Positions 1 through 64,000 of a stretch of DNA of 64,000 nt are shown one piece after another. The DNA lies in assembly GCA_014379405.1 (NCBI GenBank), contig JACMLU010000023.1, forward strand, positions 124,001 to 188,000, written 5' to 3'. The notes under the pieces were generated by a model. That model ran no database searches and had not been told where the DNA came from. It saw only the letters and a list, made by a program, of their open reading frames with translations. Every line of letters begins with the position of its first letter. The stretch's first letter is position 1. This DNA comes from Flavobacterium sp. GTDB taxonomy: Bacteria > Bacteroidota > Bacteroidia > Flavobacteriales > Flavobacteriaceae. The position numbers were made by a program, and so were the translations under genes.

Positions 1-209
1 ATAAGCGTAAATCTCTCGTCCGGCAAAGCATTCGCCAAAGCATCTTCATCTTGGTCGAAAGCAAACAATTTTCCGTTTGGACCCAATCGGCTCAAAATTT
101 CTTTTGAATGTCCTCCGCCGCCAAAGGTCACGTCAACATATATACCGTCAGGCTTGATATTCAAACCATCCACAGTAGGATGCAATAAAACCGGATTATG
201 ATATTCCAT
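1..209 (-). CDS. rsmH: 16S rRNA (cytosine-1402-N4)-methyltransferase RsmH, N-terminal part
   Basis: RsmH methylates N4 of C1402 in 16S rRNA using SAM. Only the first 69 codons lie in the window; the gene continues past the left edge, so it is absent from the ORF track. Reverse translation from the ATG at 209 begins [15 protein letters not shown] and carries the glycine-rich SAM-binding motif [11 protein letters not shown] at about residues 25-35, diagnostic for the family. The start overlaps the 3' end of mraZ by 14 nt, so the two are translationally linked. The mraZ-rsmH order marks the beginning of a division and cell-wall (dcw) cluster. Identity is secure despite truncation. Confidence 0.95.
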
Positions 210-669
210 TGTCGCCGTCATTTAGGTTACCCATTACATCTTCGGCCAAATCAGCAAAATCGATATCCTGACCGTCTATTGATTTTTCATATAAATCTTT
301 ATCCCAAATCTCCACAATATTCACTGCCGATGAAAACACGACATCTTTGGCAATACTGGCAAAACTCACTAAATCCTTGGGAACCAACAATCGTCCTAAA
401 GCATCTATTTCAACCACCTTCACGCCTGCTGTAAAGCGACGAATGAAGTCATTGTTTTTCTTCACGAATCGATTGAGCTTGTTGATTTTTTCCATCATCA
501 AATTCCATTCTTCCATTGGATACAATTCCAAACACGGTTGAAAAACGGAACGCTTCAAAACAAACCCGCTTTGAAGTGAAGTAGCCAACTGCTTTTTCAA
601 AGGCGAAGGCAACAAAACCCTTCCTTTGGCATCGACTTTACATTCATATGTTCCGACAATTGTAGTCAA
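196..669 (-). CDS. mraZ: MraZ, transcriptional regulator of the dcw cluster
   Basis: MraZ is an AbrB-fold DNA-binding protein that, in the bacteria studied, binds repeats in its own promoter and modulates the division and cell-wall cluster. The protein has two SpoVT/AbrB-like halves: [16 protein letters not shown] near the N-terminus and [16 protein letters not shown] around residues 85-100. At 157 residues it is slightly longer than the usual 140-150, with an acidic tail. The start appears to be TTG at 669, because family members begin at this point and no in-frame ATG precedes it. rsmH follows with a 14-nt overlap. A promoter with 10-bp periodic repeats lies directly upstream, which suggests autoregulation. 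Confidence 0.96.
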
Positions 670-694
670 GTGAGATTTATTAAATGTTGATGAG

Positions 695-759
695 CAAAAA
701 TATAAAAATTATTACCACAATTTACCACTATCTCCCACTTTGTTAATAAGTTTTACCAC
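695..759 (-). promoter_or_regulatory. mraZ promoter with periodic putative MraZ-binding repeats
   Basis: On the minus strand a Bacteroidetes-type -7 element, TATTTTTG, occupies 702-695. Upstream are GTGGT, GTGGT and GTGGG pentamers (forward accac at 714-718 and 724-728, cccac at 734-738), repeated at an exact 10-bp period. A fourth GTGGT (755-759) is 21 bp farther, about two more turns. Known MraZ sites are TGGG-like direct repeats with 5-nt spacers, so these are probable MraZ boxes covering the core promoter. Confidence 0.75.
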
Positions 760-1026
760 TTTCAAAGCAGAAGCCCTAGTTTTAGGACAATCAAGACGTT
801 AGCTGTTTTTTTGGCTTGATGTTGAGAAGTATTGAATTAGAGAAAAGATAATCTGACAAAAAGATAAATTTGTCGTTTATAAAGTCAAAATAAAGAAGCG
901 AAATCGATACCGCTAAACTGCTGTTTTTAACAAAAAAGATTAAAATGCATAAAATTTGATGGCAGGAATTCTTTTTAATTTTTTAAAACCTATCTTTGCG
1001 ACAATTGAAAATTTGCGATATAACGT
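760..1026. other. Intergenic region between mraZ and the hydrolase gene
   Basis: The whole gap between the divergent genes is about 357 nt. Its left part holds the mraZ promoter. The remainder is AT-rich with no convincing small ORF or RNA. The only clear signal is TATCTTTG at 991-998, a -7 element for the plus-strand hydrolase. Confidence 0.5.
991..998 (+). promoter_or_regulatory. -7 promoter element for the alpha/beta hydrolase-engB unit
   Basis: TATCTTTG matches TAnnTTTG exactly and lies 28 nt before the ATG at 1027. No good -33 TTG is seen at the usual spacing. Confidence 0.6.
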
Positions 1027-1800
1027 ATGGAAAAATACTATAAGAAAGAAGGCAGATATAGCTATTACGAGGCTGGAGAAGGAACTCCTATTGTTGTTTT
1101 ACACGGCTTAATGGGAGGATTAAGCAACTTTGATGCCGTAGCAAGTTATTTTTCTGAAAAAGGGTATAAAATTGTCATCCCGGATTTGCCGATTTACACC
1201 CAAAACATTTTGAAAACCAACGTTAAAGCTTTTGCAAAATACGTGAAGGATTTCATCACTTTCAAAGGTTTTGACAGAGTAATTCTTTTGGGAAATTCAT
1301 TGGGCGGACATATTGCTTTGTACCATACCAAAATGTATCCCGAAAAAGTGGCAGGATTAGTTTTAACTGGAAGTTCAGGACTTTACGAAAGTGCTATGGG
1401 CGATAGTTATCCAAAAAGAGGCGACTACGAATACATTAAGAAAAAAGCTGAAGCCGTGTTTTATGATCCTGCAATGGCAACCAAAGAATTGGTGGACGAA
1501 GTTTATGCATCTGTAAACGACCGAATAAAACTAATCAAAACATTGACTATTGCCAAAAGTGCCATTCGACACAATATGGCAAAAGACCTTCCAAAAATGC
1601 ACGTTCAAACTTGCTTAATTTGGGGAAAAAACGACAATGTCACGCCACCAACCGTAGCCGAAGAATTCAACGAGCTGTTGCCAAATGCCACCTTGTATTG
1701 GATTGACAAATGCGGACACGCCGCCATGATGGAACATCCTCAAGAGTTCAATCGTTTGTTGGAGGATTGGTTGACACATACGCATTTGAAAGCGCATTAG
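1027..1800 (+). CDS. Alpha/beta-fold hydrolase
   Basis: This is a 257-residue cytoplasmic alpha/beta hydrolase with a complete catalytic triad: a nucleophile elbow GNSLGG with Ser91, an acid Asp203 in KNDNVTPP, and His231 in CGHAAMMEHP. The oxyanion motif HGLMGG is at 26-31. No signal peptide is seen. The fold is certain but the substrate (ester, lactone or C-C hydrolase) cannot be read from the sequence. It precedes engB by 31 nt on the same strand and probably shares its transcript. There is no sign of truncation. Confidence 0.9.
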   Translation: MEKYYKKEGRYSYYEAGEGTPIVVLHGLMGGLSNFDAVASYFSEKGYKIVIPDLPIYTQNILKTNVKAFAKYVKDFITFKGFDRVILLGNSLGGHIALYHTKMYPEKVAGLVLTGSSGLYESAMGDSYPKRGDYEYIKKKAEAVFYDPAMATKELVDEVYASVNDRIKLIKTLTIAKSAIRHNMAKDLPKMHVQTCLIWGKNDNVTPPTVAEEFNELLPNATLYWIDKCGHAAMMEHPQEFNRLLEDWLTHTHLKAH

Positions 1801-1831
1801 AATTTTTAGTAAAGAATTTACACTTACAGTC

Positions 1832-2452
1832 ATGAAAATTAATACCGCCGAATTTATTGTCAGCAACTCCGAAGTGGAAAAATGTCCAAAAGATTTTTTG
1901 CCGGAATATGCTTTTATAGGACGGTCAAATGTTGGAAAGTCATCATTAATCAATATGTTGACCAATCACAAAAATTTGGCAAAAACATCTGGAAGACCAG
2001 GAAAAACGCAGTTGATCAATCACTTTTTGATAAACAACAATTGGTTTCTTGTCGATTTGCCAGGTTATGGTTATGCCAAAGTTTCCAAGAAAACCAAATC
2101 TGTTTTTCAGCAATTTATCACGGATTATTTTGAAACAAGAGAACAATTGGTTTGCGCCTTTGTTTTGATTGACATTCGACACGAGGCACAAACCATCGAC
2201 ATTGAATTTATGTCCTATATGGGTGAAAGCGAAATTCCTTTTTGTATCATTTTCACCAAAGCCGACAAGATTAGCAAAACTAAAATAGATTCGCACATTG
2301 CCGCTTACAAAAAGCAAATGTTCGCCAACAATTGGGCCGAAATGCCGCAATATTTCGTAACATCAGCAACAGAATCTACAGGAAAAGATGTTGTGTTAGA
2401 TTATATTGATGAAGTAAATCAAGAAGTTTTTAAAAACAACAACGGTTTTTAA
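1832..2452 (+). CDS. engB: Ribosome biogenesis GTPase EngB (YihA/YsxC)
   Basis: This is a 206-residue TrmE-Era-EngA-EngB GTPase required for large-subunit assembly. G1 GRSNVGKSS is at 30-38, the G2 region TSGRPGKTQ at 52-60, G3 DLPGYGYA at 75-82 and G4 TKAD at 142-145, all intact, so it should bind GTP. The length matches the family norm of about 200. It is the second gene of a two-gene unit with the hydrolase and is followed by a strong hairpin terminator. Confidence 0.97.
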   Translation: MKINTAEFIVSNSEVEKCPKDFLPEYAFIGRSNVGKSSLINMLTNHKNLAKTSGRPGKTQLINHFLINNNWFLVDLPGYGYAKVSKKTKSVFQQFITDYFETREQLVCAFVLIDIRHEAQTIDIEFMSYMGESEIPFCIIFTKADKISKTKIDSHIAAYKKQMFANNWAEMPQYFVTSATESTGKDVVLDYIDEVNQEVFKNNNGF

Positions 2453-2470
2453 ATCTTCGCAAAAACAAAA

Positions 2471-2507
2471 AAATATCCCAAAACTCATATGTAGTTTTGG
2501 GATATTT
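2471..2507. terminator. Bidirectional terminator between engB and gldC
   Basis: A 15-bp stem (AAATATCCCAAAACT with AGTTTTGGGATATTT) encloses a 7-nt loop. A/T runs on both sides suit termination of the convergent engB and gldC transcripts. Confidence 0.85.
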
Positions 2508-2527
2508 TATTAAAATTCAATTGTAAA

Positions 2528-2863
2528 TTATAATTTCAGCTCTAATTTCTCGGCAAAGTAATCGCAAAAATCTTTCATGGTTGCCGACATTTTTTCGTCG
2601 CCAGTAGCCCTTTGAAAAGTTTCAGTCATAGACATTAGCGTTTGATGAAAGAAAATTTTCATTTCGTCAACCGGCATGTCTTTCGTCCACAATTCGATAC
2701 ATTTTGTTGATTTTTCGTTGCTGTCCCAAACTGAAAGCATAAACGCTTTGGATTCTTCTGCATTTATTCCTCCCTCCGTTGCTGTCCACATTAATTTTTC
2801 GGGAACTCGATTTTCATCTAATTCTATACTTAACTTAATTTCTGATGTATTTGTATTTGCCAT
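2528..2863 (-). CDS. gldC: Gliding motility protein GldC
   Basis: This 111-residue protein matches GldC of gliding Flavobacteriia, recognisable by its N-terminal SEIKLSIELDENRVPEKL and its position directly after gldB. It has no signal peptide or membrane segment, so it is predicted to be soluble. In Flavobacterium johnsoniae gldC loss impairs spreading, but its biochemical role is unknown. Its ATG overlaps the gldB stop as TAATG, giving tight translational coupling. The gene is intact. Confidence 0.93.
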   Translation of the reverse strand: MANTNTSEIKLSIELDENRVPEKLMWTATEGGINAEESKAFMLSVWDSNEKSTKCIELWTKDMPVDEMKIFFHQTLMSMTETFQRATGDEKMSATMKDFCDYFAEKLELKL

Positions 2864-3819
2864 TATTTTTTTGGTTTATATTTAGATTTTTCGAATATTT
2901 CTTTAGCATTCATTTTTAGTAATTCCTCAATAGGAACGTCATTATTTTTAGCATAGGAACGGACAATTTGCCATCCTATCCAAGCTCCCACTCGTCCAGG
3001 CGATTCATTGTCAATTTCTAGATAAAATTTAGAAAATGGGGCTGGATTTATAAATCGATTACCCAGTTTCGAATCATCGCTATACAGCATTTCTTTTTCC
3101 AAGAAATAACGCCACATATAACTTTCGTTTTCCTCACACCATTTAATTTGCTCTGGAGTATATCCAATTTTATCAGCGTCTGAGTAATCAGGAATAAGCA
3201 GGTCTTTTAGATACAATTCCTTTCCAAAATAAATCATTTGACTTAGCAAATTTTTATCGGTTAAAGGAGCTATTTTATTAACTGAAAAACTTGAAACCAC
3301 ATCTGGCATTATCTGTTTTTCTTCGAAATTTTGTTTCAAATATTTCGGAAATTGATAAAATTTATGTTCCTTACCTAAATACAATTCAAGTGAAATAATC
3401 AACAAACTATCCGCATAAATCACCTTGGTATTGTAATCCATTTCAGATATTACAGTAATTATTTTTGGTGTTTTAGTTTTAGGAAAATTATATTTTATGT
3501 GTTTGAAAAGTGTTTCCAATTCTTTTTGAACAGGTTCAAAATTGGAGTATTTTTTTTGAACTTCAGTATATAATTCTCTCCAAAGCGGATTTTGCATTTT
3601 TTTCAACCAAACACGGTCGTCATTTCCCGGCGGAAAAAAGAAAGGAAAATCTTTTTTTAATTTGCCCAAATCCTTTGGTTCAGACTCAAAAAACAATTTA
3701 TCAAAACGTTCCACTTTTATTTCTACCGGAATTGCTTCAACCTCTTTCTCAACTTTTGATTTTTTGTCACAAGAGACAAAAACGACTATTAACGTGATTA
3801 TAAAAATTATTTTTCTCAT
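2863..3819 (-). CDS. gldB: Gliding motility lipoprotein GldB
   Basis: GldB is a lipoprotein needed for flavobacterial gliding and linked to T9SS/gliding machinery. The 318-residue protein has a lipoprotein signal with lipobox FVSC, giving Cys17 as the lipidated residue, followed by a charged DKKSKVEKEVE linker. The body carries the family-typical FFPPGNDD and SPGRVGAWIGWQIVRSYAKNN segments. The latter resembles an active-site-like region of Zn-peptidase-related families, but catalysis is not established. It is first in the gldBC operon. The order gldB-gldC beside nadE matches what I recall from F. johnsoniae. Confidence 0.95.
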   Translation of the reverse strand: MRKIIFIITLIVVFVSCDKKSKVEKEVEAIPVEIKVERFDKLFFESEPKDLGKLKKDFPFFFPPGNDDRVWLKKMQNPLWRELYTEVQKKYSNFEPVQKELETLFKHIKYNFPKTKTPKIITVISEMDYNTKVIYADSLLIISLELYLGKEHKFYQFPKYLKQNFEEKQIMPDVVSSFSVNKIAPLTDKNLLSQMIYFGKELYLKDLLIPDYSDADKIGYTPEQIKWCEENESYMWRYFLEKEMLYSDDSKLGNRFINPAPFSKFYLEIDNESPGRVGAWIGWQIVRSYAKNNDVPIEELLKMNAKEIFEKSKYKPKK

Positions 3820-3917
3820 TTATATATTTTTGACACCCAATTTCTTTACTTATCACATTTCTTGCTAAAGTCAATGGAACTTAGTTTGAAATGAATAGGT
3901 ACTGAGTATAAAATTAT

Positions 3918-3925
3918 TATTTTTG
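3918..3925 (+). promoter_or_regulatory. -7 promoter element for nadE
   Basis: TATTTTTG, 39 nt upstream of the nadE ATG at 3965. It overlaps the TTG that the ORF track uses as start, which argues that the TTG is not the initiation codon. Confidence 0.65.
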
Positions 3926-3964
3926 CAAATATACAATTCCTACTTTTTAAAAACTCAAAGTATT

Positions 3965-4771
3965 ATGACTAAAAAAAGCACGCTCCAAGTTGAAAAAGTG
4001 AACACTCATATTGTAAATTGGCTAAAAACCTATGCAGAAAACGCAAAAGTGGATGGTTTTGTTGTGGGGATTTCTGGTGGAGTCGATTCGGCAGTTACCT
4101 CAACACTTTGTGCACAAACCGGCTTGACCACTTTATGTGTTGAAATGCCCATACATCAAGCACCAAGCCACGTAAGCCGTGGACGTGAACACATTGAGCA
4201 ATTGAAAAAAAGATTTCCTAACGTGAAAAATATCGAAGCTGATTTAACCTCAGTATTTGAAGATTTTAAAAAAATAGTTCCAAGTAACGTTGATATCGTT
4301 AAAGTAAACCTATCTTTGGCCAATAGCCGTGCTCGTTTGCGTATGACCACTCTTTATTATTTTGCTGGAATTCACAATTTATTAGTTGCTGGAACAGGAA
4401 ACAAAGTAGAGGATTTTGGAGTAGGTTTTTACACAAAATATGGCGATGGCGGTGTCGATATTAGTCCAATAGCCGATTTAATGAAATCGGATGTATATTC
4501 ACTAGGTGAATTTTTAAAAATTCCATCATCTATTTTAGTAGCTTCTCCGACAGACGGTTTGTTTGGCGACGACAGAACAGACGAAGACCAGCTTGGAGCA
4601 AGTTATGACGAGCTAGAATGGGCTATGATAGAAGATTCAAAAGAAAATAAAACAGAAAATTTTACAGAAAGAGAAAGTGCAGTGTTCCAAATCTATAAAC
4701 GATTAAACACTATTAATCAGCATAAAATGAATGAAATCCCCGTTTGTTTAATCCCTGAAGAATTTAAGTAG
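3965..4771 (+). CDS. nadE: NH3-dependent NAD(+) synthetase
   Basis: NadE adenylates nicotinate adenine dinucleotide and amidates it to NAD+, the last step of NAD synthesis. The PP-loop SGGVDS lies at residues 37-42. Further conserved blocks are GTGNKVEDFGVGFYTKYGDG and the downstream SPTDGL. There is no N-terminal glutaminase domain, so this is the short ammonia-dependent type. I chose the ATG at 3965 (268 residues) over the track's TTG at 3923 because the TTG lies inside the promoter and adds non-family residues. It is transcribed divergently from gldB. Confidence 0.95.
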   Translation: MTKKSTLQVEKVNTHIVNWLKTYAENAKVDGFVVGISGGVDSAVTSTLCAQTGLTTLCVEMPIHQAPSHVSRGREHIEQLKKRFPNVKNIEADLTSVFEDFKKIVPSNVDIVKVNLSLANSRARLRMTTLYYFAGIHNLLVAGTGNKVEDFGVGFYTKYGDGGVDISPIADLMKSDVYSLGEFLKIPSSILVASPTDGLFGDDRTDEDQLGASYDELEWAMIEDSKENKTENFTERESAVFQIYKRLNTINQHKMNEIPVCLIPEEFK

Positions 4772-4858
4772 TATTTTTCTATTAATTTTATATAATTTAC
4801 AGATATTATTTACTAACTTTACATTTCGAAAGAGATAAACAATTCTAAATTTAAAATT

Positions 4859-5488
4859 ATGATAAAAGTTTGTTTAGCCGATAACCACCCAGTTGTACAT
4901 TTTGGTGTAAAATCTTATTTCAAAGATCACGACGACATTTCGATTGTTGCCAATGTGGGGAATTTTATGATGGTAAGAGATATTCTTCTTACCAAGGAGA
5001 TTGATGTTTTAATCTTGGATCTAGAATTAGAGGGTCTTTCAAGTATTTTTGAAGTAAAAAATATTTTGAAAAATTTTCCAAAGACAAAAATCATCATCTT
5101 TAGTGACCTTTCAGAGCAGATTTATGCGCCAAATGCCATCAAAGCGGGTGTTGCGGGTTTCATTTCTAAAAAAGAGAAACTAGAAACTTTAGGCCAATCT
5201 ATTATCAAAGTACATCAAGGAAAGATAATTATTAATGAAACTGTCAAGAAAAACCTTGCCTTAATTGCAAAACAAAACAAAAGCGAGCGTTTGTATAGAA
5301 AGCTGTCTAATCGTGAAGTGGAGGTTTTACGCTATTTAAGTGATGGTAAGAAAAACAACGAGATTTCCAAAATTTTGGGACTCAACGAAAAAACAATCAG
5401 TACCTATAAATTAAGGTTGCTGCAAAAATTGAATGTTACCAATCTAGTAGATTTGGTAAACAAGGCAAAAACATTGGAAATAGTTTAA
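4859..5488 (+). CDS. NarL/FixJ-type response regulator
   Basis: This is a two-domain transcription regulator of 209 residues. A receiver domain (about 1-120) carries the phospho-acceptor Asp54 in LILDLELEG and the conserved Lys104. A LuxR-type HTH (about 148-205) reads LSNREVEVLRYLSDG followed by NNEISKILGLNEKTISTYKLRLL. The acidic pocket near the N-terminus is weaker than usual (CLADNHPV with a single Asp). No histidine kinase is adjacent, so it is an orphan here. A -7-like TAACTTTA lies at 4814-4821. Its 3' end overlaps the convergent dnaG end by 4 nt. Confidence 0.9.
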   Translation: MIKVCLADNHPVVHFGVKSYFKDHDDISIVANVGNFMMVRDILLTKEIDVLILDLELEGLSSIFEVKNILKNFPKTKIIIFSDLSEQIYAPNAIKAGVAGFISKKEKLETLGQSIIKVHQGKIIINETVKKNLALIAKQNKSERLYRKLSNREVEVLRYLSDGKKNNEISKILGLNEKTISTYKLRLLQKLNVTNLVDLVNKAKTLEIV

Positions 5489-7464
5489 TTACTATATCGA
5501 GACATCACTCTTCCTAATTTTTTAGAAAAAGAGTTGATTAGTTTAGAATAATCCATTGCCATAGACAAAGGCTCTATATTATCTGACCCAGGCTCAGAAG
5601 ATATAGAGCCTTTTATTTCTTCGATAATTCTATCCACCAAATACCAACGCATTGTCAAGATAGTCTCGGACACATATTGACTAATAGTGTCGTTTTTTGT
5701 CTTTGGAAAAATATTCTGTCCTTCCCAATCATGCAAGGTAACTCTTTCGTCTTCCATCAGAATATCAGTCACTTCTTGTGCCAATTCAGGATGCAAATGC
5801 ATTAAATATTGCTCAATATTAAAATTTTCGTTTTGCAAATAATAGTTAACCAAGCCACTAAAGATATCCCGAAATAAAGGATTCGCCAATTCGACTTCGT
5901 CTTCTTGCAAACTCAAATAGATGCGTTGAAACACTTTGTATTGCTTCTTTTCGATTACATTCTCGATTTCGCCTTCTTCATTCGCTTTTAAAAGCACATC
6001 TTCAAATTCCTCAGTTTTATTTCCGTACAGCAAAAGAATTTCTATAATTTTTCGTTCCAAACCGTAGAGAATATCCACTTTTTGAACCTGAGCCGGCGTA
6101 TCATTTTTTACAACTTCAAAAGCTTTTTGTTCTTGTCTTTGTTTTTTTCCAACTTCGGCAACATCTTTTTGAACTAATTGTGCCAAAGTACTCACCAAAA
6201 CTTGTTCGGAAATGTCCATAATTCGAGAACATTCCTGAATATAAATTTCTCGCTGAATTCTATCCGGAATTTTAGAAATACTTACTACCATATCGCGAAT
6301 CAAATCAGCTTTTTTGATGGGGTCATTCTTGGCATCTTTCATCAACAAAGACGCTTTGAACTGGATAAAATCTTTGGAATTTTCATCTAAATATTTTACC
6401 AATTCTTCATAAGGTGTTTTCTTGGCAAAACTATCTGGATCTTCTCCGTCGGGAAAAGCACAGACTTTCACATTCATTCCTTCCTCAAGAATCAAGTCGA
6501 TTCCTCGAATGGAAGCGCGCAATCCTGCAGCATCACCGTCAAAAAGAACAGTTATGTTTTTGGTCAATCTGTTAATTAAACGAATTTGATCTGGCGTCAA
6601 AGCTGTTCCGGATGAAGCCACAACGTTTTCTATTCCGGCTTGATTAAACTGGATAACATCGGTGTATCCTTCGACTAAAAAACAATTATTTTGTTTGGCA
6701 ATTGATTGTTTGGCTTGAAAAATTCCATACAATACTTTGCTTTTGTGGTAAATATCGCTTTCTGGCGAATTGAGGTATTTTGCCGCTTTTTTGTCGTTGG
6801 CCAAAATTCTTCCCCCAAAACCCAAAACCCTACCCGACATACTTTGTATGGGAAACATTACGCGACCTTTGAAACGATCAAACGGTCTGTCGTCTTTGGG
6901 TATTGTCAAACCCGTACTTTCCAGAAATTCTAATTTATAGCCTTTCCCTAATGCTTCTTTGGTAAAAGCGTCCCAAGTCTCAGGTGAATATCCTAAGGAG
7001 AATTTCTTTATAGTTTCGCCAGTAAAACCTCTTTCCTTGAAATAAGAAAGTCCAATTGCTTTGCCCTCTTCAGAATGTAAAAGTGTGTTGTGAAAATAAT
7101 CTTTGGCAAATTCAGAAACCAAATACATACTTTCGCGAACATCGGTATTGGCTTTTTCTTCATCAGTTTGTTCGGTTTCCTCGATTTCGATATTGTATTT
7201 TTTGGCCAAAAACCGAATGGCTTCCGGATAGGTAAAATGAGAATGTTCCATCAAGAAAGCCACGGCATTTCCGCCTTTTCCAGAACTAAAATCTTTCCAA
7301 ATCCCTTTAGCGGGTGACACCATAAATGATGGAGAACGCTCATCCGAAAACGGACTTAATCCTTTGAAGTTACTTCCAGCACGTTTTAATTGCACAAAAT
7401 CGCCAATAACCTCCTCAACTCGAGCAGTTTCGAAAACTATATCTATGGTGGCTTTTGAAATCAA
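5485..7464 (-). CDS. dnaG: DNA primase DnaG with a ligand-less zinc-ribbon region
   Basis: DnaG synthesises RNA primers at the replication fork. Of the 659 residues, positions 1-95 align with the CHC2 zinc ribbon, RFKGRVMFPI (197-206) marks the catalytic core, and the TOPRIM domain shows LVEGYTD with Glu265 and DGD at 309-311. The C-terminal helicase-binding region is divergent. The zinc-ribbon scaffold is conserved (FKGLSPF, SPSFMVSP, SGKGGN), but the ligand positions are Ser37, Ser40, Asp58 and Ser61 instead of Cys/His/Cys/Cys. The start appears to be TTG, since no in-frame ATG precedes the zinc-ribbon region. It is convergent with the response regulator, overlapping by 4 nt. Confidence 0.95.
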   Translation of the reverse strand: MISKATIDIVFETARVEEVIGDFVQLKRAGSNFKGLSPFSDERSPSFMVSPAKGIWKDFSSGKGGNAVAFLMEHSHFTYPEAIRFLAKKYNIEIEETEQTDEEKANTDVRESMYLVSEFAKDYFHNTLLHSEEGKAIGLSYFKERGFTGETIKKFSLGYSPETWDAFTKEALGKGYKLEFLESTGLTIPKDDRPFDRFKGRVMFPIQSMSGRVLGFGGRILANDKKAAKYLNSPESDIYHKSKVLYGIFQAKQSIAKQNNCFLVEGYTDVIQFNQAGIENVVASSGTALTPDQIRLINRLTKNITVLFDGDAAGLRASIRGIDLILEEGMNVKVCAFPDGEDPDSFAKKTPYEELVKYLDENSKDFIQFKASLLMKDAKNDPIKKADLIRDMVVSISKIPDRIQREIYIQECSRIMDISEQVLVSTLAQLVQKDVAEVGKKQRQEQKAFEVVKNDTPAQVQKVDILYGLERKIIEILLLYGNKTEEFEDVLLKANEEGEIENVIEKKQYKVFQRIYLSLQEDEVELANPLFRDIFSGLVNYYLQNENFNIEQYLMHLHPELAQEVTDILMEDERVTLHDWEGQNIFPKTKNDTISQYVSETILTMRWYLVDRIIEEIKGSISSEPGSDNIEPLSMAMDYSKLINSFSKKLGRVMSRYSN

Positions 7465-7492
7465 TTTATTTATGGTTGAAGTTGGAAAAGCT

Positions 7493-7508
7493 CAAAGATA
7501 CAAAGTTA
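7493..7508 (-). promoter_or_regulatory. Overlapping -7 elements for dnaG
   Basis: On the minus strand TATCTTTG (7500-7493) and TAACTTTG (7508-7501) are adjacent exact matches to TAnnTTTG, about 29 and 37 nt upstream of the TTG start. Either could serve dnaG. Confidence 0.6.
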
Positions 7509-7530
7509 ATTTTGGATTATTAAAATGAAA

Positions 7531-7554
7531 AAGTGCTTCATTACTGAAGCACTT
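7531..7554 (-). terminator. Terminator of the sigma/anti-sigma/barrel operon
   Basis: A 10-bp stem, AAGTGCTTCA with TGAAGCACTT, and a 4-nt loop. On the minus strand it is followed by TTTTCATTTT, fitting intrinsic termination between the barrel gene and dnaG. Confidence 0.75.
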
Positions 7555-7581
7555 CATACCGTATGAAACTAACTCTAAATT

Positions 7582-8949
7582 TTAATTAAAATCAAAGCGC
7601 AATCCCAATGAAATGTTATTTTGATCCACCTCATTATTTTCAAACAATGGATTCAAATCGTATTTCAAATAAAGACTCATCGCTTTATAACCAGCATAAG
7701 TACTCAAGCCGTAAACAAAACCATTGGTATTAAAATCTCCTTTTGTTTTTTCTACTGAATAATACCCATCCAAATCATATTTGAGTATCTGTTTTGATTT
7801 TACATTGGCCCCCAAATAACCACCTATTCCCAACCTAAAACTATCATGAGATTTAAAATACGTTTTACCATTTTTGATTGTTGGTTTCGTAAAATCAAAC
7901 TCTAAATGTAAAGGCACTACCAAATTAACATTACGAAAACGAGAATCATCCTGATGTAATGGATTTGTTTCCAAAAGAGTTTGGTTTCCATTATCAACAA
8001 AAAACCTGTTATCTGTTGGTTTCAAATCATTATACATCAAGGACAAACCGTACTTGAAATGCAATAAATTGTGATTAGGAATAATTCTGGAATTAAACGT
8101 AAAACCCCATTCGTAAAAACGGGATTGCCAATATCTAAAATCAGAATTAGCAACAGCTCCCTCAGTTACTAAATTATTGACCCCAATAGCATACACAAAT
8201 TGAGAGGAAGTTCTTTTGCTTTGTTGGCGGTCTTTATCCTTCTGACCATCGTAAGCCTTCATGGCTGGAAAAACAAAGTCATGATTTTCCCCAATATTTG
8301 ATTTCGGGCTGTTATCTCCTCCTATTGTTATTCTTGTTTTTCCACCAGTTTGTTTAGGCAATTTACCATCTATTTCATCCTGAGCCAATGCACTCAAAGC
8401 TTTTTGTCTATCTGCAACTTTAGACTCAATTACCTTGGCACGTACTTCTGCCAATTGCAACTTTTGTTCTTCAGCTTGTTTTTTTGTAATCGAACCTTCT
8501 ATTAATTGCTTGTCAACCGTTTCTATTTCTGTTTTTAGCAATTGCTTTTCCTCATAAATATCATCTTTGATACCCTCCATAATTCTTTCAGCTCTATCGT
8601 TATACGATTTTGCTCCCATATCCGGGAATTTCTCCCTTAAATCTTTCGACAAAAAACCAATTCTTTCTTTAATATTTGATGCCTTTTTCTTTTCCAAAGC
8701 CATTTCTTGGTTTTTGAATTCTTGTTTGGAAATAACTCTATTTTTCCGTTGATTTTTCAATTTATCAACTTCGTCATTATATATTTTTTCTTCCTCCTGT
8801 TTGATTTGCTCGTATTTGATTTCACATTTTTCCATTGCTTGCTCAAAGGTTTGATTCGCCTGTTCGCCTTTTTGGCTCGGGTCTTGCGCTAAAATTTTGC
8901 TTGTAATAAGACAAAGCAACAGTACTAAGTAAACGATTAAATTTCTCAT
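7582..8949 (-). CDS. Secreted coiled-coil protein with C-terminal outer-membrane beta-barrel-like domain
   Basis: This is a 455-residue protein of unknown function. A signal peptide ends near KILAQ. Residues about 25-205 are highly charged and helical (KCEIKYEQIKQEEEKIYNDE and similar), predicted coiled coil. From about residue 245 the sequence alternates aromatic and polar residues (FRYWQSRFYEWGFTFNS) and ends in LGLRFDFN, a terminal aromatic strand typical of outer-membrane barrels. It is the third gene of an ECF sigma operon, 32 nt after the anti-sigma-like gene, so it may be the periplasm-spanning sensor or an envelope target of that system. I do not recognise a named family. Confidence 0.7.
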   Translation of the reverse strand: MRNLIVYLVLLLCLITSKILAQDPSQKGEQANQTFEQAMEKCEIKYEQIKQEEEKIYNDEVDKLKNQRKNRVISKQEFKNQEMALEKKKASNIKERIGFLSKDLREKFPDMGAKSYNDRAERIMEGIKDDIYEEKQLLKTEIETVDKQLIEGSITKKQAEEQKLQLAEVRAKVIESKVADRQKALSALAQDEIDGKLPKQTGGKTRITIGGDNSPKSNIGENHDFVFPAMKAYDGQKDKDRQQSKRTSSQFVYAIGVNNLVTEGAVANSDFRYWQSRFYEWGFTFNSRIIPNHNLLHFKYGLSLMYNDLKPTDNRFFVDNGNQTLLETNPLHQDDSRFRNVNLVVPLHLEFDFTKPTIKNGKTYFKSHDSFRLGIGGYLGANVKSKQILKYDLDGYYSVEKTKGDFNTNGFVYGLSTYAGYKAMSLYLKYDLNPLFENNEVDQNNISLGLRFDFN

Positions 8950-8981
8950 AATGATTTGATTTTTAAAATTGATTGATAATT

Positions 8982-9677
8982 TTATTCTTTGTTTCGATTT
9001 ACCACAGCCTCTTTTACAACTTTGACATTCTCGACAATTTTGCTAAATACACTCTGGCGGAAAGTGGGTTCCAAGTCATTTTCAACTTGCTGCAACAATT
9101 GGTTTGCATTGACATATACTTCCAAATTTGGATTAGTCTTACCTTTTAATCTTGCTGATTTATCCACTCTAGCCAACAGTTCGTCAACTGTAACAGCTTT
9201 CGTTTGTGATGAATTGGATTCTTGCTCGTTTTTTTGATTGATGATTGAAAGCTCGGCTACTTGATTTTGATTTAAATTGTTATTATTGGTTAATGAATCT
9301 TTTTTTAATATTGGAATTTTATTTGTTTTTACGTCAACTTTTCCAGCAACAACAGCTGCACTTTTGGTCTTTTCAGAATTTGGATTTAAGGCTTTTAAAG
9401 GTCCTCCATTACTTTTTGTTGGAATTGACTGTTGAATCACAATTTTGTTCTTTTCATTTTCAACTAACCTTCCTTTTTGATTGAAAAAAAAAGTTCCCAA
9501 AAACACAAATCCCAATATACTGGCAGCAATATAAATCCAACTAAAATTACGTTTTGACTTTTTATCTTCGACAACAGTCAGCATCGCATCAAGTCTATCC
9601 CAAGCCATTTCTGATGGTTTGATTTCACGAGAATTCAACTTCTCCTTGAATTGTGTTTCTAATTTATTCCGTTCCAT
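8982..9677 (-). CDS. Putative anti-sigma factor, single-pass membrane protein
   Basis: This 231-residue protein begins with a short cytoplasmic region (about 1-45, containing SEMAWDRLDAML), followed by one transmembrane helix around residues 45-65 (WIYIAASILGFVFLGTFFF). A low-complexity, Asn/Lys-rich periplasmic part follows. Position and topology fit an anti-sigma protein: its start overlaps the sigma gene by 14 nt and an envelope protein follows. No classic ZAS or FecR motif is visible, so the role is inferred from context. Confidence 0.65.
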   Translation of the reverse strand: MERNKLETQFKEKLNSREIKPSEMAWDRLDAMLTVVEDKKSKRNFSWIYIAASILGFVFLGTFFFNQKGRLVENEKNKIVIQQSIPTKSNGGPLKALNPNSEKTKSAAVVAGKVDVKTNKIPILKKDSLTNNNNLNQNQVAELSIINQKNEQESNSSQTKAVTVDELLARVDKSARLKGKTNPNLEVYVNANQLLQQVENDLEPTFRQSVFSKIVENVKVVKEAVVNRNKE

Positions 9678-10224
9678 TGCTATAATTTTTTAGCTTTACT
9701 ATTTGCTCTTTCAATATTTTTCGGGCGTGGGACAATTGCGATTTCGAGGTTCCTTCTTTAATTCCCAACATACCCGCAATTTCTTGGTGTTTATAGCCTT
9801 CTATCGCATACAAATTGAAAACAATTTTGTACCCATCGGGCAAACTGTCAATTAAAGACTGAATATCTTCGACAGAAAATTGGCTTTCGATGTTATTAAA
9901 ACTTTCTTCGAAATAATTCTCATCTTCTAGAAAACTCACTTTTTTTTGCACCCTGATATGCGAAATGCATTCATTGACCATAATTCTTCTGATCCAACCT
10001 TCAAAACTTCCCTTTTGCTCAAATTTTATTAGATTGACGAACACTTTCATAAAAGCCGTTATCATGATATCTTCAGCTTGATGAATGTCTTTTATATATT
10101 GTCGGCAAACACTTAACATTTTCGAAGAAAACTTGGCGTAAATCTTTTGTTGGGCAGATCGATTGTTTTCGATGGCCAAACGGATGATTTCATTTTCTTC
10201 TTGATTTAAGTAAAGTACTTTCAA
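9664..10224 (-). CDS. ECF-type RNA polymerase sigma factor
   Basis: This is a 186-residue sigma-70 family factor. Region 2 spans about 20-95 with YAKFSSKMLSVCRQYIKDIHQAEDIMITAFMKVF and FEGWIRRIMVN. Region 4 spans about 125-180 with LPDGYKIVFNLYAIEGYKHQEIAGMLGI and the recognition helix EGTSKSQLSHARKIL. There is no extension, consistent with group IV. The start is TTG at 10224; the next in-frame Met is at residue 36, inside region 2. It heads a three-gene unit with the overlapping anti-sigma-like gene and the barrel protein. Promoter specificity cannot be read from the sequence. Confidence 0.93.
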   Translation of the reverse strand: MKVLYLNQEENEIIRLAIENNRSAQQKIYAKFSSKMLSVCRQYIKDIHQAEDIMITAFMKVFVNLIKFEQKGSFEGWIRRIMVNECISHIRVQKKVSFLEDENYFEESFNNIESQFSVEDIQSLIDSLPDGYKIVFNLYAIEGYKHQEIAGMLGIKEGTSKSQLSHARKILKEQIVKLKNYSNGTE

Positions 10225-10361
10225 ATTATTCTATAAAGTGTTTCTATAAGTAAGACGAGTCAAATTGCAAAAAGGTTGCATTGGCAATTACATTTTATAA
10301 CTAAAAAACAAAAAACCTCAATAAAATTAAGGTTTAAGAAGGTGTCTTTTTATTTAAAAAA

Positions 10362-11339
10362 TTATTTTTTTCTTTCAATAACATAATTTACCATCAAAAT
10401 CAAGGCGTCTTTAAACTCTGATTGGGGATAATTATCTAAAAGCAAAAGGGCTTCTTGCTGGAATTCGCCCATTTTTTGTTCGGCATACAGCAAACCATTA
10501 TGATCTTTCACGAAGTTAATCACTTCTTTTACTCGTTTCTTATCTTTGTTATGGTTCTTGATGGAATTGATAACCCACGATTTTTCTTTGGAAGTACAAT
10601 TATTCAAAACGTGTATAAGCGGCAAAGTCATTTTTTGTTCTTTGATGTCAATCCCAGTGGGTTTTCCAATGGCTTCATCGGTATAATCAAATAAATCATC
10701 CTTGATTTGAAAAGCCATCCCGATGAGTTCTCCAAATTTTCGCATGTTCTCGACCTGAACTTCATCTTCAATCACCGATTTTGCACCCAAAGCACAACAA
10801 GCGGCAATTAGGGTAGCGGTTTTTTTTCGGATGATTTCATAGTATATATCCTCGGTAATATCGAGTCTTCGGGCTTTTTCGATTTGCAACAATTCACCTT
10901 CACTCATTTCGCGAACTGCTACTGAAATAATTCTCAGCAAATCAAAATCGCCATTATCAATGGAAAGCAACAATCCTTTGGACAATAAATAATCCCCAAC
11001 GAGAACCGCAATTTTGTTTTTCCAAAGCGCATTGATGGAGAAAAAACCTCTTCGACGATTACTGTCATCAACCACGTCGTCATGTACCAAAGTCGCAGTA
11101 TGGATCAGTTCGATAACACAAGCACCACGGTACGTTCTTTCGTTTACGATTCCCGCAGAAACCATTTTGGCAGTCAAGAAAACAAACATTGGACGCATTT
11201 GTTTCCCCTTTCGATTGACGATATAATAGGTGATTCTGTTTAGCAAAGCCACTTTTGAAGTCATCGATTCATAGAACTTTTTTTCGAAAAGTTCCATCTC
11301 ATTAAAAATAGGCTGCTTTATTTGTGAAGTAATATTCAT
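10362..11339 (-). CDS. Polyprenyl diphosphate synthase (trans, long-chain; probable menaquinone side chain)
   Basis: This is a 325-residue trans-isoprenyl diphosphate synthase that condenses IPP with allylic diphosphates. The first Asp-rich motif DDVVDD is at 87-92 and the second, DDLFD, at 214-218, with KGKQMRP upstream. Small residues (TATLVH) precede the first motif, which fits a product longer than C20. In Bacteroidetes such enzymes supply the menaquinone tail. It is monocistronic with its own promoter 7 nt before the ATG. Exact chain length is not determinable here. Confidence 0.9.
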   Translation of the reverse strand: MNITSQIKQPIFNEMELFEKKFYESMTSKVALLNRITYYIVNRKGKQMRPMFVFLTAKMVSAGIVNERTYRGACVIELIHTATLVHDDVVDDSNRRRGFFSINALWKNKIAVLVGDYLLSKGLLLSIDNGDFDLLRIISVAVREMSEGELLQIEKARRLDITEDIYYEIIRKKTATLIAACCALGAKSVIEDEVQVENMRKFGELIGMAFQIKDDLFDYTDEAIGKPTGIDIKEQKMTLPLIHVLNNCTSKEKSWVINSIKNHNKDKKRVKEVINFVKDHNGLLYAEQKMGEFQQEALLLLDNYPQSEFKDALILMVNYVIERKK

Positions 11340-11346
11340 TAGAGTC

Positions 11347-11354
11347 CAAATATA
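11347..11354 (-). promoter_or_regulatory. -7 promoter element for the polyprenyl synthase gene
   Basis: TATATTTG on the minus strand, with a TTG (11379-11377) 22 nt upstream as a possible -33. Only 7 nt separate it from the ATG, implying a very short leader. Confidence 0.6.
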
Positions 11355-11656
11355 CTATTTTCGAATAAAAAAACGGCAACTATTTTCGGTAAGTAAAGGT
11401 GTTTTTTAATTATTTTACTTTGGGTTAATCTTAATTTCAATTCTGCTTCATTATCTGTTTAATAATACAAATTCATGACTATGTCATAATAAAATTTATG
11501 TTTTTGAGTTAATTACCATACTTGCAACTTTAAATTAAAAAGGTGTCATTCATCGATTATATGTAAAAAACACCCTGTATTAATCTTTTTTTCATACATT
11601 TAATACCCTTTTAACAATTTACCTATCAAATAGTTGAACCCTAAAATTAATAAATC
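11355..11656. other. Intergenic region, no gene seen
   Basis: About 300 nt of very AT-rich sequence between the divergent polyprenyl synthase and lipoprotein genes. I see no exact TAnnTTTG for the plus-strand gene, no convincing small ORF and only weak dyads. Confidence 0.4.
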
Positions 11657-12520
11657 ATGAAAACCAAATTTTTATTATTCGTTTCATTGCTTTCCATCAC
11701 AATTTTTGTTGGTTGTTCCACCAATGAATCTACAGATGCAGCGGCTAATTCCAAAACAATTACGACTGATGATGTTGTTGCAAATTCAGAAATTGACGCC
11801 TCGGTGGATGACATATCGATTATTGCGGAAGACCAATATTCCGTTCAACAAAGCGCAACGTCCAGAACCAGCACGCCTGTAAAAAGTATTTTACCTTTGT
11901 GTGCCACCATAACGACTGTTTTAACAAATGACACCTATACAAAAACCATTGATTTCGGAGTTGATGGTTGTACTTTACCTAACGGAAATATGGTAAAAGG
12001 TAAAATCATCATTAGTTTTTCTAAAAACTTCCTTACTCCATCAAAAACCATTTCATACTCTTTGGTTGGATTTTACCACAATGGCAAATTGATTGAAGGA
12101 AGCAAAACCATCACTGGGGAACTAAAAAGTACCGATTTATTGGCTACAGTGCACCCAGTAACAACCCATTCTGTTGACGTAAAAATCACATTTCCTGACG
12201 GCAAAGTATATTCAAGAATTGGAACACGAGTTAGAGAAATGGTTGAAGGTTATGATACCTTCGGAAATTGGGAAGACAATGTTTTCTTAATTTGGGGATA
12301 CAATATCACGACATTCCCAAATGGCGCCAAATATACTTTCACAATAACAACTCCGTTACGAATTGCCATGAGTTGCAAAATGCCTTTCCCAGTTAAAGGA
12401 GTCATTGAAGTCGTGAAAAATGATGCCAAAGCCACTTTAGATTACGGAAATGGAGATTGCGACAAACTGGCAAAAATTACCCTAAACGGAGCTACCAAAG
12501 AAATTGTTCTAAGAAATTAG
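11657..12520 (+). CDS. Hypothetical lipoprotein
   Basis: This is a 287-residue protein with a lipoprotein signal (FVGCS, lipidated Cys20) and a Thr/Ser/Asp-rich linker to about residue 75. A predicted beta-rich body follows with Cys residues in PLCATI, DGCTLP, MSCKMP and GNGDC that may form disulfides. Homologous lipoproteins are familiar from Flavobacteriia but have no assigned function. It stands alone, ends at a strong terminator and is convergent with rlmN. No enzyme motif is recognised. Confidence 0.75.
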   Translation: MKTKFLLFVSLLSITIFVGCSTNESTDAAANSKTITTDDVVANSEIDASVDDISIIAEDQYSVQQSATSRTSTPVKSILPLCATITTVLTNDTYTKTIDFGVDGCTLPNGNMVKGKIIISFSKNFLTPSKTISYSLVGFYHNGKLIEGSKTITGELKSTDLLATVHPVTTHSVDVKITFPDGKVYSRIGTRVREMVEGYDTFGNWEDNVFLIWGYNITTFPNGAKYTFTITTPLRIAMSCKMPFPVKGVIEVVKNDAKATLDYGNGDCDKLAKITLNGATKEIVLRN

Positions 12521-12543
12521 AGAACCCAAAATTTCTATTACTA

Positions 12544-12575
12544 AAACGTCCCGACAAAATCGGGACGTTTTTTTA
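12544..12575. terminator. Terminator between lipoprotein gene and rlmN
   Basis: Stem ACGTCCCGA with TCGGGACGT around an AAAA loop, followed by a T run. It also overlaps the rlmN stop region and could act bidirectionally. Confidence 0.88.
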
Positions 12576-13616
12576 TGCTTCTTTATTGGCCAATTGTCCG
12601 CAAGCAGCATCAATATCCTTTCCACGACTCCTTCGCACTTTCACCACAATTCCGGCAGTTTCGAGCGCTTTTATGTACGCATTGATAGACTCTTCGGAAG
12701 CTTGTTGAAACTCGCCGTCATCAATAGGATTGTATTCTATCAAATTGACTTTACAAGGAACATATTTACAGAATTTGACCAAAGCATCAACCGATTCTTT
12801 ATTGTCGTTGATTCCTTTCCAAACCACATATTCAAATGAAATTTTGCTCTTGGTTTTTCGATACCAATATTCTAATGATTCTCTTAAATCTGCCAAAGGA
12901 AAATTTTCGCTGAAAGGCATAATCTTGGAACGTATTTCATCAATAGCGGAATGTAAAGAAACTGCCAATTTAAATTTAACCTCATCGTCGGCCAATTTTT
13001 TTATCATTTTTGGAACTCCAGAAGTCGAAACCGTGATACGTTTTGGTGACATTCCCAATCCTTCGTTGGAAGTTATCATTTCGATGGCCTTCATCACATT
13101 GTTGTAATTCATCAATGGCTCGCCCATTCCCATAAAAACAATATTCGACAAAGGATGATTGTAATACAAACGGCTTTCTTTATCAATAGCTATAACTTGG
13201 TCATAAATTTCGGCAGGTTCCAGATTTCGCATTCTTTTTAATCGTGCCGTGGCGCAAAAATTACAATCCAAACTGCAACCCACTTGACTGGATACGCAGG
13301 CAGTTGTTCTAGTGTTAGTTGGAATCAGAACACTTTCGACTACCAAACCGTCGTGTAAACGAACTGCATTTTTTACTGTTCCGTCTTCACTTCGCTGCAT
13401 CGTGTCCACCATAATGTGATTGATGACAAAGTGGTTTTCAAGCATTGTGCGAGTGGCTTTCGCCACATTGGTCATATCTTCAAAACTGTGCGCGCCTTTG
13501 CTCCACAACCATTCGTAAACTTGGTTTCCACGGAAAGCTTTATCGCCATTGGCCACAAAAAATTCGCGTAATTGTTCTTTGGTTAAGGATCTAATGTCTT
13601 TTTTCTCGATTTGCAT
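12573..13616 (-). CDS. rlmN: 23S rRNA (adenine-2503-C2)/tRNA methyltransferase RlmN
   Basis: RlmN is a radical-SAM enzyme methylating C2 of A2503 in 23S rRNA and A37 of some tRNAs. The CX3CX2C cluster motif is CSLDCNFC, with Cys114, Cys118 and Cys121. The catalytic methyl-carrying Cys339 lies in AACGQLA near the C-terminus, and FMGMGEPLMN is the SAM-associated motif. At 347 residues it is full length. A -7 element ends 4 nt before its ATG, so the transcript may be leaderless. It is divergent from the O-methyltransferase gene. Confidence 0.97.
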   Translation of the reverse strand: MQIEKKDIRSLTKEQLREFFVANGDKAFRGNQVYEWLWSKGAHSFEDMTNVAKATRTMLENHFVINHIMVDTMQRSEDGTVKNAVRLHDGLVVESVLIPTNTRTTACVSSQVGCSLDCNFCATARLKRMRNLEPAEIYDQVIAIDKESRLYYNHPLSNIVFMGMGEPLMNYNNVMKAIEMITSNEGLGMSPKRITVSTSGVPKMIKKLADDEVKFKLAVSLHSAIDEIRSKIMPFSENFPLADLRESLEYWYRKTKSKISFEYVVWKGINDNKESVDALVKFCKYVPCKVNLIEYNPIDDGEFQQASEESINAYIKALETAGIVVKVRRSRGKDIDAACGQLANKEA

Positions 13617-13620
13617 GGTG

Positions 13621-13628
13621 CAAATTTA
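13621..13628 (-). promoter_or_regulatory. -7 promoter element for rlmN
   Basis: TAAATTTG on the minus strand, an exact TAnnTTTG match ending 4 nt before the ATG at 13616. Confidence 0.55.
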
Positions 13629-13693
13629 ATGACAATTTGTTGATTTATTTCATCAATTCGCATAAATGCTCGTGTGTACATTTGATAATTTGA

Positions 13694-13701
13694 TAACTTT
13701 G
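13694..13701 (+). promoter_or_regulatory. -7 promoter element for the O-methyltransferase gene
   Basis: TAACTTTG lies 15 nt before the ATG at 13717 and inside the N-terminal extension proposed by the ORF track, which supports the downstream start. Confidence 0.6.
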
Positions 13702-13716
13702 CCAAAAATTAAAAAA

Positions 13717-14358
13717 ATGCACTTTATTTCCCAAGAACTAGAAAATTATATCGAGCAACATTCCGAAAAAGAACCGGAATTATTGGCTGCTTTAAACAAA
13801 GAAACATATCAAAAGGTTTTGTTGCCACGAATGTTGAGCGGTCATTTTCAAGGACGGGTTTTAAGTATGTTGTCTAAATTGATTCGTCCCGTGAATATTC
13901 TAGAAATAGGGACTTACACTGGATATTCGGCTTTGTGTTTATGTGAAGGAATACAGGAAAATGGAACTCTTCACACTATTGACATCAAAGAAGAATTGGT
14001 CGATTTCCAGCGCAAACATTTTGATAAATCGCCTTGGGGAAGCCAAATTGTGCAACATCTTGGAGAGGCTATTGACATTATTCCAACTTTGGATTTAAAA
14101 TTTGATTTGGTTTTTATAGATGCCGACAAAGAAAATTACATCAACTATTTTGAATTGATTGTTCCAAAAATGAACAAAGGCGGCATTATTCTTTCGGATA
14201 ATGTGTTGTGGAGCGGAAAAGTTCTCGAACCCTTGAATCCCAAAGATATTAGCACAAAAATATTATTGGAATACAATCTTTTATTGAAAAACGACCCAAG
14301 AGTGGAAACTGTTTTATTACCTATTCGTGATGGATTGACGGTGTCGAGAGTTTTATAA
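13717..14358 (+). CDS. SAM-dependent O-methyltransferase (COMT/CCoAMT-like, Methyltransf_3)
   Basis: This is a 213-residue class I methyltransferase. Motif I ILEIGTYTGYSALCL, the acidic loop after TIDIKEE, and FIDADKENYINYFE with the metal-binding DNVLWSGK match the cation-dependent O-methyltransferase family (YrrM-like). The substrate is unknown; family members methylate catechols or tRNA uridine modifications. I start it at the ATG in MHFISQELE rather than 17 codons upstream, because a -7 element lies between them. There is no operon partner on this strand. Confidence 0.88.
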   Translation: MHFISQELENYIEQHSEKEPELLAALNKETYQKVLLPRMLSGHFQGRVLSMLSKLIRPVNILEIGTYTGYSALCLCEGIQENGTLHTIDIKEELVDFQRKHFDKSPWGSQIVQHLGEAIDIIPTLDLKFDLVFIDADKENYINYFELIVPKMNKGGIILSDNVLWSGKVLEPLNPKDISTKILLEYNLLLKNDPRVETVLLPIRDGLTVSRVL

Positions 14359-14370
14359 ACAAACTACGGT

Positions 14371-14934
14371 TTAAACAGTAAAATATTTCTTTTGTGCTTT
14401 TTGATATAATTTGAACATCAAAAGCCCCAATATTGCTCCACACAAATAGCCACAAATAATATCTAGAGGATAATGTAAGCCCAAGTAAATTCGGCTATAA
14501 GCAAATATTAGTGGCCACAAAAACAACAACCAAAAGTATTTGAAATCCTTCTTAAAAATTAGGTATAAAAATGTGGCAACCGCCATTGAGCTTGTGGCGT
14601 GACCAGAGAAAAAACCAAATGATGATCTGGCTTGCACTATTCGTATGAAAGAATTTATTTCGGGATTGCTGCAAGGTCGCAATCTTTGAAATCCATTTTT
14701 GAATAAATTGGCTATTTGATCCGTTAGAACAAGTAAAATTGCCACAAACAAAATCAAATATAAAGTTTGTTTACCTCCTAATTTCTTGTAAATGATATAC
14801 AACAAGAACAAGAAAAGCGGAATCCAATTGTATTGTTTGGTAATCATCAACCAAAATCCGTCATAAGTTTCGGAACCTAGACTGTTTAAGTAAATAAATA
14901 ATTTTTGGTCGAGGGACCGTATTTTATCCAGCAT
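14371..14934 (-). CDS. PAP2-family membrane phosphatase
   Basis: This is a 187-residue integral membrane protein with about five to six helices and the three acid-phosphatase signature motifs: KNGFQRLRP (KX6RP), FFSGHATS (SGH) and SRIYLGLHYPLD (RX5H-X3D). Such proteins dephosphorylate lipid phosphates, for example undecaprenyl diphosphate or phosphatidylglycerol phosphate. The substrate is not resolvable here. The ATG overlaps the stop of the upstream tatA-like gene as TAATG, so the two are cotranslated. Confidence 0.9.
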   Translation of the reverse strand: MLDKIRSLDQKLFIYLNSLGSETYDGFWLMITKQYNWIPLFLFLLYIIYKKLGGKQTLYLILFVAILLVLTDQIANLFKNGFQRLRPCSNPEINSFIRIVQARSSFGFFSGHATSSMAVATFLYLIFKKDFKYFWLLFLWPLIFAYSRIYLGLHYPLDIICGYLCGAILGLLMFKLYQKAQKKYFTV

Positions 14935-15338
14935 TATTTGGTGCGTTTTATTGGCCCTTCAACAATACTTTCCATTTCTCCAGCGACTTTTTCTATTTGA
15001 GGAGCCGCATCGTCTACTATACTGCTTTTAGTATTGTTAATTTCAGTTGAAATAGTATCTGAAATTCCACTCAATGGATTGGCATCACCAAGCAAACTGG
15101 CTTTAGTCTTATTAATTTCTGAAGTGATATTACCCGTCAAATCATTCAACATTTTGTGGTCGAAACCATTATCTTCGGCTCCTTTTTGAATTTCATTTTT
15201 AATATCGTTTGTGGCATTTTTTAATTGCGCCATTGCTTTTCCCATAGTACGGGCAATTTCTGGAACTTTATCTGATCCAAAAAGCATCAAGATGATAAAT
15301 AAAATAAAAATTAATTCCCCTCCTCCTATTCCAAACAT
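14934..15338 (-). CDS. Sec-independent translocase TatA/TatB-like protein
   Basis: This 134-residue protein has an N-terminal hydrophobic helix and hinge, FGIGGGELIFILFIILMLFGSDKVPEIARTMGKA, characteristic of TatA/TatB. An amphipathic helix follows (to about residue 55), then a long polar tail containing two similar SEINKTKAS / TEINNTKSS segments. The tail is longer than a minimal TatA, so TatB-like function cannot be excluded. TatC is not in the window. It forms a two-gene unit with the PAP2 phosphatase. Confidence 0.85.
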   Translation of the reverse strand: MFGIGGGELIFILFIILMLFGSDKVPEIARTMGKAMAQLKNATNDIKNEIQKGAEDNGFDHKMLNDLTGNITSEINKTKASLLGDANPLSGISDTISTEINNTKSSIVDDAAPQIEKVAGEMESIVEGPIKRTK

Positions 15339-15429
15339 AATCTATTTTTTAAGTCGCAAAGTTACGAAGATGTACACTTACAAAACATTCTAATTAATAA
15401 TTAATTAACGAAAAATCGATACTTGATTT

Positions 15430-16176
15430 TCATTTTTCAAATGTAGTAAATCTTTTGAATTCCTCGTTTTTGACAATTAAGAATTCAATTAATTCAAATT
15501 CAGCTTCAGGTTTTAGAAGGGCTTTCGATTTAGGGTCGTTCTCGCAATAAATCAGGAAAAGCCCAATTTCATCTTCTTTCAATTTTAATGTATTGGTGAA
15601 AAAGAATTGATGCATTCGTTTTGGCACAATTTCTGAAAAATTGCCGTAGTCAACCTCCATCTCTTTATTGGAATTCTCTTTGAAGAAGGATTTCCATATC
15701 GTTTTTCCAATTCGATCAATATCCATTCCGTATTTTATTTTTGTTGGCATCAATGGATTATCTGGCGAAGACTGCTTGTCATCAAAATATTCTGTGTCAA
15801 TAATATTTTGGATTTTGCCTAGATTAGGATTTATGACTGTTTGGGTAACGACAACTTCTTTTAATGGATTTATAAGCGTGTTCATTTTTATTACCAATAC
15901 AGAAACTATAAAATCCTTATCAGCAAGGACAATTTTTTTTGGTTTTAATCCCATACTCGAAAAAAGCAGGGTGTCATTTTTTTTGGCAAGAATATCGAAA
16001 AACCCTTTGGTTTTTATAAATGATCTTGAATTGGAATTTATGTTTAGCACATAACCACTTTGTATGTTGACCGAATCGTTCACGACCATACCGTGTAATG
16101 GTTTCCTGGTCAATGTTTGTCCAAAACAAAATTGACAAAACAAATAGAAAACAAGAAATATGGTTTTAGTTTTCAT
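15430..16176 (-). CDS. Secreted carboxypeptidase-regulatory-like (CarboxypepD_reg-like) protein, paralog 1
   Basis: This is a 248-residue protein with a signal peptide ending near FCFGQ. A beta-sandwich-like segment about 25-105 follows (LHGMVVNDSVNIQSGYVLNI ... GFFDILAKKNDTLLFSS ... LKEVVV), the plug/CarboxypepD_reg type seen at the start of SusC-like receptors but without the barrel. The C-terminal half differs from its two neighbours, lacking the GISPxGIK motif. It is the last of three tandem paralogs, separated by about 190 nt. Function unknown. Confidence 0.7.
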   Translation of the reverse strand: MKTKTIFLVFYLFCQFCFGQTLTRKPLHGMVVNDSVNIQSGYVLNINSNSRSFIKTKGFFDILAKKNDTLLFSSMGLKPKKIVLADKDFIVSVLVIKMNTLINPLKEVVVTQTVINPNLGKIQNIIDTEYFDDKQSSPDNPLMPTKIKYGMDIDRIGKTIWKSFFKENSNKEMEVDYGNFSEIVPKRMHQFFFTNTLKLKEDEIGLFLIYCENDPKSKALLKPEAEFELIEFLIVKNEEFKRFTTFEK

Positions 16177-16367
16177 CGTGTAATGATTTTGTTAAATTAG
16201 TCAGTCAATATAACAATCACGAAGGATTGCTGTTTTGTTTTTGAGAACGTATAGAAGGAATATAAAACAGTACTTATCTATACGAAATTACAAAAATTAC
16301 TTGAGCTAATCAACAGGGAATACTTGTAACTTTACAATATATCTTTCATCAAAAAAAGATTTAAATT

Positions 16368-17132
16368 TTATTTATTTTCGGCAGCGATAATTTCATTGTA
16401 TTTCAAAGCTAACTCCCCCATAAGAAACTCTATTTTGGTTTTATTTTTTGTCTTTAAAACAGTTGTGAATTCTTTGTTTTCAACTATATAGTATTTGAAA
16501 CCTTTAACATATTCTGACGGAATTTTCAGGGTATTTATATAATATTCCTCTTCAAAAAGCAGCTCTGTTTTCTCCAATAAACCTAATTTATTTTCAAGTT
16601 CAATAAATTTTTTTGTCATTGTCGTTCGACCATTAACAGCATTTAACAATGCATCAACATTCAACGAACCGCCTAAAAGACCTATCAAATGTATAGGTTT
16701 GAAATCTCCCGCTGTGTATAACTTTCTTTCCATTTGGCTTCTCTGCTTTATTCCTTTGGGAGAAATCCCTAACGAAACCGCATTAATTTCAGGATGTTTA
16801 TTAACAATTACTTCTTTGAGTTCTGTGACTTTGGCAGTCATTTTAATAATTAAAAAGGCTGGTTTTAAATCTTCTTCCTCAATTTGCCTACGATAATATT
16901 CTAAATTTAATGAAGAGAAAACCAACAAATCTTCGGCTTTCGCCAAAATAAAAAATTCGCCTTTGCCATCGCTTATCGTGCTTTTCTCGTTTACCAAATT
17001 GATGATACTGACTCCAGCGACATTACCAGATTCCACAACTATTTTTCCGTTAATTAATTTCTCGCCTGTTGCTTGACCAAAAACAATTTGACCAAATAAA
17101 AACAAGACAAGTATTGTGTTTTTAATTTTCAC
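16368..17132 (-). CDS. Secreted CarboxypepD_reg-like protein, paralog 2
   Basis: This is a 254-residue secreted protein (signal peptide to about IVFGQ) with an N-terminal carboxypeptidase-regulatory-like beta domain. The C-terminal half shares GISPxGIK, ERKLYTA, NGRTxMxKK and EYVKGFKYYIVEN with paralog 3. The apparent start is GTG, lying inside the last codons of paralog 3 (11-nt overlap), so translation is coupled. It may be a periplasmic or surface adaptor, but nothing in the sequence assigns a function. Confidence 0.72.
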   Translation of the reverse strand: MKIKNTILVLFLFGQIVFGQATGEKLINGKIVVESGNVAGVSIINLVNEKSTISDGKGEFFILAKAEDLLVFSSLNLEYYRRQIEEEDLKPAFLIIKMTAKVTELKEVIVNKHPEINAVSLGISPKGIKQRSQMERKLYTAGDFKPIHLIGLLGGSLNVDALLNAVNGRTTMTKKFIELENKLGLLEKTELLFEEEYYINTLKIPSEYVKGFKYYIVENKEFTTVLKTKNKTKIEFLMGELALKYNEIIAAENK

Positions 17133-17841
17133 TCAAGATAATTATATTATATTTTTCTGCCAAAGAAACCATCCCAAACTCTATTTGAGTTTTGTTTTTC
17201 GATTTCAAAACAGTCGTAAATCTTTCGTTTTCGACAATGTAATATTTGAAACCTTTGATGTATTCTACGGGAATTTTTAATATTTTTCTAAAATAATCTT
17301 CATTAAACATATTTTCAATTTGATTCATGAAAGACAATTTACCCTCTACTACAATTTCTTTTTTGAGCATTGCTGTTCGTCCAGACATAAAATTTAAAAG
17401 TGCATCGCCTGCCGTTGAAGTTGCAGTGTATAGTTTCCTTTCTTCCTGAGTTCGATGTTTTATACCACTTGGAGAAATTCCCAAGTCAACAGCATTAATA
17501 TTGTCATATCTTTTGACAACAACTTCCCTTAATTGAGTAATATTCGATTCCATTTTTACAAGAAATGGCTCGTTGTTAAAATCCTCTTGTTTCAATACAA
17601 CTCGAATTTCTTTAAGTTGAATCGCAGAAAACAAGAGCGTATCACCTTGAATTGCCGCTATCGAAAAGGAACCGTCTTTTTCGGTTACCGTCGATTTTTC
17701 AGTTTTCAGGTTAATGACATAAACACCTTCAAGATCAATAGTATTGGCGTTAATTCTACCCTTCAAAATAATTATACCCGATTCTTGAGCCAAAATTAGA
17801 TTAGCTAGAAAAAAAAAGAAGAGGCTTAGTTTTATTTTCAT
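17122..17841 (-). CDS. Secreted CarboxypepD_reg-like protein, paralog 3
   Basis: This 239-residue protein is the first of the tandem trio. It has a signal peptide to about LILAQ and a beta-sandwich-like domain about 25-105 ending LREVVVKR. The second half carries GISPSGIKHRTQEERKLYTA, SGRTAMLKK and EYIKGFKYYIVENERFTTVLKSKNKTQIEF. Collinear identity with paralog 2 over its full length shows a recent duplication. Function is unknown. Confidence 0.72.
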   Translation of the reverse strand: MKIKLSLFFFFLANLILAQESGIIILKGRINANTIDLEGVYVINLKTEKSTVTEKDGSFSIAAIQGDTLLFSAIQLKEIRVVLKQEDFNNEPFLVKMESNITQLREVVVKRYDNINAVDLGISPSGIKHRTQEERKLYTATSTAGDALLNFMSGRTAMLKKEIVVEGKLSFMNQIENMFNEDYFRKILKIPVEYIKGFKYYIVENERFTTVLKSKNKTQIEFGMVSLAEKYNIIILSEN

Positions 17842-18075
17842 TAACGGGTAAGTCGAAAATTCTTAGAGTGTAAATGTATCGCAAGTGCCTCCAAATTAAG
17901 TATTAAGAACTTGGTAAATATATGTTAATTAAAAAATCGTAAAAGCCCCAATAAAAAGCACGATTTCATATCTTTAACCCAAACTTATTCTACTAAAAAA
18001 AACCAAATCGAAGATTACTTCGTCCTTTAGCCTTTTAGGCTCAGGTCACGAATTTCAAAAAATGATTTTAAAATT

Positions 18076-18786
18076 ATGAGTAAAAATATAATTATTGCCA
18101 GCACATCAACGCTTCACGGCGGTCATTATTTAGAGTATTTATTGCCCGAATTGTTCCTTCATTTCGAGCATTGCAAGACGATATTGTTTATCCCTTTTGC
18201 CAGACCTGGAGGAATCTCCCACGAGGAATATACAGAAAATGTGGCTACGGCTTTCGCCAAAATAAATAAAGTTGTAAAAGGAATTCACGAATTCGAGGAT
18301 TTTTCCAAAGCCATTTCTAATGCGGAAGGAATTTTTACCGGTGGCGGCAATACTTTTTTATTGGTAACCCAATTATACAAAAACAAAATTATGACCATTC
18401 TTGCCGAAACCGTCAAAAGTGGAACTCCTTATTTAGGAACAAGTGCCGGAAGCAACATTTGCGGACTGACTATGCAAACCACAAATGATATGCCCATCAT
18501 TTATCCGCCCAGTTTTATAACCTTGGGATTGATTCCTTTTAATTTGAACCCACATTATCTGGATCCTGATACTACATCAAAACATATGGGAGAAACCCGT
18601 GAAACCCGAATAAACGAATTTCATGCGTTTAACAATGTTCCTGTTTTAGGATTAAGAGAAGGAAGTTGGCTGGAAGTCAAAGAAAATAAAACAACTTTGA
18701 AAGGCAATTTGACTGCCCGTCTTTTTATGCCAAATCAAATACCCGTGGAAATTGAAAGCGGAACGAACTTGAGTTATTTAAAATAA
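18076..18786 (+). CDS. pepE: Dipeptidase E (alpha-aspartyl dipeptidase)
   Basis: PepE hydrolyses N-terminal Asp-X dipeptides and belongs to peptidase family S51, using a Ser nucleophile in a class-I glutamine amidotransferase-like fold. The nucleophile elbow GTSAGSN places Ser123, matching the family GWSAGAN. His160 in LNPHYLDP and Asp138 in TNDMP are likely catalytic partners. At 236 residues it is full length, with no signal peptide, so it is cytoplasmic. It is followed by a terminator shared with the convergent tRNA genes. Confidence 0.92.
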   Translation: MSKNIIIASTSTLHGGHYLEYLLPELFLHFEHCKTILFIPFARPGGISHEEYTENVATAFAKINKVVKGIHEFEDFSKAISNAEGIFTGGGNTFLLVTQLYKNKIMTILAETVKSGTPYLGTSAGSNICGLTMQTTNDMPIIYPPSFITLGLIPFNLNPHYLDPDTTSKHMGETRETRINEFHAFNNVPVLGLREGSWLEVKENKTTLKGNLTARLFMPNQIPVEIESGTNLSYLK

Positions 18787-18787
18787 A

Positions 18788-18816
18788 AAACCCCAAACTT
18801 TCGTTTGAGGTTTTTA
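18788..18816. terminator. Terminator for pepE and tRNA-Gly copy 1
   Basis: AAAACCCCAAAC pairs with GTTTGAGGTTTT (one mismatch) around TTTC, with A and T runs on both sides, so it can stop both converging transcripts. Confidence 0.7.
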
Positions 18817-18817
18817 G

Positions 18818-18890
<73 letters not shown>

Positions 18891-18930
18891 ATTATTACAT
18901 TAAACTTATTTGCTTTCAAAAAAACAAATA

Positions 18931-18959
18931 AAAACCCCACACTTCCGTTTGAGGTTTTA
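18931..18959 (-). terminator. Terminator-like hairpin after tRNA-Gly copy 2
   Basis: This is a degenerate copy of the 18788 hairpin (AAAACCCCACAC with GTTTGAGGTTTT). It sits in the same position relative to tRNA copy 2, showing that the duplicated unit includes the terminator. Confidence 0.55.
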
Positions 18960-18960
18960 G

Positions 18961-19033
<73 letters not shown>

Positions 19034-19045
19034 ATTACTACGGTG

Positions 19046-19077
19046 CAAATATACTCAATCGTTCCGTTTATTTGCAA
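19046..19077 (-). promoter_or_regulatory. tRNA-Gly promoter
   Basis: Minus-strand -7 element TATATTTG (19053-19046) with TTG at 19077-19075 as -33, spacing 21 nt. This gives a good match to the Bacteroidetes consensus upstream of tRNA copy 2. Confidence 0.65.
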
Positions 19078-19273
19078 GTTTTTTTTTGATTATTTTTTTA
19101 AAGCACTTACTTTACTATAACCATTTTAAAACTAAATCGTTAGAAATTCATTATTTTTCACACAAGTTATTTCAACCAAATAAATAAGTAATCGATGGGA
19201 ATAATTCCAACTAACTTTATTAAAAATAAAAAAGAATACTGAATCCATCTCTTATTATACAAATCCCAATGAT

Positions 19274-19996
19274 TCAAGAAAATAAATAACCTATTTCTTT
19301 AAAACTTCTTGACGGATGATATATAAACAAACAAGATTTATTTTTAATCGTGTTAACGATTTTAGTTAAAGATTCTTCTGGAATAGCTGGACAACCTTGA
19401 CTTCTTCCTAATCTTTTATTGCATTTAATAAATGAATTTGAAACATAGTTTGCCGAATGCATCACTACACCTCTTTCTCTGGCGTTATTATTGACGCCTT
19501 TTTCAAGACCATCAAGCCTCAAAGACATCCCGTGTTTACCTTTATAGGTTTCGCCCGTTAGATAAAACCCTAAACTACTTTTAAAAGAGCTGTTGGCATT
19601 CGAAAAACTGTTGGCAAATTCCTCACCGGTATTTCTTCCGTGGGCAACCAAGGAATTGTACAAAATAGTATTGGTAGATAAATCGATTACCCAAAGTCTT
19701 TTGACTGTGGAAGACAAACTAAAATCGACCAAAGTTAAAATGTCTTTTTGGACTAACCCTTTCTCTTTCAATAAATAAAACCCTTTCAAGGCTTCTTTGA
19801 AACTTTCGAGATTCGGTAAATCAAAATGATTGGAATTCAGCGAATTATAAATTGTTTCAACTTTAGAATCAAAAGTAGATTCAGTCGCAATAACAACATC
19901 TGGTTTTTTGGAATTTTCTGGATTGATACAATTTATTTCGTTTGAATAAAACGAAAACAACAAAAACAAAACAGAAGGGAATATCTTATATATCAT
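19274..19996 (-). CDS. Murein L,D-transpeptidase catalytic-domain protein (YkuD_2-like)
   Basis: This secreted protein of about 240 residues has an N-terminal signal (IFPSVLFLLFSFYS). The C-terminal half matches the YkuD_2 family: VIDLSTNTILYNSLVAHGRNTG, GVVMHSANYVS with the conserved His, and GRSQGCPAIP with the probable catalytic Cys. A role in peptidoglycan cross-linking or trimming is inferred from the fold. The track starts at a TTG two codons earlier; I prefer the ATG at 19996. It is monocistronic. Confidence 0.85.
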   Translation of the reverse strand: MIYKIFPSVLFLLFSFYSNEINCINPENSKKPDVVIATESTFDSKVETIYNSLNSNHFDLPNLESFKEALKGFYLLKEKGLVQKDILTLVDFSLSSTVKRLWVIDLSTNTILYNSLVAHGRNTGEEFANSFSNANSSFKSSLGFYLTGETYKGKHGMSLRLDGLEKGVNNNARERGVVMHSANYVSNSFIKCNKRLGRSQGCPAIPEESLTKIVNTIKNKSCLFIYHPSRSFKEIGYLFS

Positions 19997-20134
19997 TGAC
20001 AATGTTTAGGTTATACTTATGATTAGGGATTGCAAATGTACAACAGAAATGATTTTTTTTTAAGAAATTAAGAAAAAAATATGATTTAGCCATCCATTTA
20101 GCCCATTAACCACACATTAAAAATAACATAAAAC

Positions 20135-20164
20135 TTGGTTTTTGTGTTAATTTTACTATTTTTG
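20135..20164 (+). promoter_or_regulatory. Promoter of the DUF5916 gene
   Basis: TTG at 20135-20137 and TATTTTTG at 20157-20164 with 19-nt spacing, 20 nt before the ATG at 20185. One of the best-formed promoters in the window. Confidence 0.7.
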
Positions 20165-20184
20165 CTTTACTATAATCACAATAT

Positions 20185-22584
20185 ATGCCGAAGTTTTACT
20201 CTTCAATTCTACTTATTATGGTTTTTATCAATTTTTGTTCTTATGGACAAAAAAAGACACTTCAGGCAAAATCGACTGTAGAAAGCATTACCATTGACGG
20301 AAAAAATAACGAAGAAGCTTGGAAAACTGCTCCCATTGCAACAGATTTCGTTATGTTTGAACCGGATAATGGAAAACCTATTAGCGATACTAAAAAAACA
20401 GAGGTAAAAATTCTTTACGACAATACCTCTATTTATGTATTGGCTATATTACACGATGACGAGCCTAATAAAATTTCAAAAGAATTAACCAATCGGGACG
20501 TTTTTGGAATTTCCGATCATTTTTCGGTTTCCATCAATGGATACAATGACGGACAACAAGATTTTAGATTCTATGTTAGTTCCGCTGGCGTGCAAATGGA
20601 TTGTTTGGCGATTGAAGACAGTGAAGATTATTCCTGGGACGCCATTTGGAAAAGCGAAGTAACCCTAACCGATTTTGGATGGGTTGTTGAAATGAAAATT
20701 CCTTATGCCGCCTTACGATTTTCTAAAGCCGAAAAACAAACTTGGGGTTTGAATTTTAAGCGTGTTATAAAACGTGATGCCCAAGACCAAAGTTATACCT
20801 GGAATTATGTCGACACTAAAATTGGTGCCATTATAACACAAGAAGGGATTCTGGAAGGGATTGAAAAAATTAAAACACCAACAAGACTTTTCTTTATTCC
20901 TTACACTTCAGCTTACTATCAGCAAAATGAAATGGGATCCGACAAAACCTTGAAGGGGGGAATGGACATCAAATACGGAATAAACGATGCATTTACACTC
21001 GATGCCATATTAGTTCCTGATTTCGGACAAACCAAGTTTGACAATGCCATTTTGAATTTAGAACCTTTTGAACAACAACTTAATGAAAATAGGCCTTTTT
21101 TCACTGAAGCAACCGACTTGTTTGCAAAAGGCGGCATGTTTTATTCTAGAAGAATTGGAGGGGAACCCATCATCGAGCCAGAAACAAAAATTAACGAAGT
21201 AGTCACGGACTATCCAAGCACAGTCGATTTAATCAATGCCGTAAAAGTTTCTGGACGAACAGAAAAAGGTATGGGAATTGGGGTTTTGAATGCCGTTACA
21301 GAAAAAACGTATGCAACCATTCGAGATACCATAACAAACGTGTCAAGAAAAGAAGTTATAGAGCCTTTGGTTAATTATAATGTTTTAGTTTTGGACCAAC
21401 GATTCAATCAAAACTCGTCAGTGTCTTTTGTAAACACAAATACCGTTCGAAATGGAAATTTTCGCGATGCCAATGCCTCTGCATTACTTTTCGATTTGAA
21501 CACAAAAGCGAATACCTATAATTTGTATGGAGACTTTAAATACAGCTATATCAATGATGTGGAAGATTACGACGGTTACAAAACTGCCATAAATTTTGCA
21601 AAAACTAGTGGGAAATTTAGATATTTATTTACTGCAAAATATTTATCCAAAAATTACGACATAAATGATTTGGGAATTATTTTTGTAAACAACTACCACT
21701 CTGTTTATGCTGAAACAAGTTATAGAATCGTGAACCCGACAAAGGTTTTTAATTCCTTCAAAATCTCCCAAAACATAAATTTTGATAGACAAAACACAAC
21801 TGGAAAAAATCAAGAAGCCTGGTATCAAATTAACTCCACTGCAACAACATTAAAAAACCATTACCTAGAATTTCGTTTTACACTTAATCCACTAGATCGA
21901 TTTGATTTTTATGAACCAAGAGTTTACGAAAAATATGTTTATGTGCCAAAAAGCATAGTAGGATATGCACAGTTTTATTCAAATGACAATAGGCCTTTTC
22001 ATTATGAAATTGAACTTTCAACAGAGAAATTTGACGAAGAAAACAGAAACATTTACAGAGTCTTTGGAGGAACAAAATACAGGTTCAACGATAAGCTTTC
22101 ATTGTCATACAACTTCGAATATACCCGAATGACAAACGATAGAGGCTGGGTAGATTTTGACAATGACGATATTATTTTTGCAGAACGTAATCGAGAAAAT
22201 GTTCAACATTATTTTACCGGAAAATACTCAGTTACCAACAGGATGAATTTCAATCTTATAGCGCGATATTACTGGTCCTATTCTGATAATCACGAATTTT
22301 TCACGCTGCAAGATGATGGTTATTTAAAACCAAACCCCATTTATTCCGAAAATAAAAATAGAAATTTCAACTCTTGGAATTTAGATTTTTCTTATTCATG
22401 GTGGTTTGCCCCAGGAAGTGAACTTTCGGTTTTATATCGAAATTATGCCTTAGAAAGCACAAACCTAGTCGAGAAAAACGCCCAGGACAATTTCAGCAAT
22501 CTTTTTGACAACAGCTTGACCAATATTTTTTCGATTAGTTTGCGCTACTATATTGACTATAATTCCTTGAAAAGCAAGCGTTAA
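20185..22584 (+). CDS. DUF5916 protein with N-terminal CBM9-like domain, probable outer-membrane barrel
   Basis: This is a 799-residue secreted protein. A signal peptide ends near CSYGQ. Residues about 25-205 resemble a family-9 carbohydrate-binding domain (ITIDGKNNEEAW, VKILYDNTSIYVLAILHDDEPNK, WVVEMKIPYAALRF). The rest is rich in alternating aromatic strands (FRYLFTAKYLSKNYD, YSWWFAPGSELSVLYRNYAL) and ends ISLRYYIDYNSLKSKR, consistent with a DUF5916 outer-membrane barrel. Function is unknown. CBM9-like modules suggest glycan or surface binding, but no catalytic motif is seen. It is monocistronic. Confidence 0.85.
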   Translation: MPKFYSSILLIMVFINFCSYGQKKTLQAKSTVESITIDGKNNEEAWKTAPIATDFVMFEPDNGKPISDTKKTEVKILYDNTSIYVLAILHDDEPNKISKELTNRDVFGISDHFSVSINGYNDGQQDFRFYVSSAGVQMDCLAIEDSEDYSWDAIWKSEVTLTDFGWVVEMKIPYAALRFSKAEKQTWGLNFKRVIKRDAQDQSYTWNYVDTKIGAIITQEGILEGIEKIKTPTRLFFIPYTSAYYQQNEMGSDKTLKGGMDIKYGINDAFTLDAILVPDFGQTKFDNAILNLEPFEQQLNENRPFFTEATDLFAKGGMFYSRRIGGEPIIEPETKINEVVTDYPSTVDLINAVKVSGRTEKGMGIGVLNAVTEKTYATIRDTITNVSRKEVIEPLVNYNVLVLDQRFNQNSSVSFVNTNTVRNGNFRDANASALLFDLNTKANTYNLYGDFKYSYINDVEDYDGYKTAINFAKTSGKFRYLFTAKYLSKNYDINDLGIIFVNNYHSVYAETSYRIVNPTKVFNSFKISQNINFDRQNTTGKNQEAWYQINSTATTLKNHYLEFRFTLNPLDRFDFYEPRVYEKYVYVPKSIVGYAQFYSNDNRPFHYEIELSTEKFDEENRNIYRVFGGTKYRFNDKLSLSYNFEYTRMTNDRGWVDFDNDDIIFAERNRENVQHYFTGKYSVTNRMNFNLIARYYWSYSDNHEFFTLQDDGYLKPNPIYSENKNRNFNSWNLDFSYSWWFAPGSELSVLYRNYALESTNLVEKNAQDNFSNLFDNSLTNIFSISLRYYIDYNSLKSKR

Positions 22585-22702
22585 AAATGTATTAATTCCA
22601 AGAATACACATCTTCTTCCGTACAATTGGTATTATTTTTCATTCTTAACTTAAAAATACATAATAGTGATTTTTATCATCTAAAACATTTTTAGAAATGC
22701 TT

Positions 22703-22710
22703 TATCTTTG
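22703..22710 (+). promoter_or_regulatory. -7 promoter element for gpmI
   Basis: TATCTTTG, 17 nt before the ATG at 22728. Confidence 0.6.
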
Positions 22711-22727
22711 CATAAAAACACATTACA

Positions 22728-24245
22728 ATGAACAAAAAAGTAATCCTCATGATTCTGGACGGTTGGGGAAAATCTCCAGACCCAAAAGTTTCAGCAATCG
22801 ACAATGCCGAAGTTCCATTCATTAATAGTTTATATAAAAAATATCCAAGCGCACAGCTTCGTACCGACGGTTTAAACGTTGGCTTGCCAGAAGGACAAAT
22901 GGGTAATTCCGAAGTGGGACATATGAACCTTGGAGCAGGAAGAATCATTTATCAAGATTTAGCCAAAATAAATCTTGCCGTAGAAAACAAAACATTAAAC
23001 ACTGAACCTGTACTTGTTGATGCATTTCAATATGCCAAAGACAAAAACGTTGACGTCCATTTTCTAGGATTGGTTTCTGATGGTGGCGTGCATTCACACA
23101 CATCACATTTAAGAGGTTTGATCGACGCAACCCAAAATTTCGCTTTGCAAAAAGTTTTCGTTCACGCCTTCACGGACGGACGCGACGTAGATCCAAAATC
23201 AGGAGCAAAATACATTCAGGATTTAGAAAATTATATTTCAAAAACAACCGTTAAAATTGCATCCGTAGTAGGAAGATATTACGCCATGGATCGTGACAAA
23301 CGTTGGGAAAGAGTGAAAATCGCCTATGATTTAATGGTAAACGGAACTGGAACTCATTCGAAAAACCCTGTAAAAAATATCGAAGAAAGTTATGCAAAAA
23401 ACATAACAGATGAATTTATCGACCCAATTATTGCCGTTGACGAAAATGACAAACCATTATCTGTCATAAAAGAAGGCGATGTCGTTATTTTCTTCAATTT
23501 CAGAACCGATAGAGGACGCGAATTGACCGAAACTTTATCGCAACAAGATTTCCACGAGCAAAACATGCACAAACTCGACTTGTATTATGTTACGCTTACC
23601 AATTATGACGAAACTTACCAAAACGTAAAAGTGGTTTACAACAAAGACAACATTACGGAAACCCTTGGTGAAGTCTTGGAAAAAGCAGGTAAAAAACAAA
23701 TCAGAATTGCCGAAACTGAGAAATATCCTCACGTAACATTCTTCTTTTCTGGAGGCAGAGAATTACCATTCATTGGCGAAAGCCGTATCCTGAAAAACTC
23801 ACCAAAAGTTGCCACTTATGATTTGCAACCCGAAATGAGTGCTTTTGAACTTGCCGATGCATTAGTTCCTGAGTTAGAAAAAGGCGAAGTGGATTTTGTT
23901 TGTCTAAATTTTGCCAATGGAGACATGGTAGGACATACAGGAGTTATGAGTGCTGCAATAAAAGCCTGTGAAGCCGTTGACAAATGTGTGGAACAAGTAA
24001 TTACTGCGGCTTTGGCCAATGGCTACACAACATTCGTAATTGCTGACCACGGTAACTGCGAAACGATGATAAATCCTGATGGAAGTCCAAATACGGCTCA
24101 TACCACGAACCCTGTGCCTATTATTTTAGTTGACAACGAATTGACTGCAATTCACGATGGAGTTTTAGGCGATTTGGCACCAACCATCTTGGCGCTGATG
24201 GGAGTTGAAAAACCCGAAATTATGACCAGACACTCATTACTATAA
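22728..24245 (+). CDS. gpmI: 2,3-bisphosphoglycerate-independent phosphoglycerate mutase
   Basis: This enzyme interconverts 3- and 2-phosphoglycerate in glycolysis and gluconeogenesis through a phosphoserine intermediate, using two metal ions. At 505 residues it has the full length and the alkaline-phosphatase-superfamily layout. MILDGWG near the N-terminus supplies a metal ligand, Ser61 in GNSEVGH is the nucleophile, FTDGRDVDP lies in the transferase domain, and ADHGNCE carries C-terminal metal ligands. It has its own promoter and a perfect palindromic terminator. Confidence 0.98.
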   Translation: MNKKVILMILDGWGKSPDPKVSAIDNAEVPFINSLYKKYPSAQLRTDGLNVGLPEGQMGNSEVGHMNLGAGRIIYQDLAKINLAVENKTLNTEPVLVDAFQYAKDKNVDVHFLGLVSDGGVHSHTSHLRGLIDATQNFALQKVFVHAFTDGRDVDPKSGAKYIQDLENYISKTTVKIASVVGRYYAMDRDKRWERVKIAYDLMVNGTGTHSKNPVKNIEESYAKNITDEFIDPIIAVDENDKPLSVIKEGDVVIFFNFRTDRGRELTETLSQQDFHEQNMHKLDLYYVTLTNYDETYQNVKVVYNKDNITETLGEVLEKAGKKQIRIAETEKYPHVTFFFSGGRELPFIGESRILKNSPKVATYDLQPEMSAFELADALVPELEKGEVDFVCLNFANGDMVGHTGVMSAAIKACEAVDKCVEQVITAALANGYTTFVIADHGNCETMINPDGSPNTAHTTNPVPIILVDNELTAIHDGVLGDLAPTILALMGVEKPEIMTRHSLL

Positions 24246-24266
24246 TAAATTAGTGATTTTTTTTAT

Positions 24267-24300
24267 AAAGAGTCCCGCAAATTTGCGGGACTCTTTTTTT
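24267..24300. terminator. Perfect-palindrome bidirectional terminator after gpmI
   Basis: AAAGAGTCCCGCAAA followed directly by TTTGCGGGACTCTTT, flanked by A/T runs. It serves gpmI and the convergent acyl-CoA hydrolase gene. Confidence 0.92.
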
Positions 24301-25574
24301 TACTTGGCATTTATCAGATTATAATATTCCCTGTCAATCCATTCTTGATGGTTTGGATGAGCTATTTTAACCAATTCGGCCGAACGCTGTTTCAGGGTTT
24401 TTCCATATAAATCTGCAATTCCGTTTTCGGTAATAATATATTGAACGTGGGAGCGAGTTGAAACCACGCCGGCTCCTTGTTTCAAAAAAGGAACAATTCT
24501 GCTGTCGCCATTTTTGGTTATGGAAGGCAGCGCAATAATCGCTTTTCCGCCGTCACTCAATGAAGCACCACGAATAAAATCCATTTGACCACCTACACCG
24601 GAATACATTCTTGCCCCAATGGAATCAGCGCAAACCTGTCCGGTAATGTCAACTTCTATGGCTGAATTAATGGCAACCATTTTTGGATTTTTCCGAATTC
24701 TTGCCGTATCATTCACATACGATGACTCCTTCATTTCTATAAAAGGATTGTCATTTACAAAATCATACAATCGTTGGGAACCAATTAAAAAAGTCGCCAA
24801 TGCTCTGCCTCTACCAGTTCCTTTATAATTACCGTTAATCACGTTGCTTTCGATTAAATCAATCACGCCATCCGAAAACATTTCGGTGTGCAGTCCCAAG
24901 TTTTTATGATTGGACAATTTGGACAAAGCAGCATTTGGAATAGAACCAATTCCCATTTGCAAAGTGCTTTCATCTTCAATCAAGGAAGCAATGTAATTCC
25001 CAATTTTGTCTTCCAACGGGGAAATTTTTTCCGTTTCGTGGCTATAAATTGGCGTATTAATTTCAACCAAAAAATCTATTTCTGAAATATGAAGAATACC
25101 ATCTCCAAAAGTTCGTGGCATTTGCGGATTCACCTGTGCTATTACTTTTTTTGCACTTTCAATTGCCGCCAAAGTTGCTTCTACAGAAACTCCCAGTGAG
25201 CAATATCCATGGATGTCTGGTGGCGATACGTGAATGAAAACCACATCCAAAGGCAATACTTTTTTTCTAAAAAGATAAGGCAATTCGCTTAAAAAAACTG
25301 GCGTATAAGAACCGTTTCCCGAAATCAGGGTGTGTCTTACATTTGGACCAATAAAAAAAGAATTAACGTGGAAACTTTCCGCTAATTCCGGATTGGCATA
25401 ACGAGCTTCCCCTTCTACGTGCAAATGACAAATTTCAACATTTCTTAATTCAGAGGCTCTTTCTGTCAAGGCATTTGCCAATAATGTAGGCACGGCGGCA
25501 GCAGCTTGAAGATATACCCTATCACCAGATTTTACAATTTTCACAGCTTCTTCGGCAGTTACATATTTGCTCAT
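24300..25574 (-). CDS. Acetyl-CoA hydrolase/CoA-transferase family protein
   Basis: This is a 424-residue member of the acetyl-CoA hydrolase/4-hydroxybutyrate CoA-transferase family. Domains are the N-terminal AcetylCoA_hydro half (about 1-190) and the C-terminal half from about 205. The probable catalytic Glu231 sits in LHTEMFSDG, and MGIGSIPNA and the late GGQMDFIRGA are family-typical. It may exchange CoA between acetate and another acid, or hydrolyse acetyl-CoA; the donor cannot be told apart here. It stands alone between terminators. Confidence 0.9.
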   Translation of the reverse strand: MSKYVTAEEAVKIVKSGDRVYLQAAAAVPTLLANALTERASELRNVEICHLHVEGEARYANPELAESFHVNSFFIGPNVRHTLISGNGSYTPVFLSELPYLFRKKVLPLDVVFIHVSPPDIHGYCSLGVSVEATLAAIESAKKVIAQVNPQMPRTFGDGILHISEIDFLVEINTPIYSHETEKISPLEDKIGNYIASLIEDESTLQMGIGSIPNAALSKLSNHKNLGLHTEMFSDGVIDLIESNVINGNYKGTGRGRALATFLIGSQRLYDFVNDNPFIEMKESSYVNDTARIRKNPKMVAINSAIEVDITGQVCADSIGARMYSGVGGQMDFIRGASLSDGGKAIIALPSITKNGDSRIVPFLKQGAGVVSTRSHVQYIITENGIADLYGKTLKQRSAELVKIAHPNHQEWIDREYYNLINAK

Positions 25575-25762
25575 AACGTCTAAATTTGGATTAAAGTTAC
25601 ATTACATTTCCCAAAAAAAATATGATATAACTCATAGGTAATCTAATATTTTAATAATCAGTTTTTGACAGTGGACTTTTTTCAAATTAGCCTAAAAATT
25701 TATTTTTAGACCACGCTGCACGATGTTTTAATATATTAAATAAAAGTTAAAATTTCATAATC

Positions 25763-25784
25763 AATAGTATTACTATTATATTTG
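25763..25784 (+). promoter_or_regulatory. tetR-exporter promoter with 15-bp palindromic operator
   Basis: The -7 element TATATTTG (25777-25784) abuts the perfect palindrome AATAGTATTACTATT (25763-25777; 7-bp arms, 1-nt centre), sharing one base. A dyad overlapping the core promoter just upstream of a TetR-type gene is the usual arrangement for autorepression. The ATG follows 17 nt later. Confidence 0.7.
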
Positions 25785-25801
25785 CACTTAAATATTTCAA
25801 A

Positions 25802-26473
25802 ATGGAACAACTTTTATCAAATATCAAAATTAAAGTCAACGAAAAACTCTTTGTGAAAGACCCAGAAACCTCAGCTTTGGGAAAAAAAATCATTCAAGAA
25901 AGTATCATATTAATTGATGATATTGGTTTTGATGATTTTACTTTTAAAAAATTAGGTGAAAAATTGGGTTCCAATGAGAGCTCTGTTTATCGTTATTTCG
26001 AGAACAAGCACAAATTATTAGTGTATTTATCTTCTTGGTATTGGAGTTGGATGGAATATCGATTGGTATTTGCCACTTCAAATTATGCCAATCCTTTAGA
26101 GAAATTAAAAAAAGCAATTTCAATTGTTACTGAAAAAGTAGAAGACGATCAGAAAACGTTACACATCAATGAATCTATTTTGAATAAAATTATTATTGCA
26201 GAGTTTACCAAAACCTTTCATACAAAAGAAGTAGAACAGGAAAATAAAGAAGGGTTTTATTATATTTATATAAGAGTGATCAATAGATTGACAACCATAA
26301 TCTCTGAAGTAAATCCAGAGTATTTGTATCCAAAAAGTTTAGCGTCTAGCATTGTTGAAGGAGCAATGCATCAGCATTTTTTGAAAGATCATATGCAGGC
26401 AATTACGGACTGTAATGAAACCACAAATCCAACCCATTTTTACGTTGATTTAATTGAAAAACTACTTAAATAA
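25802..26473 (+). CDS. TetR/AcrR-family transcriptional regulator
   Basis: This is a 223-residue regulator. The TetR N-terminal HTH spans about 30-75: GFDDFTFKKLGEKLGSNESSVYRYFENKHKLL, with the characteristic recognition helix SVYRYFENK. The C-terminal ligand/dimer domain is divergent. It lies 6 nt upstream of the ABC gene, so it heads the ABC-HlyD-TolC exporter operon and likely represses it in response to an exported or envelope-stress compound. The adjacent palindrome supports autoregulation. The ligand is unknown. Confidence 0.9.
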   Translation: MEQLLSNIKIKVNEKLFVKDPETSALGKKIIQESIILIDDIGFDDFTFKKLGEKLGSNESSVYRYFENKHKLLVYLSSWYWSWMEYRLVFATSNYANPLEKLKKAISIVTEKVEDDQKTLHINESILNKIIIAEFTKTFHTKEVEQENKEGFYYIYIRVINRLTTIISEVNPEYLYPKSLASSIVEGAMHQHFLKDHMQAITDCNETTNPTHFYVDLIEKLLK

Positions 26474-26479
26474 AAAAAA

Positions 26480-28138
26480 ATGACTTCATTAAAAAGATTA
26501 TTCAACCTTTTAGAATTAGACAAAAAAGATGTTTCACAAATCTTTTTCTACGCCATTTTTGCTGGAATCGTGAGTTTGTCTTTGCCTTTGGGGATTCAAG
26601 CTATTGTAAATTTTATTCAATCGGGTCGAGTAAGTGCTTCTTGGATTGTATTAGTTATACTTGTAGTTTTTGGAGTAGCACTTGGAGGGATTTTATCTCT
26701 GATGCAATTGCGAATTACTGAAAATTTGCAACAAAAAATGTTTGTTCGTTCTTCATTTGAATTCGCTACTCGTTTGCCAAAAATTGAGTTTAAAGAAATG
26801 TACGGACATTATCCGCCAGAATTGGCCAATCGTTTTTTCGATACATTAACAATCCAAAAAGGAACTTCAAAATTGTTAGTAGATTTTTCGGCAGCCATTT
26901 TACAAATTGTTTTTGGAGTAGTTTTATTATCACTTTATCATCCTTTTTTCATAATATTTGGTTTATTGTTGTTATTGCTTCTGTATGTTATTTTTAAATT
27001 TTCATATCATAAAGGAACTGAAACTAACTTGAAAACCTCAAAGAACAAATACAAAACAGCAGGTTGGTTGCAAGAAATTGCCCGTAACAATTTCAGTTTT
27101 AGAAACGAACTCAACTATGATTTTGCATTAGAAAAAAACAATACAATTATAAAACAATATTTATACAGTCGCGAAAATCATTTTAATGTAATCAAAAGGC
27201 AATTTAGTCATCTCATTATTTTCAAGGTAATCATAACGGCTAGTTTATTAATCATTGGTGGGTATTTAGTGTTGAGTCAGCAAATGAATATTGGTCAATT
27301 TGTGGCTTCAGAAATCATCATTTTGTTGGTAATCAATTCTGTCGAGAAAATTATTCTTGGGCTTGAAACTTTCTACGATGTTTTGACAGCAGTAGAAAAA
27401 ATAGGTCAAGTGACGGACATGGAATTAGAAAAGGAATCTGATGTTGAAAACAAAATTTGCTACACCAACATCAGTCTTGAAACGGACAATATGGGTTTTC
27501 AGTTTCCAGAATCTAATTTTGGAATTTTAAACAATATTAGTTTAAAAATAAATTCGGGCGAGAAAATCATAATCGATGGCGAAAATGGTTCTGGAAAAAC
27601 AACTTTAATTCGAATATTATCGGGTTTGTTGCATCCCAATTCGGGCAATTTTTATATAAATGATGACACTTTTAGGAAAATAGACATCAAACAATATCGC
27701 TCTAGAATCGGCAGTATTATTCAAGGTGAAACTCCTTTTGAAGGAACAATTCTCGAAAACATTACTTTCAATGACAAAAACATTAGTACAGAAGATTTGA
27801 AATGGGCTTTGGATGCGGTTCAATTAACGAGTTTTATAAAAACATTACCCAAAGGACTGGACACTAAAATTTTTCCAGAAGGAAAACAATTGTCCTCTTC
27901 AAATGCCCAAAAAATCTTGTTGGCGAGGAGTATCATTCACAAACCTGATATTTTATTTTATGAGGAACCAACAGACAAAATGGATGTAAAAGTAGCCAAT
28001 GAAATCATCGATTTTATTACCTCCGAAAAAAACAAATGGACGGTTATTGTATCTTCTCAAAATCCGCATTGGTTGATCAAGTGTACGCGAGAAATCACAA
28101 TGCAAAAAGGAACTATTTTATCTGATACTAAAAAATAA
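26480..28138 (+). CDS. ABC-type exporter, fused membrane and (divergent) ATPase domains
   Basis: This is a 552-residue half-transporter of the type used in type I secretion. An ABC transmembrane domain spans about 15-310 (five to six helices) without an N-terminal peptidase domain. The nucleotide-binding domain spans about 340-550. Walker A GENGSGKT (367-374) and Q-loop Gln415 are intact. The signature is LSSSNAQ (471-477) instead of LSGGQ, Walker B reads ILFYEEP with Glu in place of Asp at 495 but Glu496 kept, and the switch-His position appears to be Gln527. It is followed by HlyD-like and TolC-like genes; the substrate is unknown. Confidence 0.9.
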   Translation: MTSLKRLFNLLELDKKDVSQIFFYAIFAGIVSLSLPLGIQAIVNFIQSGRVSASWIVLVILVVFGVALGGILSLMQLRITENLQQKMFVRSSFEFATRLPKIEFKEMYGHYPPELANRFFDTLTIQKGTSKLLVDFSAAILQIVFGVVLLSLYHPFFIIFGLLLLLLLYVIFKFSYHKGTETNLKTSKNKYKTAGWLQEIARNNFSFRNELNYDFALEKNNTIIKQYLYSRENHFNVIKRQFSHLIIFKVIITASLLIIGGYLVLSQQMNIGQFVASEIIILLVINSVEKIILGLETFYDVLTAVEKIGQVTDMELEKESDVENKICYTNISLETDNMGFQFPESNFGILNNISLKINSGEKIIIDGENGSGKTTLIRILSGLLHPNSGNFYINDDTFRKIDIKQYRSRIGSIIQGETPFEGTILENITFNDKNISTEDLKWALDAVQLTSFIKTLPKGLDTKIFPEGKQLSSSNAQKILLARSIIHKPDILFYEEPTDKMDVKVANEIIDFITSEKNKWTVIVSSQNPHWLIKCTREITMQKGTILSDTKK

Positions 28139-28142
28139 GAAT

Positions 28143-29492
28143 ATGTTAAATATATCCGACAAAAATTCAATTAATAATCAGGCTCTTGAAAAATATTCTA
28201 CGGTCAAGAATTTGAATAACAGACCTCATTATAAAATTTTGAATCAAATAATTCTAGCAGTTTCAATATTGGTAATTATAGCACTTTTCTTGCCTTGGAC
28301 ACAAAACATCTCGGGTTCTGGAGCGGTTACGACTTTGAAACCCAATCAAAGACCACAATCCATTCAATCCGTTATCTCGGGTCGAATAGAAAAATGGTAC
28401 GTGCAAGAAGGTAATTTTGTAAATAAGGGCGATACAATTCTTTTTATTTCTGAAATAAAAGAAGATTATATGGATCCTAATTTGGTAAAAAACACTAAAA
28501 ATCAGGTGGAAGCCAAAAAACAGTCTTTGGAATCTTATGGTTCTAAAGTTGCCACTCTTGCGATTCAAATGCAAGCCATAGAAAGAGAAAAAGGGTTGAA
28601 ACTCAAACAAGCCGTGAATAAAATCAAACAAGCTAGCTTGAAAATAAAAAGCGATAGTATGGATTTAGTAGCAGTAAAAACACAGCTAAAAATTGCTAAT
28701 ACACAATTCAATCGTTCTTTGCAATTAAACAAAGAAGGGCTAAAAGCTTTGTCAGATGTCGAGGAAAAACGTTTAAAACTGCAAGAAGTAGAAGCAAAAA
28801 TCATCACACAAGAGAATAAATTTTATACCAGTAAAAATGAATTCATCAATGCAGAAGTAGAAATCAATAGAATAACTGCTGAGTATTCAGAGAAGACATC
28901 GAAAGCACAAAGCGACCAATACACAGCAATGAGTAATCAATACGATACCGAAGCACAAGTAAGTAAGCTCGAAAATCAGTATGCCAATTACAGCATCCGT
29001 AATGGAATGTATTACATCAAAGCACCACAAAGTGGATACATTAATAGAACATTACAATCGGGAATTGGCGAAAACATTAAAGAAGGAACTCCAATTGCAA
29101 CCATTATGCCTTCAAAATATGATATTGCAGTTGAATCTTTTGTAGATCCAATAGATTTGCCTTTAATTAAAAGAGGTGAAAAAGTAAGAGTTTGGTTCGA
29201 CGGTTGGCCAACTATTGTGTTTTCGGGATGGCCAGATATGTCGTATGGAACTTTTGGCGGTGAAGTTGTGGCAATTGAAAATTTCATCAGCGATAATGGA
29301 AAATTCAGAATCCTTATTGCACCAGACAAAAATGAAGCATCTTGGCCCAAACAATTGAGCATCGGCTCAGGAGCACAAACCATAGCTTTACTTAATACGG
29401 TGCCAGTTTGGTTTGAATTTTGGAGAACACTTAACGGTTTTCCTCCTAATTATTATCAAGGAAAAGAAAAACCTTCAAAAGAAAAGAAATAA
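28143..29492 (+). CDS. HlyD-family periplasmic adaptor (membrane fusion protein)
   Basis: This is a 449-residue adaptor linking the inner-membrane ABC protein to an outer-membrane channel. One transmembrane helix lies at about 33-53 (NQIILAVSILVIIALFLPW). A lipoyl half-motif (VISGRIEKWYVQEGNFVNKGD) follows at about 75-100, then a long coiled coil about 110-280, the second lipoyl half and barrel (IKAPQSGYINRTLQSGIGENIKEGTPI) and a beta domain. It starts 4 nt after the ABC gene. Its stop overlaps the TolC start as TAATG, so the operon is tightly coupled. Confidence 0.94.
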   Translation: MLNISDKNSINNQALEKYSTVKNLNNRPHYKILNQIILAVSILVIIALFLPWTQNISGSGAVTTLKPNQRPQSIQSVISGRIEKWYVQEGNFVNKGDTILFISEIKEDYMDPNLVKNTKNQVEAKKQSLESYGSKVATLAIQMQAIEREKGLKLKQAVNKIKQASLKIKSDSMDLVAVKTQLKIANTQFNRSLQLNKEGLKALSDVEEKRLKLQEVEAKIITQENKFYTSKNEFINAEVEINRITAEYSEKTSKAQSDQYTAMSNQYDTEAQVSKLENQYANYSIRNGMYYIKAPQSGYINRTLQSGIGENIKEGTPIATIMPSKYDIAVESFVDPIDLPLIKRGEKVRVWFDGWPTIVFSGWPDMSYGTFGGEVVAIENFISDNGKFRILIAPDKNEASWPKQLSIGSGAQTIALLNTVPVWFEFWRTLNGFPPNYYQGKEKPSKEKK

Positions 29493-30901
29493 TGAGAAAA
29501 CTTCTTTTATTGCTAACCTTTTTTGGGTCGACAGTTTACAGTCAATCCACTATCGAATCTACATTGCCGTCCAATCTCAAGGAAATGAGCTACAACGAAT
29601 ATCTAGGTTATGTAAAAAAATATCATCCTTTAGTAAAAAACGCCAATTTAGAAATCAGTAAGGCACAAGCTAATCTGATGATGGCGCGTGGTGGATTTGA
29701 CCCCAAATTAGAATTGGATTACAACAAAAAACAGTTTCAGGGAACTGAATATTATTCCATAATGAATAGTAGTTTCAAAATTCCCACTTGGTATGGCATT
29801 GACATCAAAGCGGGTTTTGAAGAAAACGATGGCTATTACCTGAATCCACAAAACAAAACACCGACTGATGGTTTGACTTCACTCGGAATTAGTGTTCCTC
29901 TTGGTCAAGGGTTGCTCATCAATCAGCGAATGGCTGATTTGCAAAAGGCAAAAATCCAAGTAAAATTAAGCGAAGCGGAGCAAAAGCTAATGGCAATTGC
30001 CGTTTTGTATGATGCTTCGGTTGCTTATTTTAATTGGAAAAAAAACTATGAAGAATATTTGTTGTATGAAAATTATAGTATCAATGCTCAAAAACGATAT
30101 GACGGAATCGAATCTTTGATAAAACAAGGAGACAAACCCGCAATTGACAGCGTTGAAGCAGGGATTGTGGTCAAAAACAGATTATTGGCTCTTGAAGATT
30201 CAAAATTAAAATTAACGAAAGCCAAACTGGAATTATCCAACTTTCTTTGGTTGGAAAATAACATTCCACTAGAACTCGCCGAAGCTATTATTCCTGAAAA
30301 AAAATTAGGTCAGACTATTCAAGAAACATTAAATATTAGCGATTCAGTCAATCCAGAATTTTCGGTTTTGAATCATCCAAAAATTGAAGCTTTGCAAAGT
30401 AAAATCGATTTATTGAACGTCGAGAAACGAATGAAAGCCAATATGCTTTTGCCTAAAATAGATGTTGGTTATTCTTATCTGGCTCAGCCAAACCCAGCTA
30501 TTCCAAACAGTTCAGACAATTACAAAGTGGGAGTCGATTTTTATTTCCCATTGTTTTTGCGAAAAGAAAGAGGCAGTTTGAAATTAGCACAATATAAAAT
30601 TCAGGAATCTGAATTTACTCGTGATTTAGAAAAAGTACAATTGACGAACAAAATCAGTGCTCAAAAAACAGAAATTCAGTCCTTGACCAAACAACAAAAA
30701 TTAATCAACAATTTGGTAGATGATTACGATAAAATGCTAAAATCGGAGGAACGATTGTTTGCTTTAGGGGAGAGTTCACTTTTTCTAATTAATACTCGTG
30801 AAAATAATTTAGTCAGTGCTCAGATTTCGCGAATTAATTTAGAAAACCGTTTCTACACTTCGAATTCGGAACTTTATAAAATTTTGGCGAATCCAAATTA
30901 A
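29492..30901 (+). CDS. TolC-family outer-membrane efflux protein
   Basis: This 469-residue protein has a signal peptide (LLLLLTFFGSTVYSQ) and two outer-membrane efflux repeats rich in long amphipathic helices (NAQKRYDGIESLIKQGDKPAIDSVEA, KIEALQSKIDLLNVEKRMK). It would form the trimeric channel of the exporter whose ABC and adaptor genes precede it. It is the last gene of the tetR operon; map follows with its own promoter. Length is normal. Confidence 0.93.
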   Translation: MRKLLLLLTFFGSTVYSQSTIESTLPSNLKEMSYNEYLGYVKKYHPLVKNANLEISKAQANLMMARGGFDPKLELDYNKKQFQGTEYYSIMNSSFKIPTWYGIDIKAGFEENDGYYLNPQNKTPTDGLTSLGISVPLGQGLLINQRMADLQKAKIQVKLSEAEQKLMAIAVLYDASVAYFNWKKNYEEYLLYENYSINAQKRYDGIESLIKQGDKPAIDSVEAGIVVKNRLLALEDSKLKLTKAKLELSNFLWLENNIPLELAEAIIPEKKLGQTIQETLNISDSVNPEFSVLNHPKIEALQSKIDLLNVEKRMKANMLLPKIDVGYSYLAQPNPAIPNSSDNYKVGVDFYFPLFLRKERGSLKLAQYKIQESEFTRDLEKVQLTNKISAQKTEIQSLTKQQKLINNLVDDYDKMLKSEERLFALGESSLFLINTRENNLVSAQISRINLENRFYTSNSELYKILANPN

Positions 30902-30916
30902 ATAAGTATTTAATTG

Positions 30917-30924
30917 TATTTTTG
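30917..30924 (+). promoter_or_regulatory. -7 promoter element for map
   Basis: TATTTTTG, 18 nt before the map ATG at 30943. Confidence 0.6.
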
Positions 30925-30942
30925 CGGTCAGAAAATTGAATT

Positions 30943-31761
30943 ATGATTATCCAAAAAACACGAGAGGAAATAGAATTAATGCGCGAAAGTGCTTTAATCG
31001 TATCCAAAACATTAGGAATGATTGCTTCCGAAATCAAAGAAGGAGTTACCACATTATACTTAGACAAAAGAGCAGAAGAATTTATTCGTGATCACGGAGC
31101 TGTTCCAAGTTTTCTAGGATTATATGGTTTCCCAAATTCGCTTTGTATGAGCCCAAATGCTCAAGTGGTACACGGAATTCCTAACAATAAACCATTAGAA
31201 AGTGGAGATGTGATTTCGGTAGATTGTGGTGCTTATAAAAACGGATTCCACGGAGACCACGCTTATTCATTCGAGATTGGCGAAGTGGCTCAAGAAACCA
31301 AAAAATTATTGCAGGTTACCAAAGAATCTTTGTATGTTGGAATCCGCGAATTCAGAGCCGGAAACCGCGTGGAAGATGTGGGTAATGCCATTCAAAAATA
31401 CACCGAATCTCACGGATATGGCGTAGTTCGTGAATTAGTTGGACACGGTGTTGGTCAAAAAATGCACGAAGATCCAGAAATGCCAAATTATGGTAAAAAA
31501 GGTCGTGGAAAACTATTCGTTGAAGGAATGGTAGTTGCCATCGAACCTATGATCAATATGGGAACCAAAAACATCAAACAACTCAAAGACGGTTGGACAA
31601 TTCTTACTGCCGACGGAAAACCAAGCGCCCATTTTGAACACGACGTGGCCATTATTGACGGAAAACCAGAGATTTTATCGACGTTTGCTTATATCTATCA
31701 AGCTTTGGGAATTGTGAGCAATGAAGAAGATGAGTTTAGAAAAATACCATTAGTTATTTAA
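30943..31761 (+). CDS. map: Methionine aminopeptidase, type I
   Basis: MAP removes the initiator methionine from nascent proteins using a dinuclear metal site. The five ligands of the pita-bread fold are all present: Asp94 (SVDCGAY), Asp105 (GDHAYSF), His168 (GHGVG), Glu201 (AIEPM) and Glu232 (FEHDVAI). At 272 residues it is type Ia with a slightly extended C-terminus. It is not next to the ribosomal-protein operon, as often in Bacteroidetes. Confidence 0.97.
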   Translation: MIIQKTREEIELMRESALIVSKTLGMIASEIKEGVTTLYLDKRAEEFIRDHGAVPSFLGLYGFPNSLCMSPNAQVVHGIPNNKPLESGDVISVDCGAYKNGFHGDHAYSFEIGEVAQETKKLLQVTKESLYVGIREFRAGNRVEDVGNAIQKYTESHGYGVVRELVGHGVGQKMHEDPEMPNYGKKGRGKLFVEGMVVAIEPMINMGTKNIKQLKDGWTILTADGKPSAHFEHDVAIIDGKPEILSTFAYIYQALGIVSNEEDEFRKIPLVI

Positions 31762-31767
31762 TATTTA

Positions 31768-31795
31768 AACACTAATTTCACGAATTATCACGAAT
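31768..31795 (+). repeat. Left inverted repeat of the GxxExxY element
   Basis: AAACACTAATTTCACGAATT and following bases match the reverse complement of 32234-32264 with few substitutions, including the shared core AATTTCACGAATTA. It begins a few nt after the map stop codon. Confidence 0.6.
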
Positions 31796-31832
31796 TCAAA
31801 ATCTATAAAAATTTCTCAAATAATAAATTAAT

Positions 31833-32202
31833 ATGGATGATATTTATTTAAAAGAAGAGTCCTATAAAATTATTGGTCTTTGTATGGAGGTTCATAGAAT
31901 TCTAGGTAAAGGTCACAGCGAAGTGGTTTACAAAGATGCTTTGGAATATGAATTTAAAATCAATTCCATTTGAAAGAGAGAAAATTTATGAAATTGAATA
32001 TAAAGACATTATTTTACCTCGAAAATACGTTGCCGATTTTGTTGTTTATAATGAGATAATATTTGAAGTAAAAGCAATTTCACAATTAACAAATAGTGAC
32101 ATTAGACAAACATTAAATTATTTAGCATCATCCAAAAATAAATTAGGCTTGTTATCCAATTTTGGAGAAGATAGCCTCAAATACAAACGAATTATTTTAT
32201 AA
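31833..32202 (+). pseudogene. GxxExxY protein (PDDEXK_3 family), frameshifted
   Basis: Reading from the ATG at 31833 gives 46 codons, MDDIYLKEESYKIIGLCMEV onward, including the name-giving GHSEVVY motif, then TGA at 31971. Reading continues in the +1 frame (track ORF 31936-32202) with IPFEREKIYEIEYKDIILP, then ADFVVYNEIIFEVKA, which supplies the Asp and ExK of a PD-(D/E)XK nuclease-like core. The two parts join into a normal family member of about 122 residues, so one frameshift has broken the gene. The short AATTC neighbourhood at the junction would suit slippage. Function of the family is unknown. Confidence 0.8.
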
Positions 32203-32233
32203 TCTCAAGTTAGTGAAATTCATTTTAAGCATA

Positions 32234-32264
32234 AATAATTTGTGCTAATTCGTGAAATTCGTGT
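32234..32264 (-). repeat. Right inverted repeat of the GxxExxY element
   Basis: Its reverse complement contains ACACGAATTTCACGAATTAG followed by CACAAATT, matching 31768-31795 and resembling the inverted repeat at 44171-44242. It lies directly before the methyltransferase gene and supplies the spurious GTG start used by the ORF track. Confidence 0.6.
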
Positions 32265-32278
32265 CTAAATTTTACCCT

Positions 32279-33043
32279 ATGAAATCTGTGTTTAAACTCA
32301 TCCTCAACACCATACCTCGTCCACTATTAATTCGTTTGAGTTATGTGGCTCGACCAATTATTGCTTTTTCTTTAAAAGGAACTAATTTCACCGATCCAAT
32401 AGACGGGAAAAGTTTCAAATCGATGTTGCCCTATGGATACGAAAAACAACGCAATAATGTGCTTTCGCCAAGTACACTTTCGTTGGAAAGACACCGTTTG
32501 TTATGGATATACTTGAACGAGCAAACCGATTTTTTTACAGCCAAAAAGAAAGTTTTGCATTTTGCTCCAGAACAAGCTTTTTACAAATTGTTCCGCAAGC
32601 AAAAAAACTTGGATTACACCACAACCGATTTATTTTCGCCTTTGGCTGACGTTAAAGCAGATATTTGTAATTTGCCTTTTGAGGACAATCAATACGATGT
32701 TATTCTTTGCAACCACGTTTTGGAACACATTCCAGACGACACAAAAGCAATGCAGGAATTGTATCGTGTTTTGAAAACGGGCGGAATGGCAATTCTCCAA
32801 ATTCCACAAGATTTGAAAAGAGAAACAACATTTACCGATGATACAATTACCGACCAAAAAGAACGTGCCAAAATCTTTGGACAATACGATCACGTTCGTA
32901 TTTATGGTCGTGATTATTTTGACAAATTGAGAAGCATTGGTTTTACGGTTATCGAAGAAGATTACACCAATAAAATAGCTCCGGAATTGGTAGAAAAATA
33001 TTGCTTGGCAAAAGGCGAAATTATTCCAGTTTGTTTTAAATAA
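32279..33043 (+). CDS. Class I SAM-dependent methyltransferase (Methyltransf_11)
   Basis: This is a 254-residue methyltransferase. A motif-I region VLHFAPEQAFYKLF replaces the usual ExGxGxG. LPFEDNQYDVILCNHVLEHIPDDTKAMQELYRVLKTGG is the typical post-I to motif III stretch of methyltransferase 11. The C-terminus contains GRDYFDKLRSIGF. The substrate is unknown. The ATG at 32279 is preferred over the track's GTG at 32252, because that GTG lies inside the intergenic repeat. Confidence 0.88.
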   Translation: MKSVFKLILNTIPRPLLIRLSYVARPIIAFSLKGTNFTDPIDGKSFKSMLPYGYEKQRNNVLSPSTLSLERHRLLWIYLNEQTDFFTAKKKVLHFAPEQAFYKLFRKQKNLDYTTTDLFSPLADVKADICNLPFEDNQYDVILCNHVLEHIPDDTKAMQELYRVLKTGGMAILQIPQDLKRETTFTDDTITDQKERAKIFGQYDHVRIYGRDYFDKLRSIGFTVIEEDYTNKIAPELVEKYCLAKGEIIPVCFK

Positions 33044-33125
33044 ACATAAGTTCAACCAATTTTATTTAGGCATAATATTAGCAAAGCATAATTCGTTATA
33101 TTTACCATTTAATATATACAACGCT

Positions 33126-34379
33126 ATGCTTGCTTCCTTTTTTCGAAAAATAATATTGATTTTTATAGTCACTTCGGCTGTTGCGCAAATAGAAACCGAG
33201 GTGGTTCCTCCTTATAATATCAAAACTACTACCTTCGTACAAAACAATGAAAACGTGGTTCCCATATTCGAATTAGGTTCGGGTTTCCAATTTCAATTTG
33301 ATGATTTGTTCGGAAATGAAGCCAATTATTATTACGAAATTGTACACTGCGACTACAATTGGAAACCAACCGACATTCCAAAAACAGAATATTTAAAAGG
33401 CTTCGACGGACAAAGAATCCAACAATACGAGAATTCCTTTAATACCCTGCAAATCTATTCACATTATCAATTGCCTATTCCAAACCAATTTACGCAACTC
33501 CTCATTAGCGGTAATTATATTCTGAAAATTTTAGACGAAAATAAAGATATTGTATTTTCCAGAAAATTTATACTTTACGAAGATTTAGTTACCGTTCCAA
33601 TGCAAATTAGACGTGCCCGAACAGCTAATTATTTGGATTACAAGCACAATATCGAATTTTCGGTAAGATCGCTCGTAATCAATTTTCAAAATCCTTTAAA
33701 AAACGTAAAAGTGGTTTTGTTTCAAAACGGACAGTTTAACACCGCCATCAAAAACATTGTTCCACAATACACCATTGGGAACGAATTAATTTATAAATAC
33801 GATACCCAAACCCAATTTTGGGCAGGAAACGAGTTTTTGTATTTTGACAACAACAACATTAGATCTGCAGCCAACAATGTTTCCAGAATAGATTCCAGTA
33901 ACGGAATTTATAATTCGAATTTATACACCAATAATGCCAGAGCCAATTACCCCTATTCCGTGATACCCGATGTTAATGGAAATTTTGTGGTTCGAAACAT
34001 CAATGCCGAAAAAAACGAAATTGAAGCGGACTATGCCTGGGTTTACTTCAGCCTTTCAGCTCCAGCTTTTATGTCGAAAAAAGGTGTTTATGTTACTGGA
34101 ATGTTCAATAATTATAGTTTGTCTCCCGAATACAAAATGGATTTCAATCCTAAAAATAACCTTTACGAGAAAGCCATTTTAGTAAAACAAGGATTTACCA
34201 ATTATCAATATCAAATTGCAGATGACAAAGGAAATGTGGATGCCGAAAAAGCAATAGACGGCAATTTTTGGCAAACCGAAAATGATTATTCAATACTGGT
34301 TTATTATCGAGAAAACAGCGATCGATACGATCGAGTGATTGGTAAAGCAACCTCAAATTCGAACGTGATTACCAACTAA
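33126..34379 (+). CDS. Type IX secretion system plug protein (DUF5103)
   Basis: This is a 417-residue secreted protein with a signal peptide to about TSAVAQ. The sequence matches the DUF5103 family, named for the plug that occupies the SprA translocon in the Flavobacterium T9SS structure. An N-terminal beta domain includes IVHCDYNWKPTDIPKTEYLKG. The C-terminal region includes VYVTGMFNNYSLSPEYKMDFN and YQYQIADDKG, reminiscent of a carbohydrate-binding-48-like or Ig fold. It is periplasmic or outer-membrane associated. A weak -7, TATATTTA, precedes it. No other T9SS core gene is adjacent. Confidence 0.88.
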   Translation: MLASFFRKIILIFIVTSAVAQIETEVVPPYNIKTTTFVQNNENVVPIFELGSGFQFQFDDLFGNEANYYYEIVHCDYNWKPTDIPKTEYLKGFDGQRIQQYENSFNTLQIYSHYQLPIPNQFTQLLISGNYILKILDENKDIVFSRKFILYEDLVTVPMQIRRARTANYLDYKHNIEFSVRSLVINFQNPLKNVKVVLFQNGQFNTAIKNIVPQYTIGNELIYKYDTQTQFWAGNEFLYFDNNNIRSAANNVSRIDSSNGIYNSNLYTNNARANYPYSVIPDVNGNFVVRNINAEKNEIEADYAWVYFSLSAPAFMSKKGVYVTGMFNNYSLSPEYKMDFNPKNNLYEKAILVKQGFTNYQYQIADDKGNVDAEKAIDGNFWQTENDYSILVYYRENSDRYDRVIGKATSNSNVITN

Positions 34380-34421
34380 AAAAACATTTTTTTAAAACTG
34401 CAAAACAAACCCATTTTTTTG

Positions 34422-34429
34422 TAAATTTG
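34422..34429 (+). promoter_or_regulatory. -7 promoter element for apaG
   Basis: TAAATTTG, 32 nt before the ATG at 34462. Confidence 0.6.
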
Positions 34430-34461
34430 CCATATATTAAACTCATTAGTACTCTATTACT

Positions 34462-34848
34462 ATGGTTTCACAAATAACAAGAGGCATTAAAATATCCGTT
34501 TTGACTAGTTTTGAAGGCACCTACTTCAAAAACTACAAAATCCATTTTGCCTTTAGTTATCAAATCACCATCGAAAACCACAGCAAAGACTCCGTACAAT
34601 TAGTTTCACGCCACTGGGAAATTTTCGATTCACTAAACAACAGGGAAATTGTGGATGGTGAAGGCGTAATTGGCAAAAAACCCGTTTTAAGACCTGGAGA
34701 AACCCACACCTATAATTCTGGTTGTTTGTTGTCCTCACCTTATGGCGCTATGAAAGGATTTTTCAATATGGTCAATTTTACTACCACAAAAACTTTCAAA
34801 GTTATCGTACCTACATTTCGCTTGTCTGCCCCTTTTGCTTTGAATTAA
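34462..34848 (+). CDS. apaG: ApaG domain protein
   Basis: This is a 128-residue single-domain ApaG protein with an Ig/FN3-like beta sandwich: FAFSYQITIENHSKDSVQLVSRHWEIFDS followed by GEGVIGKKPVLRPGETHTYNSGCLLSSPYGAMKGFF. ApaG is associated with Co2+/Mg2+ homeostasis in enterobacteria, but the molecular role is unsettled. It is cytoplasmic and full length. A dispersed repeat begins 3 nt after its stop codon. Confidence 0.95.
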   Translation: MVSQITRGIKISVLTSFEGTYFKNYKIHFAFSYQITIENHSKDSVQLVSRHWEIFDSLNNREIVDGEGVIGKKPVLRPGETHTYNSGCLLSSPYGAMKGFFNMVNFTTTKTFKVIVPTFRLSAPFALN

Positions 34849-34851
34849 CTG

Positions 34852-35020
34852 TCATTGCGAGGAACGTGGCAATCTGAAGCTAATCCAGCTGTCCATTATA
34901 ACTCCTCGTTCCAAAAGCTTTTTTTCTAAGCAATTGCAGGAGCTCACTTTGGTCGCTCTGCCCTAGCAAGAAAAAATGGCTTTTCTCACTGCGGGGTTTT
35001 CATTACCACCTGGGCTAAAT
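34852..35020 (+). repeat. Composite dispersed intergenic repeat (TCATTGCGAGGAA type)
   Basis: It begins TCATTGCGAGGAACGTGGCA and runs to about CACCTGGGCTAAATCC. The first 13 bases recur exactly in the opposite orientation at 50389-50401. The segment is more GC-rich than its surroundings and has partial dyads (ACTCCTCGTT, GGAGCTCAC). It has no ORF of note and no transposase. Confidence 0.6.
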
Positions 35021-35078
35021 CCACAAGAACACGAACATATTTACGTCATTAATTAAATGTTTTTAAAACAATCCTTTG

Positions 35079-35086
35079 TACTTTTG
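35079..35086 (+). promoter_or_regulatory. -7 promoter element for pruA
   Basis: TACTTTTG, 33 nt before the ATG at 35120 and just downstream of the composite repeat. Confidence 0.6.
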
Positions 35087-35119
35087 TGAAAATTTTATAA
35101 TTCTCAAAAATAAAAAGAT

Positions 35120-36748
35120 ATGCTTAAAGGATTTTTCAATACACCAAAAGCGGTAAACGAACCCGTAAAATCGTATGCACCCAATTCTCCCGAAAAAGCT
35201 GCCGTTTTAGCCGCTTATAAAACAATGTGGAATTCAAATATCGACGTTCCCTTGTACATCGGAAGCGAAGAAATCAGAACCGGAAATACCCGAAATATGA
35301 CAGCTCCACACAACCATAAACACGTTGTGGGAACCTACCATCTCGCCGAAAAAGCACATGTCGAAAAAGCCATTGCCAATGCATTGGACGCCAAAGCAAA
35401 ATGGGCCAATATGGCTTGGGAACAACGTGCTGCGATCTTCCTTAAAGCTGCCGAATTAATTGCCGGACCATACAGAGCTAGAATAAATGCCGCAACGATG
35501 ATTGCGCAATCCAAAAATATTTTCCAAGCTGAGATTGATGCAGCCTGCGAATTGATCGATTTTTTGCGTTTCAACGTGGAATTTATGACTCAAATTTACG
35601 GCGACCAACCCAAATCAAATTCTGATGTTTGGAACAGATTAGAATACCGTCCGCTAGAAGGTTTTGTATATGCCATTACACCTTTCAACTTTACTGCCAT
35701 TGCAGGAAATCTTCCGGCAAGTGCAGCGATGATGGGAAATGTCGTGATTTGGAAACCTAGTGACAGCCAAGTTTTCTCCGCAAAAATCATCATCGATGTT
35801 TTCAAAGAAGCTGGAGTTCCTGATGGCGTTATCAACGTTGTTTTTGGCGACGCTTTGATGATTACCGATACCGTTTTGGCCAGTCGTGATTTTGCTGGAA
35901 TACATTTTACGGGCTCTACTCATGTATTCAAAGATATTTGGGCAAAAATTGGAGCCAATATTCATCACTATAAAACCTACCCAAGAATTGTGGGTGAAAC
36001 TGGCGGAAAAGACTTTATTTTGGCGCATCCAAGTGCCAACGTGAAGCAAGTTGCCACCGGAATTGTTCGTGGTGCTTTCGAGTTTCAAGGTCAAAAATGT
36101 TCAGCCGCTTCAAGAGCTTATGTTCCAAAAAGTATGTGGTTAGATCTAAAAAAACAATTAATCACCGATGTGAAATCAATGAAAATGGGATCGCCGGAAG
36201 ATTTTGGTAATTTCATCACAGCGGTAATCCACGAAGGTTCTTTCGATAAATTGGCAAGTTTTATTGACCAAGCCAAAAAAGATGCAGATGCCGAAATAAT
36301 CGTTGGTGGAAATTATGACAAATCTGTTGGATATTTTGTTGAACCAACCATAATCGTGACCACAAATCCGCATTATGTCACAATGGAAACCGAATTGTTT
36401 GGACCAATCCTGACGCTTTATGTTTATGAAGATGATCAATGGGAAGAAACACTAAAACTGGTAGACTCCACTTCAGAATATGCCTTGACAGGAGCTGTTT
36501 TTAGCCAAGACCGTTACGCAATTGAAGAAGCAACAATAGCTTTGCAAAACGCAGCAGGAAATTTCTACATCAACGACAAACCAACCGGAGCCGTTGTGGG
36601 AATGCAACCATTTGGTGGAGCAAGAGCTTCTGGAACCAATGACAAAGCGGGTTCAGCATTAAACTTATTGCGTTGGGCTTCGCCAAGAACCATCAAGGAA
36701 ACTTTTGTAACCCCGGAAGATTATAGATACCCTTTTTTGGGAGAATAA
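35120..36748 (+). CDS. pruA: 1-pyrroline-5-carboxylate (glutamate semialdehyde) dehydrogenase
   Basis: It oxidises glutamate-5-semialdehyde from proline or ornithine to glutamate with NAD(P)+. The 542-residue aldehyde dehydrogenase carries the general base Glu293 in VGETGGKD and the nucleophile Cys327 in FQGQKCSAASRAYVP. PFNFTAIAGNLP and TGSTHVF belong to the cofactor site. It is the stand-alone enzyme: there is no fused proline dehydrogenase, and prodh is not in the window. It ends at a strong terminator. Confidence 0.96.
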   Translation: MLKGFFNTPKAVNEPVKSYAPNSPEKAAVLAAYKTMWNSNIDVPLYIGSEEIRTGNTRNMTAPHNHKHVVGTYHLAEKAHVEKAIANALDAKAKWANMAWEQRAAIFLKAAELIAGPYRARINAATMIAQSKNIFQAEIDAACELIDFLRFNVEFMTQIYGDQPKSNSDVWNRLEYRPLEGFVYAITPFNFTAIAGNLPASAAMMGNVVIWKPSDSQVFSAKIIIDVFKEAGVPDGVINVVFGDALMITDTVLASRDFAGIHFTGSTHVFKDIWAKIGANIHHYKTYPRIVGETGGKDFILAHPSANVKQVATGIVRGAFEFQGQKCSAASRAYVPKSMWLDLKKQLITDVKSMKMGSPEDFGNFITAVIHEGSFDKLASFIDQAKKDADAEIIVGGNYDKSVGYFVEPTIIVTTNPHYVTMETELFGPILTLYVYEDDQWEETLKLVDSTSEYALTGAVFSQDRYAIEEATIALQNAAGNFYINDKPTGAVVGMQPFGGARASGTNDKAGSALNLLRWASPRTIKETFVTPEDYRYPFLGE

Positions 36749-36788
36749 TTTGGATTTACGAAGTTAAATATACGAAATACGATATTTA

Positions 36789-36834
36789 AAAAACCCACAA
36801 GAATCATGTTATTTGAGTCCTTGTGGGTTTTGTG
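36789..36834. terminator. Terminator between pruA and the DUF2490 gene
   Basis: AAAAACCCACAAG pairs with CTTGTGGGTTTT across an 18-nt loop; both genes converge here. Confidence 0.82.
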
Positions 36835-36852
36835 TTTTAATCCTAAAAGTCT

Positions 36853-37527
36853 CTAAAAAGGCAAACTATTAAAAAACATAATTTGAAATTGAGTTCTGCT
36901 GGAGTTTTGCTGAATTTGCGACATTACACCTAATTCCATTTTCAAACTTTTACTGAAGCAATAGCCAAGGCCTCCATAAATACGATCTCTGTCAAAATAA
37001 GCAGGACCTTCGGTATTGATAAAAATTTCATTATAGGCAGAAGCATAAATAGTGTTTTTCTCCATTTCTTTTTTGTTGATTGGAACATTCAAAGACAGAA
37101 AATAACGCAGGCGCATTTTGAAATCATCTTCAATAAATCGTTGCTCAAAACGATATCTGTGTTGGACATTAACTCTTCCAAATTGTTGTTTCGTTAAGAA
37201 TTGCTGAAAAATTCTGTGTTCGTTGGTGTTCAATTTTTCATCCGTTCCCGCGCTATAAGGTTCTGAATGAATATAGGCATAACCTAACAATAGGTTATTA
37301 TTGTTTTCGGATAAATTGTAACCAATTCCTGTTCTCAAAAGCAATTGTTCAAGGTCTCCGGCGAAATTATAATTCCGATATTGCACTTCGTTGTGCCAAT
37401 TCCATCGATTGTTGATTTTTTGGTTACCAAAATAAAGAAACCAGTTCCCTGTGTCTGTTTTTTGCGCATTGACATTGGTAGCTAAAAATAACACCAACAA
37501 CAAGCAAAAGGATTGTAATTTATTCAT
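36853..37527 (-). CDS. DUF2490 outer-membrane protein
   Basis: This 224-residue protein has a signal peptide (FCLLLVLFLATNVNAQ). The remainder is beta-barrel-like, with repeated aromatic strands (GNWFLYFGNQKINNRWNWHNEVQYRNYN, LRTGIGYNL, VQHRYRFEQRF) and a terminal Phe. It matches DUF2490 proteins, predicted outer-membrane barrels of unknown function. The track start is a TTG; the adjacent ATG at 37527 is preferred. It lies just downstream of rsmG on the same strand. Confidence 0.85.
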   Translation of the reverse strand: MNKLQSFCLLLVLFLATNVNAQKTDTGNWFLYFGNQKINNRWNWHNEVQYRNYNFAGDLEQLLLRTGIGYNLSENNNNLLLGYAYIHSEPYSAGTDEKLNTNEHRIFQQFLTKQQFGRVNVQHRYRFEQRFIEDDFKMRLRYFLSLNVPINKKEMEKNTIYASAYNEIFINTEGPAYFDRDRIYGGLGYCFSKSLKMELGVMSQIQQNSSRTQFQIMFFNSLPF

Positions 37528-37568
37528 CAATTAATTATTAAGTTAAAAATTCAAATTGCTAACAAATT

Positions 37569-38198
37569 TTATACCACAAACTTCAAAGGCAAATGCACCA
37601 CTTTCTTAGTCTCAAAAAATTCGTCTTCAAAAAAATCAGCTAAATTATATTCCGTGGCTTTCGGAAAATCCTTTAATTCTTCGGTTAAATCGCCGCCTTT
37701 GAGATAGAGAATTCCATTCCTGAGTTCGTGTTTGCTCTTTTTCTTGATTTTGTCTTTTATCCAAGACACAAAATCAGGCATATTAGTCACGGCTCGACTC
37801 ACGATAAAATCGAAATCACCTTTTACCAATTCGGCACGCAATTGTTCGGCTTTCACATTTTTGAGTTCCAACGCATCGGCAACAGCCTGAACGACTTTTA
37901 TTTTTTTGGCAATCACATCAATTAGATAGAAACGGGTTTCTGGAAAAAGAATCGCCAAGGGAATTCCAGGAAATCCGCCACCAGTTCCAACATCGAGAAC
38001 ATAAGTTCCTGGTTCGAATTTGATGACTTTGGCAATTCCCAAGGAATGCAAAATGTGTTTGGTGTATAATTCGTCAATATCTTTACGGGAAATGACGTTG
38101 ATTTTGGCATTCCAATCGTGGTATAAAAAATCCAGTTTTGCGAATTGTTCTTTCTGAATATCAGTTAAATAAGGAAAATACTTTTGAATCTCGTCCAT
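37569..38198 (-). CDS. rsmG: 16S rRNA (guanine-527-N7)-methyltransferase RsmG
   Basis: RsmG methylates N7 of G527 in 16S rRNA. The 209-residue enzyme shows the family SAM motif YVLDVGTGGGFPGIPLAI (67-82) and the downstream SRAV. I chose the ATG at 38198 (MDEIQKYFPYL), which matches the normal family length. The track's 20-residue extension reads through the promoter region. The promoter is divergent with that of the desaturase gene. Confidence 0.95.
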   Translation of the reverse strand: MDEIQKYFPYLTDIQKEQFAKLDFLYHDWNAKINVISRKDIDELYTKHILHSLGIAKVIKFEPGTYVLDVGTGGGFPGIPLAILFPETRFYLIDVIAKKIKVVQAVADALELKNVKAEQLRAELVKGDFDFIVSRAVTNMPDFVSWIKDKIKKKSKHELRNGILYLKGGDLTEELKDFPKATEYNLADFFEDEFFETKKVVHLPLKFVV

Positions 38199-38213
38199 TG
38201 TTATAAATTTTAA

Positions 38214-38221
38214 CAAAAGTA
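38214..38221 (-). promoter_or_regulatory. -7 promoter element for rsmG
   Basis: TACTTTTG on the minus strand, 15 nt before the rsmG ATG. It supports the shorter start. Confidence 0.6.
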
Positions 38222-38252
38222 CAGTTTTTAGTTCTGAATATTTAACGCAATT

Positions 38253-38285
38253 TTGCACATTGAAAATTTATAATAATTATCTTTG
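38253..38285 (+). promoter_or_regulatory. Promoter of the desaturase gene
   Basis: TATCTTTG at 38278-38285 with a possible TTG -33 at 38253-38255 (22-nt spacing), 21 nt before the ATG at 38307. Confidence 0.6.
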
Positions 38286-38306
38286 CTCAATATATAAAAA
38301 TCAACA

Positions 38307-39401
38307 ATGAACCACGTCACCCCGACATTTGCAAAGCAAGACAATCTAAAGTTTTTTAGAACGCTTAACTCTCGGGTGAACAGCTACTTCAAAGAAAACA
38401 ACATACCAAAAACTGGTAACTGGAAAATCCATTTAAAAACTGTAATTCTTTTTACTGTTTTTCTGGTTCCTTATTTTTTGATACTTACTCTACCAATGCC
38501 TTTTTGGATTCATTTGTTGTTAACCATTGTTATGGGAATTGGAATGGCAGGAATTGGAATGAACGTAATGCACGATGCTAATCACGGTTCTTATTCAACC
38601 AAAAGTTGGGTAAATAATTTTATGGGAGGAACGATATATGTTTTAGCAGGAAATGTTCACAATTGGCAAGTGCAGCACAATGTTTTACACCATACATACA
38701 CGAACATTATCGGTCACGACGAAGACTTGGAAGCAGGAAGAATTATGCGTTTTTCTAAAGAAGCTGAATGGCATAAATTTCATAAATTCCAACAATATTA
38801 TGCCGTGTTTTTATATGGCTTATTAACTTTCAATTGGGCAATCACTACTGATTTCAAGCAAATGAGAAGTTACCTAAAAAGAAAATTATCTTATGGCGAA
38901 CCAAAAAGCCCAAAAACTCTTTGGACAACATTAATCATTACAAAAATCATTTACATAGCCATCTGGATTGTTTTACCAATTGTTATCGGAATCACTTGGT
39001 GGAAAGTTTTGATTGGATTTTTTGTGATGCATTACACTGCCGGATTAATCTTGAGTATCGTGTTCCAATTGGCACACGTAGTTGACGAAGCTGCTAATCC
39101 AATTCCAAATCAGGAAGGTGAAATGGAAAATACTTGGGCTATTCACCAGTTGTTTACCACGGTAAATTTTGCACCAAAAAACAAAATCGTGAACTGGTAC
39201 ACCGGAGGATTGAATCACCAAATTGAACACCATATTTTTCCACATATCAGTCACGTACACTATAATAAAATTTCCAAAATTGTAAAAGAAACGGCCAAAG
39301 AATGTCAATTGCCCTATTACGAATACAAAACTTTTACAGCTGCAGTTTTGGCCCATTTCAAACATTTGAAAGAACTGGGAATGAAACCCGCTTTGCAATA
39401 A
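38307..39401 (+). CDS. Membrane fatty acid (acyl-CoA) desaturase
   Basis: This is a 364-residue di-iron desaturase with two pairs of membrane helices and the three His boxes: HDANH (89-93), HNVLHH (124-129) and the late QIEHH near residue 305. The Gln in the third box is the type found in front-end and linoleoyl-CoA-like desaturases. No cytochrome b5 domain is fused. It probably adjusts membrane fluidity; regiospecificity cannot be read. It has a good divergent promoter and lies 39 nt before the aminotransferase. Confidence 0.9.
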   Translation: MNHVTPTFAKQDNLKFFRTLNSRVNSYFKENNIPKTGNWKIHLKTVILFTVFLVPYFLILTLPMPFWIHLLLTIVMGIGMAGIGMNVMHDANHGSYSTKSWVNNFMGGTIYVLAGNVHNWQVQHNVLHHTYTNIIGHDEDLEAGRIMRFSKEAEWHKFHKFQQYYAVFLYGLLTFNWAITTDFKQMRSYLKRKLSYGEPKSPKTLWTTLIITKIIYIAIWIVLPIVIGITWWKVLIGFFVMHYTAGLILSIVFQLAHVVDEAANPIPNQEGEMENTWAIHQLFTTVNFAPKNKIVNWYTGGLNHQIEHHIFPHISHVHYNKISKIVKETAKECQLPYYEYKTFTAAVLAHFKHLKELGMKPALQ

Positions 39402-39440
39402 AAAATAAATAACCAACTTTATAAATTAAAATTACATTTA

Positions 39441-40631
39441 ATGAACAATTTGCTTTCAGACAGAATCAATAATTTAGCTACATCACAAACATTAGCTATG
39501 GCTGCATTAGCCAGAGAATTAAAAGCACAAGGAAAAGATATCATCAGTTTAAGTTTGGGTGAACCTGATTTCAACACACCTGATTTTATCAAAGAAGCTG
39601 CCAAAAAAGCTATCGACGAAAACTACAGCACTTACTCTCCAGTAGATGGTTACGGTGACTTGAAAGAAGCTATTTGCAGAAAATTTAAAAGAGACAACGG
39701 ATTGGATTACAAACCATCCCAAATCGTAGTTTCAACAGGAGCAAAACAATCTTTATACAACATTGCCCAAGTAATGTTAAACGACGGTGACGAAGTTATT
39801 TTGCCAGCACCTTACTGGGTTTCTTACTTCGAAATCGTAAAATTATCAGGTGGAGTTCCTGTAGAAGTTCCAACTTCTGTAGATACTGATTTCAAAATCA
39901 CTCCAGCGCAATTAGAAGCAGCTATCACACCAAAAACAAAAATGATGTGGTTCTCTTCTCCTTGTAATCCTTCAGGATCTGTTTACAATAGAGAAGAACT
40001 TACCGCTTTGGCTAAAGTATTAGAAAAATATCCAAACATAATAGTAGTTGCAGACGAAATCTACGAGCACATCAATTTCTCTGGAACTTTTTGCAGTATT
40101 GGATCTATTCCTGGAATGTTAGAAAAAACAGTTACCGTAAATGGAGTTGCCAAAGCTTTCGCAATGACAGGATACAGAATCGGTTACATCGGAGCACCAG
40201 AATTTATCGCAAAAGCATGTACAAAAATTCAAGGACAAGTAACTTCAGGAGCAAATTCAGTGGCGCAACGTGCCACAATTACTGCTGTAGATGCTGATCC
40301 AAGCGTTTTGAATCATATGGTTCAAGCGTTCCACAGTCGTAGAGATTTAGTGGTTGGATTATTAAAAGAAATTCCAGGAATTAAAATAAACGTTCCAGAA
40401 GGAGCATTTTATGTATTCCCAGACGTTTCTTCTTTCTTCGGAAAAACTTTGAAAGGAACTAAAATCGACAATGCAAATGACGTTTCTATGTATCTTTTGG
40501 CCGAAGCTTGCGTGGCTACAGTTACAGGAGATGCTTTTGGAAATCCAGATTGTATCCGTTTTTCATATGCAACTAGCGAAGATCAATTGATCGAAGCATT
40601 AAAAAGAATTAAAGACGCTTTAGCAGGATAA
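39441..40631 (+). CDS. aspC: Pyridoxal-phosphate aspartate/aromatic aminotransferase (class I)
   Basis: This is a 396-residue fold-type I aminotransferase. PLP ligands are visible: Asn176 in SPCNPSG, Asp205 and Tyr208 in VADEIYEH, Lys238 in NGVAKAFAMTG and Arg246 in YRIGY, with the substrate arginine in CIRFSYA. It transfers amino groups between aspartate and 2-oxoglutarate, with possible aromatic or prephenate activity. The PLP-lysine motif has Ala where Ser is common (VAK for xSK). It is followed by a terminator. Confidence 0.92.
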   Translation: MNNLLSDRINNLATSQTLAMAALARELKAQGKDIISLSLGEPDFNTPDFIKEAAKKAIDENYSTYSPVDGYGDLKEAICRKFKRDNGLDYKPSQIVVSTGAKQSLYNIAQVMLNDGDEVILPAPYWVSYFEIVKLSGGVPVEVPTSVDTDFKITPAQLEAAITPKTKMMWFSSPCNPSGSVYNREELTALAKVLEKYPNIIVVADEIYEHINFSGTFCSIGSIPGMLEKTVTVNGVAKAFAMTGYRIGYIGAPEFIAKACTKIQGQVTSGANSVAQRATITAVDADPSVLNHMVQAFHSRRDLVVGLLKEIPGIKINVPEGAFYVFPDVSSFFGKTLKGTKIDNANDVSMYLLAEACVATVTGDAFGNPDCIRFSYATSEDQLIEALKRIKDALAG

Positions 40632-40653
40632 GCTAAACTTCTCTTTTAATACC

Positions 40654-40688
40654 AAAGGCCTCAAGAATTTCTTGGGGCTTTTTTTTGG
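40654..40688 (+). terminator. Terminator after the aminotransferase
   Basis: AAGGCCTCAAGAA pairs with TTCTTGGGGCTT (one G-T pair) and is followed by eight Ts. Confidence 0.85.
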
Positions 40689-40771
40689 CGTGACCACAAG
40701 GGTCGGGCTATCCGTTGTATCTTTTATTCCGCTATCGCTCCATAAAAGGATGCCACTATTATCCCTCACGC
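40687..40771. repeat. Structured intergenic repeat (GGCGTGA...TCACGC)
   Basis: An 85-nt block bounded by GCGTGA and TCACGC, with internal complementary parts (ATCTTTTAT with ATAAAAGGAT; GGG with CCC). It resembles dispersed intergenic elements I recall from other Flavobacterium genomes (GGGCTATCCG...). It contains no ORF. It directly follows the aminotransferase terminator. Confidence 0.55.
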
Positions 40772-40915
40772 AAATCGTACTAATAAACAATTTTACAAAA
40801 AATCCAATCCCGAATTAGAAATCTTGAATAATTTATAGGAACTTTGCAAACTTTTTTAGGCGAAAACCTAAAAGCATAAAGTTTTAGAAATTTACAAATT
40901 ATCATCAGTAAATAG

Positions 40916-42790
40916 ATGAAGAAGAAAATAGAGATATTAGCTCCTGCCAAAGATTTGATTCATGGAATGGCAGCCATAAACAGCGGTGCCGATGCAGTTT
41001 ACATCGGAGCACCTCAATTTGGTGCCCGTTCCAATGCACACAATTCGCTAGAAGATGTGGCAGAATTAGTAAAATATGCACATTTATTCAATGCGCAGGT
41101 TTTTGTGGTCATCAACACCATTTTATACGACAACGAACTCGAAACCTGCCGTCAGATGATCTGGCAATTGTACGATATAGGAGTCGACGCGCTGATTGTT
41201 CAGGATATGGCGATTATGGAAATGGAATTGCCTCCTATCGTTTTGCACGCCAGTACGCAAGCTAACAATCGCGATGCCAATAAAATCAAATTCCTGAAAG
41301 ATGCTGGAATGAAACGTGTGGTTTTGGCGCGCGAATTAAACTTACACCAAATCAAAGAAATCAGCGATGCTAGTGATGTGGAACTGGAATTTTTCGTGAC
41401 GGGAGCACTCTGTGTTTCTTTCAGCGGGAATTGCTATATGAGTGTTGCCAATGGCGAACGCTCTGCCAACCGTGGTTCCTGTGCACAAAACTGTCGTTTG
41501 CCATACAACCTTATCGACGGTCACGGCGAGACTTTAATCAAAAACAGTCACTTGCTTTCCATCAAGGATTTTGATGTTTCAGATCAGATTTCAAATCTGA
41601 TTGAAGCTGGAGTTATTTCTTTTAAAATCGAAGGTCGTCTAAAAGATATTGTTTACGTAAAAAACAACGTTTCTTACTTACGTCAAAAACTGGATGCTTT
41701 TCTGGAAAACGACAACAGCGGTAAATACACCAAAGCTTCTTCTGGAAAATGCACTTATACTTTCGAATCGGCTTTGAACAAAAGTTTCAACCGAGGATAT
41801 ACCGATTATTTTGTCAATGAAAGACACCAATCCATTGGTTCTTGGGAAAGTCCAAAATCGAAAGGACAATACATTGGTAAATTGATTAAAACTACTGGAA
41901 ACGCTTACGAAATCGAAAACGGTGAATTTCTGAACAATGGTGACGGACTATGTTTCATCAACGAAAACAACGAAGCCGACGGAATTTATGTCAACAAAGT
42001 CGAAAACGGCCTGGTATATCCAAATGTGTTGAAAGAAATCAAACCCGGAACATTCATTTACCGAAATAATGATGCGGCTTTCATCAAAATCGTGGAACGC
42101 GAAGACAGTGCCGTTCGAAAAATAAGCACAACTTTATTGTTGTCCGAAAACGAAAACGGTTTTGAATTGATCGCCACCGATGAAGACGGAAACGTGAGCA
42201 CCGTAAAATTGATTCATCCAAAAGAAAGAACGAAAAACAACGAATCTATTGAGGCGAATTTCAAAATCAATTTGGCAAAAACAGGTTTCACGCCTTACAC
42301 CGCCGATGAAATAACAATTATGTTCTCTGAAAACTGGTTCCTTCCTATTTCTAAAATCAACGAAATGCGAAGAACGGTTTTCGAACAATTATCCGAAATT
42401 CGTTTGGCCAATTACAAGCGCCACGAACACCAATTAGTCAAAACATCACATCCTTATCCGGAAACCAAACTGGATTTTATGTACAATGTTTCGAACAAAT
42501 TGGCGCGTAAATTCTACGAACGTCACGGCGTTACCGAAATAGAAAAAGCATTTGAACTGCAATGGGACCCAGGAAAATCACGTGTGATGACCACCAAATA
42601 CTGCATCAAATACGAACTGGAAAAATGTCCAAAGTATCACAAAGACACGATGGAAACCAAACTCAAAGAACCTTTGGTATTGAAACAGGGCGAACTGGAA
42701 TACAAACTCAAATTCAACTGCAAACCCTGCGAAATGGAAATTTGGGAAAAAGATGCCGAATTTGAAATCGAGGAAGACCACTTTCATTAA
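40916..42790 (+). CDS. U32 peptidase-family protein (RlhA/TrhP-like)
   Basis: This 624-residue protein has an N-terminal TIM-barrel-like U32 domain (EILAPAKDLIHGMAAINSGADAVYIGA) and Cys166, Cys173, Cys189 and Cys193 in GALCVSFSGNC and RGSCAQNCR, fitting an iron-sulfur or metal site. A long C-terminal extension contains further Cys pairs (KYCIKYELEKCPKYH, FNCKPCE). Relatives include RlhA (23S rRNA hydroxycytidine) and TrhP (tRNA hydroxyuridine), so RNA hydroxylation is more likely than proteolysis; which RNA is not known. It is monocistronic. Confidence 0.85.
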   Translation: MKKKIEILAPAKDLIHGMAAINSGADAVYIGAPQFGARSNAHNSLEDVAELVKYAHLFNAQVFVVINTILYDNELETCRQMIWQLYDIGVDALIVQDMAIMEMELPPIVLHASTQANNRDANKIKFLKDAGMKRVVLARELNLHQIKEISDASDVELEFFVTGALCVSFSGNCYMSVANGERSANRGSCAQNCRLPYNLIDGHGETLIKNSHLLSIKDFDVSDQISNLIEAGVISFKIEGRLKDIVYVKNNVSYLRQKLDAFLENDNSGKYTKASSGKCTYTFESALNKSFNRGYTDYFVNERHQSIGSWESPKSKGQYIGKLIKTTGNAYEIENGEFLNNGDGLCFINENNEADGIYVNKVENGLVYPNVLKEIKPGTFIYRNNDAAFIKIVEREDSAVRKISTTLLLSENENGFELIATDEDGNVSTVKLIHPKERTKNNESIEANFKINLAKTGFTPYTADEITIMFSENWFLPISKINEMRRTVFEQLSEIRLANYKRHEHQLVKTSHPYPETKLDFMYNVSNKLARKFYERHGVTEIEKAFELQWDPGKSRVMTTKYCIKYELEKCPKYHKDTMETKLKEPLVLKQGELEYKLKFNCKPCEMEIWEKDAEFEIEEDHFH

Positions 42791-42796
42791 AAACAC

Positions 42797-42930
42797 TTAA
42801 CCGCAAAGTTCGCTAAGGCTTACACAAGGTTCACAAAGATTTATTTTAAAATCTTTGTGAACCTTTTCTTTTGTCCAAAAACAAGAACTTTATGTTCTTC
42901 GCGTAAATCTTAGCAAACTTTGCAGTTAAA
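42797..42930. repeat. Nested inverted-repeat element downstream of the U32 gene
   Basis: Inner perfect 17-bp arms, AAGGTTCACAAAGATTT (42826-42842) and its complement (42848-42864), have a 5-nt loop. Outer imperfect arms of about 28 bp, starting TTAACCGCAAAGTTCGCTAA on the left and TTAACTGCAAAGTTTGCTAA on the complementary right, enclose it. A small AAGAAC/GTTCTT hairpin lies between. No coding capacity. Confidence 0.75.
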
Positions 42931-42987
42931 AGCATTTTTCATTACTTTTACTTCACCATTATATTTTCAACATTACAAAATTAAATT

Positions 42988-44148
42988 ATGAAAATACTCC
43001 TCCTCGGTTCAGGCGAATTAGGCAAAGAATTTGCAATCGCTGCGCAACGCATCGGGCAAACTGTAATAGCTGTTGACAGTTATGAAAATGCACCCGCAAT
43101 GCAAGTTGCTCACGGTTTTGAAGTCATCAATATGCTCGATGGCGAAGCGTTAGACCGCATCGTAGCCAAACACAAACCCGATTTTATCGTTCCCGAAATA
43201 GAAGCCATCCGCACCGAGCGTTTTTATGATTACGAAAAACAAGGTATTACTGTAGTTCCATCGGCAAAAGCAGCTAATTTCACAATGAACCGTAAAGCAA
43301 TTCGCGATTTGGCAGCCAAAGAATTGGGTTTAAAAACAGCCAATTACCGTTACGCAACAACTGCCGAAGAATTAAGTAAAGCAGTCGAAGAAATTGGAAT
43401 TCCTTGTGTGATAAAACCCTTGATGTCTTCTTCAGGAAAAGGACAATCAACTATCAAAACCGAAGCCGATATAGAAAAAGCGTGGAATTATGCCGTGGAA
43501 GGTTCGCGTGGCGATGTGGTAGAAGTAATTGTGGAAGCATTTGTAAAATTCAATTCCGAGATTACTTTATTGACCGTAACGCAAAATAACAATCCAACGC
43601 TTTTTTGTGCACCAATTGGTCATAGACAAGAACGTGGAGATTATCAGGAAAGCTGGCAGCCCGCCAAAATTTCGGACTCAGGTTTATACGAAGCCCAAGA
43701 TATGGCCGAAAAAGTTACCGAAGCTTTGGGTGGCGCAGGACTTTTTGGAGTCGAATTTTTTCTAACCGATGATGGTGTTTATTTCTCCGAATTATCTCCA
43801 AGACCTCACGACACTGGAATGGTGACTTTGGCAGGAACACAAAATTTCAATGAATTCGAATTGCATTTACGTGCCATTTTAAGCCTGCCAATTTTTGAAA
43901 TTACATTGGAAAAATCGGGAGCGAGTGCCGTAATCTCCGCTTCGGAAAACAGCAACAATCCAACTTATTCTGGTCTCGAAAAAATTGCGGCTTTGCCTAA
44001 AACTGATTTTAGAATCTTCGGAAAACCTAGCTCTAGACCATACCGACGTATGGGCGTATCATTAGTAAGTGAAAGTCTCGAAACTCCCATGGAAGAAGTT
44101 GTTGAAAAAGCCAAAAATGCAGCGGCATTGGTACAAGTAAATTATTAA
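42988..44148 (+). CDS. purT: Formate-dependent phosphoribosylglycinamide formyltransferase 2
   Basis: PurT makes formyl-GAR from GAR, formate and ATP, a folate-independent alternative to PurN in purine synthesis. At 386 residues it has the PreATP-grasp domain ([17 protein letters not shown]), the ATP-grasp domain (about 110-300: [49 protein letters not shown]) and the C-terminal capping domain. All segments match the family. A dispersed inverted repeat sits between it and the U32 gene. It is monocistronic. Confidence 0.97.
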
Positions 44149-44170
44149 AAGATTGATACTAAAAAAAATC

Positions 44171-44242
44171 AACCACAAATTACACAAATTAGCACAAATT
44201 TTTAAGTATAATAATTGGTGGAAATTTGTGTAATTTGTGGTT
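44171..44242. repeat. 20-bp perfect inverted repeat upstream of the Crp/Fnr gene
   Basis: AACCACAAATTACACAAATT (44171-44190) is exactly complementary to 44223-44242. The left arm continues AGCACAAATT, matching the right repeat of the GxxExxY element. The element lies 12 nt before the Crp/Fnr ATG, so any transcript starting upstream would fold into a long hairpin. Confidence 0.8.
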
Positions 44243-44253
44243 AAATAAAAGCT

Positions 44254-44829
44254 ATGCCTTTAATATTAGATAATCTTTCCAAACACATTAAGCTGACTCC
44301 ACAAGAGCAGGAACTCTTTTTGTCTAAAACAGAAATCCGTCAATACAAAGCAAAAACTATTTTGCTCAATGCTGGCGAAGTTTGCAAGACTTCCTATTTT
44401 GTGAATTCGGGTTTGTTGAGAAGTTTCAACATCAATGATAATATTGTCGAACACGTTTTGAGTTTTGCCTGTAGCGGTTGGTGGATTAGTGATATGTATA
44501 GTTTGCTTTCGCAAAAACCAGGAAACCTTTTTATTCAGGTTCTGGAAGATGCTGAAATTGTTTTATTGTCAAAAGAAAATCAGGAAATGCTGTTTCAGGA
44601 AATACCCAAACTCGAACGATTTTTCAGGATTCTAACCGAAAATTCATTAGTGGCACATCAGGAACGATTAATGGATAATTTGAGTTTAACCACAGAAGAA
44701 CGCTTCGAAAAATTTTGCAACAAACACCGCGACTTAATCCAGAAAGTTCCTCAAAAACAAATTGCCTCTTATTTGGGCGTAACTCCCGAATTTTTCAGCA
44801 AAATGAAAAGTAAAATGCTGCGAAAGTAG
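44254..44829 (+). CDS. Crp/Fnr-family transcriptional regulator
   Basis: This is a 191-residue regulator. A cyclic-nucleotide-binding-type beta barrel spans about 20-115 (IRQYKAKTILLNAGEVCKTSYFVNSGLLRSF ... LEDAEIVLLSKENQEMLF). A helical linker follows to about 150, then a short C-terminal HTH (KVPQKQIASYLGVTPEFFSKMKSKML). The cNMP pocket lacks the canonical RxSxxAxE phosphate-binding cassette and there are no Fe-S cysteines, so the ligand may be absent or different. It lies just upstream of a pirin operon whose promoter carries a palindrome at the position of a class II activator site. Confidence 0.9.
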   Translation: MPLILDNLSKHIKLTPQEQELFLSKTEIRQYKAKTILLNAGEVCKTSYFVNSGLLRSFNINDNIVEHVLSFACSGWWISDMYSLLSQKPGNLFIQVLEDAEIVLLSKENQEMLFQEIPKLERFFRILTENSLVAHQERLMDNLSLTTEERFEKFCNKHRDLIQKVPQKQIASYLGVTPEFFSKMKSKMLRK

Positions 44830-44886
44830 TTTTCAGTCCCAGTCGCAGTTTTCAGCACTATCAAATGCCAACTGTGACTGAAAACT
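44828..44886. repeat. Inverted repeat between the Crp/Fnr gene and pirin
   Basis: AGTTTTCAGTC (44828-44838) is perfectly complementary to GACTGAAAACT (44876-44886), with a second CAGTTTTCAG inside. Such CAGTTTTCAGT blocks are common intergenic repeats in flavobacteria as I recall them. There is no T run, so it is not a classical terminator. Confidence 0.55.
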
Positions 44887-44912
44887 GAGACAAAAAACCG
44901 CCAACTAACTTT

Positions 44913-44958
44913 CTTAATCTACATTAAGTGCCTTTTGCTTACTTCTAACGTAAATTTG
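44913..44958 (+). promoter_or_regulatory. Pirin operon promoter with Crp/Fnr-type palindrome
   Basis: The palindrome CTTAATCTACATTAAG (44913-44928; 6-bp arms) lies 22 nt upstream of the -7 element TAAATTTG (44951-44958). The same arrangement, base for base in spacing, precedes yceI. There is no TTG at -33 spacing, which suits activator dependence. Confidence 0.75.
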
Positions 44959-44988
44959 TATAACAAAAAACAACTAAATTTATTTATT

Positions 44989-45705
44989 ATGAAAACTACA
45001 GTTTTACACAAAGCAGATACAAGAGGACACGCAGATCACGGATGGCTAAACGCTTACCATAGTTTTAGTTTTGCCAGTTGGTACAACCCAGATAGAATTC
45101 AATTCGGAATGTTGCGCGTTTTAAATGACGATACCGTGGCTGCAGGAATGGGTTTTGGCACACACCCTCACGACAATATGGAAATTATTACCATTCCGTT
45201 GGAAGGTGATTTAGCCCACAAAGACAGTATGGGAACTGAATCGACCATAAAAACTGGTGATATACAAGTAATGAGTGCGGGAACCGGAATTCAACACAGC
45301 GAATTCAATCCAAATGCAGATCAACGCACCAAACTTTTTCAGATTTGGGTATTCCCAAAAACTAGAAATGTAACACCTCGTTACCAACAAATCACTTTGG
45401 ACACTACGGAACAAAAAAACAATTTTGCTCAGATATTATCTCCAAATCCTGATGATGCTGGAGTTTGGATTCATCAAGATGCTTGGTTTCATTTGGCTGA
45501 TTTTAGCGCAGGATTTGCTAAAACATACGAATTAAAAAAAGAAGGAAACGGTCTTTATGTTTTTGTAATTTCCGGAACAATCACTGTTGACGGTCAAGAA
45601 TTGGAAACCCGTGACGGTTTAGGCATCACTGATTTTAAAACTTTGGATATCAAAGCAACAACCGATGCTAAATTTTTATTAATGGAAATCCCTATGAAAC
45701 AATAA
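44989..45705 (+). CDS. Pirin-family bicupin protein
   Basis: This 238-residue cytoplasmic bicupin has all four metal ligands of pirin present in the first cupin: His59 and His61 in GTHPHDN, and His103 and Glu105 in GIQHSEFN. Bacterial pirins such as YhhW show quercetinase-like dioxygenase activity, but the physiological substrate is unclear. I use the ATG at 44989; the track's upstream start lies before the -7 element. It is first gene of a pirin-GNAT-OsmC-ferredoxin-like operon that looks like a redox or electrophile stress unit. Confidence 0.92.
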   Translation: MKTTVLHKADTRGHADHGWLNAYHSFSFASWYNPDRIQFGMLRVLNDDTVAAGMGFGTHPHDNMEIITIPLEGDLAHKDSMGTESTIKTGDIQVMSAGTGIQHSEFNPNADQRTKLFQIWVFPKTRNVTPRYQQITLDTTEQKNNFAQILSPNPDDAGVWIHQDAWFHLADFSAGFAKTYELKKEGNGLYVFVISGTITVDGQELETRDGLGITDFKTLDIKATTDAKFLLMEIPMKQ

Positions 45706-45716
45706 ATCTGAAAACA

Positions 45717-46001
45717 ATGGAAGAAGTAATAGGTATAGAATTAAACGGCACAAAAGGCCAATTTTATGTTTCGGTTGACGGAAAACAAGAAGGAATAATG
45801 ACTTTTGTCTTTGCAGGAAGCGACAAGATAATCATTGACCACACCGAAGTCAATCCGGGCAACAACGGTAAAGGTTATGGCAAAAAAATGGTAGCCAAAG
45901 CGGTGGAATATGCCAGAGAAAAAAACATTAAAATCATTCCGCTTTGTCCTTTTGCCAAAAAAGTTTTCGACAAAACTCCTGAGTTTAAAGACGTTTTATA
46001 A
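45717..46001 (+). CDS. Small GNAT-like N-acetyltransferase (YjdJ/NATD1 type)
   Basis: This is a 94-residue minimal GNAT domain. HTEVNPGNNGKGYGKKMVAKAVEYAREKNIKIIPLCPFAKKVFDK contains the acetyl-CoA pyrophosphate-binding NNGKGYG loop and the family signature PLCPFAKKV. In enterobacteria the homologue YjdJ is encoded beside the [4Fe-4S] protein YjdI, and the same two families recur in this operon. It starts 11 nt after pirin. Substrate unknown. Confidence 0.88.
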   Translation: MEEVIGIELNGTKGQFYVSVDGKQEGIMTFVFAGSDKIIIDHTEVNPGNNGKGYGKKMVAKAVEYAREKNIKIIPLCPFAKKVFDKTPEFKDVL

Positions 46002-46026
46002 TCATCAAATTATTTAAAATTGAAGT

Positions 46027-46434
46027 ATGGAAAATCTTTTGGAAAATGATATAACGGGAACTATTGGCACACAAAAATATTTGTGTACCATTTCTTGGCG
46101 TAACGGCAAATTACTGATGGATGAACCCGAAAGCATTGGTGGAAATGATTTGGGACCTGACCCTTTTTCTACGCTTTTAGCATCTTTGGCGGGTTGTACC
46201 TTGTCTACTTTGCGAATGTATATTGACCGGAAAGCTTGGGATATTCCAGAAATAAATATTTCCTTAAATTTGACACAGGAAAACGAAGGCGAATTGGTGA
46301 CAACCATTTCCAAGACCATCACTTTTTCGACAGAAATTAGTGATGAGCAAAAAGAACGATTGCTTTTCATTGCAGAAAAGTGCCCCATTTCCAAGATTTT
46401 GAAAAACACGATAAACCTAAAAACTTCTTTATAA
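46027..46434 (+). CDS. OsmC-family protein
   Basis: This 135-residue OsmC-like domain has two redox cysteines at the expected places: Cys57 in LAGCTLSTLRMY and Cys119 in EKCPISKIL. The family includes thiol peroxidases acting on organic hydroperoxides. No signal peptide, so cytoplasmic. It lies 25 nt after the GNAT gene and 1 nt before the [4Fe-4S] gene, clearly in the same transcript. Confidence 0.9.
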   Translation: MENLLENDITGTIGTQKYLCTISWRNGKLLMDEPESIGGNDLGPDPFSTLLASLAGCTLSTLRMYIDRKAWDIPEINISLNLTQENEGELVTTISKTITFSTEISDEQKERLLFIAEKCPISKILKNTINLKTSL

Positions 46435-46435
46435 A

Positions 46436-46660
46436 ATGGATCCAGACAACTTAAAAAAAGAATATACCAACGGCGAGGTGACCGTGGTATGGCAATCCGG
46501 CAAATGCATTCATTCCGGAAATTGCGTTAGAAACAATCCCGATGTTTTTCAACCTAAAGAGAAACCTTGGATAAAAATCGATGGCTCTTCTACTGAAAAA
46601 ATAATTGAAACCGTTCAAAAATGCCCATCTGGCGCTTTAACGTTTTACAAAAACAAGTAA
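46436..46660 (+). CDS. YjdI-like divergent [4Fe-4S] mono-cluster protein
   Basis: This 74-residue protein carries CIHSGNC (Cys24, Cys30) and KCPSGAL (Cys63), the pattern of the Fer4_19/YjdI family of small Fe-S cluster proteins. It contains only three cysteines, so the fourth cluster ligand would have to be another residue, for example His26. It is the last gene of the pirin operon, followed by a hairpin terminator. A role as an electron carrier for its neighbours is inference. Confidence 0.9.
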   Translation: MDPDNLKKEYTNGEVTVVWQSGKCIHSGNCVRNNPDVFQPKEKPWIKIDGSSTEKIIETVQKCPSGALTFYKNK

Positions 46661-46684
46661 AATACTATATTTACCTATTCATTC

Positions 46685-46722
46685 AAAAACCGGAAAACTA
46701 AATTAGTTCTGCGGTTTTTTTT
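46685..46722 (+). terminator. Terminator of the pirin operon
   Basis: AAAAACCG/CGGTTTTT with an inner AACTAA/TTAGTT stem, followed by T-rich sequence. It ends just before the yceI operator. Confidence 0.75.
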
Positions 46723-46726
46723 CGTT

Positions 46727-46772
46727 CTTAATCTAGGTTAAGTGCTTCGTCGGAATTGCCACCTTAAATTTG
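46727..46772 (+). promoter_or_regulatory. yceI promoter with the same Crp/Fnr-type palindrome
   Basis: CTTAATCTAGGTTAAG (46727-46742) and -7 TAAATTTG (46765-46772) are separated by 22 nt, as at the pirin promoter. Including flanks, TTCTTAATCTAnnTTAAGTGC is shared, 19 of 21 bases identical. Confidence 0.75.
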
Positions 46773-46809
46773 CCTTATCAAAATGAAATAACAATTTAAA
46801 AATAAAATT

Positions 46810-47337
46810 ATGGCAACTACAAAATGGGCAATTGACCCGACACACTCAGAAATTGGTTTTAAAGTAAAACACATGATGTTTACTAACGTTTCAGGAAAAT
46901 TTGGAACTTATGATGCAACAATCGCAACAGAAGACGACAACTTCGAAAATGCAGCTATTGAATTTTCAGCAGATATCGATTCTATCAGTACGAACAACAC
47001 CGACAGAGACAATCACTTGAAAAGTGGCGATTTTTTTGACGCTGAAAACCATCCAAAATTAACTTTCAAAGCATCTTCTTTTACCAAAGATGGAGATGAT
47101 TATGAATTAACCGGAGATTTGAGTATTAAAGACGTAACAAAATCAGTAAAATTCCCTGTTGAATTCAGCGGATTGATGAAAGACCCTTGGGGAAACACCA
47201 AAGCTGGATTGAACATTTATGGCAAAATCAACCGTAAAGATTGGGGATTGAACTGGAACTCGGCTCTAGAAACTGGTGGCGTTTTGGTAGGTGAAGAAGT
47301 TAAATTGAACATTGAATTGCAATTAATAAAACTATAA
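46810..47337 (+). CDS. YceI-family lipocalin-like protein
   Basis: This 175-residue protein matches YceI, a lipocalin-like barrel binding isoprenoid-type ligands: WAIDPTHSEIGFKVKHMMFTNVSGKFGTYDA, DRDNHLKSGDFFDAENHPKLTFKASSF and DPWGNTKAGLNIYGKINRKDWGLNWN. Many YceI proteins are periplasmic, but this one has no signal peptide, so it should be cytoplasmic. Its promoter shares operator and spacing with the pirin operon, so both are probably activated together. Confidence 0.93.
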   Translation: MATTKWAIDPTHSEIGFKVKHMMFTNVSGKFGTYDATIATEDDNFENAAIEFSADIDSISTNNTDRDNHLKSGDFFDAENHPKLTFKASSFTKDGDDYELTGDLSIKDVTKSVKFPVEFSGLMKDPWGNTKAGLNIYGKINRKDWGLNWNSALETGGVLVGEEVKLNIELQLIKL

Positions 47338-47363
47338 TTCCACACTTTATCGAGTTACCAGAT

Positions 47364-47400
47364 AAACCCTTACCGTAAAAAAGTAAGGGTTTGCTTTTTT
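47364..47400 (+). terminator. Terminator after yceI
   Basis: AAACCCTTAC/GTAAGGGTTT with a 9-nt loop, then a T run. The convergent GH130 gene ends just beyond. Confidence 0.85.
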
Positions 47401-47407
47401 GAATATT

Positions 47408-48883
47408 TTATAAATTTGTTTTTTTACTATTTATTAGTGCTTCCAGTAATTCAGACATATCAACTACAGCATAAGTAGAAGAATAATCAGAAACTGCATA
47501 AGGCAATATAAGACTGTTATTGTGAATTAGCGAACCACAGGAATAGACCACATTCGGAACATAGCCTTCGCGCTCTTCTTCTAAAGGGGTAAGCAGAGGT
47601 TCAGAAAGTCTTCCAATTTCTATGGAGGGATCATCCAGATCCAAGAGTGATGCTCCTACACAATACTGCCTCATAGCACCTACTCCGTGAGTTATCACAA
47701 GCCAACCTTCTTCTGTCCATAATGGTGATCCACAATTCCCAACTTGCGTGTATTCCCAAGGGTATTCTGGCCTTTGAATCAATAGCGGATTCTTCCATTC
47801 GTTGGGTCGTACTGAATACATTAGATAATTATTAACTCCATCTAACCTGGCCAACATTGCAAATTTTCCGTTTATTTTTTTGGGAAATAAAGCCATCCCT
47901 TTTCCTTGTGAACCTTCGCCATACAATGGCATCACACGAAACGTATAAAAATCTTCAGTAGTGATTAATTTTGGCAGTATGGAATGTCCATTATAGGCGG
48001 TGTATGTTCCCATTACACTCTCAGAACCATCATCATCAACAAAACGAACAAAACGAGCATCTTCAATTCCTCGACTTTCTGTTTCCGAAATTGGAAAAAT
48101 CACACGTTCCGAAATATCGGAATCGCGCTTGAATTCAATATCATAAAAAGAGTCCATCAACCAAATCACTTCTTCATAGGCTTCTCTTTTCTCTTTACTA
48201 ATAATTGGATTAGCTAGCTCTAAAGACAACGCATTTTTAAAAACAGAATATTCGAATACTTCAGGCAAATCATTCAGGATAGTGGAATAAATATCCAAGG
48301 TGTGCATTTCAGCCAATTTGGACAAAAAGCGTTTTTTGTTAAACATCATTTTGTGTAACATCTCGGCCTTTTCAATATCATCGCCAATGCGCATCATCCT
48401 TAGATTGTTGTCCTTGTCGATAATTCCCCTTCTAAATACGATGGACGAAACGTGTCCTTCTCCAGTAGCCCGAAAGGAAATGACCACGCGTACCTCTCCT
48501 TTTTCTAGACCCGATTGATCAAAATCTTGCACCATTGAAGGATTAAAAAAAGCCGAAGATTCGATGGAATATTCCATAGTAAGATAAGAACCAATAAGCA
48601 TTTTCTTGTCTTCTGACAGCTCTGTTTCACTGATTTGCATCTCGGCAATCAAGCCACTAATGTTCTCATAATGCTTATAAAAAATAGATGAAATACTTCG
48701 ATGGCGTCTGGAAAATCCTCTATTGATTTGTTCCAATATATGGCAAACATCAAAATTGTTCATCACTAAAATACGATTAACCAGATCTTTAGTCCTCTGT
48801 TCTCCGCTATAGAAGTACCTAGCAACAACCCTACTAGAATCGGGCAAAAACTTAATATTTTTTCGGGTGACAGAGACTTTCAT
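47408..48883 (-). CDS. GH130-family glycosidase/glycoside phosphorylase
   Basis: This 491-residue protein has a five-bladed-propeller GH130 catalytic region from about 240 onward, with GIEDARFVRF (272-281) carrying the conserved acidic motif, plus TAYNGHSILPKL, YSVRPNEWKNPLL and WLVITHGVGAMRQYCVGA. An N-terminal region of about 200 residues precedes it. GH130 enzymes phosphorolyse or hydrolyse beta-mannosides. The presence of the long N-terminus suggests a hydrolase-like or still uncharacterised subgroup. No signal peptide. It stands alone, without the glycosyltransferases that often accompany it. Confidence 0.88.
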   Translation of the reverse strand: MKVSVTRKNIKFLPDSSRVVARYFYSGEQRTKDLVNRILVMNNFDVCHILEQINRGFSRRHRSISSIFYKHYENISGLIAEMQISETELSEDKKMLIGSYLTMEYSIESSAFFNPSMVQDFDQSGLEKGEVRVVISFRATGEGHVSSIVFRRGIIDKDNNLRMMRIGDDIEKAEMLHKMMFNKKRFLSKLAEMHTLDIYSTILNDLPEVFEYSVFKNALSLELANPIISKEKREAYEEVIWLMDSFYDIEFKRDSDISERVIFPISETESRGIEDARFVRFVDDDGSESVMGTYTAYNGHSILPKLITTEDFYTFRVMPLYGEGSQGKGMALFPKKINGKFAMLARLDGVNNYLMYSVRPNEWKNPLLIQRPEYPWEYTQVGNCGSPLWTEEGWLVITHGVGAMRQYCVGASLLDLDDPSIEIGRLSEPLLTPLEEEREGYVPNVVYSCGSLIHNNSLILPYAVSDYSSTYAVVDMSELLEALINSKKTNL

Positions 48884-49407
48884 AAAATAAAATTTAATTT
48901 AAAACACAAATAAGTAAATACACATAAGTTGCAACAAAAAAACATCCGATTTATTATCCCTTATCAAAATGTCGGTCAAAAAACATTCAACCTTCCTTTT
49001 GCATAAAAGACGTTTTGACTAAAATAAGAACTATACTTTTTCAGTTTTGGCGACTCTATATCAAATAGTTGAAACCAAGTACTGGTCATATCATTTTGGA
49101 AAATAAAGTCCTAAAAGAGTGAAAACTGTTTTTTTCGCAGGCAATACTTTCAAATATACAAAATTAATAATTTAGAAAATTGATTTTTAACTAATTACAC
49201 CTTGCACTCATATTCAATATTCTTCTAAAAAAAACATATAAGACCATAGAAGGGAAAATTCTTTTTGAGAGTTTTGTTCGACAGTAAAAGATTAAATTAA
49301 AGGCAGAACAACTGTTCTTGATATGCAAAAAATCGCTGCTCCTAAAAAAAATACTATTTTTGCATCCCGATTTAATCTTTAAATCATTCAATCTTTAAAT
49401 TAAAAAT
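48884..49407. other. Long intergenic region between GH130 gene and fabD
   Basis: 524 nt between divergent genes. Apart from the fabD -7 element at 49355-49362 and a weak dyad (ATGCAAAAAAT near 49322 with ATTTTTGCAT near 49356), I see no ORF with family resemblance, no tRNA and no repeat family. A small RNA or a degraded gene cannot be excluded. Confidence 0.4.
49355..49362 (+). promoter_or_regulatory. -7 promoter element for fabD
   Basis: TATTTTTG, 45 nt before the ATG at 49408. It forms the right arm of a dyad with 49322-49332. Confidence 0.6.
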
Positions 49408-50280
49408 ATGAAAGCATACGTTTTTCCAGGTCAAGGAGCTCAATTCACAGGAATGGGCAAAGACTTATATGATAATTCTGAATTAGCAAAATCACTTTTC
49501 GAAAAAGCCAATGAAATTCTAGGTTTCCGCATTACAGACATTATGTTTGAAGGAACAGCCGAGGAATTGAAAGAAACTAAAGTTACCCAACCGGCAATTT
49601 TCTTGCATTCGGTAATTTTGGCCAAAACCTTGGAAGATTTCAAACCAGAAATGGTAGCAGGACATTCTTTGGGCGAATTTTCAGCTTTGGTTGCCAATGG
49701 TGTTTTGTCGTTTGAAGACGGATTAAAATTAGTTTCACAACGCGCATTAGCAATGCAAAAAGCTTGTGAAATCAAACCTTCGACAATGGCAGCAGTTCTA
49801 GGATTAGCCGACAACATCGTGGAAGAAGTTTGCGCTTCAATCGACGGAATTGTTGTAGCTGCAAATTACAACTGTCCGGGACAATTAGTGATTTCAGGAG
49901 AAACTTCTGCAGTAGAAATAGCCTGCGAAGCAATGAAAGTTGCCGGCGCAAAAAGAGCTTTATTATTACCCGTTGGTGGTGGTTTTCACTCGCCAATGAT
50001 GGAACCGGCAAGAGAAGAATTGGCCGCAGCTATTGAAGCAACTACATTTTCGACGCCAATTTGTCCAGTGTATCAAAACGTAACCGCAGCAGCCGTTTCT
50101 GATGCTAACGAAATCAAGAAAAACTTAATTATCCAATTGACAGCTCCAGTAAAATGGACACAATCCGTGCAACAAATGATTGCCGATGGAGCGACTTTGT
50201 TTACCGAAGTTGGCCCAGGAAAAGTCCTAGCCGGATTAATTGGAAAAATTGATAGAGAAGCTGCGACAGCGAACGCTTAA
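49408..50280 (+). CDS. fabD: Malonyl-CoA:ACP transacylase
   Basis: FabD loads malonyl groups onto acyl carrier protein to start fatty-acid elongation. The 290-residue enzyme has YVFPGQGAQFTGMG at the N-terminus, nucleophile Ser87 in AGHSLGEFSAL, and the catalytic His in GGGFHSPMM. Length and motifs are standard. It is monocistronic here, away from other fab genes, with its own promoter and terminator. Confidence 0.97.
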   Translation: MKAYVFPGQGAQFTGMGKDLYDNSELAKSLFEKANEILGFRITDIMFEGTAEELKETKVTQPAIFLHSVILAKTLEDFKPEMVAGHSLGEFSALVANGVLSFEDGLKLVSQRALAMQKACEIKPSTMAAVLGLADNIVEEVCASIDGIVVAANYNCPGQLVISGETSAVEIACEAMKVAGAKRALLLPVGGGFHSPMMEPAREELAAAIEATTFSTPICPVYQNVTAAAVSDANEIKKNLIIQLTAPVKWTQSVQQMIADGATLFTEVGPGKVLAGLIGKIDREAATANA

Positions 50281-50325
50281 AAAGTATTCAGTGGTCAGTT
50301 TTTAGTGATCCGTTTATAAATAGAG

Positions 50326-50358
50326 TCCTCATAAACCTATGTTTGTGGGGATTTTTTT
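50326..50358 (+). terminator. Terminator after fabD
   Basis: TCCTCATAAAC/GTTTGTGGGGA (11 pairs including G-U) with a CTAT loop and a T7 run. Confidence 0.85.
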
Positions 50359-50372
50359 ACTTTGGTTTAATA

Positions 50373-50401
50373 GCTACAATTGCTTCGCTTCCTCGCAATG
50401 A
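50373..50401 (-). repeat. TCATTGCGAGGAA dispersed repeat inside the toxin 3' end
   Basis: On the minus strand TCATTGCGAGGAAGCGAAGC followed by AATTGTAGC. The first 13 bases equal the repeat at 34852. It encodes the last residues of the toxin ORF (HCEEAKQL) and its stop codon. Confidence 0.65.
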
Positions 50402-50700
50402 TTATTGATTATTCCAGTAATCAAATAATTCTGATTCATTTTTTCAAAGAAAATATACCAAGTGGTTCGATTGTTAGAATTGTAAAAAATGTATCTGGAA
50501 CCTAGGTATTTTAGGCTTTTTGGACTTAATCTATGTGGACTTAATTTAATGTTTTCTGGAACTGCATCGTAAATTTTCGAAACATATTCATCGGCTGTTT
50601 CGATAAAACCAAAATATTCTTTTTTGTACAAAATACGAACCAAATCATCCAAGAAATCAATTACGTGTGGCGTAAAAACAACTTTTATTTTCCCCACCAT
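50374..50700 (-). CDS. RelE/ParE-type toxin, C-terminus supplied by a dispersed repeat
   Basis: This 108-residue protein has the ParE/RelE toxin layout: VVFTPHVIDFLDDLVRILYKKEY, two helices, then SPKSLKYLGSRYIFYNSNNRTTWYIFFE. The late strand YLITGIINN is followed by HCEEAKQL. These last residues are encoded by the TCATTGCGAGGAA repeat, so the original C-terminus may have been replaced. It starts inside the antitoxin gene (16-nt overlap), as in type II toxin-antitoxin operons. Whether it cleaves RNA or blocks gyrase cannot be told. Confidence 0.78.
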   Translation of the reverse strand: MVGKIKVVFTPHVIDFLDDLVRILYKKEYFGFIETADEYVSKIYDAVPENIKLSPHRLSPKSLKYLGSRYIFYNSNNRTTWYIFFEKMNQNYLITGIINNHCEEAKQL

Positions 50701-50879
50701 TCTCTAATTCTTCTAATAGATTCGGCTTTGGCTTCTTCGAGAGTATAACCATTTTTAAATTCTTCATCAAAATCAAAAGTGGCTCTATCAATTCCTTTCG
50801 ATTTAAGTTTTGAAGATTCATAAGTCACAGCAGGTTCTTCTACTTTGGTTATTTTCGGATTTTCTTTTTTAGGATTCAT
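50685..50879 (-). CDS. Antitoxin-like small protein upstream of the RelE/ParE toxin
   Basis: This 64-residue acidic protein (KVEEPAVTYESSKLKSKGIDRATFDFDEEFKNGYTLEEAKAESIRRIREWWGK) ends in a helix likely to wrap the toxin. No ribbon-helix-helix or HTH motif is obvious, so DNA binding is uncertain. Size, order and overlap with the toxin gene support the antitoxin role. There is no clear promoter motif directly upstream. Confidence 0.72.
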   Translation of the reverse strand: MNPKKENPKITKVEEPAVTYESSKLKSKGIDRATFDFDEEFKNGYTLEEAKAESIRRIREWWGK

Positions 50880-50927
50880 AACTGTTGTTTTACGTAACGA
50901 ATTTACAACTAATTCTTTATACCAAAA

Positions 50928-50960
50928 AATCCTAAATTACCAACTTGATAATTTAGGATT
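50928..50960 (-). terminator. Terminator of galE
   Basis: AATCCTAAATTA/TAATTTAGGATT, 12 perfect pairs with a 9-nt loop, followed on the minus strand by a T run. It lies between galE and the antitoxin gene. Confidence 0.78.
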
Positions 50961-50987
50961 CTTGTTTAACTGCAATCTGCAATCTGA

Positions 50988-52004
50988 TTACTGCTGTCTA
51001 ACCTTCTGTTCCCATTTCCAAGCACTTGCCATTGCTTCTTCTAATGTTAATTCCGATTTCCAACCCAAAACATTGTTGGCTTTATCGGTATTAGCATAAG
51101 CCGAAGTAATATCGCCTTCTCTGCGAGGCACTATTTTATAAGGCAGTTTTTGTCCGCTTACTTTCTCGAATGCGTGAATCACTTCCAGAACCGAGCTTCC
51201 GGTTCCTGTTCCCAGATTGAAAATCTCGACCTTGTCTAAATTCTTTTTATCCAATAAACGTTTAATTGCAATAACGTGAGCTTTCGCCAAATCGACTACG
51301 TGAATGTAATCGCGAATGCAAGTTCCGTCTGGAGTAGGATAATCATCACCGAAAACTGATAATTCATTTCGTAAACCCAATCCGGTTTGAGTGATAAACG
51401 GTACTAAATTCTGAGGAACTCCCAATGGCAATTCACCAATTTCGACTGATGGATGCGCTCCAATCGGGTTGAAATAACGCAACAAAATTGCATTGATATT
51501 GGTAACTCTGGCAGTATCAGTTATGATTTCTTCGCCTATTTGTTTGGTATTTCCGTAAGGCGACATTGCCGTTTGAATGGCTGCATCTTCAGTAATAGGC
51601 ATTTTTTCGGCTTGACCGTAAACCGTACAAGATGAACTAAAAATAAAGTTAGATTCAGGTAGTTTTTGTAATTCTTGAAGCAAATAAACCAAGCTGTTGA
51701 TGTTGTTTTCATAATACAGCAATGGATTTCCAACACTTTCACCAACCGCTTTGGAAGCCGCAAAATGAATTACTCCCGAAATATCTTGGTGCTTTTTGAA
51801 AAAATCCTGAACTTTTGCTTTATCACGCAAATCCAACTTTTCGAAAAGCGGTTTTTTGTTAGTGATGGCAACAATTCCTTTTAAAACTTCTTCCGAAGAA
51901 TTCGAAAGATCATCAACGATCACAACTTCAAAACCTTGATTTTGCAATTCAACCACGGTATGCGAACCGATAAAACCCAATCCTCCTGTTACTAGTATTT
52001 TCAT
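50988..52004 (-). CDS. galE: UDP-glucose 4-epimerase
   Basis: GalE interconverts UDP-glucose and UDP-galactose with tightly bound NAD. The 338-residue SDR has the Rossmann motif TGGLGFIGSH (6-15), Ser124-126 in FSSSCTVYG and the catalytic YxxxK pair Tyr150/Lys154 in MSPYGNTK. I use the ATG at 52004 (MKILVTGG); the track's 15-residue extension is not family-like and would overlap the upstream gene. It lies with polysaccharide-type neighbours (DegT aminotransferase, waaA). Confidence 0.95.
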   Translation of the reverse strand: MKILVTGGLGFIGSHTVVELQNQGFEVVIVDDLSNSSEEVLKGIVAITNKKPLFEKLDLRDKAKVQDFFKKHQDISGVIHFAASKAVGESVGNPLLYYENNINSLVYLLQELQKLPESNFIFSSSCTVYGQAEKMPITEDAAIQTAMSPYGNTKQIGEEIITDTARVTNINAILLRYFNPIGAHPSVEIGELPLGVPQNLVPFITQTGLGLRNELSVFGDDYPTPDGTCIRDYIHVVDLAKAHVIAIKRLLDKKNLDKVEIFNLGTGTGSSVLEVIHAFEKVSGQKLPYKIVPRREGDITSAYANTDKANNVLGWKSELTLEEAMASAWKWEQKVRQQ

Positions 52005-52014
52005 ATTTATTTTT

Positions 52015-52455
52015 TTATATCGTAGGTAATTTAAAAGCTTGTCTGGCAATGAGTACCCATTTGCTTTTTTGCTTTTGCCAAACCAGCATTATCCCAATTT
52101 TTATATCTTTATCTATTCCTCCATCTTTGGTGTGAGCTACTAAATTATGTCGTACTACGGCATTATCTCCAACAATTTCAATAGTTTGATTTTGAAACTC
52201 AATGGTTACGAAATCTGATTCTCCATTCGCTATTTTTTCTATAAACACCTCTTGGTTTTGCACCAGTCCACTAGAATGTCCATAACTCAACCCTGTTGAA
52301 GTTAGCTCCTTCAATTTAGCTCCATTGGCATCAATCATTGCTTGACGCAAAGTTTCGACACGAGTAGCAACAGCTATTTCGTCTTTAGATTTATTCTGAG
52401 CCAAACCTGAAAACTGAAAAAAAACTAGGGCTAGTGTTGCTAAAAAATATTTCAT
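52015..52455 (-). CDS. Secreted NTF2-like (DUF4440-type) protein
   Basis: This protein of about 146 residues has a signal peptide (YFLATLALVFFQFSGLAQ) and a single NTF2/SnoaL-like fold: VETLRQAMIDANGAKLKELTSTGLSYGHSSGLVQNQEVFIEKI ... VRHNLVAHTKDGGIDKDIKIGIMLVWQKQKSKWVLIARQAFKL. A binding or small enzymatic role in the periplasm is possible. I prefer the ATG at 52455, which puts the signal peptide at the N-terminus, over 52479. It ends 11 nt before galE. Confidence 0.82.
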   Translation of the reverse strand: MKYFLATLALVFFQFSGLAQNKSKDEIAVATRVETLRQAMIDANGAKLKELTSTGLSYGHSSGLVQNQEVFIEKIANGESDFVTIEFQNQTIEIVGDNAVVRHNLVAHTKDGGIDKDIKIGIMLVWQKQKSKWVLIARQAFKLPTI

Positions 52456-52593
52456 ATGTTGATATTTATTGTTTTTCATTGGTCATATGTAATTCGCATA
52501 TCATCATTGGTGTTTATCTCATCGGTTATTATTTTATTTTGGTATTCGATGACTTTCAATTGCGACCAATTATCGGTTATGCTCATTTCATTA

Positions 52594-53727
52594 TTATTTA
52601 TTTAAAAATTCTAAAACTGAATCTGTAATAAACTTGATTTGCTCATCGTCTAATTCGGTGTGCATTGGCAAGGCAATTACTTCTTTTACCAATTGATTGG
52701 TCACCGGAAAATCCTCTTCTTTGTAACGAGAATCAACGTAGGCTTTTTGCGAATGCAATGGAATTGGATAATAAATCGCACAAGGAATGCCTTTGTCTAA
52801 CAAGTGTTGCATCAAGGCATCTCGGTCAGCATCTATAATTCTCAACACATATTGATGAAAAACGTGACAGTCGCAAATCTCGCAAATACTTGGTGCGATG
52901 ATGTTTTTGTGTCCTTCAAAAGCCGCAGTATATTTTCTGGCAGCATTTTGACGTGCCGTATTGTATTCGTCTAACAAAGGTAATTTGGCATTCAAAACCG
53001 CAGCTTGAATACTGTCTAATCTTGAATTTACGCCAACCACATCATGATGATAACGTTCGTACATTCCGTGGTTTACGATTCCTCTAATTTTGTGTGCCAA
53101 AGCATCGTCATTAGTAAAAATAGCTCCTCCATCACCATAACAGCCCAAATTTTTGGAAGGGAAAAATGAGGTAGAACCAACATTTCCAATCACTCCTGCT
53201 TTCTTTTTGGTTCCGTCAGAAAACTTGCAATTAGCACCAATAGCTTGTGCATTGTCTTCAATTACATACAAGTTATGTTCTTTGGCAATAGACATAATCG
53301 CTTCCATATTGGCAGCACGACCAAACAAATGTACTGGCACAATGGCTTTGGTTTTTGGTGTAATCGCTTTTTTGATGGCTTCGATAGAAATATTCATATT
53401 TACCATATCGACATCGACCAAAACTGGTGTGAGTTGCAACAAAGCGATTACTTCAACTGTTGCGGCAAAGGTAAAATCGGCAGTAATTACCTCATCGCCT
53501 GGTTTTAAATCCAGTCCCATCATAGCAATTTGCAAAGCATCGGTTCCGTTGGCACAAGGAATTACGTGCTTAACATCAAGATATTCTTCTAGGTTTTTTT
53601 GAAATTGGTGAACTTGCGGTCCGTTAATGTAGGTGTTGGTGTCAAGAACTTCTTGGATTGAAGTGTTTACGGTATCTTTTATTTTATCATATTGACTTTT
53701 CAAGTCAACCATTTGCAATTTTTTCAT
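52594..53727 (-). CDS. DegT/DnrJ/EryC1/StrS-family sugar aminotransferase
   Basis: This is a 377-residue PLP enzyme of the sugar nucleotide 3- or 4-aminotransferase family. The PLP lysine is Lys192 in SFFPSKNLGCYGDGGA, with IEDNAQAIGA (Asp158) and NGTDALQIA binding the cofactor. The short C-terminal IPCAIYYPIPLHSQKAY matches the WecE/DesV branch. The product is probably an amino sugar for LPS O-antigen or capsule, consistent with galE nearby. The remaining biosynthetic genes are absent, so the sugar cannot be named. Confidence 0.92.
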   Translation of the reverse strand: MKKLQMVDLKSQYDKIKDTVNTSIQEVLDTNTYINGPQVHQFQKNLEEYLDVKHVIPCANGTDALQIAMMGLDLKPGDEVITADFTFAATVEVIALLQLTPVLVDVDMVNMNISIEAIKKAITPKTKAIVPVHLFGRAANMEAIMSIAKEHNLYVIEDNAQAIGANCKFSDGTKKKAGVIGNVGSTSFFPSKNLGCYGDGGAIFTNDDALAHKIRGIVNHGMYERYHHDVVGVNSRLDSIQAAVLNAKLPLLDEYNTARQNAARKYTAAFEGHKNIIAPSICEICDCHVFHQYVLRIIDADRDALMQHLLDKGIPCAIYYPIPLHSQKAYVDSRYKEEDFPVTNQLVKEVIALPMHTELDDEQIKFITDSVLEFLNK

Positions 53728-53870
53728 TTAATCTTTTATTTAAAGTTCATTTAAAACAAAATTCACATAGCGCATCAAGTTTTAAATTCAGAACAAAAAT
53801 AGGGATTTTAGGAGAATGATTTTATAGATATTTAAAAGAAAACGTATTTTAGCCGCAGAAATTTTTTGAT

Positions 53871-55106
53871 ATGCTTTTTCTCTACAACATAATTGTTCAA
53901 ATTGCGAATTTTTCATTGAAAATCGTCGCTCAATTCAGCCCAAAAATTAAACTTTTTATTGATGGTCGGAAACCTGTTTTTGAAATTTTAAAATCTAAAA
54001 TAAAGCCAACAGACAAAACCATTTGGTTTCACGCTGCTTCTCTTGGCGAATATGAGCAAGGTTTGCCCGTGATTGAAAAAATAAAACAAAAATTCCCAAA
54101 TCATAAAATCGTGATTACTTTTTTCTCGCCTTCAGGTTATGAAGTCCGAAAAAATAACACCGTTGCCGATGTTACCGTCTATTTGCCTTTGGACACCAAA
54201 AAAAATGCCCAACATTTTTTGAAACTGGTTCATCCAGAAATGGTATTCTTTATCAAATACGAATATTGGCCGAATTATTTGAATGAACTTCGAAAACTAA
54301 AAACACCAACTTATTTGATTTCGGGAATTTTCAGGGAAAACCAAATGTTCTTCAAATGGTATGGCGGATTCTACAGAAAAGCATTAGACACTTTCACTTA
54401 CTTTTTTGTACAAAATGAAAGTTCAAAAAAATTGTTGTTACAATTAAGCAAAACCAATGTCTCAGTTTCTGGCGACACACGTTTTGACCGAGTGGTTGCT
54501 ATTTTGGAAAAAGACAATTCTCTCAATTTTATTGAAGCATTTAAAAACGACACCTTGACTATTGTAGTGGGAAGTTCTTGGCCAAAAGATGAAAGTTTAT
54601 TAGTAGATTATATCAATCAAACTACCGAGAAAGTCAAGTTTATCATTGCTCCGCACAACATCAAAGCAGAGCAAATTCAAGAATTGAAAAATTCAATTTC
54701 CAAAAAAACGGTACTGTTTTCAGAAAAAGAAACCAATAATCTGGCGGATTTCGATGTTTTTATCATAGATACAATTGGTATTCTGACCAAGATTTACAGT
54801 TATGCTGATATTGCTTATGTTGGTGGTGGTTTTGGAAATCCAGGCGTTCACAATATCTTGGAACCCGCTACTTTTGGAGTTCCAATTGTTATTGGTTCCA
54901 ATTTTTCCCATTTTGCAGAAGCAACGGCATTGGTAAATATGGAAGGTTGTATTTCTATTGCCAATAAAAACGAGCTTATTGATGCTTTTTCAAATTTAAT
55001 TACCAATGATGATATCCGAAACGAAAAAGGCCATATTTGCAGCACTTTTGTACAAATGAACAAAGGGGCAACAGCTATCATAATGAATAACATATCCTTA
55101 ACATAA
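53871..55106 (+). CDS. waaA: 3-deoxy-D-manno-octulosonic acid (Kdo) transferase
   Basis: WaaA adds Kdo to lipid A in the inner core of LPS. The 411-residue GT30 protein has an N-terminal membrane-anchoring helix (LYNIIVQIANFSLKIVAQF) and the catalytic base Glu60 in HAASLGEYEQG. SGDTRFDRV and VGGGFGNPGVHNILEPATFGVPIVIG mark the C-terminal nucleotide-sugar domain. All are family-typical. It is divergent from the DegT gene. Confidence 0.96.
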   Translation: MLFLYNIIVQIANFSLKIVAQFSPKIKLFIDGRKPVFEILKSKIKPTDKTIWFHAASLGEYEQGLPVIEKIKQKFPNHKIVITFFSPSGYEVRKNNTVADVTVYLPLDTKKNAQHFLKLVHPEMVFFIKYEYWPNYLNELRKLKTPTYLISGIFRENQMFFKWYGGFYRKALDTFTYFFVQNESSKKLLLQLSKTNVSVSGDTRFDRVVAILEKDNSLNFIEAFKNDTLTIVVGSSWPKDESLLVDYINQTTEKVKFIIAPHNIKAEQIQELKNSISKKTVLFSEKETNNLADFDVFIIDTIGILTKIYSYADIAYVGGGFGNPGVHNILEPATFGVPIVIGSNFSHFAEATALVNMEGCISIANKNELIDAFSNLITNDDIRNEKGHICSTFVQMNKGATAIIMNNISLT

Positions 55107-55410
55107 ACCTGCAGAATTTTGTAGTCCTATTTTTCAATTAAAGACTAAAAAGCAGCTGTATTTGAATAAATAAACTTAAAAACCACAATTTGAATAGTAA
55201 ATAAACCCTGACAGCCTTTCACCCAAGTGGAATCAATAGTTATAATTACACCCCTAAAAAAGCCTTACACGACGCCATTTTTTAAAAAAGAGTGGTAAAT
55301 TTTAGCAAATTGCATTATTGATGCACAAGTTCAGACTAAAGAGAATAAAACAAATGAATATTATTTTTCAAAAAAAATATAAAAAAATATTTTACCTATT
55401 AAAAAATTTA
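55107..55410. other. Intergenic region, no gene seen
   Basis: About 300 nt after waaA. AT-rich, without a recognisable ORF, RNA or strong terminator. The right end leads into the promoter of the small lipoprotein. Confidence 0.4.
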
Positions 55411-55418
55411 TATCTTTG
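55411..55418 (+). promoter_or_regulatory. -7 promoter element for the small lipoprotein
   Basis: TATCTTTG, 37 nt before the ATG at 55456, preceded by a long A/T tract. Confidence 0.62.
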
Positions 55419-55455
55419 CCCCGAATTAATAATTAACCTTTTATAATTAAGTAAG

Positions 55456-55656
55456 ATGAAAAAAGTACTTTTAAGTTTAGCCGTTGTTGCTGTATTGACT
55501 GTTGTATCATGTAAAAAAGCTGAAGCTCCTGTTGAAGGAACTACTGTAGATACTACTGCTGTTGTTGTTGATACTACTGCTGTAGTTGTTGACTCTACTA
55601 CAGTTACTACTGACACTACTGCTGTTGCTCCAGCTGCTGAAACTCCAGCTAAGTAA
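55456..55656 (+). CDS. Small repetitive lipoprotein
   Basis: This 66-residue protein has a lipoprotein signal (VLTVVSCKK, lipidated Cys19). The mature part is almost only Thr, Val, Ala and Asp: DTTAVVV occurs in tandem as a 7-residue unit with variants (DTTAVVVDTTAVVVDSTTVTTDTTAVAP). No fold is predicted, so it may be a flexible, membrane-anchored surface or periplasmic peptide. A clear promoter and terminator show that it is a real gene. The antisense ORF at 55392-55616 is a shadow of the repeat. Confidence 0.75.
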   Translation: MKKVLLSLAVVAVLTVVSCKKAEAPVEGTTVDTTAVVVDTTAVVVDSTTVTTDTTAVAPAAETPAK

Positions 55657-55681
55657 TTCTAAATTACAGAAAAAAAAAATA

Positions 55682-55711
55682 AGCTACGCATTGCGTGGCT
55701 TTTTTTTATTC
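55682..55711 (+). terminator. Terminator of the small lipoprotein gene
   Basis: AGCTACGCA/TGCGTGGCT (one G-U pair) followed by eight Ts. Confidence 0.85.
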
Positions 55712-55773
55712 CTGTTTTGAAGTAAACTTCAGATGCACCTCTCAAATAAGGATAGCTTATTTGTAAGAAAATC

Positions 55774-55813
55774 AAAAAAAGCCATAGACTAAAAAGTGCT
55801 ATGGCTTTTTTGG
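55774..55813. terminator. Extra terminator-like hairpin
   Basis: AAAAAAGCCATAG/CTATGGCTTTTTT with a 12-nt loop. Symmetrical A/T runs allow either direction. No gene ends immediately before it, so it may be a second-line terminator between the lipoprotein and the tRNA genes. Confidence 0.65.
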
Positions 55814-55900
55814 TTAAACTGAATTATATCTAATTCTATCTGAAAAATATAGTAATTCGCTTTCAAATAGATTTCACAAAACTGCAAGTTTATAAAAATA

Positions 55901-55942
55901 AAAAACCGCAAAGAATTAAAAATTAATTCTTTACGGCTTTTC
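55901..55942 (-). terminator. Terminator after tRNA-Leu
   Basis: AAAAAACCGCAAAGAATTAA folds with TTAATTCTTTACGGCTTTTC around a short loop. It lies just 3' of the minus-strand tRNA-Leu and has a T-rich tail on that strand. Confidence 0.78.
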
Positions 55943-55945
55943 TAG

Positions 55946-56031
55946 TACTCAGAGCGGGACTTGAACCCGCACGAACATTGCTGTTCACTGGATTTTAAGT
56001 CCAGCGTGTCTACCAATTTCACCATCCGAGC
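55946..56031 (-). tRNA. tRNA-Leu(UAA)
   Basis: This 86-nt tRNA has a long variable arm. Acceptor GCTCGGA pairs with TCTGAGT (two G-U pairs). The anticodon stem CTGGA/TCCAG encloses loop CTTAAAA, giving anticodon TAA. The variable arm is GAACAGCAATGTTC and the T arm GCGGGTTCAAGTCCCGC. Confidence 0.96.
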
Positions 56032-56111
56032 ATTTTGCTTTTCGATGTTATATCTAATTTTTAGAAAAAATTAATTAAATACAGCCACCATACCAGCATT
56101 ATATGGTTTTG

Positions 56112-56184
56112 AGCGAAAAACGGGGCTCGAACCCGCGACCTCGACCTTGGCAAGGTCGCGCTCTACCAACTGAGCTATTTTCGC
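56112..56184 (-). tRNA. tRNA-Gly(GCC)
   Basis: This 73-nt cloverleaf has acceptor GCGAAAA/TTTTCGC and anticodon stem CGACC/GGTCG with loop TTGCCAA, giving anticodon GCC. It lies about 80 nt upstream of tRNA-Leu on the same strand, a likely cotranscript. Confidence 0.97.
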
Positions 56185-56329
56185 ATTTTCATCCTAATAA
56201 GAACTCAATACTTGTTCTGTATTGCGGATGCAAATTTAATACATTAATTCAATTACACAAGCCTTTTTTACAAAAAATACACAGACAAAATATAACCTTC
56301 TGATAACCCTAACTTTAAATACTAAGAAA

Positions 56330-58936
56330 CTATTTTTTAGTCAGCATTCTTTTGATTTCATTGAGTTTCATCAAGGCTTCCATTGGTGTAATTGTGTTGA
56401 TATCCAAACTTAATATCTCTTCTTTGATTTCTTCCAACAAAGGATCGTCGAGATTAAAGAAACTCATTTGCATTTCGTCCTTCGCTGATTTGATTCCGCT
56501 CAAGGCTTCGCTGGAATGGTCTTTCTCTAATTTCTTCAACAGCTTTTGCGCTTTCAAAATTACGATTTGAGGCATTCCTGCCATTTTTGCCACGTGAATT
56601 CCAAAACTATGTGCACTTCCTCCTTTTACCAGTTTTCGAATAAAAAGAACGGTATCTTTTAATTCTTTCACAGAAACATTATAGTTTTGAATTCTAGGTA
56701 AAGATTCACTCATTTCATTCAACTCGTGATAATGTGTTGCGAAAAGTGTTTTGGGTTGAGATGGATGTTCGTGTAAAAACTCAGCAATTGCCCAAGCAAT
56801 GGAAATTCCATCATAAGTACTTGTTCCTCTTCCGATTTCGTCCAACAACACCAAACTTCGATCTGAAATATTGTTCAAAATAGAAGCTGTTTCGTTCATT
56901 TCGACCATAAAAGTGGATTCTCCCATCGAAATATTATCAGAAGCTCCTACTCTAGTGAATATTTTGTCGATAATCCCCATTCTCACGCTTTCTGCCGGAA
57001 CAAAACTTCCCATTTGAGCCAAGAGCACAATTAAAGCCGTTTGACGCAAAATAGCCGATTTTCCAGACATATTCGGCCCCGTAATCATTATTAGCTGCTG
57101 AACTTCTCTATCCAAGAAAACATCATTGGCAATATAAGGAACACCGACAGGCAATTGTTTTTCGATAACAGGATGCCTTCCGTTTTTGATTTCCAATTCG
57201 AATGTTTCGTCGAGTTCCGGACAAACATATTTATTTTCTATAGCCAATTGGGTAAACGAACACAAACAATCCAATTGCGCCACCAAATTAGCATTCATCT
57301 GAACGGGTTTGATGTAAGTTGCAATCCAATTGACCAATTGCTCAAACAACTCTCCTTCTATTTTATGAATTTTTTCTTCGGCACCCAGAATTTTGGTTTC
57401 GTATTCTTTTAATTCCTCTGTAATATAACGCTCGGCATTAACCAAAGTTTGTTTACGAATCCATTCGGTTGGCACTTTATCTTTATGCGTATTTCGAACT
57501 TCGATATAATATCCAAAAACATTGTTAAAGGAAATTTTCAAGGACGAAATTCCTGTTCTTTCGGATTCTCGTTTTTCTATCCCTTCTAAAAACTCTTTTC
57601 CCGAAGTTGAAATCGCTCTTAAATCATCTAATTCTGCATTAACACCTTTTGCAATAGCATTTCCTTTGGCAATAGCCACCGGAGCATCTTGATTGAGAAC
57701 CGTTTTAATTTTTTCACGCAATAAATCACAACTATGCAAACTGTCTCCAATAACTTTCACTGCTTCTTGTGGACTTTCCAAAGCCAAAGTTTTTATTGGA
57801 ATGATGGCATCCAAGGATTCTTTCAAATAAACTACTTCGCGTGGCGACACTTTTCCGGCTGCTATTTTCGAAATCAAACGTTCTAAATCCGAAATTTGTT
57901 TAATTTGTTTTTGAATGTTTTTCAACACTTCTTGATTCTCTTTCAAATACGAAACAACCTGATGGCGACTTCGTATTTTATTGGCATCTTTCAAAGGCAA
58001 AGCCAACCAACGTTTTAACAAACGACCACCCATTGGCGAAAGCGTTTTATCAATCACATCCAATAGCGTAACGGCATTGGGGTTGTAACTGTGATACAAT
58101 TCGAGGTTTCGAATCGTAAATCGATCCATCCAAACGTATGCATCTTCGGCAATACGTTGAATAGATGTTATATGCTGTACTTTGTTGTGTTGTGTTTCTG
58201 ATAAATAATACAAAATTGCTCCCGAAGCAATAATTCCTTCCTTCAATTCTTCGATTCCAAAACCTTTAAGAGAAACCGTTTGGAAATGTTTAGTCAAAGT
58301 TTCGAAAGCGTAATCTTCTTTGTAAATCCAGTCTTCGAGATAAAAACTATGGTAATCGTCTCCGAAAGTTTCCCGGAAATCATTCTTATTATTCTTTGGA
58401 ACCAGAACTTCACTTGGATTGAAATTCTGCAACAACTTATCTATATATTCGGCATTTCCCTGCGCCGTTAGAAATTCGCCCGTGGAAACATCCAAAAATG
58501 AAATTCCGATAGATTTATTGGCAAAATAAATGGCTGCCAAGAAATTATTGGTCTTCGATTGTAAAACCTCATCATTCATGGAAACTCCAGGAGTCACTAA
58601 TTCTGTAACACCACGTTTCACGATGGTTTTGGTCATTTTGGGATCTTCGAGTTGGTCACAAATCGCAACACGAAGTCCAGCTTTGACCAATTTTGGCAAA
58701 TACGTATTAATGGAATGATGTGGAAAACCAGCCAATGCCGTTTCTGTCTCGGAACCTGCGCCACGTTTGGTCAATGTTATTCCAAGAATCTTGGAAGCTC
58801 GAACGGCATCTTCACCAAATGTTTCATAAAAATCTCCGACTCTAAACAACAAACACGCATCAGGATATTTCCTTTTGATTTCGTTGTATTGCTTCATTAA
58901 AGGCGTTTCCTTGACCACTTTTTCTTTTGATGACAA
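56330..58936 (-). CDS. mutS: DNA mismatch repair protein MutS
   Basis: MutS recognises mismatches and small loops. At 868 residues it has the mismatch-binding motif with Phe36/Glu38 ([10 protein letters not shown]), connector, lever and clamp domains. The ATPase has Walker [14 protein letters not shown] near 617 and Walker [17 protein letters not shown], and the HATHYHEL region is [11 protein letters not shown]. The probable start is TTG at 58936. The alternative is an internal Met14 immediately before the conserved KQYNEIK. It is a MutS1, not the MutS2 type. No mutL is adjacent. Confidence 0.98.
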
Positions 58937-59054
58937 AATTTTCTTTTTAAATTTAACAGAAAGCGAATTTATAGATTTTATGGCGAATAACGAACACTCT
59001 AGAAATTTAAAATATATTTAAGATAAATTTAGTAATGGGTTTCAAAATTTTATA

Positions 59055-59062
59055 TAAATTTG
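59055..59062 (+). promoter_or_regulatory. -7 promoter element for the DUF1573 gene
   Basis: TAAATTTG, 22 nt before the ATG at 59085. Confidence 0.6.
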
Positions 59063-59084
59063 TCTTTAAATTTAAAATAAAATA

Positions 59085-59561
59085 ATGATGAAAAAATTAA
59101 TTACACTATCAATAGCACTATTGGCATTTACATTTTCTAATGCTCAAGAAACAACAAAAAGCACAAAAGTTACAAAAAAAACTACTGCAAAAACAACAAA
59201 AGTAACAACACCTGCTTTACCTAAAGTAGACGGTGCAGGAATGGTTTACGTAACTGAAACTATCGATTACGGAACAATAGCTCACAATGCTGATGGAAAA
59301 CGCGAATTTGTTTTTACCAATAATGGGAATAAACCATTAATCATAACAAATGCAACTGGTTCATGCGGCTGTACTGTTCCAACTTTCCCAAAAGAACCAA
59401 TCGCTCCAGGAGCAAAAGCAGTTATTGGAGTAAAATATGCCACTGACAGAATTGGTGCTTTTACTAAAACTGTCACCATCACTTCAAATGCAGCGGGAAG
59501 CCCTTCGAAAGTACTTACCATAAAAGGAACCGTTTTAGGAGATGATGCTCCAAAAAGCTAA
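59085..59561 (+). CDS. Secreted DUF1573 protein
   Basis: This 158-residue protein has a signal peptide (ITLSIALLAFTFSNAQ). A Lys/Thr-rich linker (TTKSTKVTKKTTAKTTKVTT) is followed by a DUF1573 immunoglobulin-like domain from about 50: FVFTNNGNKPLIITNATGSCGCTVPTFPKEPIAPGAKAVIGVKY. The paired cysteines in SCGCT are family-typical. Function is unknown, and related proteins are common, abundant exported proteins of Bacteroidetes. It is monocistronic with its own terminator. Confidence 0.9.
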   Translation: MMKKLITLSIALLAFTFSNAQETTKSTKVTKKTTAKTTKVTTPALPKVDGAGMVYVTETIDYGTIAHNADGKREFVFTNNGNKPLIITNATGSCGCTVPTFPKEPIAPGAKAVIGVKYATDRIGAFTKTVTITSNAAGSPSKVLTIKGTVLGDDAPKS

Positions 59562-59579
59562 ATTTTAAATTAATATTAT

Positions 59580-59613
59580 AAAAAAGCTTCCTTAATTTTG
59601 GAAGCTTTTTTTA
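59580..59613 (+). terminator. Terminator after the DUF1573 gene
   Basis: AAAAAAGCTTCC pairs with GGAAGCTTTTTT around TTAATTTT. Confidence 0.88.
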
Positions 59614-59633
59614 TTTAAACATAATCCATACCT

Positions 59634-60170
59634 ATGAGAAAGCTAGAAAACAGCGAACTCGAACGAAAATCCATTGAAGATTTCAAACAATCCGAAAAAA
59701 CACCAATCATCATTGTTCTGGATGACATTCGCAGTTTGCACAATATTGGTTCCGTATTTAGAACCGCAGATGCTTTTTTGATTGAAAAAATATATTTGTG
59801 CGGTATTACAGCCACGCCACCCAACAAGGAAATTCACAAAACAGCTCTTGGCGCAACCGAAACCGTGGCTTGGGAACACGCAAAAGACGTTCTCGAAGTT
59901 ATCCAAAATTTAAAAGACGAAAAAACTACTGTACTAGCCATAGAACAAGTAGAAAGCGCTGTGTTTCTTCAGGATTTCACTGTTGAAAAGGACAAAAAAT
60001 ACGCCTTGGTTTTTGGAAATGAAGTATATGGCGTATCGCAAGAAGCCGTTGCATTATGCGATGGCTGTATAGAAATTCCACAGTTGGGCACCAAACATTC
60101 TTTGAATATTTCGGTAAGTGCAGGAATCGTGGTTTGGGATTTGTTCCAAAAAATGAAATGGAATTTGTAG
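59634..60170 (+). CDS. TrmH/SpoU-family RNA 2'-O-methyltransferase
   Basis: This is a 178-residue SPOUT methyltransferase with all three motifs: motif 1 NIGSVFRTAD (37-46), motif 2 VFGNEVYGVS (126-135) and motif 3 IPQLGTKHSLNISVSAGIVVWD (148-169). There is no N-terminal substrate-binding extension, so it is similar in size to TrmL-type enzymes. The target (tRNA wobble or rRNA nucleotide) cannot be assigned. The adhesin gene starts 45 nt downstream. Confidence 0.92.
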   Translation: MRKLENSELERKSIEDFKQSEKTPIIIVLDDIRSLHNIGSVFRTADAFLIEKIYLCGITATPPNKEIHKTALGATETVAWEHAKDVLEVIQNLKDEKTTVLAIEQVESAVFLQDFTVEKDKKYALVFGNEVYGVSQEAVALCDGCIEIPQLGTKHSLNISVSAGIVVWDLFQKMKWNL

Positions 60171-60215
60171 ATTTGTTAAAAATTGAATTTTTCTTATTTT
60201 TTTCTAGATTATTTT

Positions 60216-63200
60216 ATGAAAAAACTACTCTTTCTCGTTTTTCTAATCTCTAATTTTTTTGGACATGCTCAATATACTTTAATTCCAGATGTTAATTTTG
60301 AAAAGGCTTTAATAGACAAGGGGTTTGATGATATTATTGACAAACGAGTGCTTACAGCAAATATCAGTAATATAAGCGCAATAAGCCTTCACGATTTAAA
60401 CATTTCAGATTTAACAGGCATTCAAGATTTCACAAGTTTAACTTATCTCTCCTGTGGAGGAAATCTTTTTACCACCCTCGACATTTCTAAAAATACCGCC
60501 TTGACTGAATTTGGATGTATTGGTAGTAAATTAACAATCATAGATTTTTCTAAAAATATATCTTTAACCAAAATCTCAATTTATAACAGCAAATTGACTG
60601 CTATAGATATTTCAAAAAACATTGGCATTCAAATTTTGCTTTGCGAGAATAATAATTTAATTACTGCAAATTTAAAAAACGGAAACAATATGAACCTTAA
60701 CGTTTTAAGTTTAGCACAAAACCCTAATCTCAAATGCATAGAAGTAGATAATAAAGCCCATTCAGACCGCAATTGGTCAATAAAAAAAGACGCCACAGCC
60801 AGTTTTTCTGAAAATTGCAGCAAAACAGCAGCAACTATACCTCCTGTAATAACAGCAACAGGCAATCAAACCTATTGCCCGGGAACTTCTTTAAAAATAG
60901 TTCAAACAATTTCCATCACTAACGACCCCGCAGAACCTGATACAGATGCTGTTTATATTCAAATATCTTCGGGTTACATCAACGGCCAAGATCAATTAAT
61001 ACTTACTAATCCCACTACGCATCCAACCATTACAACAAGTTGGGATGCCGCTGCAGGAAAACTGAAATTATACAGCCCGTCGGGTATAAAAATTTCCTAC
61101 ACAGACTTTGTCTCAGCCATCAAAGATGTTGAATTTACCAATTCATCAACTTCACCATCTGGCATTCGTAATTTTTCAATTAATCTAGGTCAAGCCAATT
61201 ATCTTCCCTCGACTGGACATTATTATCAATATATCCCTAATATAGGAATCACTTGGGCCAATGCAAAAACAGCGGCCGAAACAAGTACCTATTATGGATT
61301 AAAGGGCTATTTGGCCACCCTTCTGACATTGGAAGAAGCAAAACTATCAGGCGAACAGGCTTCAGGAGCGGGATGGATTGGAGGAAGCGATGCAGCAGTA
61401 GAAGGAGAATGGAGATGGGTGACAGGTCCTGAAGCTGGAACAATTTTTTGGAATGGACTTGGTAACGGAAGCACTCCAAATTTCGCCTATTGGAACACCT
61501 GGAACGGCGAACCAAACCAGAATGGAAATGAAGATTATGCACACATTACCGCACCAGGTATTGGTATTCCAGGCTCTTGGAACGATTTATCAAACACAGG
61601 AAGCCTTACTCCTGGCAATGCATTTCAACCCAAAGGCTATATCGTGGAATACGGAGGAATGCCTGGAGACCCGACACTTCTAATTTCGGCGAGTACAAAA
61701 ATTACAATTCCCACAATAACAAGCACTACTCCAAGTTCCATTTGTGGATCAGGAGTCGTTAACCTTCAAGCAACTGCAACTGATGGCGCCGTGAATTGGT
61801 ACACCTCAAATTTCGGAGGTAGTACAGTAGGAACAGGAAATTCATTTACAACTCCAACTCTTACCGCTACAACTTCTTATTACGTAGATGCTTCAAATGG
61901 AAGCTGTCCAAATGGCCCAAGAACTGAAATTATTGCCACTATAAAAGCTTTGCCTAATCCACCTGTAATTGCAATTTCTTCTACAAATCCAGTTTTATAT
62001 TGTTTGAATGCTACCGCTATATCTTTATCCGCAACTGCCTCGACAGATTGCGTTTTAAATTGGTACACTTTGCCAACTGGAGGAGTTGCTTCTGCTACTA
62101 GTCCAACACCAATTACAACCGTTACAGGTTCAACCACTTATTATGTGAGCCAAACGAATACTATAAACGGTTGCGAAAGCACACGAGCAGCCATAATAGT
62201 AACCGTAAATCCATTGCCTACAGCACCAATTGTGAGTAATGTAAACTATTGTAATAATGAAACTGCTTTGCCTTTAACAGCAACAGCCTCTACAAATTGT
62301 ACTCTAAATTGGTACACTACAGCTACAGGAGGCACACCAAGCACAACAATTCCAACTCCATCTACAGCAACTGTAAGCTCAACAAATTACTATGTAAGTC
62401 AAACCATAACTTCAACAGGTTGCGAAGGACCAAGAGCTCAAATCATTGTAACTGTAAATACATTACCTACAGCTCCAATAGTAAATAATATTGACTATTG
62501 TCATAATGAAATTGCAATTCCTCTAACGGCAACTGCATCGGTAAATTGCACTCTTAATTGGTACTCAACTCCAACTGGCGGCACATCAGGTGCAACTAGT
62601 CCAACTCCATCGACAGCAACTGTGGGTACAATAAAATATTATGTAAGTCAAACCATCACAGCTACTGGATGCGAAGGCCCAAGATCTGAAATAATAGTGA
62701 CTATTAATCCATTGCCAGTTGTCAAAGATGTTACTATTATCCAATGTGATACCGACCTAATTGTAGATGGAAAGACACTGTTTAATTTAACGGTAAATAA
62801 TACTGAAATTTCAGCAAATTCTGCCAATGAAAATTTTACATATTACACTTCGTTAAACGGAGCAAATAATGCCGTTCCCGCTGATTTAATTCTTAATGAA
62901 TTGGCATTTGAAAATACAACCCCAACATTAATGGAAATATGGTCGAGAATATCCAATAAAATAACTGGCTGTGCTAGTGTTGCTAAAATAATATTGAAAG
63001 TTCCCGCCACCAACATTAATCCAAACTACAAAATTCCATTCACGCCAGTTTGCGATGATTTTTTAGATATCAATGGAAATAATAATGCCAACAACAACAA
63101 TCGTGATGGTATTACCACTTTTGATTTCTCTGCAACAAAAGCTATTATATTAGCCCAATTGCCCGTAAATCAAGTGTACAACATTAATTACTACAAAAAT

Positions 63201-64000
63201 GAATCGGATGCCTTAGCAGAACTTAATGTAATTACCGATATTTCAAATTATAGAAACATTGGCTATCCCAATTCGCAAGATATTTGGATACGTATCGATA
63301 GCGACATAGACAATGCTTGTTATGGATTAGGACCGTATTTAACTTTGAATGTTGAAGCTTTATCTGTTGCCAATTCCGTAATAATACCTAGACAATGTGA
63401 CGATGATACCGATGGAATCTTCACTTTCAATACTTCTGTATTGGAAACTGATTTATTAAAAGGACAAACCAATGTAACTGTTACCTATTTTGACCAAGCC
63501 AACAATCCGCTGAAAGACGCAAATGGAGTATTGATTTCAAGTCCTTTTCCGGCAACTTTCGCTTCTACATCTCAAACCATCAAAGCTGTTGTAACTAATA
63601 ACACTCCTCAACTCTGTTTTGATGAAGTCACCATTCAATTTATTGTAGATGATTCACCCGTAGCTTTTGCAGTTCCTTCAAGTTTGACAACATCTTGTGA
63701 TGATGAACCCAATCCAATCGATCAAGACGGAAAATTTGCTTTTGATACCTCAACATTCGAAACCACAATTCTACGTGGACAAACGGGAATGATTGTTAAA
63801 TATTACGACCAAAATAATGTGCTTTTGCCAAGCCCATTACCCAATCCTTTTATAACAAATACTCAAAATATTACTGTAAATGTTCAAAATCCATTGAACA
63901 CAATTTGCTCTGCATCGACAACATTAAATTTTGTTGTGAATCCAGTTCCAAATATCGATTTGAATTTGGATGGTCTTGAAAATGAATTGGTATGTTCGAA
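60216..64000 (+). CDS. Giant secreted adhesin: LRR-like, C-type lectin-like and Ig-like (T9SS) repeats; 3' end outside the window
   Basis: The frame is open from the ATG at 60216 to the right edge (over 1,260 codons); lacking a stop, it is missing from the ORF track. A signal peptide (LLFLVFLISNFFGHAQ) is followed by leucine-rich-like repeats to about 185 (LTTLDISKNTALTEF-type units). A C-type-lectin-like domain spans about 335-475 (ITWANAKTAAE ... GYLATL ... GEWRWVTG ... WNGEPNQNGNEDYAHI ... GSWNDL). Four Ig-like repeats follow at about 497-835 (LTATASTNCTLNWY ... YYVSQT ... GCEGPR), then longer repeats (QCDDDTDGIFTFNT, SCDDEPNPIDQDGKFAFDTS). The architecture fits a T9SS type B-sorted surface adhesin; the sorting domain would lie beyond the window. 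Confidence 0.85.
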   Translation, partial: MKKLLFLVFLISNFFGHAQYTLIPDVNFEKALIDKGFDDIIDKRVLTANISNISAISLHDLNISDLTGIQDFTSLTYLSCGGNLFTTLDISKNTALTEFGCIGSKLTIIDFSKNISLTKISIYNSKLTAIDISKNIGIQILLCENNNLITANLKNGNNMNLNVLSLAQNPNLKCIEVDNKAHSDRNWSIKKDATASFSENCSKTAATIPPVITATGNQTYCPGTSLKIVQTISITNDPAEPDTDAVYIQISSGYINGQDQLILTNPTTHPTITTSWDAAAGKLKLYSPSGIKISYTDFVSAIKDVEFTNSSTSPSGIRNFSINLGQANYLPSTGHYYQYIPNIGITWANAKTAAETSTYYGLKGYLATLLTLEEAKLSGEQASGAGWIGGSDAAVEGEWRWVTGPEAGTIFWNGLGNGSTPNFAYWNTWNGEPNQNGNEDYAHITAPGIGIPGSWNDLSNTGSLTPGNAFQPKGYIVEYGGMPGDPTLLISASTKITIPTITSTTPSSICGSGVVNLQATATDGAVNWYTSNFGGSTVGTGNSFTTPTLTATTSYYVDASNGSCPNGPRTEIIATIKALPNPPVIAISSTNPVLYCLNATAISLSATASTDCVLNWYTLPTGGVASATSPTPITTVTGSTTYYVSQTNTINGCESTRAAIIVTVNPLPTAPIVSNVNYCNNETALPLTATASTNCTLNWYTTATGGTPSTTIPTPSTATVSSTNYYVSQTITSTGCEGPRAQIIVTVNTLPTAPIVNNIDYCHNEIAIPLTATASVNCTLNWYSTPTGGTSGATSPTPSTATVGTIKYYVSQTITATGCEGPRSEIIVTINPLPVVKDVTIIQCDTDLIVDGKTLFNLTVNNTEISANSANENFTYYTSLNGANNAVPADLILNELAFENTTPTLMEIWSRISNKITGCASVAKIILKVPATNINPNYKIPFTPVCDDFLDINGNNNANNNNRDGITTFDFSATKAIILAQLPVNQVYNINYYKNESDALAELNVITDISNYRNIGYPNSQDIWIRIDSDIDNACYGLGPYLTLNVEALSVANSVIIPRQCDDDTDGIFTFNTSVLETDLLKGQTNVTVTYFDQANNPLKDANGVLISSPFPATFASTSQTIKAVVTNNTPQLCFDEVTIQFIVDDSPVAFAVPSSLTTSCDDEPNPIDQDGKFAFDTSTFETTILRGQTGMIVKYYDQNNVLLPSPLPNPFITNTQNITVNVQNPLNTICSASTTLNFVVNPVPNIDLNLDGLENELVCS
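61705..62725 (+). repeat. Tandem Ig-like coding repeats in the adhesin
   Basis: Four tandem units of about 83-88 codons. Units 3 and 4 are closest, offset by 249 bp, sharing LPLTATAS-NCTLNWY, GGT and YYVSQTIT-TGCEGPR. The first unit is the most divergent. Confidence 0.8.

Follow-up and report, generated by a model that had tools for sequence, protein, structure and literature searches.

GxxExxY proteins and the inverted repeats that enclose their genes probably form a two-part system, in which a nuclease and its cognate repeats would bring about the dispersal or upkeep of short hairpins in a manner like that of RAYT proteins and REP sequences. The locus from which this reading is developed lies in a Flavobacterium draft genome (29 contigs, 3.86 Mb, 86% completeness), within a 64-kb stretch that was analysed as a whole and is called the window. 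The preliminary description had taken this locus for a miniature mobile unit, a view that the comparison with related genomes does not bear out; mobility is suggested by the gene-free hairpins with the same arms rather than by the gene locus. The features concerned are as follows.

30943..31761, + strand: map (methionine aminopeptidase), left neighbour; an open reading frame whose name is taken from the preliminary description
31759..31796, + strand: left inverted-repeat arm, CACTAATT-T-CACGAATT-AT-CACGAATT, class-E motif
31833..32202, + strand: GxxExxY gene of class E1, disrupted; open at 31833-31973 in one frame and at 31936-32202 in another
32237..32274, - strand: right inverted-repeat arm, reverse complement CACGAATT-T-CACGAATT-AG-CACAAATT; the arms covary between species
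32279..33043, + strand: methyltransferase-like gene, right neighbour; open reading frame with ATG at 32279
44171..44242, no strand given: gene-free hairpin of 72 nt with arms CACAAATT-A-CACAAATT-AG-CACAAATT, of the same type as the arms of the locus

The gene between map and the methyltransferase gene

The flanking inverted repeats are real: the two arms, 38 nt each, are 87% complementary at a spacing of 440 nt and constitute the longest and strongest inverted pair of the window when spacings of up to 600 nt are considered. The gene between them belongs to the family proposed for it, the fragment at 31936-32202 matching TIGR04256 at 2.9e-23 (82.5 bits, curated cut-off 35) and PF13366 at 9.3e-19 (68.4 bits, cut-off 22) in a profile search, but its reading frame is broken, beginning with the ATG at 31833, stopping at 31973 and resuming in another frame to 32202. 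At 370 nt, compared with 375 nt in the orthologs, the window copy has suffered a net deletion of 5 nt and shows no intact frame; because the genome is a draft at 86% completeness, this break could be a sequencing error.

Orthologs of class E1, at least 71% identical, occupy the map-methyltransferase junction in 18 other Flavobacterium genomes, and a recent insertion of the gene at the window site was thereby ruled out. The full frame is kept in 17 of these 18, the median dN/dS is 0.14, and the junction gene is, judging from these alignments, under purifying selection. This residence in 19 genomes, the selection acting on the gene, the near-absence of the family from plasmids and phages and the broken state of the window copy all speak against a miniature mobile unit at this place. 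The gene-less junctions that the preliminary description had envisaged in close relatives do exist (L067, L071, L075, L076 and L082 are without any element), and none of them bears a clean excision footprint or a target-site duplication. Three further junctions (L070, L077, L080) hold a GxxExxY gene of another class with other arms, and two (L072, L073) hold remnants in which an internally deleted or degraded gene lies between the arms.

Across species the left and right arms change together, with CACGAATT on both sides in some and CACAGATT on both sides in others; over the 19 orthologs, arm similarity is 42.5 within species and 33.1 across species, a difference reached in 0 of 20000 permutations. 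Additional copies of the left arm stand in tandem upstream of the gene at two loci (L055, L068). Natural cases of a broken gene also occur, one copy having an in-frame stop (L079, genome G068) and the protein of another having its catalytic Asp replaced by Ala (L055, genome G056), and both genomes still hold many repeats.

Flanking arms and gene-free hairpins across genomes

Matches to PF13366 were found in 98 of 121 Flavobacterium genomes, at 1-9 per genome. The preliminary description had asked whether other GxxExxY loci carry such repeats, their absence counting against it, and the outcome is in its favour: with shifted windows of the same loci as control and the 99th percentile as threshold, flanking inverted arms accompany 66 of 77 distinct Flavobacterium genes and, in a sample from many phyla that takes in an archaeal draft genome (L143), 53 of 75, strong arms being absent from the remaining 11 and 22 genes, respectively. 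An arm typically consists of ACC followed by about three 7-8-mers with a period of about 10 nt; the heads read ACC, GCC or AACAC, and the periodic units that follow include CACAGAG, CGCAGAG, CGCAAAG, CACGAAG, CACATAG and CACGAATT. The generic unit pair has a fixed polarity, lying in the left flank on the + strand in 42 cases and on the - strand in 10, and in the right flank on the - strand in 44 and on the + strand in 15, compared with 14 of 568 control windows. Median arm similarity is 31 between genes of the same class in different genomes and 11.5 between different classes in one genome (p=1.6e-7), arm motif and protein class are correlated (Mantel r=0.64, 0 of 1000 permutations), and by these comparisons arm sequence tracks protein class rather than genome. 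The window genome itself holds a second, intact GxxExxY gene (L001, C14:208793-209119; 123.3 bits with TIGR04256, 118.6 with PF13366), flanked by a different repeat, AAACGCATAGAaaCATAG, of which the genome has nine exact copies (control 0), five of the nine in gene-free units.

Copies of the repeats dispersed through the genomes were counted by pattern search; the hairpins that they form without a gene measure 54-190 bp. In the 3.86-Mb window genome, AATTCGTGAAATTCGTG with at most one mismatch occurs at 10 sites (reversed control 0) and the longer class-E pattern at 20 (control 0); most of these sites are arms of inverted units, about 50-200 bp long, that lie between genes and contain none. 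The hairpin at 44171-44242 has a single-stranded DNA fold of -23.8 kcal/mol (z -9.4); relatives hold a small unrelated gene at that spot, so that no clean empty site was found there and this comparison is uninformative. Class-E units are intergenic, with 5 of 59 sites in long open reading frames against a background of about 84%, and where oppositely oriented sites are paired they face inward in 15 cases and outward in 0. One genome (G009) has eight units of exactly 54 bp, whose mean likeness is 86% and whose flanks are no closer than shuffled sequence; four base pairs have undergone compensatory change on both sides and 96% of the cells pair. In three genomes (G052, G015, G006) one repeat family is nested inside another. 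The intergenic position, the unrelated flanks and the nesting of these sharp, near-identical units indicate the dispersal of discrete units.

Sites with presence or absence of a hairpin exist among relatives, their flanks being strongly diverged; at these polymorphic sites no target-site duplication was recognisable at 12-20% divergence, and neither transposition of a repeat nor a precise empty site was observed. Among the nested elements, the family GCCACAGATT..AATCTGTGGC lies within the family GCCACGAATT..AATTCGTGGC (L358-L362). At one convergent intergenic site, compared in five genomes (G056, G030, G117, G096, G015), two species have an ordinary terminator hairpin and another two have differing inverted-repeat elements in its place.

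The abundance of the repeats follows the presence of the gene. With the proviso that these statistics ignore phylogeny, so that genomes are non-independent, and that genome size partly confounds raw counts, the median number of class-E sites per genome is 29 where E1 is present (n=19), 6 with E2 only (n=43), 3 with other GxxExxY genes (n=35) and 0 with none (n=24, of which 20 have exactly zero), and the contrast holds in size-matched genomes (p=1.4e-5). As many as about 190 dispersed sites are found in one genome. For the class-A motif the overall order is alike, the small 70-78% group with its few copies being the exception. In a set of 50 genomes drawn from many phyla, the median number of CACRGAG pairs is 37 where GxxExxY arms are of the CACRGAG type and 1 where the arms are of another type (p=4e-7), this between-genome contrast being used because tandem arrays also match the reversed pattern and partly contaminate that control. 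The tests least exposed to phylogeny are the contrast of classes within a genome and the contrast across phyla. Some genomes (e.g., G083, G108, G114) have many repeats in the absence of the matching class, and hardly any occur in some E2 genomes.

A predicted nuclease and its possible action on the arms

The preliminary description had pointed to a PD-(D/E)XK-like core of Asp plus ExK, and conservation and modelling agree with it. Over 56 sequences D71, K83 and Q95 are invariant and E81 and Y99 exceed 90%, the conserved features being GxxExxY, D71, E81-x-K83 and Q95-xxx-Y99. Modelled with AlphaFold2, a Flavobacterium member (L083) gives an alpha-beta core at a pLDDT of 97, and the top match of the model in the PDB is SSO0001, a Cas4 nuclease (E 1.2e-3), followed at weak E values by MGME1, RecE and LHK-Exo; these fold matches are modest, none lying below 1e-3. 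Sequence search yielded nothing convincing among known structures, Cas4 profiles match the protein weakly, and Pfam gives PDDEXK_3 alone above cut-off, with no Transposase_17 (HUH/Y1) domain. The best explanation is that GxxExxY is a minimal nuclease of the Cas4/RecB type, with an activity predicted from the model and its residues. Phage cargo (0 of 50,697 phage records), plasmid cargo (8 of 72,556 plasmid records) and membership of a defence system (weak Cas4 profile matches and nothing more) were considered and rejected, and the family is, on the evidence of the records searched, chromosomal.

That such a protein acts on its own ends, as had been suggested for the window locus, is the best reading of these data, binding and cleavage themselves being what we infer from them. 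Since the period of the units is close to one helical turn, an oligomer of the nuclease would probably read the three 7-8-mers of an arm on successive turns. Its substrate would be the two inverted arms, either extruded as a hairpin or cruciform or exposed as single strands at a fork; nicking or trimming of the paired arms might then enable the copying, relocation, repair or upkeep of short gene-free hairpins, and in this way the nuclease may cause their dispersal or even transposition. The gene would meanwhile be inherited vertically between its own arms, in distinct classes with one motif each.

Alternative readings, known systems and significance

The main rival is a terminator or autoregulatory reading. 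The hairpins might be transcription terminators or mRNA-stability structures spread by recombination or by unknown enzymes, with GxxExxY merely located between two of them; they fold strongly, they are intergenic, and at one site they replace the classic terminator hairpin of relatives, so that a terminator role could explain their retention without any nuclease. This reading leaves unexplained why arm motifs go with protein classes instead of genomes, why polarity around the gene is fixed across phyla and why the repeats are nearly absent without GxxExxY, and the shifted-window controls point to far lower rates of arms away from such genes; we consider it unlikely. The protein might alternatively bind its arms for autoregulation, or serve as a repair or recombination nuclease at hairpins, the dispersed copies being decayed gene loci. 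The remnants with a deleted or degraded gene between arms (L072, L073) would suit this idea, and purifying selection and chromosomal residence suit a house-keeping role, but about 190 sites in one genome set against 1-9 gene copies per genome, together with near-identical 54-bp units in unrelated flanks, call for dispersal rather than gene decay, and we give this explanation little credence as well. That a classical DDE or HUH transposase has the hairpins as its MITEs, into which GxxExxY has inserted or with which it hitch-hikes, seems less probable still: discrete, sharp-ended units and the nesting of one family in another do resemble classical MITE behaviour, but the arms are predicted without any such transposase, in many genomes each GxxExxY class is accompanied by a motif peculiar to it, and the number of dispersed copies goes with the class.

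The two-part reading thus has its nearest parallel in the RAYTs, of which genomes hold few resident genes, with inverted cognate repeats at their flanks and gene-free dispersed copies elsewhere (PMC2817692, PMC8049555). GxxExxY genes likewise are flanked by inverted cognate repeats that recur as gene-free intergenic hairpins, and share the class-specific repeats, the few gene copies and the vertical inheritance. RAYTs, however, are tyrosine (HUH) transposases of the IS200/IS605 type whereas GxxExxY is a predicted PD-(D/E)XK nuclease, and REP palindromes are headed by GTAG whereas the GxxExxY arms are 7-8-mers of 10-nt period with no head of that type; because the two proteins are unrelated, GxxExxY would work like a RAYT, yet is not one. 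The nucleases of the Cas4/RecB type (SSO0001, MGME1, RecE, LHK-Exo) share with it the predicted fold, the D...ExK and QxxxY residues and the weak Cas4 profile matches, but the conserved GxxExxY columns include no [Fe-S] cysteine cluster, the gene stands alone and no CRISPR context was seen at the window locus. MITEs of DDE insertion sequences are similar in their short gene-free units, inverted ends, internal-deletion derivatives and nesting, and differ in that here neither a DDE transposase nor a target-site duplication was found. TIGR04256 and PF13366, the models of the gene's own family, cover the protein alone and give no function or association with repeats. In the open-access literature, which our search covered, no description of a function for GxxExxY or of these repeats was found.

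More tentatively, GxxExxY may be the enzyme half of widespread, undescribed repeat systems that are driven by a nuclease, operate without an HUH or DDE transposase and account for intergenic repeats of the CACAGAG, CGCAAAG and CACGAATT types in Bacteroidota, Planctomycetota, Acidobacteriota, Pseudomonadota and others. GxxExxY is a very common family, present in 98 of 121 Flavobacterium genomes and in many phyla, to which no function has been assigned; the arms provide it with a specific predicted substrate, and numerous intergenic repeats that had no explanation gain a candidate enzyme. Should the nuclease indeed move the repeats, REP-like repeats would be driven by PD-(D/E)XK proteins as well as by HUH enzymes, and the arrangement known from RAYT and REP would have been invented independently.
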